Assembly (NCBI RefSeq): GCF_032854445.1
Contig: NC_088302.1
Span: 21,773,788-21,837,787 of the forward strand
Direction: 5' to 3'
Length of the DNA stretch: 64,000 nucleotides
Source of the DNA: Liolophura sinensis
Taxonomy: Eukaryota; Mollusca; Polyplacophora; Chitonida; Chitonidae
Part shown: in pieces, positions 1-64,000 of the stretch
How the letters are laid out: every line of letters begins with the position of its first letter
Position numbering within the stretch: position 1 is the stretch's first letter
Made by a program: the position numbers and the translations under genes
Notes under the pieces: model-generated
What the model was told of the DNA's origin: nothing
The model's database searches: none
What the model saw: the letters and a program-made list of their open reading frames with translations, nothing else

Positions 1-2063
1 AGCTGCAAAACAAAACTTGTGAAGTCCTAATAGCAAGTTGTGTCTGTTTTTGGATATAAATTTTGAGAGACTTCTCCAAACTAAATTTATTTAAATATAT
101 ATTACCGTGTGTGTAAGTAAAAAATTTACTTGTTAAACAACTACCAAATAAAGATATAGATGTTGCTGATGTGATTATAAATTATTTCTGCATCTTCTTA
201 GTAATTTGGGAGCTACATCATTCAGTAGGTCTGAACCAGTTGACCTGTTTTAGCCAACCAGAGGTAATATTTTTAGAACCAAAGGTGATCTCTATGTGTC
301 TTCCTTGCAAATGGTCATAGGTGTTGATCATACCAAGTCTAGAGGTAAACTATATTATGTTTGTATTACAACCATTTGAAGCTTTCTGCTCATGTTGGTA
401 ACTTCTCCAATCCTTGAGAACTCACCTAATATTGTTTGACAGAGATATATTAAATCAAACGGGATATGATAACTGCTAGGCTTATAACAAGAGCCAAGGA
501 GATCCCATTGGCTAACAGCTTTATATATTAATGTAGCTATTTCTTGAGTTTGAAAATGGCTGTTTCAGGGGAGATATTTTGCTCCTGGTGTTTACTCTCA
601 GTTTTCTTTTTGGTAAGGAGATCATATCGCCTTAAAACAATTTACCTTTATAGCCATCATGGCGCTTTATAAATATGTATTCCTTTTCTCCGTTTACTTA
701 ATTTATCTGCAGATATTACCCATTGAATTTAATGACTACAACACTTTCATTGAGTCCTCATACAAACTGTAGGGTATGATTATCAGGGCCTGATTGTGTG
801 ATTATTCAGGCAATTTTGAACCTTTGGAACAGGGTTTGGGCGTCTGCAACAATGGTCTTGATAATAGCCGTTATAATAGTCGTTTGTAATGTGCATATTC
901 CCAAGGTAGGGACACCTTATGTCTCTGGACTAATTAACTCGTTAGCAGTCAATATTATCGAGAGAGTGCATTGATTTTCTTGGCCGGATTATGGCGTGGT
1001 AACAAATTCTGAGAACGGCTGTATTGGCTCTGTGTGCACGCAGCTTTATGGGGACTGTGAGACGGCTGTGTGCGCCCATATGAGGAATGGTCATCCATTA
1101 CTGATTCAATGTTACAGCATGCGGGTGAACCATCTGACTAAGCGTAATGTCAGCACAGGATTACACATGCATGGGGACGAGGGTAATCAATGCCCGGTTA
1201 TTGTCTCTATATAGGCATTTGGCTTTCTGATGAAAAAGCTTTGATTGAGTCTTGCAATAGACAGATTGCGTAAGGCAATCTAGTCCTTCTCTGTGTGTGC
1301 TATGGATTATGAGATATGAAGTTAGATATCGATTGATTATGGCTATAGTCTGTCTACAGTTGCAACTATGTTGTGCAGATTGTCTTTGTGCTAGTATGTA
1401 TATATATATGGTTTTGAAGTGTCTGTATTATTAATAAAACATTCAGAAAAAGTAGCCTGGGGCTAATATTTGATCTTAGAGAACAAGATAATACATTCTC
1501 TGTGATTTATATAAAAATTAATGATCGAAATTTTCTTCAGTGATAGTAGTGTTCTTCGGCACAGTTTTAGATAACTCCTTTGTTTTTACATTTTTTAAAT
1601 TTGACTCCCAGATGTGAGGACGTTGAAAAAGAAACATTTGTTTGAAGACAATTCAATCTGAGCTCAGGATTATGACGTCACAATCTTTTACACTTCTACA
1701 TCACACAACGATAAGACATGACATCATACATATGCAGCTTTGACGTATCCGGGTCAACTGCTGTGGCCTAAGCTTGGCGTTGATTGGTCCAAAATGCACG
1801 ACCTCTGCGGAGAGAATAAAACAGACTGGCAGCATGAAATATGTTTTTTTTTTTTTTGCCACACCTTTGTCTTGGTGTTTGTTGTATAAACCAATATCAC
1901 TGAACCTTGTTTTGTACAAACACTGCTACAGTGGTATTAAACCCTTAAACAAATCATAGCTTGTATGATCTGGTGGGTAAGCCGAGATAAACTACATGTA
2001 TTTATAAACATATCTGATGTCTTAATCATAGCACAAGTGGTTTTAATCTCCACCTGTTTTCAG
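1..2063. other. TRAP1 intron, no exon seen
   Basis: AT-rich sequence upstream of the first visible TRAP1 exon. Neither strand shows a coding segment bounded by splice sites, and no tandem repeat stands out. It is taken as intron because exon 2064-2254 begins in mid-codon after a TTTTCAG acceptor. Confidence 0.6.
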
Positions 2064-5000
2064 TCGACAGTTGGCAGAGAACTCTCCATATTTTGAAGCC
2101 TTCCGCAAACGGGACATAGAAGTGCTGTTTTTGTATGAGCCTTATGATGAACTTGTGCTGATGAACTTGGCACAGTTTGACAGGAAAACGCTAAAATCTG
2201 TGGAGAACGAAATCCAGGAGGATACAGATGACAGCGACAAAACAGATGATAAAGGTATGTCTACATGTACACCACCCTGAAGGCTAATGGTTATCATTGT
2301 TTGTGGTGCACTACCAGCTCACTCCTAGCTAACCTAAAGCAGACTTTTAGCATTCCATTAGATTTTCACTAGCATAGATCTGCTGAGTGTAGATTTGCAT
2401 TCAAATATAATGACTAGCCACAAATAACCTTCGACATCTACTCCTCTACCATGCCACAGGCACATTACAAGCAGACTAGTGGCAGGCGGGAGGCACACCT
2501 CTGGGATGCCTCTAGAGAACATGTAACTTGTTACCACGGCATTGTAACAAGATGGTGGGTGGACATGACTGGTTGACTCACAGCTTCTAGTAAATACTTG
2601 TGCATTGAAGTTTTGCTGATGGGTATGACATAATTTACAGTCATCTGCAGTGAAGAAAGTCAAAATTTTGGCGACCTGAGGCTTTATATGCAGAATACTA
2701 AGATGAGGTGCTTTTTTGAAGTACATTTCCTTACAAGACATCTAATGTATGCTGTCTGGGCCCTCTGTGACCTATGGGGGTAGCCCGCCAGCGTGTTACA
2801 ATGACCCAGGAGCCTCCCACCAATGTGGTTAATCTGAGTCCAGCTCATGCTGGCTCCCTCTCTGCACATAGTCGTGAGTTTCCCCCGAGCTCTGCCCGAT
2901 TTCCTCCCATCATAACGCTGACTGTCATCGCCAATAACCAATCATAAATCACCAATCAAATAAATAAAAATAAATATTCTATATGATAAATGACTTATGT
3001 ATCTGATGGTATGGGGACATGTCTCAAAAATGAATAAATGCGGGCTTTTTTGTCTGCGTAAGCATAATAAAAAGGTAGAGTCAATCAGTCATGCTTCTCT
3101 ATGCAATAATTATCTGATGTTGATAAAATTTTGTGTACAGGTTCATGCTGTGGGAACCTCAGATCTAGTTCTGAAACCAGTCAGATCCAGTATATTTACC
3201 CATTTCCTTAGTTTCCATTGGTTGTGGGTTTCTATGCAATAACTGCTCTAAATCTTGTCTGAATTTGATCAAATTCTGTGTGTAGATTCCTCCGATCTAG
3301 TCCTGAAACCAGTCAGATCCAGTATATTTAACCCTTTCCCTGGTTTCCATTGGTTGTTGGTTTCTGTGCAATAACTGCTCTAAATATTGTCTGAATTTGA
3401 TCAAATTCTGTTTGCAGATTCCTAGGATCTAGTCCTGAAACCAGTCAGATCCAGTATATTTAACCCTTTCCCTGGTTTCCATTGGTTGTTGGTTTCTGTG
3501 CAATAACTGCTCTAAATATTGTCTGAATTTGATCAAATTCTGTGTACAGATTCCTAGGATCTAGTCCTGAAACCAGTCAGATCCAGTATATTTAACCCTT
3601 TCTCTGGTTTCCATTGGTTGTTGGTTTCTGTGCAATAACTGCTCTAAATATTGTCTGAATTTGATCAAATTCTGTGTGCAGATTCCTAGGATCTAGTCCT
3701 GAAACCAGTCAGATCCAGTATATTTAACCCTTTCCCTGGTTTCCATTGGTTGTTGATTTCTGTGCAATAACTGCTCTAAATCTTGTCTGAATTTGATCAA
3801 ATTCTGTGTACAGATTCCTAGGATCTAGTCCTGATCCAGTATATTTAACTGGTTTCCATTGGTTGTTGCTTTCTGTGCAATAACTGCTCTAAATATTGTC
3901 TGAATTTGATCAAATTCTGTGTGCAGATTCCTAGGATCTAGTCCTGAAACCAGTCAGATCCAGTATATTTAACCCTTTCCCTGGTTTCTGTGCAATAACT
4001 GCTCTAAATATTGTCTGAATTTGATCAAATTTTGTGTGTAGATTTAGTTTTTGACTCATCAGATCCAGTTTAAAAACCAGCTTGATCCGTTTTACGTATT
4101 TAATGTGGAATTACATTTGCTGAATTAGCCTGTTATATATACAGGTATACATTGGCTTGAGCTTTGGGCTTGTTAAGAAATAACATGTTCGGTGACTGTA
4201 TCAAAAGCACAGAATTATTTCTGTAACGTTTTCGTGCCTCAATTTCAGACTCCTCATCCCTGGAGAAGGATCAGCTGGATTCACTGATGAGCTGGCTTCA
4301 GGTTGTCCTCACCAATAAGGTCAACAAGGTCAAGGTCAGTAATCTGCATACCTGCTGTGATCGGTGTTTATCTAAAACTTATTTAAAACGTGATCGGGGG
4401 CTTCTCTTGATTGACTCTCTGTGACTATTAGACCCTTCACCAGTGAGACTGCACGTTTGAATTCATCTTGTGGTATTTTGGCTGAGGCTGTCAGTCGTGA
4501 TGTTTGTTAGGTACTCGTTAACTGTTGGTTGTTTACTCCAAACACTCTTTCCTTCACTCCTTAACCTAACCACCATTTCATGAGTGAAAAATTCTTAAGT
4601 AAGACATTAGTAAACATCAATCAGTCAATCAACGCCTTAGGTGACCTAATGGTTAATAGTGTCTGCTCCAATTCGGAAGACCTGGGATCAAAACCGAGTT
4701 GGGTCACACCAAAGACTTCAAAGATGGTCCATGTAAGTGCTTCATCTGGTGCTCAGCACTTAGAGGCATGGTGTCTGTATAATGTGACTCCCTTGGATGT
4801 CTTTGTCATGACACCTCAGAGGAGGCAGCACTTTGGCAGCATGAACTCTCCGTGCTGTAAGAAAACACAGTATATGTACACACACCTAATGACTCCCTGT
4901 TGTCATATGACAGAAACATTGTTCAGTACGACCTTTGAAACTCAAGCATCTCCAAGCCATCGACCCTTTGTTTTCTCCAGTTATAAATAGAAATTGTTAG

Positions 5001-8000
5001 GTAACACTTTCTGAAGCATCAGTCTACTAAAAGAATAAATTATTGTCCTTAGTGTTCACATGAGTAATGTATCCTAATTAGTGATACACTTTTTCGTGTC
5101 CATCTTACATGAAGGATACCTTTCCGGCTTATGATAATTTTGCTCCTGGATTTTGTTCTTCCGCTTGCATGAAGGACTTTTTATCAGCTATTGATAAATT
5201 GTGTTTCTGTTATTTACACAGGTAACTCGTAGACTGGACACCCATCCATGTGTGGTTACCGTTGTGGAAATGGGGTCAGCACGTCATTTCCTCAAGACGA
5301 CAATGGCTGACAAGTCACAGGAGGAGCGTTACAGACTGCTACAACCCACCCTGGAAATCAACCCCAGGTATGTACATGTGTGATGATGCTTGTAATGCTG
5401 ACCCTCAGCCACAAGGTGGCTGTTTAGGGAGACGTGCATGGTTGACAGCCTCTAGGAATGTTTAGGTTTGTTTAGCATTGAAGGGTTGCTGTTTGGAGAG
5501 ATAATCGTTTTCCAGTGTGTTACTGCTAGGGCTTCTGAAAAACATAGTAATAACTTTTTTAAATCCAGGAAAAACTATAGATTTACTGCCCAAGCCAACC
5601 TGCCGTCGGCTGTTAGATATGGCTCAGCGGGAGACCACCATAGATGGCCAACAGAGTCTAGGTGGGCTAAATAACCTGGCGTTTCATGCCGAAACGATGT
5701 CATTTTCGAGACAGATTCTGGCTACCTATACCTATTCATAAATTCATACGTATATGTGATGACAACTACTTTGTTTACTATCCTTTCTCTGTCTGCTTCA
5801 CAATAACTATCATTCTATTCCCTAAAGGATTCTAAATTCATACCTGTATGGGATGACAACTACCTTTTTTCGTTTACTATCCTTTCTCTGTCTGCTTCAC
5901 AATAACTATCATTCTATTCCTTAAAGGATTCTAAATTCATACCTGTATGGGATGACAACTACCTTTTTTATTTACTATCCTTTCTCTGTCTGCTTCACAA
6001 TAGCTATCATTCTATTCCCTAAAGGATTCTAAATTCATACCTGTATGGGATGACAACTACCTTTTTTTGTTTACTATCCTTTCTCTGTCTGCTTCACAAT
6101 AACTATCATCCTATTCCCCAAAGGATTCTAAATTCATACGTACATGTGATGACAACTACTTTTTTTCGTTTACTATCCTTTTTCTCTGTCTGCTTCACAA
6201 TAACTATCATCCTATTCCCCAAAAGATTCTAAATTCATACGTATATGTGATGACAGCTACTTTTTATACTTACTATTCTTTCTCTCTGTTTGCTTCACAA
6301 TAACTATCATCCTGTTCCCCAAAGGATTCTAAATTCATACGTATATGTGATGACAACTACTTTTTTCGTTTACTATCCTTTCTCTGTTTGCTTCACAATA
6401 ACTATCATTCTGTTCCCCAAAGGATTCTAAATTCATACGTATATGTGATGACAACTACTTTCTTCGTTTACTATTCTTTCTCTCTGTCTGCTTCACAATA
6501 ACTATCATCCTGTTCCCCAAAGGATTCTAAATTCATACGTATATGTGATGACAACTACTTTTTTCGTTTACTATTCTTTCTCTCTGTTTGCTTCACAATA
6601 ACTATCATCCTGTTCCCCAAAGGATTCTAAATTCATACGTATATGTGATGACAACTACTTTTTTCGTTTACTATTCTTTCTCTCTGTTTGCTTCACAATA
6701 ACTATCATCCTGTTCCCCAAAGGATTCTAAATTCATACGTATATGTGATGACAACTACTTTTTTCGTTTACTATTCTTTCTCTCTGTTTGCTTCACAATA
6801 ACTATCATCCTGTTCCCCAAAGGATTCTAAATTCATACGTATATGTGATGACAACTACTTTTTTCGTTTACTATCCTTTCTCTGTCTGCTTCACAATAAC
6901 TATCATTCTATTCCCCAAAGGATTCTAAATTCATACGCATATGTGATGACAACTACTTTTTTCGTTTACTATTCTTTCTCTCTGTTTGCTTCACAATAAC
7001 TATCATTCTGTTCCCCAAAGGATTCTAAATTCATACGTATATGTGATGACAACTACTTTGTTTACTATCCTTTCTCTGTCTGCTTCACAATAACTATCAT
7101 TCTGTTCCCCAAAGGATTCTAAATTCATACATATATGTGATGACAACTACCTTTTTTGTTTACTATCCATTCTCTGTGTCTGTTTCACAATAACTATCAT
7201 TCTATTCCCCAAAGGATTCTAAATTCATACCTATATGTGATGACAACTACTTTTTTTCATTCCCTACTTCTCTCTGTCTGCTTCACAATAATTATCATTT
7301 TATGCCCCAAAGGATTCTAAATTCATACCTGTATGCAATGACAACTACCCTACATCTTATTGACAGCATTCTGGATAGCCCATGCCTATGTCAAATAACT
7401 GTACATTCCTCGATAAGGAAGTTCAAGTGGCATAGCGCCTGGGACCTTGTTTTCCAGGAATGTACAGTTACGAGGCCTTTCTCTCACTTGAACGTTTGCA
7501 TTAGTGTTACATAATAAAACATTTCTGTATTTAGCTGTGCGAAGGAGTGGGGATAAGAAATGTGCAGATAGCACAGATAGCAAGTACCATAGATACTTTA
7601 TGTATGGCGACATGTCCAAAATATCTTGCGTAGACAATTCAGACCTTCCAGACGAATTATGGAAAGTACGGCTGCTGTACTTTCCTGACGGAGAAAGCAC
7701 GGTTTTTCTGAATAGAGTGACGTCACAACAAGCGTTGAAGTTCAGTTAAGAGCATTTTATGGCCACCGTGTACAGGTGCCGTCGTGGAAATTCAGTTGTA
7801 TTCCTCTCGTAGCTTTCAGCTGTTAACAGACAAGAACATGCAGACACGGCTGTTTTTGGGGGGTCATTTGCATTGTATTTTCGACATGGGTACAAGATCC
7901 TTCCGTCTTGTGCTGTAAGTCCATGCTTTCCAGAGGGCCAAACCATCTGGAAACGTGAAAAAACTAACTCCAGGGTTCATACAACCGTATACAGAACTGC

Positions 8001-11000
8001 AAACCATTTGATGGAGAAATTTGATATACTTGGTGTCACTCTATAAGCTTTTTTTAAACTTCGAGGTAAATGGCAAAGCTCCGGCGGCTTGTGAAGGTTG
8101 GACTTGTGAATGACGTCATTCAGCAGTGACTACCGGGTGTTGCGGAAAAAATGCATAAAATCGGTCTCAGTATCTAGTGATTTTAAGGGCCATTTTACTC
8201 CAAAGATTAATGTACTCATTTTTAATAATTGGTATACTCAATTTAACCACATATACAGGGGTAGCTTATTATGAATAAATAGTAAGTAAGATAAAAACTT
8301 ACTTATAGTAAGATTAAACACAAATCGTTTGATGTTTGGTCAGTCCATATATACAGTTGGTCTAGTGTTGTCTTTTCTTTTAATATTGTGGCTCTGGATA
8401 TTGGTAAAATCTTACGTGTTATCCCTGTCATGTTACAGCCATGTTTTGGTAAAGAAACTGAATATGTTGAGAACAGAGGACCCAGACCTGGCCAAGATGC
8501 TGGCAGAACAGGTAAGAATGGCTTGTTAAGGCCGGTATACATAGCATACAGTTGTTCTGTTCTCTCAATGGACTGATTGTTCCATCAGTTTCTGATTAAA
8601 CCTTCTGTTGATTAATTGTTCCATCTGTTGAGTAATTGTTCCATCTGTTGATTAATTGTTCCATCTGTTAATTAATTGTTCCATCTGTTGATTAATTGTT
8701 CCATCTGTTGATTAATTGTTCCATCTGTTGACGGCTTGTCCCATCAACTAACTATTTGTTCTATCAATTAACTGGTTATTCCATGAATTGACTGATTGTT
8801 CCATCAATTGACCGATTATTGCACTATTTGATTGATTGTTCCATCAATTTACTGGCTGTTCCATCAGTTTACTGATTGTTCGTGATGAGAAGCTCATTGA
8901 TTGTTCTGTCAATAAACCAATTTCATAATGTGACCACTGTATGCACTATGCATTAATGGATCAGCTGAAACTTTGTCTATGCATTGTTTGTAGGGAAGAT
9001 TGTGAGGCCTTCTGTAGCTTGCTTATTAGCCTTAATTGTGAATGCTACCAGAGCTGATCGACCTCTGACCAGTGAGGTTGAAGGCTCAAATCCAGTTCTC
9101 GCTTGTCTGGCTGTGGCTAAATTTAAGTCAGAAAGTTTGTCAGATACACTGGAATGGTAGCGTTTTGGAATTTGGCTTTTTCTTAAACTAAAATTTGTGG
9201 ACTTACTCCGCTTTCAAACACTGTCCATGACTCTAAAGTTTGTAGAGAATTTCAGTAAAACCATCAACTTTCTTATGTTACATACATCTATGTTTAGGGA
9301 GTTGTGATAGAAATATCTAAAAATCCTTGAGCTTTTTTTTTTATTGTCAAACATGTATTCAAGTTTATTTCAGATTTTTGTATGCAGTTGAGGCATGGCA
9401 AATACCCATCAGCCAGACTAGACACCATTTTATTGGTGTCAAATGTTCCTTTCTCATTTCATCATACTGACATCTCATAAAGACATTATGACCTTGTAGT
9501 AGAAACTGATGCACAGTGACCTTGAAAACAGGGAATTTCGGACTTAACAATGTCTTGATGTCATATACTTCTCAGGCATGTCACCTTATTGAAAAATATT
9601 CTGCCTCCCAATTGTATTCCATATGACATGTATGAGAATAGCATATGTAGTTCTCATGCTTGATCTTAATGCACTGAAGAACGACTGGCCCCAGAGTCTT
9701 GTTCATGTATGCGAATATGGTGATCGTGGAGTCCTTAGGTCAGCACAGACTGGGGACACATGTGGGCTCATTTCCTGGGTTAGTGAAGTGGATATATGTA
9801 GTGTATAGGGCAGCCTAAGCTACATTTAGACATAGAGCATTGAAGTGTTTCCTGCTATTATCGCAAATGTAGCATGTACAGGTTGTTTTGTTAATCAACA
9901 CATTTATACATGTATTGTAAGTCTTCAACCTTTTGGCATGTTAGCAGGGTTTTTAATTAAGTATATTCTGAACGCATTATTCTGTGTCATAAAATTAAAT
10001 TTTTTGTGAAGCCTTGAAATTGGCCAATCCAATTTGCCTCTAAAATCAAATTAAAAATGTGCATAAATTGCACTGAAACTTGCTCTTTTATATGTGGAAT
10101 ATTTGAGAAATTAAGGTATATGATTGTTTATGTATATGGTGCCAAAAACTGAAATTCTGATTGAAAACTTTAAAGGTCACCCTGCCTCCCCATGTACGTT
10201 AAGAATTTTATTTTATCAAATGCACATCAAAGTGATGCTCCCTAAGAGTTTTCAAGTCTCTGAATAAAAGAAAAAAATATTTGTAAGCCATTCTGTTTTC
10301 ATTTAAATTACTTGTTTTAGTACAGTTCCAGAACTAAAAGTTTACGGTCTTGCCCTGGTATGTAATTAGTATCTGATACTGAAATCCTAAATATCTGCTT
10401 TCAAATTTTGTTTAAATCAGTTCCTTTAACCCTTTCATTGCGATATCTTGATTCATTTGAGAACAGTTGGAGAGGTTGTGTTCAGAAGACTGGGTGTAGG
10501 TATGTGCATATAATGTACACTTGAATACTGGCTGTGACCTGTCTGAAGTGACAGTACATTATTTTTTTTTCTCCACCATTCTTGCTCATGTCCTTCAGGC
10601 CTTGGAGACAGCAAGACATATACAGCAGTCAAAAATTGCAGTTGTTGAAATTCAGAATTTTTTTCTCCAAAACACAAAAAAGACAAAAATAGTTGATACA
10701 AAGTGGACGACAGTGCAGCTACACACAAACATATGCATTGGAGAAGTACATTACAATGCCATGTACTGAGTCCTTTCTTGGAGAACACATATATACTATT
10801 GAGTGATGCGCCCACATATGCATTCCAGGCTTGTGTAAGCTGACTAGAGTGTTAACATATCTCCTGTACCAGGTGATAGAGCACATTAGTGTGTTAATGG
10901 TAAACATGTAGAACACCAATACTGCTCACTAATGGTATGGAACATAGCTCATGGGTCATGCAACCCTCCCTTTTTTTTTTTTAACCTATATATGGATTCT

Positions 11001-11137
11001 GCTTTTTGAGAAAGGTTTCCAATTTTACTGAGCCATGTTTCTTGTTTTGCTCTCATTGTTTCATCAGTTCTGTTAGGCATATATGTATTTGCTTCAAACG
11101 TGAATCAGTAACTTTTGGTTAAAGATTATGTTTGTAG

Positions 11138-11198
<61 letters not shown>

Positions 11199-12117
11199 GG
11201 ACCCATAGGCGATTGTGGTTTATGCTAAAAAACCAGGAACATTACAAGCACTAAGAGATAACGTCACACAAGAAATTGAAACCATAAGAAGGAATAACTC
11301 TATGCTTTGAAATGTGCAAAGATCATGTGTCTCCCGAGTAAGAAAGTGTTTGGAGGAAGGTGGAAGTCAGTTCGAGTACTTGTAAACTGTAAATTGTCAT
11401 ATAGTAAATTGCCTATGGGTCCAGACTTTTGCTCCACCCTGTATATATGTATGTATTCCTTCCTTAAAGTCCCTGCCACCTTTATGCACTATGGGAGGAA
11501 GGTGGGGTGAGGGGAGGGCGTATAGTAACAAATTCCCTTCATGTTAATATTGTCCTTTGTTATTCTTATCTTCAGGGATGAATTGTATTATGAATAAAGA
11601 TAAAGGTGTGAGCAGTTCGCATCATCACAGCATATTGAGCACCTAAAACCCAACCTCTCTGACAAATGCAATGTTGTTTTCACCACCTAACTACAGTAAG
11701 AAGGTCACAGGCTGCATGTTAAAGTTTGGAGGTTTCTAATGTACCTGCCAAAGGGCAGTGGTTTATTCTAGCTTCCACCATCCACAAACTTGAACCTAAC
11801 TGCTGTTGTGTAAGTGGAAAATTCTTGAGTACACTGTTAAAAAACGTCGGTCAGGAACATTAGATAATAACTCGCCTCTTCTCTCCTGTTGTTCAAACCA
11901 ACTTGTTTGGGTAATATGCAAAGGTTAGACTATGTTCTTGGGGCCAAGTCCATATTTAAAGAAATTTTTTGGATGAAATTGCGTTTGAAAAAATGGTTTG
12001 AGAGTTGAATATAATGAGAAATTAGTGGATATGTTATATACAGTGTACTTTTTCCAGTCGAAACCTTGTTCACACAAGAAGATTTTACATATCATTAACC
12101 AAAGATGATTATGTATG

Positions 12118-12150
<33 letters not shown>

Positions 12151-14617
12151 TGAACAGGACTGCTCTATTCATTTACAAAATGGGCGTGCAATTCTAACGC
12201 TTATCGCCTAGGACTATTACTTTGTGGCCATGTTGAGTTTAATTGTTCCAGTGGCATGTTGAACTCTGAGCCCCTAGATAGGTCCATGACTTGGTTTCCA
12301 GGCACTGGTTAAACAGTTGGCTGGTCTCAAGTGTATACCAGTAGGTAATTTAATAGCTTTACTGGGAGCCCTCAGCTCCTGACTGGGAGAAACTTTATAA
12401 ATTGTTCAGGCACTCCCTGTGCAGTGGTTCTCTATAAACTTTTGTACATTTTTGCATGAGCTTTTATCTCTCTAGTTTAGGGAAGTAACAGAAGTTTTTG
12501 AAGAAGTTAGCAAGTCTGGCTAATTCTGTATGAAAAAAGAGGATTTGAAAGTCAAAATATTTCATGCATTGGTCCAGTTCAGAATGAGATGTATGTCAAA
12601 GATGCTGTATTTCACCTGAAGATAAACATTTTTCAGGTGGCACATACAGCTTTATCCTTATTCATCTACCTGATTATTGACTTCTTATTGGAAAATATAA
12701 AGTTTTGGCATCAAAAATGTCATTTTAAGGTTTTTAAGTGTTCAGTGTTTAAATTTCATTTATTCACACCAAACATAAGCAAGATCAAACTTTGGTCCCA
12801 TTCAAATGTATGATTTGTATGGCCAAGTCAAATAATTCATACATTAAAAAAAAAAAAAGTTTTGAGTTTGAGTATGAGTTTTAGGTGAAGAAATGAACAC
12901 TTCAAATATTAGTGTAGGGCACTACTAAAACACGAATCAAATATTGATGTTGATATTCAGTACTGTATCCCTGACATTGAATCCAGCTTTTATTGAGAGA
13001 TGTCGTATCAAACTTCGTAAACAGGTGTTATTGAAGACTCCAGAATGTATTTTATCATCTATTTGCTTAATTTTTAATGGCATACTTGTGAGTTTTCAAA
13101 TGTTTGCAAGGTATTTATTCCAATATATTCTGAAGGCATTATTTCTGTGTTGACTGATAAAATTATAGTCTCTGTGAAGTCCTGAAACTGGCTAATCCAA
13201 CCAGTGCAGTTTTGTCTCCAAAATCAAATTAAAATGCGCATAAATTGCACTGAAAGTTGTTCTTTCATCTGGAGAAAGGTGGAAGAATTACGGTATGTCA
13301 AAACAAACAGGTTTATGGGTGAAGAGAACTGGATGAAGTGTCACATTTGGTGACTTTGACATGGTGTACCAGCAGGGCATACATGTACCTGTTGCCTACT
13401 TCAAAATACATATACTGGCCCGGATAGCACAGTTGGTAGAGCGTCCGCTTCGGGACCGGTAGATCCAGGATCAATCCTTGATCGAGTCACACCTGAGACT
13501 TTAAAAGAGGAAGTTGTAACTTCCTCGCTTGGCGTTCAGCATGAAGGGAATAGTGCAACGACTGGTTGACCCGTATCAGTATAATGGCTCGGGCGGGCCG
13601 GCTTACTTGCCTTCGGTAAGTTGTCTCAGTGAAGCAGCACTAAATAAAAGAGCGGTGGAAATCCGTCCTGCAACAAGGAGGCACATTACACGTACATGCA
13701 CTCTAAGGATTCCTTCGTTGTCATATGACTGAAAAACTGTTGAGTACGACGTTAAACCTCAAGCACTCACTGACTCAATCAAACTACATACATACGTGGG
13801 AAGGTCTGGGTCAAAATACATAGGGTAAACAAGTGTCAGGTATGGTTGTGTTTTGGCTTGTAGCATCCATGAATAGGCTGTTTTCCTGAACATTGTAAAC
13901 CAAAGGTGAATTACTTGTATTTATGACTTTTATAAAGGTGAAATGTCGAGTTTTCCATCATAGATAAAAGTTAAATATTTCACTGTTAGATATCACTTTT
14001 GTTATTACATTTTCATACTTTACACCCATATGCCATGACGTTAAAAAAGACTAAACAGTCTGATTCGTGATGTCACAATCTGGGCTCTGCGAGATGATGC
14101 CATAGCACGAGTTTAGTCAACTTTAATATTCCTCCTTGACGCAACAAGACACAAGACGTCATACATAACGTTCTGTTATGTACAAAAGTCTGAACATCTA
14201 TGGCTGAAACCATTTGATTAAACTCTTTCAAATACACACAATCATGATATCGTCAAAATATAAATAATGAATAGAATATTGCAGAGGGAAGGTTGAGTAT
14301 TATAAATGTTTTTCTTGTGAAAGGTGGAAATAAGAGGCGCAAAGGCATTTTCTCCTGTCACTTTAAAAAATTGATGGTATTCGACCTTTGGTTTACAATA
14401 TCCTTTTTTATATATCCAATACTCATTATAACATATCCGTTTTTATATATCCAATACTCATTATAACATTGATGTGTACTGATTTTCATAGTTGCCTGTA
14501 TCTTGTTTGTTTCAGATCTATGACAATGCTATGGTGAACGCTGGCTTGGTGGATGACCCGCGCTCTGTGGTGAACCGACTAAATGACTTGTTGGTGCGGG
14601 TACTGGACAAACACTAA
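2064..14617 (+). CDS. TRAP1: TRAP1, mitochondrial HSP90 chaperone (C-terminal five exons; 5' end outside window)
   Basis: TRAP1 is the ATP-dependent HSP90 paralogue of the mitochondrial matrix. Exons read as 2064-2254, 4249-4334, 5222-5367, 8439-8511 and 14516-14617 (TAA at 14615-14617). All have AG/GT borders, and the phases join without a break to give about 198 C-terminal residues. Recognisable blocks, in order, are [18 protein letters not shown] and [12 protein letters not shown] (late middle domain), an acidic linker ([14 protein letters not shown]), [30 protein letters not shown], and the C-terminal dimerisation part ending [18 protein letters not shown]...LDKH. The absence of an EEVD tail fits TRAP1 rather than cytosolic HSP90. 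The ATPase domain exons lie left of the window; 1-2063 shows no exon. Introns are swollen by tandem arrays and SINEs. Identification rests on remembered TRAP1 sequence and is strong. Confidence 0.95.
2756..2975 (+). mobile_element. tRNA-derived SINE (family 1), degraded copy
   Basis: The order matches the window's main SINE: a gggccctctgtg head, an 'atgacccaggagcctcccac' block, a B-box-like segment with 'gagtccagctcatgctggc', a 'gtcgtgagtttcccc' core, a 'tcctcccatcataa' block, and an 'accaatcaaataaataaa' tail. The region before the tail is diverged, which suggests an old insertion. It lies in a TRAP1 intron. Confidence 0.8.
3130..4045 (+). repeat. tandem array, about 115-135 bp unit, 7-8 copies, TRAP1 intron
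   Basis: Units share the block 'gaatttgatcaaattctgtg', then an acceptor-like 'gtgcagattcctaggatcta', 'cctgaaaccagtcagatcca' and 'ggtttccattggttgttgg'. The first block recurs near 3261, 3392, 3527, 3656, 3788, 3901 and 4016. Unit length varies by internal deletion. It ends about 200 bp before the exon at 4249. Confidence 0.9.
4600..4985 (+). mobile_element. tRNA-derived SINE (family 2), degraded
   Basis: The head 'ggtgacctaatggttaatag' and 'cctgggatcaaaaccgagtt' resemble Pol III A and B boxes. The body ends with 'ccctgttgtcatatgacaga', then 'cagtacgacctttgaaactc' and 'aagcatctcc', which matches the end of the better copy at 13417-13790. The preceding 4480-4600 carries a SINE 3' tail ('gagtgaaaaattcttaagta', then 'catcaatcagtcaatcaa') from another copy. 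Confidence 0.65.
5735..7345 (+). repeat. tandem array, about 98 bp unit, about 17 copies, TRAP1 intron
   Basis: The unit has 'ccccaaaggattctaaattc', 'atacgtatatgtgatgacaa', 'ctacttttttcgtttactat' and 'gcttcacaataactatcat'. Copies from about 6230 to 6900 are nearly identical, while the outer copies differ (for example 'cctgtatgggatgacaac' at the 5' end). That pattern indicates recent expansion in the centre. It is strongly strand-asymmetric, with pyrimidine-rich stretches on the plus strand. Confidence 0.95.
8575..8890 (+). repeat. 20-bp minisatellite, TRAP1 intron
   Basis: Units follow the form 'ttgattaattgttccatctg' and then degrade towards 'ttgactgattgttccatcaa'. It starts about 60 bp after the TRAP1 exon that ends at 8511. 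Copies at 8615-8730 are almost identical; those downstream are diverged. Confidence 0.9.
9936..10125 (+). repeat. dispersed repeat of unknown class, copy 1
   Basis: Shares ordered blocks with 13085-13300 and 35918-36120: 'tatattctgaacgcattatt', 'cctctaaaatcaaattaaaa' and 'gcataaattgcactgaaact'. There is no tRNA-like head, terminal inverted repeat or coding capacity. Confidence 0.7.
11141..11194. repeat. (TA)n microsatellite
   Basis: About 54 bp of pure TA, abutting the mariner-like MITE at 11195. The expansion seems to start at the TA target site of the element. Confidence 0.97.
11195..11441. mobile_element. Tc1/mariner-type MITE, 5' tip lost
   Basis: Inner terminal inverted repeats of 16 bp match perfectly: 'gtctggacccataggc' at 11195-11210 and 'gcctatgggtccagac' at 11411-11426. 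The right end continues as 'ttttgctccaccctg' and then TA, which read from the other strand is the CAGGG-type start of mariner ends next to a TA target site. The matching outermost 15 bp on the left is missing and is replaced by the (TA)n tract. The 200-bp interior has no transposase. Confidence 0.8.
12124..12150. repeat. (TA)n microsatellite
   Basis: A short pure TA run in the last TRAP1 intron. Confidence 0.9.
13085..13300 (+). repeat. dispersed repeat of unknown class, copy 2
   Basis: Same block order as 9936-10125, with 'tgtctccaaaatcaaattaa', 'gcgcataaattgcactgaaa' and 'gttgttctttcatct'. It is closer to the copy at 35918-36120 (both have 'gttttgtctccaaaatc'). Confidence 0.7.
13417..13790 (+). 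mobile_element. tRNA-derived SINE (family 2), near full length
   Basis: It begins 'ggcccggatagcacagttgg' followed by 'tagagcg' (A-box form), with 'gatccaggatcaatcc' as the B-box region. The body carries 'gaggaagttgtaacttcctc' (an inverted repeat) and 'gttgtcatatgactgaaaaa'. It ends 'gagtacgacgttaaacctca' and a CACTCACTGACTCA-like tail. Despite the tRNA-like head, no anticodon arm or acceptor pairing was found that would make it a functional tRNA. Confidence 0.8.
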
Positions 14618-15329
14618 CCATCTCTAGATGAAGATGTGTACTGTTACAATACACAAATGGACAAAGGAGAGATATTGTGAGAGGGGAATCGGGCGCTGTC
14701 GGTGTTGGTAGTGGTGGCGGTGACAGTGTCCAGTTCGGTTTTTGACCAGTCATAAAGTTGCAATGGCCACCCATAGTACACAGATTGCCAATCATCGGTA
14801 GCGATTCAAAGACGAAGGAAGGCTCTTACCTCATAGCTCAGTATATTGCTCAGCTATTCACGTGGTTACAGTTGCCTCCCATAGGACATGGATTGCCAAA
14901 TGCAGTGTCATCCCCTCCACGGAGTCTTTTAGCACCACGATAATTTACAACTCTGTAACATATGAAGTCACTGCTCTGCAATCCTTATGCCTATGATAAT
15001 TAGTCATAGTTTGTGGCAGTATAATGATTTTGGTCTGTCTTGTTGATTTAATTGCAAGATCTTAGCACTATATAATTAGAGGATAATACCTGTGTATGAC
15101 AGTGTCAATCATTCTACTTTTTGGGGGGTTTAGAGGTCAATCATTGAATGTATCACATGACTTTAACATTTATGCAGTTTTTACAAACCATTCAATCAGG
15201 CGAGCTACCGTTATTCTTGGAATGCCTTGTTATACCTTCAGGTAACATCTTGTGCATTCTGACTGTGAAACAAACATATAAACTGGTGTGGCCTTAGTAC
15301 TGGAAGATAAGCATGTTTTCTGTTGAAGG

Positions 15330-15525
15330 TTGTACTGTATACTGTATAAGCAAACATGAGGTGTACTGGATACTGTATAGCCAAACGTGGGATGTACTGG
15401 ATACTGTATAGGCTAACATGGGATGTACTGTATACTGTATAGGCTAACATGGGATGTACTGTATACTGTATAGGCTAACATGGGATGTACTGTATACTGT
15501 ATAGGAAAATATGGGATGTACTAGT
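15330..15525 (+). repeat. 31-bp minisatellite
   Basis: The unit of 31 bp reads 'gatgtactgtatactgtata' then 'ggctaacatgg'. About five to six copies are near-identical at 15390-15500, and the copies on both sides are more diverged. Confidence 0.9.
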
Positions 15526-16079
15526 ACATGAGACTTCTCTTAGCAAATGTACCATGTATTTATATTTTGGTCAAAGTTGGACTATTTGGAAGATTTGCAG
15601 CATACCTGTAATATAGGATAGCATATCGCTTCTGTTGGACATCATGTTACTTACTGTGCCTATATTAATTAAGCTGTTAAAGGATACATTACCTGTTATA
15701 GGCAAACAAGTTTCATGCAACATAACATATGCTTCATCAAGCAACGTTACATTTCTGTAGTACATCATGCATCGTGCTTTTGCCAAACACCAGTCTGATG
15801 GCGATACATTGCTTGTTGTTGGCAAACATCAGACTTGGATTTGACAGTATGCTTTATACTGTGGGTTTAGCAACATCTCGCTGTTTGTGGTACTCAACAT
15901 ACTATAGGCAAACATCAAACTATAGTTCACAGTGTTAACAAACATTAAACTTTTGGATAATAGACTGCATACCACAGGCACACATCTGAACTGTGTTAGC
16001 CAACTTGCTGTATTAGGCATTCTGCATAATACAGGCAAACAGCGTGCAGGGCAAGGCACTACATTATATTAGGTTTCCC

Positions 16080-16480
16080 AGACATTGGACTGTTGGAGAA
16101 TATGTCCTCTAATACTATAGCCAAACAGCATTGGACTGTTGGAGAGTACATAACATATTATGGGCAAATAGCATGCAGGGCAACATACAGCTTTGCATTC
16201 TGTTGTCCAGATACTGGACTGTTGGAGAGTACATAACATATTATAGGCAAATAGCATGCAGGGCAACATACAGTTTTGCATTCTGTTTTCCAGATACTGG
16301 ACTGTTGGAGAGTACATAACATATTATGGGCAAACAGCATGCAGGGCAATATACAGCTTTGCATTCTGTTGTCCAGATATTGGACTGTTGGAGAGTACAT
16401 TACATAATACAGGCAAACAGCATGCATTGCTACATACTGCAATACAACATATTGGTCTGTTGGAGAATACATTTGATTTA
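16080..16480 (+). repeat. 83-bp tandem array
   Basis: The anchor 'tggactgttggagagtacat' recurs near 16133, 16215, 16298 and 16381, with related copies at 16087 and 16451. Units also share 'gcatgcagggcaa' and 'ctttgcattctgttgtccag'. Neighbouring sequence at 15680-16060 carries isolated 'ggcaaacat' motifs that look like eroded relatives. Confidence 0.9.
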
Positions 16481-17196
16481 TGAAATATTATAGGCAAACA
16501 GCCTGCAGGGCAATATACTGCATCTACACGCTGTATTATGCCGGTATCTGACTTCTGGTGGGCAACATGGAGTTCATGTAGTAGCGACGCCCACAGTGCA
16601 TACGGGTGATTGTGAGTGTAATCGGTAATCAACATTTATCAGTTTGATATGATAACCTTGTTGAGAACCATGATCATGTTGTACATAATGTCATGCCATG
16701 TCAGCTGGTATTGGTTGTGTTTTTGAGGAGTTTGTTGAAAGGTTTATGTGGCCACTGTTTCACAGATGATAAAATCTCATGTAAAGACCTATCTGCTTAA
16801 AAATCCGTCATTTTCAGAAAATGTGAAAGAGAAGGAAATCGGGCTTGTTTTTTTTCTGTTTTTTTTTTAATTATTATACATAAAATGTCTGTGTACATCA
16901 GAAATGTCATTATGGAGAATTTATAACATACAATGTTGAGTGATATGCTGTGTGAATTTTACACGTAGTACGAATCCGAGACATTGTCCGTAACAGGGAT
17001 TAAACTGTGGTCTTGGGACATTTTTAATACATGTACAATACTGTGCCATAAATGTTTGTGAGCTATTCATCATTTATACAGATATAGAAAGTGCAAAAAT
17101 GTATTACATGTATGAGGATTTCACGTTTAATAAATACATGTGCTTAAGCGTGTTGATCAGTATTGAGTTTGGCAGTGATATAATTATTACGGGGGG

Positions 17197-17434
17197 GCCT
17201 CCATGGCTCAGTTGGTTAGCGCGCTAGCACAGCGTGATGACCCAGTAGTCTCTCACCAATGCGGTCGCTGTGAGTTCAAGTCCAGTGTGAAGGTGTGCCA
17301 TCAACCTGCGGATGGTCGTGGGTTTCCAATGGGCTCTGCCGGGTTTCCACCCACCATAATGCTGGTCGCCGTCGTATAAGTGAAATATTCTTGTGTACGG
17401 CGTAAAACACCAATCAAATAAATAAATAAATAAA
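17197..17434 (+). mobile_element. tRNA-derived SINE (family 1), full length
   Basis: A-box region 'tggctcagttggttagcgcg', B-box region 'gtgagttcaagtccagtg', the 'gcggatggtcgtgggtttcc' core, a 'gaaatattcttgtgtacggc' block and an AATCAAATAAATAAATAA tail. It is the first large element after TRAP1. Confidence 0.92.
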
Positions 17435-17548
17435 TTATTACTGGGGGTACGGGGGTGTAGAAGTATGGCTTTCTGGTTTCTAACCTTAGGTCATGTATGT
17501 AACAAATGCTTAGTTATTGTAATAGAGCTTCCATCTTGGTGTTTTATT

Positions 17549-17622
17549 TGATTGTTGGGTATATATGTAATAAGAGTGAAATAAGAGTGAAGTGTTCTTA
17601 TTACATATATACCCAACAATCA
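17549..17622. repeat. perfect 26-bp inverted repeat (hairpin)
   Basis: The arms 17549-17574 and 17597-17622 are exact reverse complements around a 22-nt loop. A 45-bp segment starting 'cttagttattgtaa' at about 17510 recurs at about 17890, so the hairpin and the adjoining SINE lie between direct repeats. Confidence 0.9.
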
Positions 17623-17640
17623 TGGCGGTAGTAGGGATTA

Positions 17641-17887
17641 TGTTTATTTAATTGTTTAATTGGTGTTTTTTGCTGTACTCAAGAATATTTCTCTTTTACA
17701 ATGGCAAAAGTGTGGTGGGAGGAAACCGGACAGAACGCGTGGGAAACCCACTACCATTGACAGGTTGTTGGCAAACCTTCCTACCTGTGACCAGAGAGGA
17801 AGTGAGAATGAGCTCACAGCAATCTCAGTGGTGAGAGCTAAGTTATTGTTCTGCACTAGCATGCTAACCACCAGGCCATGGAGGCCC
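17641..17887 (-). mobile_element. tRNA-derived SINE (family 1), full length, reverse
   Basis: Read on the minus strand: the 'ggggcctccatggc' head, the B-box area, 'gtggtgggaggaaaccgg' on the plus strand as the reverse core, 'actcaagaatatttctc', and a TTTATTTAATTG reversed tail. It contains an unusual 'ttttttgctgtactcaagaa' variant. Confidence 0.9.
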
Positions 17888-18169
17888 CAACTTAGTTATT
17901 GTAACACAGCTTCCATCTTGATGTTTTATTTGATTATGTACAAAGAAATATTTCACTTCTCTGACAGGAGTTTGGTTTATGTGTGGACTAATCCCAATCT
18001 AGAGAAAAACCACTGCCCTTCAAGAGGTAACTGACAGACCTTGATTGCTTACCGTTCCGGATGAAGAAAACAGCTAGCCTATTTCAAACATTGTTAACTC
18101 TTCAAAGAAAGTACCAACTTTCTTGCCTTTTTTGTAGAAGATAATCCATGCTAACCCACCCATCTAATG

Positions 18170-18330
18170 GGTGGCCCTTGGAAGAGGCTGGGGTAGCCTT
18201 TGACCAATGTCATTGAGTGTTCAAATCCCACTCATGATGGATTAGTGGAGGCTTGAAACCAGTAGGTTTGTAGAGTACCTGGCAAGGTGCAGTGGTTTCC
18301 TCAACTCTGGTAATGTAGACCACCTTCATA
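18170..18330 (+). mobile_element. SINE-like fragment with another head (family 3)
   Basis: 'gagtgttcaaatcccactca' is B-box-like, followed by 'tgatggattagtggaggctt' and 'acctggcaaggtgcagtggt'. Related stretches appear at about 9040-9130, 11690-11860 and 43010-43090. The element is eroded and its boundaries are approximate. Confidence 0.45.
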
Positions 18331-18483
18331 AATTTATGAATTTATTTCACTTGTGGTTAACACCCCTGGCAGCAGTAGGGTTTTTAGGACAAGGAAAGTG
18401 GGGTGCCTGGAGTTAGCCACAAGGGTCATCTTTCCACCCACCTTCATAAAGTGAAATATCCTTGAGTACTTTGCATCATACCA

Positions 18484-18630
18484 AATAACCTTGTGGATGG
18501 TCGTGGGTCTCCCCCTGGGCCCTGCCCGGTTTTCTCACACCATAATGCTGGCCGCCATCATATAAGTGCAATATTCTGAGTATGGCATAAAACGCTAATC
18601 AAATAAATAACTAAATAAATAATACCAAAT
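18484..18630 (+). mobile_element. SINE (family 1), 5'-truncated
   Basis: Only the 3' half is present: 'tggatggtcgtgggtctccc', 'ccataatgctggccgccatc', 'gtgcaatattctgagtatgg' and an AATCAAATAAATAA tail. Confidence 0.85.
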
Positions 18631-19737
18631 AAACAAACTGACCCTAAATGAGTTCATAGGGCGGAAAAAAATCCCTTCTATAAGCTCCACTGAAGTGTAG
18701 AAAACGTGAACAGTATATGGCATACTACAGTATATGATGTGACCCAGAATGGCATAACCTGTTCGGCTTGAGGATTCAGTTGTGAACACCTATTTTGCTT
18801 GAAATATTCGCAGTACCACTATGTGCACATTTTGCACCTGCAACAGCTGTTTAGAGATTGATGGCAACCAGGTGAAACAGTTGTACAGAACATACAAACT
18901 TTTTGCTTTACACAGGTGTGTGGGGCGTGTTTGCCAGTACATTCTATGCTGGTGCACCATGATAGCATGTGTGTAATTAAGGTACACTACTGGCTTCTCT
19001 CGGCCAGACAGACCATGTGACTCGCAAATTCCCGTTAACAAACATGCTTCAGTATTGCAAATTTCGTGTGATAATGCACTTAGTTCGTGTATATGGCGAT
19101 TCATTCCGAAAGACCTTTTTTAATTGTTTTTACTTCCAGCTGTGCCAATAGCTTCATTTAAATATGGTACTGCCTCTCAACAACCTCAAGCTGGTTGGAC
19201 GTTATATTCATGTGTTTGATGGCTTTTTTTTTTTTTTTTTTTTAAATGATGTACTCAAGGATACTAGTATTTCACATTTCATATTGCCTGAAGGGAACCA
19301 GAGTGTCCAAGATGAACAATCCAGTCATTGGCTGATTGGCACGTACATGCAACCGAGGAATTTTCACACGCGAGGCACATATTTTGATCCGCAGAGAGAA
19401 CTTCATGTGTACATCAAATAGGTCAACTATAAAAGGCAAGGCGAGTGATCTTCTTGTTCAACCATGTCCATGCCATGGGAAAATTTTGAGGAAATACTCA
19501 AAAAAAAAAACAAAAGTAAAAGAAATAAAATAAAATCAAACATAATCGGCCAAACGTGAATTTTAAGTTTGAGTATCCATTGGCTTGAGTGAGGAAAATG
19601 TCTCAACCAGCAAGTGCCCATATCCCTGGAATGATTTCCTGCCCATAGGCTGTTTTTTTTTTCAAAAAAAAAATACAACTATAACTGAGTAGGTGAGGTC
19701 TCAAGGCAATATCATCAATCAATCAATCAAAAGCTGA
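18631..19737. other. intergenic, nothing recognised
   Basis: Contains a poly-T run at about 19227-19244 and an A-rich run near 19500. No spliceable coding segment or known repeat head is visible on either strand. Confidence 0.5.
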
Positions 19738-19936
19738 CTTATTTATTTCATTGTTGTTTTACACCTTACTCAAGAGTATTTCACTCATACAACGGCAGCC
19801 AGCATTACGATGGGATGGAACTAGGCAGAGCCTGGGGTAAATCCACAACCATCCGCAAGTTGCTACAAACCTTCCCATGTACGACTGGCGAGGAGGCCAG
19901 CATGAGATGGACTTGAATGCTAAGTCTTGAGCCACA
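19738..19936 (-). mobile_element. SINE (family 1), reverse, old copy
   Basis: The reversed tail 'tttatttcattgttgtttta' is followed by 'ccttactcaagagtatttca', the 'ccagcattacgatggga' core and 'ccagcatgagatggacttga'. The tRNA head is largely lost. Confidence 0.8.
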
Positions 19937-22533
19937 TAACCAGACTCCATACAAGTTACCCTTGATGTTCTCTAGGGGCGTCTCAGTAGCTTGCCACTGG
20001 TCTGCCGGTGGTTTGTCTTTGCACCACCTTGAAATTAACCTGGGGCATAGTTTCAAGTCGAAAAAACTTTTATGCCGCCGTACCCCTGGTAATAACATAT
20101 AAAACTAGAACTGAGCTGAATATGAGATGGTCCCTGAAGACTGCAATATAATGCAGGCAATAATGACCAGGTGCTTCTGTTTATCCCACATGATCTGTTC
20201 TGTGCATGTGTACGGATGCACACTCAAAGGCACTATCTGGCTTATATCCAGCAACTGAAGCAATGACTTCTCCCCCTGGATAAAGCCTAGTGGAATGTCT
20301 GTGGCTTGCTAAAGGTGTGCTAGTAGCTTGCCACGGAGAACCTTTAGCCTGTTCTTTACTGCAGCAGGCAACGTTCCCACTCAACTCAAACAACACTGGT
20401 CTGTAAATGAATGATTGCAGAAAGTTCCACTCATGAAATTTATCAGAAAAGTATTATACATGTACTGAAGTCAATAAATAAATCAAACATCATGGAATAA
20501 TATGTACCTTTTATTATTCCTGTATCTGTAGTAGGTCTAATCTGTACAATTGCTTTATCTACCTGAACTGAACATACAAACGTCTGGTGGACTACATTTG
20601 AGCGCAGGACAGCCTGCGTATACACAGGAACGCGACTCTACATACAAACGTTTAAATACTGACGCACACACATGAACATTGTCACTGACTACAATATAGA
20701 TCATCACACCGTTTCCGAGTATGTGGAAAAATCTGAGGCTGGTGGTCTGGTCGTGACTCTAGAAACCTGGAGGCGCTCCATCGAGCCCATACACGTGATT
20801 ATGCTAGACTATGGGAACACAACAAAGATGCAGGTGATACCCAGGGCAAATGAGCTTTGCCCTACAGACCACTGCAGGCCTGGCTTGCAGCAGTAGACTC
20901 CCATAATAATCCTTACATATTTATAGATAGATAATGATAACCTGTAAAGAGAAGCCAGTGGCCACCAGTCTCTATTCTTAAATGATGTCCCAAGGAATAC
21001 AGGACAAAGAGAATCAACAGATCTTTACAGTCTAAAGTAAGAATTTGATGATAAAGAAAAAACAAAACGTGGAATGTCATTTGACAAGGACAATGCACCA
21101 CAACATGCCAATTTCAGCAAAGTCTCTAGAGGTCTGTTCAAAAGACTACAGGTTAACATTTAATACATCTTTTGTTTTGTAAGCGAAATGTTGCGTAGTA
21201 GTAACTGGACAGATTTTAGGTGGGTTACATGTTTATATGAGAGTTCAAAAACAACCTAATTTCAACCTGAAAAGTTTGGTATTATTGACAGTAAGTTGTA
21301 GGCTTCACTTTTACAGCACAGTAGAAGCCTAATGTGACAAAAATAAAAATATTCAATAATAAACAATCTAAAATAAAAATTAGTAACTGTACATGATAAG
21401 CAAACATCAGGTCACATTTTATTGGGACACTGGATGACGGGAATTCTTCACTATTTACAGAAATCTTTACAGATGTCATATGCTGTACAGCAAATTACTA
21501 ATTCCCATAGGTATCTGCTTACGTAACTCAGGAAGATAACCGATTGGACATTAATGTGTGCAGTGACCTTGTGCAGGGCAACACTCAAACATCTTTCATC
21601 GCATCAGTGATAATATCATAAATGGCATATCAGTCCCGTATATTGAAAGGCAAAAAAAGAAAAAAAAACAGCATTGGTTTAAGCACAGGCTTATGTCTCC
21701 AGATGTTGACAAGACTTCATGGAACCAAAAATACAATTCAACGAATACTATTCTTTCTATTACGGAAGAGCTCATTGCACTACAAGAAGGCCCAACTGCA
21801 CCAATATACATACATAATTAGGCCTGCTAAAAAGGTCAGTGTTATTTGTAGTATCATAACTTGATTAACATATGTGTCTCAAACTTCATCCAGCAAAGAA
21901 CTGTACCCTTAAATTTTTTAAATACTTTATTCTATTTTCTTTTTTTTTTCTAGATTGCTTAATGGTATCATTTGACTTGATATAATGATTATGATCATTA
22001 TAATGTATATATAGAATATTTCCATGCACACTATTAAAAAAAAACAAAAAAAAAAAAACAAACAAAAACAAATGAAAGTATGAAGCGAACAAATATTCAG
22101 TTTCTTCAGAAATAAATCGAATATTCTTCTCACAAGCTATATGTACATAGGCTATGATATTTACACCATTGGTAAGTTTTTGTTCTAATGGATGTACATA
22201 TGTCATGCAAAAAGAACATTACTTACTTACTCCTAAAGATTTTTAACCCCTCATTCAATTCGTATTTTTTTTTATAAATAAACATATACACTGTCAAGTG
22301 ATATCCTTAATTGTCCAGACAGAGTGACTTCCCTTTGAAGGTCAGCCAGTGGCGACTTGTGATCATCTTTAGCCTCCTAAATATTCAAGGTCTGCCACCA
22401 TCGACCCCCAGGGTCTCAGTCAACGCTATACTGCAGGCCATGCGTGGACAACCCGTTGCCATACATATCCCTTCTCTTCAACAGAAATATTAACATATGG
22501 TTCTAGACATGAATGGAGGCGACCTGACAGCCA
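19937..22533 (-). other. 3' flank or UTR of the V-ATPase gene
   Basis: No exon was recognised. On the minus strand several AATAAA hexamers occur (plus-strand TTTATT near 21926, 21416 and 20506), any of which could end the ATP6V0C transcript; the first lies about 600 nt past the stop. An A-rich stretch is at 22037-22070. A 74-codon open frame at 20672-20896 (plus strand, ATG to TAG) has plausible amino-acid composition but no recognisable family and no splice context. Confidence 0.4.
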
Positions 22534-25087
22534 TTATGCTTGTTTTGTGAATAAGATCAGAGCAACAATCAGTCCGTAAAGACCCAATACTTCAGCAAAG
22601 ATAAGAATCAAAATCATGCCAACAAAGAGTCTGGGTTGTTGAGCAGTTCCGCGGACTCCAGCATCGCCCACAATGCCGATGGCAAACCCGGCTGCCAGCC
22701 CACTGAGACCCACGCTTAGACCAGCGCCCAGATCGTAGAAACTCCTGAAACAAGAGAATTTATTTATTTATTTGATTGGTGTTTTACGTCACACTCAAGA
22801 ATATTTCACTTATACGACGGAGACCAGCATTATGGTGGGTGGAAACCGGGCAGTGCCCAAGGGAAACCCACGACCATCCGCAGGTTGCTGGCAGACCTTC
22901 CTACGTACGGTCGGAGAGGAAGCCAGCATGAGCTGGTCTTGAACTCACAGCGACCACATTGGTGAGAGGCTTCTAAGTCAACAAGAGAATTACCATAAAT
23001 AACATGGATACAGAGAGCCATACATGTAGCACAGCTTGACAAAACACGATTTCATCCACTTTTAGAACTGCAATGGATTTTGGCGATGTACATTTACATC
23101 GTTTGAAAAACATTTACACTTATATATTTTGACATGATGGTGGAAAATTGTGGGTACTAAGTCAGAACATGGCTTCAAAAGTGATATGTCTACGTACTTA
23201 TATAAGACTACATGTGCTGGATTTTGACATTATCTTTAATAGGAAATCTTGGTTAATAACTTTTTACTTCAGAGCGTGTCTGCCTTTAAAATTAATTCCC
23301 ACCAATGTAGAATATTGCTTGTGAAAATTTATCATAAAAGATAGGAAGTAATGCTTTCTCTTGTACACTTACTTTGCCAGTTGATACTCTTTTGATATAC
23401 CGTTTCCAATTAGTACAGCTACAACCAATCCGTAGATAGCGATAATACCAGCCATAACTACAGGAATAACAGATTTCATGATCAATTCTGGTCTCATCAC
23501 CGACATGGCAGCAATGCCTGTACCAGATTTCGCTGTGCCATAGGCAGCACCCAGGGCTGAAACAACAAGGAAACAATTAAAAAACATGTAATGTAATAAT
23601 AAAATATACATACAGAACAGGTTTAGTTAGTTTAACAATACTTAGTAATACGCACAAGTTAAATTGGTCAAAAGAAACAAATACATTCTGGAGAGGAAAT
23701 CCATCTTTGGAAAATGACTATCGCGGGTCATAATCAAAGTGTTTGCCAGCCAGGAGGGCTACAGTGTTTTGCACACGTAATTTTCTGAAATCATTACCTA
23801 ACATTATTCAATTCAACATGACACAGGTAGGAGATGTACTCTTAAATTGAACAAAAGTTTTGTGAAAGTGGGCCACACTTATATCCAGCAAGTACAAGAG
23901 TTCAGAGCTTTACATCCTAGGCAGTGTGTGCTTGTGATTCTCCCACATAATTTTATAACATAATTTTATAACTGTCACATCATTTTGTCTGACCTGTACA
24001 CATGTACTCCCCCAGGCACAAAGTTTTTGTTCACATCTAATGCTATTTTTTTTCCTTCTCATATTTGGTGTCACACAAATTTTAGTTAATCCTGCTATTT
24101 ATTTAATTTATATTTACAACTTCTTCATTATATGTTCATTATATGTATGCAAAATGTTTAAAGACAAATACGTGTACTATTATAAAAGTCACATGCACAT
24201 GTGTCTTTTTTAGGAACAAAAGGCATCCAGTGTACAGGGCTCAGTGTGTGCTTCTCTGTCGTGTCTATATGCTATATGCTATGTCCACTGTTCCGCAACA
24301 AATATCTTCACAGGCTGAAAAGCGGAACGGCATCACAACATCAATGAGATTGCTGAATGATTTCACTGCATGAGAAAGATATCTTTAATTATGTTTCCTG
24401 AACACCAGCATATATACATTAGCAGCTGGTCGTATTACATTAAGTTTATGGACTCAATATTAGAAGTCTTCTTCAGGGAATTGTTCTAACTTCATAACAT
24501 AAGAGTACCAGTGCTGTAATCAACATTACATTAATAGAGACAATTTTGCATCATCTGGGCCTTCATATCTACATCTACATGTATTATGCTAGTACTAGTG
24601 ATGGATAATGCCAGTTTAAACAGGTAAAATATTGAATGAAGACATGAAGAAATGTAAATCAGTTGTACAATGACAGTGAGAGGACGTACATGTAGGGTAC
24701 ATGTACACCAAGTGACTTCGGCATGATCCTTCCATTCCTTTGAATCCCAGGTAGGGTGCAAGACATTAGAAGAGACGTGAAACTCAACCTCTTAACAGCC
24801 TGAATTCCACAGTAGTGTTAGTTTGGCGGGACAGCGACTGGGACGGGCTGCCGCGGTTCATAAACTGATAAATTTATATCACCAGTAGTTAAGTACAGCT
24901 TAACTTATCTGTACAGATAGCAAGCACAGAGCGTACAGTAAAGTGATTTTATCTGAGCTGCTAAATGGTTTCATAACTGCATTACATCTATAACCTGATT
25001 TTCAAGAGGCGCTCACACTAACAAACCTGATCAAGAAATATGGTTAAAAAAGTGCTAATGCCTATACCTTTAATAATGCCTTGCTCA

Positions 25088-25122
<35 letters not shown>

Positions 25123-26031
25123 GAGACTTAACATAATCTTTTTGTAGTGCAGTCATTCCAAAGTTGAGAGGAGTGTCACTGATGGAAACATCAGGGCAGC
25201 CAAGATTTGTACATTCTACATAGTTCAGAAGAAAAAATGACTAGTAATGACTGTAAGCAAGAAATAGAGTTCTGATATAGGATATCCTGAAAGCTATTCT
25301 GTGGTCAGAGGAAGAGTAATTTCTGATCAATAATTTAGTGGTAATCTTCACTGATTACTAGCAGCCTAGTGTGTCTCTTACTCATTGACAAAAAATAAAT
25401 CTCTGCAAATCTTCTACTTTTTCCTCTCAACTGACATTTTACACAACAGAACTGCCATATGCCCGGTGACAGGTGGCGTGGAGGCGGTGCCAACCTGTCA
25501 AATTTGGAATTCTCAAAATTTGACAATCCCGAATGACCCACACAAATTTACCTTTATTACATCAAACTCGTCACTTTGCACCACAGGTAATTAAACATTT
25601 TGCACAAAAACTGTCAAATCAAATTCCAGTCCACTTATGGCTGTTCGTAGAGAGAAGTAGCCAAGAAAATAAATCGATGAAAATAAGGGATGTAGAACGG
25701 CGCAAGCTCAGTACGTCGCGTCGCCATTGATTCCATCAGCTGAATACCGGTGGATTTCTTTAATTCCTTTCAAGGGAAACGACCTAAAACAGGTCAGTTT
25801 ACAGGGTTTTGCATATAGAAATCTATTCTACATCTAAAATAGAGCCAACATTTGACAGCCAACTACGAACATTCATATAACCTGAAGAATAAGATGACAA
25901 ACAAAATTTGACGAAAATGTCATTCGGAACACGCCGACCCGCCCTTCATACTCACCGCTGAACACAATAGCAGCTGTGGCGCCCATAACGCCAAAAAACG
26001 GCGTGTATAATGGTTGTTCTTGGTCAGCCAT
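22534..26031 (-). CDS. ATP6V0C: V-type H+-ATPase 16-kDa proteolipid subunit c (complete, 3 exons)
   Basis: This is the subunit of the membrane V0 ring that carries protons during acidification of lysosomes, endosomes and vesicles. Exons on the minus strand are 26031-25956, 23556-23373 and 22744-22534, with consensus GT/AG borders and matching phases. They give 156 residues, the usual size. The protein starts [20 protein letters not shown]. Four hydrophobic segments are visible, with glycine-rich helix faces ([36 protein letters not shown]) and the essential proton-carrying glutamate in the fourth ([10 protein letters not shown], residue 138). There are no frame breaks. The short, charged cytosolic loop [10 protein letters not shown] matches animal subunit c. 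It diverges from PWP2 across a 358-bp spacer, and a reverse SINE sits in its last intron. Identification is secure. Confidence 0.97.
22756..22976 (-). mobile_element. SINE (family 1), reverse, in V-ATPase intron
   Basis: The reversed tail 'tttatttatttatttgattg' is followed by 'acactcaagaatatttcact', 'ccagcattatggtgggtgg', 'catccgcaggttgctggcag' and 'cagcgaccacattggtgag'. It lies only about 12 bp from the acceptor of the last exon, in the same orientation as the gene. Confidence 0.92.
25091..25120. repeat. poly-A tract of about 30 bp
   Basis: A pure A run in the first V-ATPase intron. No retroelement body was recognised directly upstream. Confidence 0.9.
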
Positions 26032-26389
26032 TTCTGTAATTCGTTGGAAAACGGAAAACTGTTAAATTAGAGCGAAATTGGATCTTCACCGGCTGACAAC
26101 GTAACAGCACTCCTGCAAGATGGCGAGTTGGCCTCTAATCATGTGAACACATAGATTAGGTAGCACTGTGAGCAAGAATTTGATTGGATGATAGCAATCC
26201 CGCGGTCCAATCAAATCTGTTTTGACTTGCCCACCTCGGCGCAGGGGTCATGTGACAAGGCACATTGAAGGTGTAAGCACATGGCTACCTCTGGGCTGAG
26301 AAGACAAACATGTGACTGTTAGTCGTGATGAATGTGATGTTATGTATAGATCTTACCGACGATTCTGTGTACTGAGGAGATACGTCAAA
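26032..26389. promoter_or_regulatory. divergent promoter of ATP6V0C (-) and PWP2 (+)
   Basis: The start codons are 358 bp apart, so the two genes must share this region. An exact 11-bp inverted repeat, ATTTGATTGGA at 26178-26188 and TCCAATCAAAT at 26206-26216, gives two divergent CCAAT boxes near the middle (NF-Y type). CATGTG E-boxes occur at 26139-26146 (TCATGTGA), 26247-26256 (GTCATGTGAC) and near 26309. The decamer differs by one base from the CLEAR element GTCACGTGAC bound by TFEB/MITF factors. A YY1-like AAGATGGCG is at 26117-26125. No TATA box is seen. The elements are read directly; their function is inferred. Confidence 0.7.
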
Positions 26390-26715
26390 ATGAAGTTTAA
26401 TTATAGGGTAAGATGATCAAAGCAGTGGATGGGTGTACTTTCGTTCGTTTCCAAAAAAAAAAAAAAAAACACATCGCTTTGAACAGTAGTGTTAATACTG
26501 TTACTTGAAAACCTCAGCGTACAGGCTGTTGGCCAACATTCGGCTACAGATGTGAAGATAAAAAGCATTAACAAAATAACCCTGCATATCGACATTTAGA
26601 TCTCACCCAATGAATTATTGATATGATCGAAATGTTGTTACTGGTACACTCTTCCGAAATAAAAAACAGTGGTAGTCCATGCATGTCCACAACAGCTCTT
26701 CCAATACTGATATAG

Positions 26716-26760
<45 letters not shown>

Positions 26761-29700
26761 TAAGGTCACCTATATGCAGTAAATAAAAATAAAATTCTGT
26801 ACACAACAGTTCATTGTGGATGAAGAATGGACATACCCACAATAATAGCGTGATATAAGCTATATAGATCCAACAAATGTATACAGGGTCTGACTATGCT
26901 TGTAGCTGTATCACTCGCTCATTCTGCTAAAGCATTGCACAGTTTGGCCAGTTTTGAACTAGTTCTTCCTCAAAATGAATCCCGCTTCTGCTAGTTCATC
27001 CTGTCATCCTGTACGGCTTCCTCTCTGGCCGTACGTGGGAAGGTCTGTCACCAACCTGCGGATGGTCGTGGGTTTCTGCCGGGCTCTGCCCAGTTTCCTC
27101 CCACCATAATGCTGGCTGCTGTCGTATAAGTGAAATATTCTTGAGTACGGCGTAAAACACCAATCAAATAAATAAATTTCGTCCTGTACATGGCAAAGTA
27201 TAGTGACTTAATCTGGCTGCAAGTTTCTGGCCGTACATGGGAATGTCTGCCATCAACCTGCGGATGGTCATGGGCTTCCCCCTGGGCTTGGCCCGGTTTT
27301 CTCCCACCATAATGCTTGCTGCCACTTGCTGTATAAGTGAAATATTCTTGAGTACGGTATGAAACACCAGTCAAGTAAATAAAAGAAATGTTTCAGTACT
27401 GGCCTTATCTTTTCAGTTTTCAAATCTGTTGGGAACAGTGTACAGGAAGGGAAATGTGCTGTTCACACCAGACGGCAATACAGTCATCAGTCCAGTGGGA
27501 AACCGGGTTACCTTGTTTGACCTAAAAAAGTTAGTGTATTTTTTTATTGGTTATTGGTAACAGAACACCCATGTCTAGTTCACATTAGTTCAAGATTGCT
27601 ATGTTACTGTGGCATCTTTTGGTGCTCAGTAAAAGTGGATAGCCTATGTTTGTCACTAGAAATACATGCACATAGCAGCATTTTGACTGCATTGTGACAA
27701 TATTTTTACATAGAAATGTTGTCCTCAGTTTTAAAGCTTTAATGGGACAGGAGTCACAGTGCTTATGCTAAAGTGGCAAAATCCTGTGATATAAAATTAT
27801 GAATTGCCCTTTTCAAAAAAATAATGTAGTAGGGTGGCATGTATAAAACATAAACTAACTCTAGGCTGGAGGAAATTTCCCATTAGTGGTAGGAACCCAA
27901 AGATCACTTGTTCAAATCCCCAACTAGTGTATAAAGTCTGTCATACTATAACCCTGTTACATTAATAAATACAGTGTATATAAATGATGTGATCATGGAA
28001 CCCACCATCTAGGTATAAATGTAGTTACTGTAAAATAGAGACATTGGGTCTTGCGCATGCTGTGATCAAATAGGATCACTTGAACAAAGGTGTTATGAGA
28101 AGTTGTGACATTGTGAACAAAGATGCTATGAGAAATTGTGATGTGAAAAAAGATATCATGGAAAATTGTGAACTTGTGAAGAAAGATGTCATGGAAAATT
28201 GTGGCCTTGTGAACAAAGGTGTTATGAGAAGTTTTGACACTGAACAATGATATGAGAAATTGTGATATTGTGAACAAAGATGCTATGAGAAATTGTGACA
28301 TTGTGGAGAAAGATGTCATGGAAAATTGTGACATTGTGAACAAAGGTGTTATGAGAAATTCTGACATTGTGAACAATGATATGAGTAATTATGACATTGT
28401 GAACAAAGATGCTATGAGAAATTGTGACATTGTGAAGAAAGATGTCATGGAAAATTGTGACATTGTGAAGAAAGATGTCATGGAAAATTGTGACATTGTG
28501 AACAAAGGTGTTATGAGAAATTGTGACATTGTGAACATTGTTGTTATGAGAAATTGTGACATTGTTAACAAAGATGTAAAAGCTTGATTTGATTTAAATG
28601 TAATTGATTACTTGACTAGTGCATGCCCAGCTTGAACCCGGCTTACTGGGCTATGTCAAACCAAGCAGGCTCACCGTGACAAAAATATATTAAAACATTT
28701 CTGAGAATACATGTAATATCTGATGACAAGGTGTGACTCAGATTTGGTGCTTTGACTCCTGAGGTGCAATATTGCACGAAGCAAGGCACTGCCAAATGAC
28801 ATAAAACATGAATATGTATGAGCTGTTGTTTGTTTCAGTAACCGATCCAAGACGTTGCCAGTAACAAGTAACCTGAACATCACATGTATAGCTTTGTCTC
28901 CAGACGGCGTGACACTGATCCTTGTTAATGAAGGTAAGGGTGGCAGGTGTTCATGTGACAAGTACATGTAGATGTCGACTGTTCATGCGATAGGTGAACA
29001 GTTTTATATGTATGTATGTGATCTTGCAACATATAATGTTTCATGTGTTCAAGAGTACAGGTAAAATTTCATACAGAACACATCATGGCTCTTAGTCACC
29101 CTGTTGTCCCAGTTTTTTTTTTCTTGCTTTTTTAATTTAAATGCTCAAGATTTTATCTGAATACAGTAAAGGATACGTAGACCTATATAGATGCACATGT
29201 AACTGTGTAGGGTTAAAATGCATGCAGAAATTTAAGAAAAAACAAAGAATGGTAAGTTTGCAATTTCAGACAAAACACATGATGGTAAGTTTGCAATTTC
29301 AGACAAAACAAAGGATGATAAGTTTACAATTTCAGACAAAACAAAGGATGGTAAGTTTACAATTTCAGACAAAACAAAGAATAGTAGGTTTGCAATTTCA
29401 GACAAAACACATGATGGTAAGTTTGCAATTTCAGACAAAACAAAAGATGATAAGTTTACAATTTCAGACAAAACAAAGGATGGTAAGTTTACAATTTCAG
29501 ACAAAACAAAGGATAGTAAGTTTGCAATTTCAGACAAAACAAAGGATGGTAAGTTTGCAATTTCAGACAAAACAAGAATAGTAGGTTTGCAATTTCAGAC
29601 AAAACACATGATGGTAAGTTTGCAATTTCAGACAAAACAAAAGATGATAAGTTTACAATTTCAGACAAAACACATGATGGTAAGTTTACAATTTCAGACA

Positions 29701-32700
29701 AAACAAAGGATTGTAAGTTTGCAATTTCAGACAAAACAAAGGATGGTAAGTTTGCAATTTCAGGCAGAACAAAGGATGATCAGTTTACAAATTCAAACAA
29801 AACAAAAAATGGTAAGTTTGCAATTTCAGACAAAACAAAGGATTGTAAGTTTGCAATTTCAGACAGAACAAAGGGTGGTAGTTTAGCAGAGAATGGTTAA
29901 GCCTGAATTACATAATAAACACAGCTTCATCTATATAAGCCTTTGTATTCTTTACTGTATGTAATTTCCTGACGATGGCACAGACATGGTGGCCAAGTTA
30001 TAGATTGATATTATGACTTCATTACTTGAAGCATTATATAATATAAAAATATAATATTTTTTGATATTATTACACAGTGTAAATTAAAAAAATCTTAATA
30101 TTCGCCAATATATAAATACTTTACACTTATCAGTGAACACATTTTTTGTCTAATTGTTTTGTTGCAGCTGGAGAAGCATTACTCTGCAGTCTTCTGAGTA
30201 AGACAGTATTACATCACTATCACTTCCACAAGCCTGTCCGCTGTATCAAGTTCAGTCCTGATGGAAGGTATGGACTGTTCTTACCCACACAAATGTCTTT
30301 TTCTTTGTAGAAATTGTTCAAGTCACTCAAGGATTGGGTTCAAACCCGGCTTTAGACAGGGAATTTGTACAATCCCTTTTTATCACTACATCTGGGGCCT
30401 GTGTTTTAATAAGTGGTCGAAAATGCTTGTGTGATCATTTGTCATGTTTGCGCGGTATTCAACATTCATTGAAGACCACTTGTCTTCTGTCAATATTTGT
30501 ACATCACATGTGAGAAAGCTTGTCATTGACTTACCAAAAGGTGGCTGTTTACGCCGAGCACTCTGGTTTTAACTACCCATAAAATTTATTGCCACGGTAA
30601 ATATACAAAAATTCTTGAGTAAGGAGTTGAGCAACAAGCAGTTAAGTCAATAAACTCTTTGTAAATGATAGTATATGATTTGTACAGTGTACAGTGCATG
30701 TAAATATATACTGTAATTGCTCACTTGTGTAAAGCATCATTATCGCTGAGGCAAATTGCTCCCCCCGCACCCACCCCTTCATTGAGGTCCCAGACTCAAA
30801 TCTAGCCGTCAGTGATTAAAAACTCTAAGAGTCCAGGGTAAAATACCAGTTAATAAGAAAGCAAGTAAATCATTCATGATCTTTGAAAGTAATAATTAAT
30901 AACCCATCCTGGTCAAGAAAAATTGTTCTTTAATGTTATTGTATAAAACGACAATCACACGAGTAATGGATTTTGTGTTATTCAGAAAATTTGCTGTGGC
31001 GAAGGAGAGCAATGTGGAAGTTTATCACGCTCCAGGGAAGACCAAAGACTTTAACCCATTTGTTTTATACCGGACGTTTTTTGGGGCCTATGATGAGATT
31101 ATGTGCTTGGACTGGACAAGTGACTCAAAGTAAGTCAGCTTTTTATATCCATCTACTGTGGCACACTGGAGACTGAAATGGTACAAGTTTGTATGCAATA
31201 AATACTTGTATCACAAAAGAAAAAACATGGCCTCTTTCCTTAAAACTGACTAAAATCGTATGTAAAGTGAAACATTTTTGATTATCATCGTATTTAACAG
31301 CAATCAAAGAATTATACTCTCCTGAGTATTTTCCTGCAGTACTTTACAGGTTCTGATATGTCCTGTTTCATAAACCTCAGTTAGAATTTATGGTTTTGGA
31401 TATTCAGTTGTGGACCCAAATATTAAGTTACCGGTGACAAGTAAATATGTTGTGCATGGAATCATGTGAAGAGCTTAGAAAAAGCTTCGAGGAATTTGCT
31501 GACTAATTGTGTGGTTTTATTTTCAGAGCCTTCTGTGCAGGCAGTACGGACATGAGCACTCGTGTGTATGGGGCCCAGCGATTCACTAATCTCATTGTGT
31601 ACTCTTTAGGGGGTCACAGTGACCCCATTGTTGGGGCCTTCTTTGAAGAGCAATCTTTAGATGTATCCTTTCAATAGACAGACCACCCTGTCATTCAAGT
31701 ATGTTTTGAAGTATTGCTTCTGGGAATTTTCTTGAAACAGAAACTAAATATCAGTGTATATTTTAATTTGTGTCTGGTACTGCATAAAAAAAAGAGGAAA
31801 AAGAACTTGGTTAAAGTATAAAACATTGAAGTCTTGTCAAATGCCCAGCCAAAGAACCTTGATGTCATTTAATGCGGAACTTGTAAAATTCCATATAGGA
31901 ACTGTTTTGTTCTTTCCTTTATTATGTCACAATTATCGGTTCATCTGTGCTCATAAAACTCTAATGTAGTACACAAGCACTCAAGCTTCACAGATTGAAA
32001 TGATGCGTACTGCTGCCATTTGGACCTTTTGCGTAGCTTGTCCTCGGGTCTCCCACTGACTTCAACATTTTAACATTGTAAATGTTGCGCTACAATCCAT
32101 TTTTGCTGCAACAATGACTCAAGGTCCTGCTTCATAGTAGCGTCACCTGAAGGGATTTAAAATTATTCCACCTTCCCATTGCCTTTTTGACCAATTTATA
32201 GAAATATAGTTTTGTGGTGGATGAGAAACAGGTCAGGTTGTCTCCCTTGACTGATCCTCAGCTGTACTCTGTCAGTGAGCGTGGGTTCGTGTGTGTATGG
32301 GAGTGTGACACAAGCCCTGATGACCTTGTGCCCTACACTCCCCCCAACCAATCAGAGGAAGCCAAGGAAGAGGAGAGTTCGGCAGTTAAAGGAAAGAATA
32401 GTGGTAAAGATGGCGTATTATATAATGATGGTAATACATGTAAGATTGGAATTGAACACTTGGTATATGAAATGGCAACATCTCCTTAGTTTGCTTTTAT
32501 GAATCTTTTGTGCTCAAGAAAACATTATTATCAGTTTTGACCCTTGTCTTGCTTAGTGATTTATAGTTAGGATGGCCAATTTGGGTATTTTGTAAAATCC
32601 AAGTTTTTTTTTTTTTTTTTTTTTTGACCTGAGTTAAATCCAACCTACCCTGGGTCATTTGAAGGATTTTGTTTCCAAGTTAAAGCTCCTAGGGTGTTTC

Positions 32701-35700
32701 TAGCTTTCTGTAGCCTCTAACCTGACTCCTCTTGTGTATGAAATTGAAATGTTTTTTTCAGCAGGATATGAAATCCCCAAAGAAGTACTTAAACCCACGC
32801 ATTGAAAGTTAATTTTTTTTATTAAAACCTGTGTCCAGCCAGGGGTTTGAGAAATTCACTTGTGTTTTGTATACTTTTCCAGATGTTGATTCGGTGAAAG
32901 ACGAGGGTAAAAGTGGAATAGTTTACAAGAAGGTGGACAAGTAAGTTTTTAAATGTTTCTGAGATATTTCCTAAGAACAATATTTTAGGACAAAAATGTA
33001 GAGTTATATTGTCCCAGTTGAAATGTGGCAGAATAAAATTAAGTGATAAAGTGATGATTTTAGAGTGACAGTGTTGTCACATTTAAGTCAGCTTGTCCAT
33101 TTGTTTGTATGTTTTCAGGCACTCCTACCGTTCTGCCAGAGGAGAAGGAGCGGTCTTCGCCACAGTGACCAGTACAGACTACCACAAACATACAAAAATC
33201 CTGGTCACAGGCTTCCAGGATGGTGCTTTCTTCTTACATGAGATGCCAGACTTCAACTTGATTCACTCATTAAGGTGCATATTCGGAAACAATAGTTCAA
33301 TTTTGTACAACCATACATTGACAGTTAATACAGAAATTGTAATGAGAATATTTCACGTTTAAATTTGAATATTGTTTTCCTGAGACGACAACCCAATTAA
33401 GACTTTTGTGTTATCAGAATTGTCTGTTTCCTCTTATTTACATTGACAACATTCTTCATTAAATGTCAATAATTTGATCATGGCACCCATGTTCTGTGTG
33501 TGAGCATTTTATAAGATTCAAGATCAACAGGGTCATGGGTTCAAATCCAGATATTGCAGCTTCTGGTGTGGCTTAAATTTTACTGTGTTACAGTATTTCA
33601 GACCAGATGATTGCCTCTGCCATGTTTAACAAAACGGGGGATTGGCTTGCGCTGGTGTGTGCTGGACTTGGTCAACTGCTTGTGTGGGAATGGCAGAGCG
33701 AATCCTACATACTCAAGCAACAAGGCCACTTTAACACCATGAGTTGTCTCTCTTATTCCCCAGACGGCCAGTTTATCGCCACAGGAGGGGATGATGGGAA
33801 GGTATGATCACTTCTCTCACCGGGTGGGATTGTGTTCTTTTTCTCACTAGGAATTGTGGGGTTCAGTTTAAAAATGTAAATGCATTGCTGCAGATTTTGA
33901 AGGGACATTTGTGATTTATTTTTGTTATATTTACATGGAACAGGTTGTGAAAGGCTGTATATTCTAGCCAGGTTTTCGAATGTGGGAGTGAAAATAAGCT
34001 GTGGGGGTGATTGTGGGGTGGGGGTGGTGGGGGGTATTTTGTTTGGGTGTTTTAATGTTATTTTGAAACTCTTGTCTAAAATCATAGTTAGTATCTCAAC
34101 AGTTTTGTTTGTGGACAGTCAAGTGTATGCGTCTTAAGTTTTTCCCATCATAAGCTTGATACTGCTGTTTTCAGATTTCGAATCAGAGATTTCTAACACA
34201 GCATAGGCGGTGGCCTAAATAAAATATGAAATTAAATATACTGCGTGGCAGTTTTTAAATTCATATTCATATAGGATTATGAAGCAGTCTTTTTGGCAAC
34301 TGCAGTGTGAGAAGGTCAGACCCAAATGCAGGTTTCAAATTTGTTCAGATGAGAAACAGAAAATGTTACATATTTGGAAATAGAAATAGAGAGTGCTAAC
34401 TAGAAAACCCTGGAATTATTTGTTTAATGAAATACACATCCTTAAACAAAGTGAATGCATGTACACGTAATTAGAATTTTGTTAATAACCAAGTATGCTA
34501 GAATTCGGGTGTTTTCTACTCTTTCAAAATATCAAAATGGATTGAACTTCGGTATATAATTGTCCGAGAGTGCCCAACCAGATGTTGTTTTCAGTAGGAG
34601 TGTGAAATGCACACATCCATGATGGACTTTGCTCTAACCGTCTGTTTAGTGTTAAGCACAAGTAAAGTAAATAAATAAATACATGAACAGATGTACAAAT
34701 TACAATGTAACTGTCTGTTGACCCGACCTGGCCTATTGAATGTTCAGTTGTGGTTACATTTGTCACCGTCTGGTTTGAGAATATGTGTAAGATCTGTCTT
34801 GGAAGGGGTGGGGATTGGGGGTAGGGGGTGTTTGAGGGTGAAAGAAATATAAATATGTGTATGGTGTCATCTTAAGCTCAGCTGTGGTGCTCCTTACTGT
34901 TTATCTTGTTTCTTTTTTACTGATGGCACTGCTTTTGTTGTGATTGTCAAAGTATAACAAACTGTTGATTTTTACAGGTGAAGGTTTGGAACACCAGTTC
35001 AGGTTTCTGCTTTGTGACATTCACAGAACACCTGGCAGGTGTCACAGGTGTGCAATTCAATCAGAATGGACAGGTGGTGGTCTCTGCCTCATTAGATGGC
35101 ACTGTGAGGGCCTTTGATTTAAACAGGTGAGATTATAAACAAAATGAAAAAAGAACAAACATCATACTTTGGTGCAGCTCAACATTTTAACTGAGCAAGT
35201 CAGTTTTTTGATTACACATTACATGGTGAGACCATTGTGTACATGTCTCTACTATAATATGTTCAGATATTATTTTCTTTATATTTCACGGCAATTTACA
35301 ATGATCTTTGACCAATATTTAATCTCTTATTACTATTAAACTTGAGTTAAAAAATGTAAAATAAAATATTACAGAGTAAATTTAGAATCCCGTCAAATAA
35401 TATTTCCATGAAAATCATTATGAAGAAGTCACATGACAATTTTCATCTCGCATTTTGCTTTTTACCTCCTAGCCCAGGCATCCAACCATTCACTGTGCTA
35501 TATATCCTATCTATCTGTATACATACTTGTGTATTATTTTAGATAGGCACTGGGTTATAACAGCTTAAGGAAAGGAATGAAAGGTGGAGTGTTTTCCCCT
35601 TTGAGAAAAAAATGGGAAGTTCCATTCATCTTTATCAATTTGTAAAAGTTAATACTTTTGATGAGCACCATGTATGACTTAAAGAATCGAGCAGAGAAAT

Positions 35701-38700
35701 AAAAGGTGGAGTGCTGTCTCCTTTGAAAAAAAAATTGAAGTGCCGTTTATCTAAATATTAATTTTTAAATCCATCATAAGTTTCGGTTTTTGATGAGCAC
35801 CCTTCATGTATGGCTTAAAGGATCAAGCAAAGGATTAAAAGGTGGAGTGTGGACTTGTCTGCTTTAAACAAAAACAAGAAGTGGCTTTCATCTACTGTCA
35901 ATCTTCAAGCTGTTCTCATGTTTGTAAGGTGTTTCATATTCTGGCATATTTTCAAGGCATTTTTCTGCATTGACAGATAAAATTACACTTTGTATAATGC
36001 CCTGAAACTGGCCAGTCTAACCAATGTAGTTTTGTCTCCAAAATCAAATTAAAAATATGCATAAATTGCACTGAAAGTTGCTCTTTTATAGACGAAAAGT
36101 TTGAGGAGTTAGGATATATTGATTTTTAAATCCATCATCAGTTACTTCTTTCATGAAAACCCTACATGTATGACATTCTCTTCCATTTGGTTTGTAAATG
36201 TATGCTTTCTTTAGGTATTGTAATTTTCACACCTTTTCATCCCCGTGTCCCATACAATTCATCAGTTACCAGTTTCCATGAACACCCAATGACTTTCTCT
36301 CCCAAGTTTATTCTTGAACACATACTTGTTTTCTTCAGATATCGTAATTTCCGCACCTTTTTAATCCCCGTGCCCCTTACAATTTGTCAGTTATCAGTTT
36401 CCATGAACACCCAATGACTTTCTCTCTCAGTTTATTCTTGAACGCATACTTGTTTTCTTCAGATATCATAATTTCTGCACCTTTTCGTCCCATGCCCCAT
36501 ACAATTTATCAGTTATCAATTTCCCTGAACATCCTGTGACTTTCTCTGCCAGTTTATTCTTGAATGCATACTTGTTTTCTTCAGATATCGTAATTTCCGC
36601 ACCTTTTCGTCCCATGCCCCATACAATTTATCAGTTATCAATTTCCCTGAACACCCTGTGACTTTCTCTGCCAGTTTATTCTTGAATGCATACTTGTTTT
36701 CTTCAGATATCGTAATTTCTGCACCTTTTCGTCCCATGCCCCATACAATTTATCAGTTATCAATTTCCCTGAACACCCTGTGACTTTCTCTGCCAGTTTA
36801 TTCTTGAATGCATACTTGTTTTCTTCAGATATCGTAATTTCTGCACCTTTTCGTCCCATGCCCCATACAATTTATCAGTTATCAATTTCCCTGAACACCC
36901 TGTGACTTTCTCTGCCAGTTTATTCTTGAACGCATACTTGTTTTCTTCAGATATCATAATTTCTGCACCTTTTCGTCCCATGCCCCATACAATTTATCAG
37001 TTATCAATTTCCCTGAACACCCTGTGACTTTCTCTGCCAGTTTATTCTTGAACGCATACTTGTTTTCTTCAGATATCGTAATTTCCGCACATTCACGTCC
37101 CCACGCCCTGTACAGTTCTCCTGCCTGACTCTGGACCACAGTGGTGAACTGGTCTGTGCTGGGGGTCAGGATGAGTTTGAAATCTTTGTCTGGTCTATGA
37201 AAATGGGAAGACTGCTGGAGGTGAGAAGACTCATGTATTAAGGTCATGAAAAGCCTGAAAATTAGATTTTTTTTTGTAATTGGGCCTGGAAAAGCCTTTA
37301 GACTGGGACTTCAGAACCAACCTGAGCTACAGTGTATATTTATTTATTTATTTGATTGGTGTTTTACGCCGTACTCAAGAATATTTCACTTATATGACGG
37401 TGGCCAGCATTATGGTGGGAGGAAACCAGGCAGTGCCCAGGGGAAACCCACGACCTCCACAGGTTGCTGTCAGACCTCCCCACGAGAGGAAGCCAGCATG
37501 AGCTGGACTTGAACTCACTGGGATCACATTGATGAAAGACTCCTGGGTCATTATGCTGTGCTAGCGTACTAACCAACTCAGCCACGGAGCCCCCTACTAC
37601 AGTGTATAGTATAGCTTTCTTCCAGGGGAATTTGTATTCCAACTTTAAAACTGCCTAATACAGTGGAGTGTATATGTGAAAAGGTGTATATCTGAAAGCT
37701 CAGTCAATTAAGATTACTTTTCATGGCTTTAAGATTGTATAGGTGCAGTATATTTATTCCAAGTAGCATGGAAAATATGGATTTTATACCAGGAAAAGCC
37801 TTGACAAAGCCTGGAATTTCTTCAGCTCTTCGTGTTGTGTTGAAGATGGGATGTATTGGTTTCAGTGGCACTATAGTACGTTTTGTGTGGTCATATTGGT
37901 TTCAGTGGCACTGTAGTACGTTTTGTATGGTCACGAATACAAGTTACAGTGACCTGGTTGTCGCAGTACAAACCGTTTAAGAACGCGATTTAATTTTAAT
38001 CATTCTAGACATTTCCGAGATTTTTCGAAAAAGTTAATCATTTCCTGGTTTGATGCCCAGTTTGAGAATGTACTGTAATTCTTCAGCCTTTTGAACCACT
38101 TTTTTTTCAGTGGAATTTGTGCTTACAATTATTATGAAAATGACATTAAACTTAATATGTTTGTGTCATTAAAGATGCAAGATTCGTATGTTATATTTTC
38201 ATAAATAGTTGAAGAATTAGGGTAGTGGAAAGTTCATGTCAGGCTGGTGTCAGACTGGGTGGAGTGTATTGGGGCTTTGACATGGTATTCCAGCAAGACT
38301 GCGCTACAAATATATCGACACTTGGGCTGGCATTGTACAGGGTAACTTTGTCATGATAATGCTGAAATAATGTCAAATTTCGAAGAGGATCCGAACAAAG
38401 AAACAAAGATTTATTTGTTTGTAAGATTGGTGTTTTACGCCATATTGGAGAATATTTCTTCTATGCCAGCATTATGGTGGGAGGAGGACAAACGAAGCAC
38501 CAAACACTGTGGACTGTGTTCATGAGTTCATATTCATGAGTACGGAGTATAACACCAATCAAAAAAATCAAAAAGAGTAAATGAAGTGATCAGCATGTTG
38601 TAATGTCTGTCTACAGGTATTGGCCGGCCATGAAGGCCCCAATCAGTAGTCTGGCCTTCAGTTCCAGCCACACCCTGTTGGCCAGTGGCTCCTGGGACAA

Positions 38701-40550
38701 CACCATCAAACTATGGGACATCTTTGAAAGCAAGGGAGCGAAAGAGACAATAACTCTTTCATCTGATGGTAACACATATTTTACTGTAATGTGTATAAAA
38801 GCTGTCAATCGGGTAATGTGACTAAATGGTGGCTAAAGGTGGGAGGGTTATTGGTGGTTATATGTATATGATACCAAGAGTTACTTCTTGTCAATCAAAA
38901 TATGGCTTGCTGTCACATCAGGGCCTTAGATCTATGAATGGTAAAGAGTATGAGTGCTGGTAAATAAAATTTGCATATGAACTTTTATGTTGGAAAACTA
39001 TACCTTGAAAACTTAATAGGCATATTTTGGAACCTTTTCTCAATTATTTCTCCATTTTCATCAAAATCAGTGTTGATAAGTTTTTATTAAGGTATGATTA
39101 GTATGTGGGATATGGTATAAAGACTTAAAAAACACTTGTCTTTTGAGTTTATTATTGTTTTTTTTTTTTCCACCATAGAACATGTAGCAATCAAGTCCAG
39201 CTCATGCTGACTTCCTCTCCATCCGTTCGCGGTAAGGTTTGCTAGCAACCTCTGGGTGGTCATGGGTTTCCCTGAGCCCGGTTTCCTCCCACCATAATTC
39301 TGGCTGCCATTGTATAAGTGAAATACTCTTGAGTATGGCATAAAATATCAATTGATCAATTAAATATATAGTATATGTCCCACAGTGAGTCCATGCGGCT
39401 GTATATGCTGTAAATGTAGGAAACTGATTTGGTTCACACTTTGACAAATTCTTTTCCTGCCCTTGTTATTAATACTGAAAACCAAAAGCGAGTTTAGTTT
39501 CCCTAACCAGGTGCTTGCCCTGTGTCTCATATTAAGAGTTATTTATGAACATTTATTTACAGTGCTAGCCCTTGTCTTTCGGCCGATGGTAATGAGATTG
39601 CCGTGGCAACACTGGATGCTCAGATCAGCTTCTGGAATCCCCAGACTGGGGAACAGACAGGATCCATAGAGGGCAGACATGACCTGGGTTACTCCAGGAA
39701 AGACACAGACAAAATCACTGCCAAGAAATCTGCTTTTGGAAAGTATGAGAGCAGTCATTTTGAAAATTGACCACTTCAGATACATAAGTAAATTAACAAT
39801 AAATAATGAAGTTTTTTTCTTAATTTATCACATTTCAGAATTTTCCTTACTGTTCCAAGTTCAGATAGTGCACAATTTGAATATCTGATGTAATGGCTGG
39901 TGTAAAAATTGATGTTAAATGCAGGGAGTTTTATTGTTAACTGCAGATGTCTAATGATGCATATTGTGTTAAGAAAGAGATATGAGGTCTTCATTAAATT
40001 CAGAAAGAAAAATGTTGCCTTTCATATTTCGTGGGACTAGCATTTGGCCCTTGAAGCTATAAGTTTAGTGGATGTGTTAAATTGACATGTTAATTATGGC
40101 CTGCCAATGCAGGGAGTCTTTATGTTTTAACCAAGAAAATGTACTTACCACCTTCATCAAGAGAAATGCAAACACTGACCTGTTGGATTGTATGTGTACA
40201 TTTGACCAAAGTACATTGTAGTTTTGTTGCATTTTTTGATCATGAATTTGAATTTTCATGTAGTTTATTCATCCTACAGGGCCTTCAACACAATCTGTTA
40301 CTCAGCAGATGGTAGCTGTCTCCTGGCTGCTGGGAAATCTAAGAATGTGTGTATTTATTCTGTGGCTGACCAGTTGCTGATGAAGAAGTTCGAGGTTTCC
40401 TGTAACATGTCCTATGATGGCATGCAGGTAAACATTCATTGACACTTGCTCGTTAAAGCACTACTGTGCTTGTCCTAATTTTTGGGACAGATATCAGCAG
40501 TGCAGGAACCAAAAAAGTACATGATTTCTCTCCCATTTGTGAAAGGAAAA

Positions 40551-40600
<50 letters not shown>

Positions 40601-43600
40601 CATAAGATGAACTAAACAATGTGAGAAAGGAGAAAGTGTGTATTCCTGTTCTAATAATCATATGTATATTGGCTAAGGAACAGACTAGGTGTTCTAAAAC
40701 TTAGAAGAATTACAGTACTTCAATTCTAAGAAGATCTCTGTGAAAATATTAAAACATATACATGTAGCCCTGAAAGACTCCAACTCCTTTCTTGATATTT
40801 GCCTTGTGCCATGAAGGCTTCCAAGGCACACATGCCTTGGCCACTGCCTCTGTCTTCCTGCTGCTCCACTATGAAGTGGGACATGTGCGTTGCTGCTCAA
40901 GATGGCGGCAGTGACCAAGGTCTGTGGGTCGGGACATACGCTGGCAGTGCGGCGGGTGGGGAAAGCAGGTCTTTAAGTAGGTGTCTTTTATCTACACAAG
41001 ACTCATTGAATAACAGAGGTAATCAGCCTGGACCTTCATTGAGTACAAAATTAACACTTTTCGTCTTGAGACTCCAACGACGCTAGGCCAATATAAGAAA
41101 AGGAGTTTGAATCTTTCGAGGCTGGCTACATGTAATGCAATTGCTCAGAAGGATTTACAAGCTACAACTGAAGTAAAATCTTCGTTTTCGGTAAAAATTG
41201 CCTGATGTAACATGATAATATTCCTTCTGCGATGTTGAATCAAGCAGCTACATGGTTGATATCAGGTAAGTTATGCTGGAATGACATCAAGCTTGTTCTG
41301 TTGTGACGTCATGTCAGGAAAACTGGAAACAACAAATTGACAAGAAAAAACATAAAAAAAATTGCAATAGCTGTTTTAATATACTGCAGTTTTAATATAC
41401 TGCAGTTTTTTAACAATTTGGAAAAGCAACTCAGGCAATCTTGATCCTTACCATAAATATGGGGAACTTCTTACCGACTTTGAATGGTAACACATGTACA
41501 GAGGCAGCTAGTATTTTGTGAAAAGTAATTATATGGGGTGTTGTAAAAATAATATCAAGAATTCAGTTGGATTCATTTGATTGATTTTTGGTAAAAGTCT
41601 CTTTAAAAGAGCATGAAAAAAAAAAACTGAAGAATCTTTGTGCTGCTGAAAACTTAGTTAATTAGCTTAACAATTAATATCTTCACAACTTTTTTTTTTT
41701 TTTTTTTTTTGAAATATGAACAACCAAATGAGTACATAGGTGTATGTAGTTGGCCATGTCTCAGTTGGTGTCTTATGTTTTTGTCAGTCATTTGTTCTCA
41801 GTTTTAAATCTTCTAATAGTAACAATTTTCTGTTCCCATTGGCAATAACTCCAACAGTGGTTGCTCCCATAACTGTTCATGAACAGGAATTTCATGTCCA
41901 TCTTGTTTTTCAGCAATTTTTGGACAAAAAGAGCATGACAGAGTGGGGGAGTTTACAACTGGTAGAGGAAGGTGTGGATGAAGGGGACTCGTCACATCAG
42001 ATCAGCCTGCCGGGGGTCAAGAGTGGGGACTTCAGCTCCCGGAAATGGAAGCCTCAAGTACGAGTGTCAGCTGTCCAGTTCTCACCCACAGGTCAGTAGC
42101 AGCAGATAACTTACAGCCACTTATTAAAGGCCATAAACCAGCTCATACTAATTGTTGGTGATGTAAGCCTTTGGACTGATGACGTGTCATTTCTAGTGTC
42201 TCTTGAACAGTATTTGAGTTAATTTGCCGGCAAAGTGAATATTGTTGTATTAGAACTTTCTGCTCAATGCAAGATAATTCTATGCCCTTTGTTTTCTCAG
42301 GTCGCTGTTGGGCTGCCACCACCACTGAGGGATTGCTGATTTACTCATTGGATCATAATCTTGTCTTTGATCCATTCCATCTTGACATGGAGATCACACC
42401 TTCAAGTGTAAAGAGTACTCAAGAGAAGGGAGAATACTCTGCAGCACTAATGCTAAGTTTTAGGCTGAATGAACAGAGCCTGATTCAGATGGTCACAGAA
42501 AGTATTCCCCCAAGTGACAGTAAGTGGTATCATGATCTGACTTCCTTTTGAGAGCATACTCTTGTAGTACTTAAACAGGGCCATTTGTACAAAAAAAAAA
42601 TTAAAGGTTCTTCATCTCAAATTTCAAAGTTGACATAATTTGTGACTGTATTTTATAAATAAATTTGTATGAACACTCATCTCTTCGATGGTTATCATAC
42701 ATCATATATTTTTGTTAAATTTACTTATTAGTTTTACATGTAAGATACACCTTGATCGGTTTGGATGTCCAACATTTTGGGCGCAATTTCCAGAACTCAG
42801 ATCTGACTATCTGGATATGGCCATATTAATATCGGCTGAATAAAAACTTTCAAGTTTTAAGCGTAGAAATGAAAATAACATGGCTTATATGATGATATAA
42901 TGAAAACAACACTGAATTCCAAGCAAGCGGAGATCATTTTGCTTTATGTGTGGGTGATGGTGATCTGCTGGCTTATTTAAAAGAAGCCTTGTACATTTGT
43001 CAATCCAGCTGGTTGGCACTTTATCAGTGAGGTCGTAGTCTTGAATCCAACTCCTGGTTTAGCCACGACTAAGATATTTTAGGTACCAAATGAAAGTGTC
43101 ATTTTTCTCCTAGCACTCATTTTCTGTTCCACTGAAAATTAGCAGTTGTTAAACACATGAAAAAAAAGTCTGAAGTATGTTACCTAATTCCTTTGGCCAA
43201 AATAAAATAAATCAAATAAATCAAAGAGGGAGAGCTGTAATGTTAAGCTGCAGCAACTAGTCCTGGCCAAAGTGGTAGAAGTGAAACAATCTTATTGTCA
43301 GGGAACACTGCCCAATGAAATGGACTAAATCAGACCATTTTGTATTTATTTTCTCAGTTGACCTAGTGGGAGTGTCATTGCCGGATGTCTATGTGGATAA
43401 AATGCTGGATTTTTGTGCCTCTAAAGTGGAGAGCTCCCCCCACCTGGAATTTTACCTTTTGTGGATACAGAAACTCCTGTTTGCTCATGGACCCCGGCTA
43501 AAGCAACGCTCCCAGGCTATAATGTCAACGCTACGGTCTCTGCAGAGGAACGTCACAAGGAAATTTGATGACATAAGTAAACTGTGAGTACTTATTTCTG

Positions 43601-44424
43601 ATGCTGCACGTTTTTGGTGTTTGTTACCCTTTTTTGTGTGCATGTTAGGCCAAAAGAAAAACAAATCGTCTGTTTTGGTGATTGGAAAGCCTTAAAGAAC
43701 AGGAAAATAAAAAGGTGGTTTTTCAGTTTTATTTTTATCACATTTTTGGATTTGGCTCACCAAAAAAACACAAAGTAAAGTTAGAGTCACCTTAATATCA
43801 CATGGCGATATCATTTTAACAGAAGAGGTAGCCCATGTACACAGACATGAAATGAAACTTTTATTCTTTTGACATCTTAAATGTTAAGTTTAAAAATTGG
43901 GAATCCTCCCTGACTTAAAGCTGTGTCTCAGAGGAGGTGCTGTGTGGGATGTCAGGTCTGGTGTCTTAGGCAAGGTGCTCCATTGAGTTGTGGATTTATT
44001 TGTTTGATTGATGTTTTACGCTGTATTCAAAAATTGTTGAATACCTTGAAGGCATATCTGTCAGCATATGCTCTTTTAATGATAAGGTATGCGAAAAGGT
44101 GTTTATGATGTCTTCTGGAATGGAATTCTCCAGACGTTAAGTTTGAATGAACTTTTGCATTGTGTTTTATTTTGGATTCTTTTTTCTTATTTTGCCAATG
44201 ACTTTACCATTGTTCCGGACAATCCAGCATTTTAAGGATTTATCTTTGCTCTGTGTAGGTGTGATCACAATCGGTACAGTATACAGTATGTGCTGTCCTT
44301 AGCGGAGTTAAAAAGAAAGAGAGGACGTGTGCTGGAAGGAACTGAGGATCAGTCTGACCCTGAGGACTGTGAGGACAATTGCGATAGGGACAGTGACAGT
44401 AGTTTGGAGTTCTTAACAACCTGA
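26390..44424 (+). CDS. PWP2: PWP2/UTP1, WD40 protein of the small-subunit processome (complete, 19 exons, two frame breaks)
   Basis: PWP2 (UTP1) is a UTP-B component that helps fold and cleave pre-rRNA in the nucleolus. Exons: 26390-26407, 27417-27529, 28839-28933, 30168-30267, 30986-31129, 31527-31662, 32262-32430, 32883-32940, 33119-33274, 33594-33801, 34978-35126, 37073-37220, 38617-38768, 39563-39742, 40280-40427, 41914-42091, 42301-42519, 43358-43583 and 44259-44424 (TGA 44422-44424). Total 2763 nt, about 920 codons, close to the usual ~919 residues. Tandem WD40 repeats include GQLLVWEWQSESY, YSPDGQFIATGGDDGKVKVW, GSWDNTIKLWD and GRCWAATTTEGLLIYSLD. The C-terminal UTP12-type helical part follows (HLEFYLLWIQKLLFAHG) and then an acidic tail. 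Exon 1 codes only MKFNYR. Exon 13 has one extra C and exon 14 lacks one base relative to the conserved frame, so the reading frame is broken as given. Confidence 0.93.
26719..26758. repeat. (TA)n microsatellite
   Basis: About 40 bp of pure TA in PWP2 intron 1. Confidence 0.95.
27005..27178 (+). mobile_element. SINE (family 1), 5'-truncated, PWP2 intron 1
   Basis: It starts at 'ctctggccgtacgtgggaag', then 'cctgcggatggtcgtgggtt', 'accataatgctggctgctgt', 'gaaatattcttgagtacggc' and an AATCAAATAAATAAAT tail. The tRNA head is missing. Confidence 0.9.
27222..27385 (+). mobile_element. second 5'-truncated SINE in direct tandem
   Basis: It starts at nearly the same internal point as the previous copy ('ttctggccgtacatgggaat') and runs to 'accagtcaagtaaataaa'. 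It ends about 30 bp before PWP2 exon 2. An extra 'gccacttgct' interrupts the core. Confidence 0.88.
28086..28580 (+). repeat. 33-bp minisatellite, PWP2 intron 2
   Basis: The unit of 33 bp reads 'gaacaaagatgctatgagaa' then 'attgtgacattgt', in about 15 copies. Subtypes alternate ('aagatgtcatggaaa' versus 'aaggtgttatgagaa'), suggesting higher-order units. Because 33 is a multiple of three, long frames stay open on both strands; this is a by-product of the repeat, not a gene. It ends about 260 bp before exon 3. Confidence 0.95.
29245..29885 (+). repeat. 33-bp minisatellite carrying splice-like motifs, PWP2 intron 3
   Basis: The unit of about 33 bp contains 'ggatggtaagtttgcaattt' followed by 'cagacaaaacaaa', in about 19 copies. 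Most units hold a strong donor consensus (GGTAAGT) and, about 17 nt later, an acceptor-like TTTGCAATTTCAG. Frames are open on both strands by virtue of the repeat length. It lies between exon 3 (ends 28933) and exon 4 (starts 30168). Confidence 0.95.
34003..34034 (+). other. putative G-quadruplex motif 1, PWP2 intron 10
   Basis: Four G-runs of 5, 4, 5 and 6 on the transcribed-sense strand are separated by loops of 7, 1 and 4 nt. The motif is visible in sequence; folding is inferred. Confidence 0.6.
34805..34828 (+). other. putative G-quadruplex motif 2, PWP2 intron 10
   Basis: Runs of 4, 4, 5 and 5 G with loops of 1, 3 and 2 nt, on the same strand and in the same intron as motif 1. It is a compact pattern expected to fold stably. 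Confidence 0.65.
35918..36120 (+). repeat. dispersed repeat of unknown class, copy 3
   Basis: Same ordered blocks as 9936-10125 and 13085-13300: 'ccctgaaactggccag', 'gttttgtctccaaaatcaaa' and 'gcataaattgcactgaaagt'. Being in three introns of two different genes shows it is interspersed, not local. Confidence 0.7.
36170..37072 (+). repeat. about 122-bp array made of intron end plus start of PWP2 exon 12
   Basis: Acceptor-like junctions recur at 36215, 36339, 36463, 36585, 36707, 36829, 36951 and finally the real exon start at 37073, spaced 124, 124 and then 122 bp. After each junction comes an exon-12-like start (ATATCGTAATTTCCGCAC, RNFRTF in translation). About 45 nt later the unit returns to intron sequence with a pyrimidine-rich 'acttgttttcttcag'. 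The five units before the exon are almost identical, and the two most distal are more diverged. Confidence 0.93.
37337..37594 (-). mobile_element. SINE (family 1), full length, reverse, PWP2 intron 12
   Basis: The reversed tail 'tatttatttatttgattggt' is followed by 'cgccgtactcaagaatattt', 'cagcattatggtgggaggaa' and 'aagccagcatgagctggact'. The head is reversed as 'aaccaactcagccacggagc' (A box on the minus strand). Confidence 0.93.
38405..38570. mobile_element. rearranged SINE remnant
   Basis: The left part is in reverse orientation ('gattggtgttttacgccata' through 'cagcattatggtgggagga'), but the right part is a forward tail ('catgagtacggagtataaca' then 'ccaatcaaaaaaatc'). Two SINE ends now point towards each other with the middle deleted. 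Confidence 0.65.
39183..39370 (+). mobile_element. SINE (family 1), 5'-truncated, PWP2 intron 13
   Basis: 'caagtccagctcatgctgac', 'tgggtggtcatgggtttccc', 'cctcccaccataattctggc', 'gtgaaatactcttgagtatg', and an unusual tail 'atcaattgatcaattaaata'. Confidence 0.85.
40554..40596. repeat. (TA)n microsatellite
   Basis: About 43 bp of TA in PWP2 intron 15. Confidence 0.95.
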
Positions 44425-47400
44425 CACCACACCCCAACCCAACACCCCTCCCACACTCGTAGTGTGTTGTGGACTTCCCTGGTGAAGCTGACTGCCATGG
44501 TACAAGGATGAGCTAACAACTTGACCCAGCAGTCCTTTAGTGTGTGGACACATCTGTTTGTAGAGGGTTGAATGGAAGTCGTCACCTTTCTCTGTAAATA
44601 ACTCAGTGTGCATGTGCATAGCAACGAGGTATCGTGCAAATATCAGTCTGCCAACAACCTGTGGATGGTCCTGGGATTCCCTCCTATCATAATGCTAGCT
44701 GTTGTTACATATGTGTGAAATATATGATATAAGATTATATCAACAGATTAGAAGCAGTATAGGGATACACAGTTGTGCTCTGGTATGTCCAAAGTATGGC
44801 TCTTGCAGCTTTGTATGGAATTCTCACCTTCCTGCCCAAACACATGCACAAGCATTCCAGTGTTTTGTTGACAGCAAAACAACGGAGGGATAATCAAAGC
44901 CTCGGTGTTATCAAGGTGTATAGCCTTTGTGAAGTGTGCATGGTTGTACAGTAATACTGTATAACCAGAATCTCACATGTCAAGTGGATTACAGATGTGA
45001 CAGACTTGTGGTTTCTCATCACTGTGGTTCAGGATTCAAATCCATTAGTAGTCATCTCCATCTTATAATATGTACGATGTACTTAACAATTTTTCAGTCA
45101 TATGACGACGGCCGTCCTGTTAACATAATAAAAGTATTCTGGCATATTCACGAGCACTGTGGGATGGATAGTTGTTGCTCCTAACAATAGGCAGTGTGGA
45201 GAGGAGAAATGTGCCAACTGTGCACATGGTGTAAGGCAGTTGCCAGTGTATGTATGTAGTGTACACACAGAGGACTTGAATTGAAACACCAAGAGATTTT
45301 GAAGAGTGAAGCCTGTTAGCAGAATGTGAATTAATTTGTACATGTACAGGTGTGTGTACAGGATGGAATAGAATTGATTTCCCAAGTGATTCTAAAGAAT
45401 CAGACACATAGTGTTCATAGCGAGGAACGGGATGGAATCCTCAAAGGCCCTAGAAGACCATATGCAATTAGAAAATAAGGGAAAGAATTGAATAAGGGCG
45501 ATTAGAGTTAGAACTGTTTAATGGCTGAAGTAATGTCCTACCTTGTCATGTGACCTGTCAGAAATGTGAAGCAACTATTATTGGTCAAATTTACTATAGC
45601 ATGGGGCATTTGAAAAAGTGTTATAAAAAGTTGTTTAGAGTGAATGATCGATGGAGGAAATTGAGGTGCTGAGCATTTGTGAACTTGAAATTTCTAAAGG
45701 AAAGATGCGTCATTTGTGCCTGGAACATGGTGAGGTAAGCCATCGGTAAAGTAATGTCAATAAAGGTTGTCTAACACTTCGCATGATACATTTGCACTGG
45801 CTTTAACTTTAATGATATTAAAAGAGTTTGAACTCGAAACTCTCCTATTGGCCCTTCCACAAATGAGACGTGAATAAACCAGTGTTACAGTAAAATGGAT
45901 GAGATCAAGCTTTACTCTAAATGAGTAAGAATGCTTCTATTAATTGTTAAAATGTGCTGAATGACAGGGACTAGTTCCATTGAATGATACACGCATTTAG
46001 GGTATATATCTCATTTTCACATTTCTTTTATTATAATTGAAAGCAGTACTCAGTTATAGCCCATGACCAAGAAAGTCATAACTGGATGCTTTCTAAAGAA
46101 GGATAACTCAGTTGCAAAATACAATGTGCTATATCACTGAGCAGTGGACTGTTTTGCTGAGTTATCTTCCCTTAGACAACATACCGCTAGCGCTTTGCCT
46201 ATCTGGGTCATGGGCCATAACAGAGAATTTTCCCCCATTGAATTCCAGTACTATTATCATGAATATATTAAATGAAATACATGTACGTAGTCTGGGTTAC
46301 AGGCTATTACATTTGAATCAAGGTCTCTTATGAATTTTATATAAATAAATCTGACAATTCTGAAGGCTTGCTTCCTAGATTTACAGACACCGAATTAAAT
46401 GTGTAATTATTGGTAGACCATAATGGTGATTTGACTTTTGTTCTGCAGAGGTGGTTAGCGTGCCAGCGCAGCGCAAAGATCCAGGTGCCTCTTTCCAATG
46501 CTATCGCTGCGAGTTCAAATCCGGTTCACGCTGGCTTCCTCACTGGGGAGGTCTGATCTGCCAACAACCTGCAGAAGGTCGTGGGTTTCATCCCGAGCTC
46601 TGCCTAGTTTCCTCCCATTATGGTGCTAGTCGCCATCGTATGAGTGAAATATTCATGACTACGTCGTAAAACACTAATGAAGTAAATAAATTTATATTTT
46701 CTGTAGAACACACACACGAGTATGTGTATAGACAAACCAAAGGTGATTTCATGGATGTCGGGGTGGTTCAAAATATGATGGTGGTTTACTTAATTTGTTT
46801 CTCCCCCATTACATTTGAAATGAAGGTGTACAAATCCTGCTTGCTAATTTACATAAAGCTGTGCTTTAGTTGCAACTGATTCGCCCTTTGACCCATGAGC
46901 TTGCCTACTCTCATGTAGTAGCCGCTGGCTTGTCAGATGACTCTTGAAGTCAAGTGCGGTGATCTGCTATTGAGTTGGGCTCTACTCCATAAACTAGACG
47001 GTCGTATAAATGGAGTGCAGAAATTTAAGTGAAATAAATTACCATCAGGACCTTAAAAAAATGATCTCTTCTTGTAAAATAAGATATATGAAATTACTCA
47101 TTCATCATGAGTAATCCTTTTATTGAAAGAATAAATGATGGTGGCATAATATCGCGTCGGCAACATGTTGAAATCAGGAAGTACAAGTAAAGTTTTCCGT
47201 AAAATAATAACATGCAAAACCATTTGGAGGAGTCAGTCTTTTTGTCGTGTAGTTTTCAGACGATTTTTCCTCCTCTTCTTATAGTTCTGGTGCCATTTTT
47301 TTGAATTTGGTTCCATTTTGTTTGAGAAAGCCCAGTCTGTAAGGACTTCACGAAAATCAGTTGCAAGTCAAGTGCATAGGCCTACATTGTACGCATACAT

Positions 47401-47612
47401 ATGTGTATAATTGTATACCGATATAACCTAGCACACGGCCGTGAAGTCCTGTTGGCGTTCATTTAGCTATAAATACATGACATTTTGTGAGGTAAAGATC
47501 GTTTTATGATTTGAATATTTATATTCATTGACCTCTTTTGTGGTGGACAGTACAGTACCGTCGCAATAGGAGGCAAATCGTAGAGTTACATTTTCGGTCA
47601 AAGCTTTCGTGT
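44425..47612. other. convergent intergenic region, PWP2 3' flank
   Basis: PWP2 (plus) and the CEMIP-like gene (minus) both end here. AATAAA hexamers at about 45126 and 45760 are candidate PWP2 poly(A) signals. It holds a SINE core fragment at 44645-44720 ('cctgtggatggtcctgggat') and a full SINE at 46445-46690. No exon was recognised. Confidence 0.5.
46445..46690 (+). mobile_element. SINE (family 1), diverged full-length copy
   Basis: The head is reduced to 'gaggtggttagcgtgccagc', then 'gcgagttcaaatccggttca' (B box), 'gcagaaggtcgtgggtttca', 'gtgaaatattcatgactacg' and 'cactaatgaagtaaataaat'. Confidence 0.85.
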
Positions 47613-50600
47613 TCAAATGTATGGGTTTTGAATACGGCCTCTATTTCGCCATGGGAATGTAGTTTGTTGAGACATATACGGGTTCTGGGCGTCAGCTTCC
47701 TTCACCCTGGAAGGGTGTTTGCGGGGTTTTACTGTTTTCAGACCTCCGCTGTGCCGTGACGCGGTGCCAGTTGTGACACGGCGCACTAGGGGCGTCGTCC
47801 ACAGAGATCCCGTTATTCTCGGAGGCCATGATGATAATGGGAGGGACACTTCATCCGTGGTAAACGTAACTGTCGGCGTCATCATAGACCAAAACGTGGT
47901 GGCTTTTGTGGTTTGGCTCCAAGTAGGGTAGCCAGTGTGTGGCCTCAGTTGGCCTGGGGTATCGTGACCCGCTGGATGCGTCCCAGATTTCCTCACAGTC
48001 AGGTTTGGCACGGTCTTTCCAGGAACATCAGACCATTTGTATTTTGTGAACGTCTTCCAGATGCAATCCTGCATGGGGGACGACCCGCGGTATGTAAAGT
48101 GAAGACGTTCGCATCCCTTCTCAGAACAGTAGTCATAACCAGTGCGCCCGTACCTCGCCGTCACTTTGAAAAACAGCATTCTGTAAAGGTTAAAAATAAA
48201 AATTATCTTCGTAATTTAACCTAAGTTGTGACATCCTGAAATTATGGCTCTTAACAGCCTGATGGGGTACATGTATATGCATAAAGTACAAAACGTTGGG
48301 GCCTTGTAACTATTCTGGACCAAATATGTCCCTATAACTTTTTGATACGTTTCTCTGCATTTTGTAATTGGCTTCCTTCGTTAAACAATGCGACTCGTCA
48401 TTTCAGATTGATGACATGATGCAACATGTCATCTTGTCAGTATGATATTGCAAATGAACAAGACTGAACTTCGATTTGACTCTCTGATAATTCAGTTTTA
48501 CCATTAATAAGATAAGGCATGTGTGTACCCACGTATACACCTTTGTATATGTCGCACAAGTGTTAAGGTCACCCTCGGAGACGGAAGTACATGGCTTACC
48601 CAGTTTCGGAGTCAACGAAGAACCGGTTTGTCATTGAATTCATTTCTTCCCAAGAGTTCCCTTCGAGGTAACGTTCAGACTTGACAATCACAGTACTGTT
48701 GCCACATCCCCTCTTCTCTAGCTCCCAGAACACAGAAAAGGCATGGAGGTCCTTAATACAAAGTCCTATGCTTGCATAGTCTCCTCTGTAAACGATAAAA
48801 TTCATATGCAAAAGTGTTTGGAAATCGGTATGTTCATGGAAAATTGTGATCTTTTTTAGTTATGACTTGTATGAAAAGAAGCATGTTAATTATGAAGGGT
48901 TTTGAACCACAAAAGCACGTGCTTTGTCATAAAATATGAACTTTTCTGAAGACGTGCTAAAGTGATCGTTATCTGGGTCGACCCGTGAAACAGTTTTATT
49001 GCACCGGAAGAAGAAACCCCATTGGAACGTTTCAGTGCTCTTAGGATTTTCCACATGAAAACTTGTTCGTCTCAAGGGCAGGAATGAACAATAGACTTCA
49101 CTGTTCTGGACCATATTATTTTAGGCGATACAGTTTTCCTATTAACAATAAGAAAACATTTCAGGCAGATAGAGAGAAAAAAATCCCTGTCTTACTTGTC
49201 AAAGGCTACAGGGTAGACGACAATGTCGTGGGGTAGGTCCCAGTCCCAGGAGAGCAGATAGCCTTTGTTTCGGATGATGTTAGGGTGGTACTCCACTCTC
49301 TGCATGGCCCCAGTACCCATGACGACCCCGGCAAGGGATAACGGTTTCTCTGGCACTTCATGACGCCAAATCTTCAAGGTCTTGTAGTGTTCGGGATTGG
49401 CTCGGATAAACAACTGGAGAAGAATACAAGGTATTCAAACTATTGTCTTTTTTGAAATTTTTCTTTCTTCCTCGAAATGCCCGTATTTTGTAATCGGATG
49501 TTAAGATGAGGACTATGATTTTGATTTTATGCTCTGATTTCATGTCTTGTCTGTTGCTGACATCCGGATTTCCGCACTACAAGAACATCAGTCTAGAAAG
49601 CTTTTCGTCTTGACGAATGGAAATAAGACAATCTGTCTGATATAATTTTGTATACATTTCCACTGAAACTGAATCTATGCGTCGAAACAGACGTACGTAT
49701 ACCAGCCGTCAACCAAAATGGACGTTTCCTGTCAATAATAGACGTACATAAAGCTAATTCCGAAAACAACGTTTAACGCAAACCACTAAAGAACTAAGTA
49801 AGTACGTTAATTACGAAATTAGGACGGAATCCTGCCAAGAGAAGCAGTCGACAGTTTTCATTGATGTTGGCAAAACGCAATGAATGTTCTAAGCGAATGA
49901 ATGAAATCAATATCTAAATTGTGTACCGTGCTTGTTGATAAGTTGTCAATAATCACATCCTGTATCTCAGTTGTGTGTTGATTGCAACTGGTCATGTATC
50001 TAACGTGGCCATCTTATTCGGAACGAGGGGCCTCTGTGGCTCAGTCGGTTAAAGCGCTAGCGCAGCGTAATGACCCAGGAGTCTCTCACCAATGCGGTCG
50101 CTGTGAGTTCAAGTCCAGCTCATGCTGGCTTCCTCTCCGGCCGTACGTGAGAAGGTCTGCCAGCAATCTGCGGATGGTCGTGGGTTTCCCCCGGGCTGTG
50201 CCCGGTTTCCACCCACCATAGTGCTGGCCGCCGTCGTGAAATATTCTTGAGTACGGCGTAAAACACCAATCAAACAAATAAAATAAATTATTCGGAACGA
50301 TAAATACGCATCCCCTGCAGACCCGGGTTCAGCGGAATTGGACAAATCTGTACGTGTGTAATACCCGGGATTGGCAGTATTCAGTTCTTTGTGAGCATAC
50401 ATCATAACATTGGCCGTGTTCATGCGTTTGAGTAGTATATGTGTAAGCCTATCGATATCATGATATTATCTTTGAAAGTCTTTATCATTAAATGGTTAAA
50501 AAAAACATATAGACATTCAATGTAAATGGAAAAATTAACAAGTCTCACCGATCCGTATTTTCCTTTGCAAATGACACATTTACAGTCCCAGTTTTCCATG

Positions 50601-53600
50601 CAACCGATGTGCCTCGTGAGCCAGTTGTTCTTGTTTACGATGTAACTGTCGGTATATCCAAGCAGGCTGCCGTCGCGATCATGTACGAGTCGAGTCTGGT
50701 CACCGTCTGAGTTTGGGTATGGACCGAGTGAAAATCGATTTATCTGGAAAACAGGACTTGGAATAATGATGACTTATTCCCAGCCATCATGCATGGTGCA
50801 CGTTCTATATATATACATAAAAATAAAACCAGAAATAAATATAAACTTAGTTATTCTTGAGGAGCAGTGGAAAGAGATCTAAATGACTACAACCAATTTT
50901 TTTCTCACTTTCTCAATAAATTCATAAATATAAAATAAACTCTATAAATCATTATATAAGTCAGGAATTTTTATGAGCCCGAGGGATATGCAATGTTAGA
51001 GAAACCGGAAACATGACAATGTGGCATTCGTGCCCTACGATTTTTCCCCACACCTTGGGGTATTTTACCGATATATACAATTGGGTAAGAGTTGTCTTTT
51101 CTTTTAACCTTTGCGTAAGCGCCGTATAACGATAGAACTCACAAGGCAATTTGTATTGAACAGTGGTATCATTTCTGACGAGTAACCAAAGGACTAAATA
51201 CCTCGCGTAGGCCTATTATGTAAAGTCAGAATAGCAAAACTAAAAATTAAAATTTCACTGACATATCAAGAAAATAAAAACAACTGTCGCCTCCGTGAAA
51301 AAGCTACATGTATATTTGCCAGAATAAAATCGTTTACTTTTTGTTTACTTGGTCAAATACGGGCAATACATAGTGCTATATTGTGCACACCGTAGACCTA
51401 TCTGGGTTGGGCAGTCTCCCAAATAACGTGTGGTAATGTCAGTGAAGAATGGGCAAACATGCCCGGAATTATTATAGGCTTTTCAATTAGGACACTATAA
51501 TGCCAGCGTTTATGAAAAAGAAAAAAAACACTTATACAATAATTATTAATATGCGCCTGTTTTGAGCTTGCATGTGGTTTAAATATTACAGGCGTTGTTT
51601 TTGGAACAGTGGTGAAATCACCTTGTATACATCTCACAAATATTAAATATGATCATCAATTATTATAATCGAAGCGCACATTAAGTCAAAACCATTTTGA
51701 CCGACAAACAAACAGACGGACGGACAGACAGATATGCCGAGCGACTATAACAGAGGTTCTTGTCAAAAATTCATATCACGCAATGAATAATTATCACGAT
51801 GAGTGTTGCGAGGTTAACAGTTTGAAGCATGCAGGAATTTAATCCTGTATCACTTGTAGCTTAAAGTTCCGGAATTATCTTGACTCCAACGACGCAGTAT
51901 AAGAGTGCAGTGGAGCTTTGAATTCATTCGCCTTAACAGATACCGGTTCATGCTACAGTTGACAATTTATATATGTACCCTGGTGGGGATTTTAAACACA
52001 GTCAGATAAAATGGGTTAATTACCTTTAAAAAGTAAAAAATTCGTGCGAAATGGGCTGATTAACTCGGAAGACAAGCCATGCAGTTCAAGCGTTGCGAAT
52101 AGGTCCTATGTGTTGTCATGTAAACATCTACATATGTATATTAGAAATAAGCGAATAGCAAATTGTATAAGACAGATATTTATTTATTGGATTGGCGAAT
52201 GTTTAACGCCTTAATGAAAAATTTTCCACGTATCTGTGACGGTGATAAGGTTTATGGGTGGGGAAAACTAGTGTCTGAAATAAACGACCGCCCTATCTCA
52301 ATTACATAATGAGTCTATTGAGTTAAAGTCGCATCTTTCTTGAGCTTTTGGGGGCCCTCGGTGGCCGAGAGGATTGGGACGACAGCACGGCGCAATGGCC
52401 CAGGAGCCTTCCACCAATGCCGTCGCTGTGAGTTCAAGTCCAGTTCATGCTGGTTTCCTCTCCGGCCGTAGGTGGGAAGGTCTGTCAGCAATCTGCACAT
52501 GGTCATGGGTTTCTCTCTGGCTCTACTCAGTTTTCTCCTACCACAATGCTTACCGTCGTCATATAAGTAAAATATTTTTGAGTACGGCGTAAAACACCAA
52601 TAAAATAAATAAATTCTTGAGCTTAAGCGGGATTCCAGCATGCGACTCCATCGACCGACTGTAGTGCAGAAACAAGGCGTTTTAGTCATAGATAACCTTG
52701 AGATTTAATTGATTTCCGTCACAAAGATGAGAAAGGAGATCCTGTAGTTATACGCTTCACGGCTCAAAATGATCAGATTCTGCCCCAGGTAGGACAATTG
52801 TACATGGAGTGCATGCATGCACATAAACCGCAATCAAAGTACACATGTTCTTTTGATCACGGTGAGTTCTCGAGATATCTTGCGCACTGAATACATCTAT
52901 GTGTATGGTTACATCATTCATCACCATACATCTTGTGTGTGGTTCCGCACAATTAGCAAGCTGGGAGCCTCCGTGTCCGAGGTGGTTAGCACCCCAGCAA
53001 GGCGCAATGAACCAGGAGCCTGTTGTATAGTGCGGTTGCTAGGAGTCCAGCTCATTGTGGCTTTCTTTCTGGCCATACGTGGGAAGGTCTACCAGCAACC
53101 TGCGGGTGGTCGTGGGTTTCCCGCGGGTTCTGCCCAATTTCCTCACACCACAATGCTGTCTGCCGTCGTCTAAGTGAAATATTCTTGAGTACGGCGTAAA
53201 CTCCAATCAAATAAATAAATAAATCCAATAAATTCGCAGTCTTTTATAACGCACGGGTTGCCTATTCAGGCTCAATGGCGACTCGGTTCCAAGCTGGACA
53301 GACCATTGTTTTCTTGTAGTACATGGGTACTACTTAGCAGTAATAAACACTGAACCACACAGCTTTTGTCCTAATCACTTTTGGGGGGAAAGGTCCCCCG
53401 CTGGCTACATGTATATTGGTGTATGGTGTAGATATCGTACGTGATGTCCGAATTTCAGTTTGGACGCTGCATTCAGTACGCTCATCTGGCCCGGGGTTCG
53501 CCTGGAGAACGTAATGGCCACATTGTTAGACCAGAAGTCAGCAAAATGGCAGTCTTTGATGATGACTGGCCCTTCCTGAATGTCCACACCTGTCATCCTG

Positions 53601-56600
53601 AAAATGTAGAATAGTACATCATTCATCTAGCAATTAATGTGACATTAACGGGACAAACAGCCGAAACATTTACCAGCATGGCCTAAATACAATAGTATTT
53701 ATTTATATATTCATCTGATTGTTGCTTAACGCCATACTCAAAAATTCCTCACTTGTACAATGGTGGGTAGTTTTGTTAGTCTTGTGTACAGCGTAGCACT
53801 TAAATAAAATAAATACCTCCAACCCAACCACAGCCTGCTTCCTCACCAGCGAATTACAACCTCCGCCCAAGCCCCCACATCAGCAGCATCAATCTTAGTT
53901 ATAGCCACTCTACCTGGAGGCAGCGTGTGTCAACCCAACATCGGCCCTTTCCGCTATGATATGGTTTGTGTCGGTCTCGTTCATAAGCATCTTGTATGTG
54001 TCATTCCCAGACATCTCCGTCATGTTGTAGGACGTCTCCAGCCGCCGACGGTCGTGCCAGTGATCATGGATCTTTGTCATGTTGAAGGGCGCGTCCCGCC
54101 GTCGACGACCGCCCCAATGATGGCCATTGTCACTCTGACCGACGATCAGGGAATGGGCGATTTCTTGATGTGATCCAGCGTCATAAGGAAACGACTTGGA
54201 ACTGTCGGACAACAAAACGAGGAAAATAACGACGAAGGAATCATTAGAGTGCATGTAATGTGCCTCTTTGTTGCAGGACGGATTTCCAACGCTGTTTTAT
54301 CTGGTCCTGCTTCACTGAGACGAAGCCATTACACTGATACGGTTCAACCAGTCGTTACAGTATCCCGTTCATACTGAATGCCAACCGAGGAAGTTACAAC
54401 TTCCTCTTTTAAGGTCTTAGGTGTGACTCGACCCAGGATTGACCCTGGATCTACCCCTCCCGAAGCCTAGCTTGAAGTTACAAGTCATAAGTTGTATATG
54501 TACCTTTTAACTGAAGTTCTCTACTATTTATATGAAGCCTTTAGATTTAAGCCTTCCGAACTTATATTTCATGTATTGATTTAATTATTGATTTGATATT
54601 CATATAGATATTTAATAATTTATTTTGTTGGCCGTTTCCTCCGGCCATAATGCTGGCCGCCGTCGTAAAAGTGAAATATTCTTCACTACGGTGTGAAACA
54701 CCAATAAATAAATAAATAAATACATAAAAAAATAAATAAATTTTGTTTGCCGTAAATTGTATGAAATTGAATGATGCTAGATAAAAATATGGATGCCAAA
54801 TGGAAAGTGGTAGATTACCGAGGAGGAACCATGGCATGCCAGTAGAAATTAAATGATGGCTACAGAAATCAATGAAACTTGTCAGAAAGTCGCCGCATAA
54901 ACCTATCTGGAAACTGAGGGATGCCCGGAGGAAAGACAGGAAAGCCCGCTGTGCCGAATTTAGATTTAGCGAGGCCTTAAGAGTCACTTACACCAGAAGG
55001 TCTCGTAAACGCGCTTATGCTACAATATTAAGATAAGTCGCTACAAAATGTTTAAATATTAAGAATTTTGCTTCAGCATGTTTAGCTTACACCTAAAGCT
55101 AGATACCATTAGCGAAACTGTGGAAAACTGTCATGTACCAATTGGTTACTGAAACTGTTCGACGTAGTATGGTGCATTACCACCCAATCTAGAGACAGTT
55201 GATGGGCAAACAGTAAAGTGGCGTAAAAAAACAACAACATACAAACAAAAGACAAAAACTAAACAAAAAAAAGACGACCTACCTGGAGAATTCCACACTC
55301 TGACCATTGTCCGCGAAACTGAAAAGAGGCACACATACCATATATGTTGTAGAAATCCCAATCCTGGCACTTTCCAATAAAATAACTTATATCGAGGCAC
55401 TAAAGATAAGAATCTGGCTATTTACAGTTGCTTGCATTGTTAATAACCTGAGAGTACTCTGGTTTTATTCCATAAGGCTTCCTTTGTACAAGTGTAAAAT
55501 TTCTATCTAATGTCTGTCTCTTTACGCTTTTATCGCGAAGATGCTAATTTACAAGGATTAATTTACTCACTGCGAATCCACCACGTAAATGTCCCCTCCT
55601 CTGGCGCGCAGGCCGAAGTTGTTTTTGTAGGAAGTCAGTTTCTCTATCATGGCAGGTGATCTCGGTTTCATCACGTCTGAATTCTTATGGGGCATGTACC
55701 TGCAACATATAAATTTGAATTTAATTTTGAAGAAGCCACCATGGTCGTTAAACGCCTAAACCTGTACGCAAAGAGAAAAGGGAAATGAAAGCTGCAAACG
55801 TGACTACATGTAGTATGTTACAGATTGATTGAAATATGTATGATTCAAATGAACTGAAAACTGTTCAAAGTGTCGTGTTTTCATAGCGGCTATATAGGTC
55901 GAAGCATGGTTAGCTCCGTCTTTTAAGCTGGCATTGATGTTGCATTTCGTTAATACCTCACATAAGTTCTAAACATAAAATAAATAAATAAATAAATAAA
56001 AAACGTCCTTACTCAGCCATCTGTCTACTGAGATATTCTTGTGGTTTGTACTTGTTGGCTTCAGAAGGCTTCACCCCGTCATCTATGTAGACTCCATACT
56101 ACAATAAAACTCGTTATAATGTGAATCAGCCAATGGGATAAGTCAGTTTAATCAAAGTGTTCATTGCGCCCATAAACGATTATGATATTTTTTGTAGTAT
56201 AGGTTTCACAAGGTTTTGCGACGGAAAATAAGAAATTTAACACTATATGTTCGGGAAATCACTGCGATGGTTTCTTATATGTAAGATGGACGGTAAGTTT
56301 CTTTGGTATAGAATTTGCCTCGATGAAAGTAGCAGCGATACTCGTCTTTGAGAAGCTAGCTCAGAGACGATTTTCACTGAATGATGACCCAATATACAAC
56401 TGCATGATAGATAAATTACGACCACATTTATTCGTTTTTGGTTGTTAAAGCATTCATCATCTGGCAAGAGTAAACCCTCATTTTCTATGGGCTTTTCATT
56501 ACTTTTATGTAATAATATATGTGTCGTTTCTTGGGAGTCAATTTGCCCATAGATGGTTGAATAAAAACATGAAATGAAACTCAATTTATTGAGAGTTAAT

Positions 56601-59600
56601 TTATACGGAGCGACTTACATTGCTTGAATGCACCCTATTCTTAGAGAACTTTCCCATCGGTGTACGGAGGGCTTTGAATGGAGGCAGTGAACCGGGACCA
56701 TGGCCTGTTGGTTTCTCGTGGAAGATGAACCAAAATCCGGCTTCCTGTAAAAGACAATTACGCTTAGTGTTTAAGGAAAATAAAGGATAAATACGAAGTA
56801 AGCATCAGTAGAAAACTATTAAAAACTGCATCTCGTTTACCCTCGGTAATTTCCGTCGCCAGCTCGTGAATGCTGTAGCATGTATGTCGCATGGCTTCGT
56901 TAGCTGCTTTGCAAACAGTGTAGGCAAGCTAAAGACAAGATGTGGCGAGTTGTGCTGGGCCAAAATCTATTGGTTTCAGGTATGTGCTCCCTTTTGCCGA
57001 GTGAAGATCTGTACAGACTCTGATCACCTGTCTACTTGTAACTTCACACCGTTCATACCAATCTTTACGCCCAGGTGACTTCAGGTGTGTCCGTCTAAAG
57101 GGTTTTAATAATGCCAATATAGGCCTACGCCACCATGTAGCTCATTTTTCAAATACAGTTCTGGTATGACTATGTGTTGTTACGTACGTCTTGGTTAGTT
57201 TGTTATCCTGGACATTTTTTAAGCAGTACTTCTGACAAGAAAAGTGGAAGTATTTTCGGGCGAAGTTTTTAATGGTCTTTATACTGATTATTATTTATCC
57301 TTTTAACAAGCAACCAGTTGGCGAAAATGTAGTAAATGTTAAGCCTGATATATCAAGAGTAGTCTCACTTTATCTACTAGAGATCGTAGGCAATCGACTA
57401 TCTATCGGCTAATCAAATAGTTTACAATGCAGTGTGCACGAAGATTAACAAATGAACCAAACAACGCTGTTTTTTCAGCATCGTATCAGTCATACAATGG
57501 CAGTCAGACGCCGTTTAATGTTTTTCAGCTTACCAGTAGAAGTTTCACCTCAGACTGCAACTTTCATAAAATACTGCGTGAAGTTAACATGCAGCCCTAA
57601 CTGGAATAGACAAAAAGTTGTCGCTGTGTTTACGCGGTATGGGAGCGAGATGCATGCAGCAAACTAACAGTCATTCAAAAGCCACAATTTTCCCTCCTTA
57701 TATGGCTTTTCCGGAAAACTCGTCTTCTGTGCGCAGAGTTATATGACGTAGACATGGTGTTGTCCACTCACCTCACTGCCTCCAGCGGCATTCTCAATGA
57801 AGTTGTTATTGGGATGTGCTATCCAGAATGTAGAAACTGCCCTGTGTGAGAAATGAGACACGTATTAAAATAGATAATTTATATATCTTGTATTTTACAC
57901 GAAATTTCATCGTAATCCGTCTATAACTATTTTCCGTAAAGTTGCTGGCCGACAAAAACATACATAGACAGACAAATAACTTCCATGGCGAAGAAAATTA
58001 GTACTGTAGTGGGGCATAAAATCCCAAAATAAATAAATAAATAAATAAATAAATAGATGATATATCATAATTACAATGAAGCCCAACATACCGTACCTTT
58101 ATATATTGGATTCTTATGCTAAATTCCATGCCCTGTAAATGCCGTGACAACTTACGTGCACTCATGTGCAGCGGGCATGTATCCGGGCCACACCGCTCCC
58201 AGAATGGCCATGCACATGTGCTTGTTCCGGTCCGTGGGTAACAGGGTGCTGGCCTGTGTGACCAGACCAAGGTTGTGGTGGAACGTATTGTTCTGCTCGT
58301 TACCGTCTTCCAGGAAGAAACAATGACCAAGTGTGTCATACCCGACAACATTGGACACCTGGAACACATTATCGTATATACGGTGTATATATACAATCTA
58401 AACACTTATATGTTAAATTTAAAAGCAAAGACCACGCAAACATGAAGTACATGCCAGATGAAAGACCATTAAGTGTTGTTCGAGAAAATAGTTTGATTTA
58501 TTTTTTAGAATATTTTTCGACCCAGTAAAATGCATATAAAACTTTGGATTCTACTGTGACGTTTTCTGACCATATCGGGACCAGTGCTGTCACTTCAGCT
58601 TTTTACCTCTTGACACATGATATTGCATTCAAGAAATGGACAATGAAACGAACGATTTCAAAATAAAATTATTGCTGTGACGTCTCTGATACCTTCAGGG
58701 TCCAAACTGCTCACCATAGGATCCTATGTTTTAAATGCATTTTAATCGGTTCGAAAAATGTAAATCAATCAAACTGTTTTCCTGAACAGTGCTTAATAGT
58801 CTTTTCTGAGTGGTGCTAGCATAGAATATATCATGCTCATTATAGATCGGCATAGTATTATGTTATGGGCAGTACAATACGCCGTTACATCAATAATCGT
58901 AGCCTATAATTTAATCGTAGCCTATAATTTAATAGTCTGTCATATACGACCTAACACTTTGCAGGATTCATTCTCCCAACATTCAGAAAATAGATCAAAG
59001 TAAGTCTGGTGCACACAGGGAATGTTCCAGAATTCCATAGCCATGTGTATCTTATACCAATAGTTATTGTAGACATTACCATTTATACTCTTGATCAATC
59101 CTAAAATTTTATATTAGTGTGACTGCGCATGCGCACCTACCGTCAGACTGCTGGTTCCGTGAACTGTGACACATCGATTATAGCAGTGATGAATAGACAG
59201 ATCCTTGACGTAAGCGCTGTCGGGGTAGTAAGTTTTGGTGTCGGCCAGATCGCCGACATCGTGGAAGTGGACAGGGTAGCGTCCCAGATTGGCTTGCTGT
59301 CCCATGTGTTTCACTTCGAAAGCCTGTAGATGTACTCTCTCGAATCCCCTTAAAAACTTTGAATAGGACAGACCAAATAAAACATTGTTTGCCTGCTTGC
59401 ATGATTTGAGAGATTCAATCGCAAACCAAAACTGTACTATACCGGTATTCAATACGCTACTCTAAAAAAAAAAAAATAATAATAATAATAATAATAGTCT
59501 GTTAAATTTAGCAGAAATTCTGTATTCTTTTTTCGGCGCAGATTACTCGGTTAAATATAACACACATATTCCATTAATTAACATGAATACTGTATAACAC

Positions 59601-62600
59601 TAACAGTGTGTTAAGTTGAACATGACATACAATTATGTGATCATAACAGAGTACATCAAAGCATCATTCAGACTTTCTGTAAAACTAATACAATGGTTTT
59701 TGAGTGTATCTAGACACCTTTGATATGTATATTTGCATTAATATAATTTATATATTCGATGAATTCATGGCTGAATGATATTTCAGAACAATTTCTCATG
59801 TTTCTATAAGAACAAACCTGACTCCCCCGAGTACTGAAGTCTGTTCGTGACATCTCGATACAATCCCTTTGATCTGAAATATTTTACGTCTAATCCATTA
59901 TTATTCATCTTCGAAGGAAGACAAATCAAGCATGGAGGCTGACATACTATCTGATGTCCCCCAGATTATTTATATTTAATCCATTACTTGCTCTGTTTCA
60001 AGGAAGAAAAGCCGAGCTTGAGACTAACTTACCATCAAATGTCCCCCAAAGGTGTCGTATGTGAAGTACTGGCACCAATTCTGACCATAACAATAAGGTT
60101 CCATGTCCCCACGAGTCCTCACATTTCTGGTCAATATACCAACCTCTGCCCTCATATCAATGCCTTTGTAATGGTCACCGTAGTGGTTGTACTTCACCAG
60201 GCCTAAAGAGGCAGAATAAACAAACATAGAATTGATTTATTCATTTATTTATTTAGTTGGTGTTTTACGCCGTACTCAAAATATTTCACTTATGCGACGG
60301 CAGCCAGCATTGTGGTGGGAGGAACTCGGGCAGAGCCCGAGGTAGGTTAGAAGAAAAATAAAAAAATAAATAAATTAAACGTCAACGAAATGAAGCACAT
60401 CACTTTCGGATTTAACATAGGATATCTTTCAATCAACACAATTGCGTTTATTTCTGTGTAGACACGCGAGTACCTGAGATTGGATAGGCGCAGTCCCAGT
60501 TTTTCACATGATGGATGATGCATGGCTGGCTATGCATCAAATTGCAAATTACTGAACGGTGACATTGCCTCATGCATGAGTCTAACATTGAGAGTAACAT
60601 TGAAGGAAGGTCTTTTCTTCTTCTACATTTCAACCTAGCGAAAGAGCGTGTCATTTACCACAGCGTCTCTCCTTCGTATTTTTACATAACATGCACGATC
60701 TAGAAAGCATTCGTTCAGAGAGACAAATACAGACCTATAACTTGAAATTATTTCTGGACATTCACAGAAAAGTTTCGCTTAGAGAAGCAATATTCAAGAC
60801 AACAGAGCGGTATTGACACAAGGTAAGTTACGTCAGAATTTGCATCATTTTTAACAGTTTAATTATAACCTCGGCGAACGAGGTTATATTTTTGCCGTTT
60901 TTCATTTGCATGTCGTTCTGTCTGTTAACCACTTCAGAAAGTTGTTCACGAATTTGAATGCAATTTTGTGCACAGCTTGCCCAATCCCAATGATCTTAAT
61001 AGGAATCCAGAGCCAGGGTTTTTTTTTAAAACTATTCTTCGTCATTGACAGATAGGACAGAAATACAGAGTTTCTCATTTTATCTGTAGTGAGGGAATTT
61101 GTACATTTAGCTGTTGCGTAAGATTGCGCTATGAGTGTCGTTTAGTTTTTGTTATGTTACCAAGATGTTTCCTTGTAGCAACCCCGTCCCAAGGCCAACA
61201 TACAAGTTACAATGTTGCCTTAGCAGAGGGCTATGCCTAGACTGCACGTCAATACACTCCCCCAAGTCAGAGTAGATTGACCATATTCCTTTCAGCGCAT
61301 GTGCCGCTCTCTACGCTCGCTCTAAGCTTGGCCTTTCGAGTCTTAGCCTCACCACTGGTATCCTCGCGCGGGACTATTTAGTCAGCATTCAGCAATACAA
61401 TTGTTTCAAATGTTGATTAGAATCATGTTGTGCATACTTAAGATAAAGAGAATAAATGTGTATAAAGTATCGTTGGAAGCAATCATTGAGAGAGAGTTTT
61501 TGTGCCACCACTTCCTGTCACATCACCGTGACCACAGTGATCTCGGCGTTGTTCAAGATTTCTGTACAAATTTTGCTGGTAGTGGCAGTGCTGTAAAGCG
61601 AACGTAGAGAGCGACGCATGAGCTGTAAGAATGTATGTATATTTTCACCAGGCCGACCAGTACTTGACCTATTCCCTTGCTGGAATTTGGACACCCATTG
61701 AGATGCATTAGTCAGTAATAAAAATGCTGAATTTAAAGCTTATGTTACAACCTGACTAGGAAAGCGAACCAGAACCTACACGCTTGTGAAGAAGACGCTC
61801 TAACCTCTTGATCACCGCAAGCCGATTTCTTCATTTAGATGATTAAATTAATGGAAATCCAGTACTGAAAATCTACAAAACGTAAAACCTGTGCTGTAGT
61901 GTACAGAAAAATACCTTTTCATTCCTTCGCAGATGTCCAGAACGTGACATATTGTTCTTCGCTACTGTTACTAATAAGTACATGTAATAATAATGATTGT
62001 AACATTATGGCTATTTTACATGGCCAATTAGTGTAGACCAAACCAGACGTGTTGCTCACCACTAACATTGGCCTACTGGGGCGAGCAATGGCTACAGGGT
62101 AACCATTGAAGCTGTATCACATGGAAAACTGAAATAAAACAAACCGGACAAACTGCTCACCATGAACACTGGCCTGTTAAGGAGAGCAATGACTACAGGG
62201 CTCACCTAGAAATTTGGCCTGATTGGGTGAGCAATGACTACCTGGCAATTGCTGTAGCTATATTACATGGCAAACCAGTTTGGGTCAAATCTGATACACT
62301 GCTCACTATGAGCATTAGCCTGTTAGGGTGAGGAATGGCTACTTGGCAATTGCTGTAGCTGTAGTACATGGTAAACTAGTGTAGGCCAAAACCAGACGTA
62401 ATGCTCACCTTGAACTTTGGTATGATTGGGTGAACAATGGCTACAGGGTACTGCAGCTATATCACATGGAAAAAAAGTGTAGGCCAACTACTGCGGCTAC
62501 ATTCTGTGGCGAAATAGTGTAGGCCAAAGACATATTTCTCACCATGAACATTGGCCTGTTAGGGTGAGCAACTACTGTAGCTATATTACATTACAAACTA

Positions 62601-63140
62601 GAGTAGGTCAAAACCAGACGTAGTGCTCACCTTGAACATTGGCTTGTTGGAGCAAGCAATGGGTACATGATAGCTACTGTAACTATATTACATGGAAAAC
62701 TAGTGTAGGCCAAACCAGACGTAGTGCTCGCCTAGAATTCTGGCCTGATTGGGTGGGCAATGGTTACAGGGCAACTACTGCAGTTATATCTCATGGCGAA
62801 CTAGTGCAGGCTAAACCAGGCATACTGCTCACAATGAACATGTTATGGTGAGAAATGGCTACCTCGCCGGGGACTTCGCCAGCATATAGTTCATGCAGGC
62901 GACTGGCGCCTAACCAATCGATCTCTCACTAGTTCTCAAAACCCTTAAAAAGGCGTAAGCTACATGAGGCATACAACTCACCCTGAATCTTGACTTGATT
63001 TGGTGAGCAATGACTGCACGGTACGGTGATAAACTCTTCGGCATGATGCATGTCGTTGTCTGTGCTGCTGATGATTAGCCTATCGCCAACTTCCCATGAA
63101 GTGACGTCATCGGCTAAAGTGATAGTGTTCTCGTGCTGGC
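47613..63140 (-). CDS. CEMIP/CEMIP2 (TMEM2)-like hyaluronan-binding protein, 3' part, at least 16 exons
   Basis: CEMIP-family proteins bind or degrade hyaluronan in the extracellular matrix. Minus-strand exons: 63140-62982 (acceptor uncertain; 63168 is an alternative), 60202-60033, 59873-59818, 59323-59141, 58358-58156, 57841-57772, 56744-56619, 56098-56013, 55699-55571, 55318-55283, 54201-53914, 53597-53441, 50743-50549, 49413-49196, 48785-48600 and 48180 to about 47613. Diagnostic blocks are SWEVGDRLIISSTDND, GIDMRAEVGILTRNV, FGGHLM, KHMGQQ, GRYPVHFHDVGD, LSIHHCYNRCVTVHG, VGYDTLGHCFFLEDG, STFWIAHPNNNFIENAAGGS, SFPYDAGSHQEIAHSLIVG (parallel beta-helix part) and SEKGCERLHF. The N-terminal part (G8 domain start, any signal or membrane anchor) lies right of the window. 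Exon 59873-59818 is out of phase with its neighbours, and the last exon has a frame shift and an in-frame TGA. CEMIP versus CEMIP2 cannot be settled here. Confidence 0.88.
50030..50288 (+). mobile_element. SINE (family 1), full length, youngest-looking copy
   Basis: Clear A box ('tggctcagtcggttaaagcg') and B box ('gtgagttcaagtccagct'), complete core and an 'aacaccaatcaaacaaataa' tail, with few differences from the inferred consensus apart from a small deletion before 'gtgaaatattcttgagtacg'. It lies antisense to the host gene. Confidence 0.95.
52351..52613 (+). mobile_element. SINE (family 1), full length
   Basis: Head 'ggccctcggtggccgagagg', 'gcgcaatggcccaggagcct', B-box region 'gtgagttcaagtccagttca', and a core and tail ending 'aacaccaataaaataaataa'. 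The A-box part is altered (GGCCGAGAGGATTGG), like a Ser/Leu-type tRNA head. Confidence 0.9.
52970..53225 (+). mobile_element. SINE (family 1), full length, diverged head
   Basis: 'gcctccgtgtccgaggtggt', 'gcgcaatgaaccaggagcct', 'cctgcgggtggtcgtgggtt', 'gtgaaatattcttgagtacg' and a tail of AATCAAATAAATAAATAAAT. It lies about 390 bp from the previous SINE in the same orientation. Confidence 0.9.
53697..53800 (-). mobile_element. SINE tail fragment, reverse
   Basis: 'tatttatttatatattcatc', 'cgccatactcaaaaattcct' and 'cacttgtacaatggtggg' match the reversed 3' third of family 1. Confidence 0.7.
54371..54470 (-). mobile_element. SINE (family 2) head fragment, reverse
   Basis: 'gaggaagttacaacttcctc' followed by 'aggtgtgactcgacccagga' and 'ttgaccctggatctacc' is the reverse complement of the head and body of the copy at 13417-13790. 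Confidence 0.75.
54627..54735 (+). mobile_element. SINE (family 1) 3' fragment
   Basis: 'cataatgctggccgccgtcg', 'gtgaaatattcttcactacg' and an 'accaataaataaataaataa' tail. Confidence 0.85.
59461..59497. repeat. A-run plus (AAT)n microsatellite
   Basis: Twelve or more A followed by about eight AAT triplets, in the intron between exons 59323-59141 and 59873-59818. Confidence 0.9.
60236..60345 (-). mobile_element. SINE (family 1), reverse, truncated
   Basis: 'ttatttatttatttagttgg', 'cgccgtactcaaaatatttc' and 'ccagcattgtggtgggagga' up to 'gcagagcccgagg', where the match stops. The tRNA head half is missing. Confidence 0.88.
60866..60960. repeat. short hairpin-headed repeat
   Basis: 'aacctcggcgaacgaggtt' has 7-bp arms around a 5-nt loop, followed by 'atatttttgccgtttttcat' and a GTCTGTCTG-like stretch. 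A similar GACAGACAG-type stretch occurs at about 51695-51735. I recall such elements as common in aquatic animal genomes but cannot name the class. Confidence 0.4.
62040..62872 (-). repeat. tandem array related to the exon end and splice donor at 62982
   Basis: About ten imperfect units of roughly 50-105 bp carry (plus strand) 'ctcacc', 'ttggcctg', 'gggtgagcaatggctaca' and 'agtgtaggccaaacc'. The 'ctcac' start recurs near 62053, 62155, 62201, 62301, 62403, 62538, 62625, 62725 and 62826. The 41 bp from 62201 align with 62978-63018, the donor and last coding bases of the first visible exon of the CEMIP-like gene, with 8 mismatches by eye. Read on the minus strand, most units offer an exon-like end followed by GTGAGC. 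Confidence 0.85.
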
Positions 63141-63239
63141 CTACAATCATCCAGTAGTATATATCATACTGACCATTAACCGTTATTTGATTGACGATAT
63201 GATAAAAAGGTATCAACTGTTACATAAAACGTTTTGAGG

Positions 63240-63383
63240 TCTTGCAGCAACCTGCAGATGGTCGTGGTTTTCCCCCGGGCTGCCCGGTTTCCTCCCACCA
63301 TAATGTTGGCTGCCGTCGTATAAGTGAAATATTCTTGAGTACGGGGTAAAACATCAATGAAATAAAATAAATAAATAAATAAG

Positions 63384-63430
<47 letters not shown>

Positions 63431-63432
63431 AT
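63240..63432 (+). mobile_element. SINE (family 1) 3' half with long (AAAT)n tail
   Basis: 'aacctgcagatggtcgtggt', 'cctcccaccataatgttggc', 'gaaatattcttgagtacggg', then about 70 bp of AAAT repeats. The long uninterrupted tail suggests recent insertion or microsatellite expansion. Confidence 0.92.
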
Positions 63433-63835
63433 GTAACGTTTTGGGGGGAAATTTTCCGCTTTAGTTACATTTCAAACTTTTGTCTTTTGTCTTGCAAAGA
63501 ACACAACTGAAACAGGTTAGAATCAGACAGAGCATATTTTAATACCGTTACTGAATTCTTATGCATGAAGAGTTGTATTTGAATCAAGTAAGAACCATGA
63601 TTTTACATACTGAGAACTAAAGTGAAACAGAGGTAAATAAACGTTACTTTTGTCAACGTAAAGGTATTCGGATATGGTATACCTTGTTAAAACTGAGATA
63701 GGTCCAAATCAGAATAAAATCAACCTCGAACAAAAATGAAACAACTCAACAACAGGCTCAAATATACGTCATTTTTGTCAACCTTAAATTGTTCTTATAC
63801 TGCAGGGATTTCCACTGGATCATGTCACAATGATC

Positions 63836-63965
63836 TGGCCACAGTCTGCAGATGGTCGTGGGTTTCCCACGTGCTCTGCCCACATTCCTTCCACCATAAT
63901 GCTGGCCGCCGTCGTATAGGTGAAATATTCTTGAGTACGGCGTAAAACACCAATAAATAAATATA
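63836..63965 (+). mobile_element. SINE (family 1) 3' half
   Basis: 'tctgcagatggtcgtgggtt', 'ccaccataatgctggccgcc', 'gtgaaatattcttgagtacg' and an 'aacaccaataaataaata' tail. Confidence 0.9.
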
Positions 63966-64000
63966 GAAATCCGAATCACAATGAAATCTAAAGCGAGCAA

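What the first reader, a model, noticed from the sequence alone, without database searches (positions are those of the whole stretch)
36170..37220. Exon-seeded tandem array: eight acceptor-plus-exon starts in front of PWP2 exon 12
Seven ~122-bp units upstream of exon 12 each contain the 3' end of the intron and about the first 45 nt of the exon, so seven decoy acceptors precede the real one at 37073. Units nearest the exon are nearly identical and distal ones are diverged, as if the array grew outward from the junction. Since 122 is not a multiple of three, use of a decoy would change the frame. It could be a selfish satellite captured at a splice site, or a splicing-level regulator of a ribosome biogenesis gene.
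Basis: seen in the sequence. Interest (0 to 1): 0.78.

Follow-up and report, generated by a model that had tools for sequence, protein, structure and literature searches.

The report
Tandem decoy splice sites in PWP2
In a chiton's PWP2 gene the start of one exon, with its splice signal, is repeated seven extra times just upstream; similar repeats occur at other genes of this animal and resemble 'mirages' described in amphioxus, most likely a harmless by-product of DNA repeat growth.

Summary
Seven decoy copies (exon-first-base 36215, 36339, 36463, 36585, 36707, 36829, 36951) precede the true PWP2 acceptor at 37073; each holds the intron's 3' end plus about 45 nt of exon. The genome matches Liolophura japonica, a chiton. 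All seven decoys keep AG, six score like the real site, and use of any would meet a stop codon. The only donor scoring 3 or more nearby is the real one, 37221. The genome search found no other locus, against a captured satellite. Both outer edges of the array are diverged, units 4-7 nearly identical: an old local duplication, later amplified.

It is not unique. Of 68 sampled WD40 exon segments outside the window, 5 carry junction arrays (3 acceptor, 2 donor); one more lies outside the sampled list. This is the structure called a 'mirage' in amphioxus Adh3 and globin genes (PMC3087553). Best reading: a minisatellite founded across a splice junction and tolerated because splicing defines the exon from its donor (inferred). 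Regulation is unsupported but untested.

The parts
34978..35126 (+). PWP2 exon upstream of the array (human PWP2 about 397-447); donor CAG|GTGAGA at 35127
35127..37072 (+). host intron; its 3' half is the array
36130..36214 (+). I1: outermost, diverged copy of the intron 3' end (5' edge of the array), ends CTTTAG
   Evidence: K2P to I8 0.443
36206..37101 (+). tandem array, period 122, 7.3 copies by TRF
36215..36259 (+). decoy 1: acceptor plus exon-like 45 nt (most diverged; G instead of A at exon +1)
36339..36383 (+). decoy 2 acceptor plus exon-like segment
36463..36507 (+). decoy 3 acceptor plus exon-like segment
36585..36629 (+). decoy 4 acceptor plus exon-like segment
36707..36751 (+). decoy 5 acceptor plus exon-like segment
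36829..36873 (+). decoy 6 acceptor plus exon-like segment
36951..36995 (+). decoy 7 acceptor plus exon-like segment; its use would add 122 nt and meet a stop at 37126
36996..37072 (+). I8: intron 3' end of the real site, 77/77 identical to I7
37073..37220 (+). real PWP2 exon (human 447-495); donor GAG|GTGAGA at 37221, the only donor scoring >=3 in 36200-37300

Best explanation
The structure is a junction-spanning minisatellite, a 'mirage' in the sense used for amphioxus. Step 1 (inferred from edges): a roughly 120-nt segment holding the last ~77 nt of the intron and the first ~45 nt of the exon was tandemly duplicated. Step 2 (inferred): unequal exchange or slippage added and homogenised inner units, leaving the outer intron copy (I1) and the true exon (E8) as old, diverged edges. 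Step 3 (inferred): the splicing machinery still uses 37073. Six of the seven decoys carry the same local acceptor signals but no good donor of their own, so the exon defined by the real donor at 37221 is shortest from the real acceptor (148 nt, against 270 to 1006 nt from decoys). Any decoy use would give a stop codon and probably nonsense-mediated decay, so the array is tolerated rather than used. The same process has made arrays at other splice junctions in this genome (seen for six more).
For: Local origin: the genome search found matches only in this array. Founder duplication: the two outer edges are equally diverged, I1-I8 K2P 0.443 and E1-E8 0.454. Homogenised inside: u4-u7 differ at 0-4 of 122 positions, u5=u6 122/122, I7=I8 77/77. 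6 of 7 decoys have the same acceptor score as the real site, 5.7; decoy 1 has 4.0 (weights recalled). One donor scoring >=3 between 36200 and 37300, the real one. 7 of 7 decoys lead to a stop. Recurrence: 5 of 68 sampled WD40 exon segments outside the window, plus L013. Precedent: the amphioxus paper describes tandem repeats of intron 3' end plus exon 5' part, concerted evolution with boundary units excluded, and RT-PCR suggesting no interference with regular splicing (PMC3087553 section 16).
Against: No RNA, no second haplotype and no related species could be examined, so steps 1-3 are inferred. Units 2 and 3 are intermediate (u2-u5 K2P 0.114 intron, 0.16 exon), and E1 is closer to the other decoys (0.19-0.30) than I1 is to the other intron copies (0.42-0.50), so the history has more steps than one duplication and one burst. 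The donor argument is soft: of five PWP2 exon ends checked with the same weights, one (exon 1) showed no site scoring above 0 in the range scanned, so real donors can score low. Junction arrays were 5 among an assumed 116-136 junctions against 0.85-1.23 expected from the array footprint (Poisson P 0.002-0.009), which hints at something beyond random founding; under the cruder coverage null (191 of 3000 random points lie next to a copy) 5 is not an excess. All 7 PWP2 decoys keep AG, which selection would also give.
Confidence: 0.85

Rival explanations
1. Regulated poison-exon extension: decoy acceptors are used under some conditions, giving stop-containing PWP2 mRNA that is degraded, so the array tunes the level of a ribosome-biogenesis factor.
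For: 7 of 7 decoys lead to a stop, the nearest 94 nt before the exon end; six decoys score like the real acceptor. Minisatellites have been linked to splicing elsewhere: a C. elegans paper ties intronic minisatellites to multiple splicing decisions (PMC4039745, title and abstract start in listing), and a paper on a human VNTR cites Turri et al. for intronic VNTRs affecting splicing (PMC2915984 passage).
Against: Out-of-frame intron sequence gives stops easily; similar arrays sit in other genes, at donors as well as acceptors; a sister array L035 kept AG in only 3 of 8 decoys; amphioxus mirages are reported not to disturb regular splicing.
Confidence: 0.07
2. A mobile or selfish satellite that targets splice sites.
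For: Several junctions carry arrays in this genome.
Against: Each array seen is made of its own junction; the PWP2 array against the six others gave nothing better than a 25-nt stretch at E 0.012; the PWP2 unit was found nowhere else in the genome (a search that skips very common words).
Confidence: 0.02
3. Assembly artefact.
For: Haplotypic duplications were purged and HiFi coverage was only 14x (PMC11068029 passages).
Against: Mean HiFi read length 8,347 bp exceeds the ~0.95-kb array; most units differ by point changes and two spacings are 124 instead of 122. Raw reads were not seen.
Confidence: 0.02
4. Splice junctions are hot spots for founding tandem arrays in this genome (for example through transcription-linked breaks), so the position is caused by the junction and not by chance.
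For: 5 observed against 0.85-1.23 expected by footprint.
Against: Small sample; null chosen after the first cases were seen; 0 of 14 matches in the last batch; exon-near composition or detection bias not excluded; coverage null not exceeded.
Confidence: 0.3

Closest known systems
Amphioxus 'mirages' (Adh3, globins BflGb6 and BflGb9, TnC, PGBD5): PMC3087553 section 16 read in full; PMC3902484 one passage; Canestro et al. 2002 known only from a reference list, paper not held
   Same: Tandem repeats holding the intron 3' end plus the exon 5' part (BflGb6), or a duplicated exon 3' boundary (BflGb9); units 10-160 bp; many decoys retain AG/GT; inner units homogenised, edge units excluded.
   Different: Mollusc instead of cephalochordate; 7 decoys here; undisturbed splicing and copy-number instability are reported in amphioxus and untested here.
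Human internal tandem repeats at exon-intron boundaries of duplicated genes (PMC2812944, passages)
   Same: Minisatellite-like repeats at exon-intron boundaries; said to be able to form novel introns through cryptic splice sites.
   Different: There gene structure is said to change between paralogs; here the conserved exon is intact and no new intron is seen.
Human IFI6 (6-16) minisatellite providing multiple splice donor sites (Turri et al. 1995; title seen in reference lists of PMC2572611 and PMC2915984; paper not held; the gene name is recalled)
   Same: A minisatellite that repeats a splice site.
   Different: [quoted passage not shown] here acceptors plus exon sequence with 122-nt units, and no use has been shown.
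Intron gain by tandem genomic duplication (a potato RdRp gene, PMC4974935, title and abstract start in listing)
   Same: Tandem duplication in a gene that multiplies splice signals.
   Different: There a new intron is reported; here an existing intron lengthens.

Membership tests
Mirage (exon-intron boundary minisatellite) | Tandem units each containing intron and exon sequence across one splice junction | tested here: met
   8 in-register copies; exon homology beyond chance
Mirage (exon-intron boundary minisatellite) | The authentic exon is the edge unit, decoys lie on the intron side | tested here: met
   real exon 37073-37220 continues past the array end
Mirage (exon-intron boundary minisatellite) | Concerted evolution inside, boundary units excluded | tested here: met
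   u4-u7 118-122/122, u2 and u3 intermediate; outer edges K2P 0.44-0.45
Mirage (exon-intron boundary minisatellite) | Acceptor and donor boundaries are both affected in the genome | tested here: met
   acceptor: PWP2, L029, L035, L041; donor: L018, L051, L013
Mirage (exon-intron boundary minisatellite) | Regular splicing is not disturbed | not testable with these tools
   no RNA data held
Mirage (exon-intron boundary minisatellite) | Copy-number instability between haplotypes or cells | not testable with these tools
   one haplotype only; single locus found
Dispersed satellite DNA | The same unit at several genomic loci | tested here: not met
   7 matches, all within this array (the tool skips very common words)
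Poison exon / regulated splicing with decay | Alternative splice gives a premature stop | tested here: met
   7 of 7 decoys in silico
Poison exon / regulated splicing with decay | The alternative isoform is made and conserved | not testable with these tools
   no RNA, no relatives held
Intron gain by tandem duplication | A new intron arises inside former exon | not tested
   phylogenetic age of this intron position not examined

The most novel reading that the evidence does not exclude
In this chiton, tandem arrays are founded at splice junctions more often than inside introns, so that a few per cent of all junctions carry one or more decoy splice sites; junctions themselves would promote the founding duplications, and the genome would be a natural test bed for how splicing picks one of many equal sites and for intron gain.
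Probability: 0.3. Interest if true: 0.75.

Novelty: new member of a known kind. Interest (0 to 1): 0.5.

Why it matters
Six decoy acceptors score the same as the real one, and decoy 7 matches it at 77 of 77 intron nt, so signals close to the AG cannot tell them apart; what does could be read from published RNA-seq. Junction arrays at 5 of 68 sampled exon segments in a mollusc suggest that mirages, described under that name only in amphioxus in the papers opened here, are not a cephalochordate oddity. That bears on intron lengthening, intron gain and annotation errors: decoys translate like exon, and in L041 three of them hit the WD40 profile built here.

Tried and rejected
Selfish satellite: set aside after the genome search and the cross-comparison (117 rows at E<=10 between different arrays, first 20 printed, which include the 14 rows with PWP2 as query). 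Frame change as a designed feature: rejected; the unit sizes of the other arrays (59, 66, 98, 144, 162, 55) include multiples and non-multiples of three. Microhomology at the founding breakpoint was looked at by eye only; nothing firm. Third-codon-position excess in real-exon against decoy differences is uneven: 9 of 14 (u1), 6 of 10 (u2), 4 of 9 (u5), so I do not lean on it. TRAP1 intron arrays at 3162-4044 and 5734-7348 do not visibly cross a junction. Surveys with two other families (PF00069; PF00501) did not complete. Related chiton genomes and RNA were not available.

How 5 of 68 was counted. One search listed 150 WD40 matches of 653 candidates; 78 of the 150 lie in DNA held here (36 in the first 20 loci, 25 in the next 20, 14 in the last 13, 3 in the window). 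The 75 outside the window fall into 68 distinct open segments, taken as 116-136 junctions by assumption. 10 of the 78 matches have a TRF array (period >=15) within 150 nt; all 10 were viewed: 5 cross a splice junction (L018, L029, L035, L041, L051), 5 do not (L013's listed exon, L014, L017, L033, L034). Three further flagged hits outside the list were viewed: L013 404-518 crosses a donor and is kept apart because it was found through its array; L024 and L025 do not cross. Splice ends were read by eye only for flagged loci, and an exon longer than its WD40 match by more than 150 nt could hide an array, so 5 is a lower bound for these segments.

Full report
What the window is. The window lies at C8:21773788-21837787 of a 609,464,459-base genome with 632 contigs. 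The Liolophura japonica chiton paper gives 609,495,693 bases, 632 scaffolds and a longest scaffold of 96,433,062 bases (passages); C1 of this genome has exactly that length, while the total differs by about 31 kb. The species is therefore taken as L. japonica (inference). The assembly is HiFi plus Omni-C, mean HiFi read 8,347 bp, 14x.

The gene. Translations of 26-41 kb on the + strand match human PWP2 in order from 27405 to 40436. The exon at 37073-37220 matches human 447-495, and joined to 34978-35126 it reads through in frame. Nine PWP2 segments were detected upstream of it, with human 235-287 unaccounted for, so 'exon 12' is possible but not shown.

The array. Eight copies of the junction lie in register at exon-first-base 36215, 36339, 36463, 36585, 36707, 36829, 36951 and 37073. 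The 35-nt junction core occurs 8 times; 300 Markov sequences gave none. All 8 copies keep AG. Units 4-7 are 118-122/122 identical, units 2 and 3 intermediate, unit 1 is 60-63% identical to the rest, and the real exon part differs from the decoys by 22-31%. The outer edges are equally far apart: I1 against I8 K2P 0.443, E1 against E8 0.454. That is what one old duplication of the segment [intron end + exon start] followed by inner homogenisation would leave. The intermediate units, and E1 being closer to other decoys (0.19-0.30) than I1 is to the other intron copies (0.42-0.50), show that there was more than one later round. No absolute date is claimed.

Splicing logic. On a simple, recalled weight matrix six decoys score 5.7 like the real site, decoy 1 scores 4.0, and three AGs that are not junction copies (35478, 36431, 35977) score between 4.1 and 5.0, among 79 AGs scanned in 35141-37080. 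Between 36200 and 37300 the only donor scoring 3 or more is the real one, 37221; but exon 1's end showed no site above 0 with the same weights, so this is soft. Use of any decoy leads to a stop: 7 of 7. So a decoy can only lengthen the exon and break the protein; exon definition from the single good donor favours the real acceptor. This last step is inference; no RNA was available.

Is it special to PWP2? No. The unit was found nowhere else, but the structure recurs. I sampled exons by WD40 matches (150 listed of 653 candidates), held DNA for 78 of them (75 outside the window, in 68 distinct open segments), and looked for tandem arrays at their edges. Ten matches had an array within 150 nt; all ten were viewed. 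Five cross a splice junction: acceptor side L029 (59-bp units), L035 (66-bp), L041 (98-bp; best match WDR3); donor side L018 (144-bp) and L051 (162-bp). A sixth, L013 (55-bp, donor side, LST8-like), was found only through its array and is not counted. By batch: 2 of 36 matches in the first 20 loci, 3 of 25 in the next 20, 0 of 14 in the last 13. Splice dinucleotides are kept in all copies found at >=70% in L029 (6), L041 (7), L018 (2), L051 (4) and L013 (9), but in only 4 of 9 in L035, real site included. The PWP2 array and the six others share no unit: the best stretch is 25 nt at E 0.012, over the pyrimidine-AG region.

More than chance placement? Arrays with period >=20 cover 6.75% of the 200-kb sample. 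If an array's founding unit must span the junction, 0.85-1.23 junction arrays are expected among 116-136 junctions; 5 were seen (P 0.002-0.009; rate from 264 kb with 4 junction arrays left out). If one only asks whether a point lies next to a copy of itself, 191 of 3000 random points do, and 5 of 136 is not an excess. I take recurrent junction arrays as shown in this sample, and preferential founding at junctions as a hint.

What is known. The amphioxus globin paper (section 16 read) describes the same structure in BflGb6: tandem duplications of the intron 3' end plus the 5' part of the next exon, 150-160 bp, 6 or 3 units by haplotype, concerted evolution with edges excluded, and a duplicated exon 3' boundary in BflGb9. 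It calls them mirages after Adh3 and says that RT-PCR suggests regular splicing is not disturbed; a PGBD5 paper adds PGBD5 and troponin C (passage). Human internal tandem repeats at exon-intron boundaries are also described (PMC2812944 passages). Ten searches of the held library were made: seven for this structure, one for mirages in amphioxus, one with chiton and minisatellite terms, one for the species. None of the passages opened or abstract starts listed described such arrays in a mollusc, but three lists were capped (15 of 139, 12 of 69, 12 of 47 papers shown) and the library lacks most subscription papers, so this is no proof of absence.

Verdict. A real, non-random structure; a new member of a known kind, with evidence that the kind recurs in this mollusc. 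The most likely mechanism is ordinary minisatellite growth from a segment that happened to span a splice junction, tolerated because splicing reads the exon from its donor.

Noticed in passing
window 29229-29884: PWP2 intron 2 holds about 20 units of 33 bp with 13 GTAAGT (10 of them GGTAAGT) and 18 TTTCAG, a second array rich in splice-like motifs in the same gene; it does not touch a detected exon.
   Followed up: partly
window 28081-28577: PWP2 intron 1 holds a 33-bp-based array (higher-order period 129), between detected exons.
   Followed up: no
window 2059-2259 and 5216-5374 (+): TRAP1-like (mitochondrial HSP75) exons, with two large arrays in the introns after them at 3162-4044 (132-bp units) and 5734-7348 (100-bp units).
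   Followed up: partly
window about 57748-59359 (-): Exon stretches matching Pfam CEMIP beta-helix on the minus strand.
   Followed up: no
L018 4885-5304: The donor-side array is open in the exon's frame across the extra donor copies (period 144), so decoy donor use there would add an in-frame stretch instead of a stop.
   Followed up: partly
L014 4282-4829 (-): A 24-bp array with AACCAGGTGTG-like units fills an intron and ends close to the acceptor without crossing it.
   Followed up: partly
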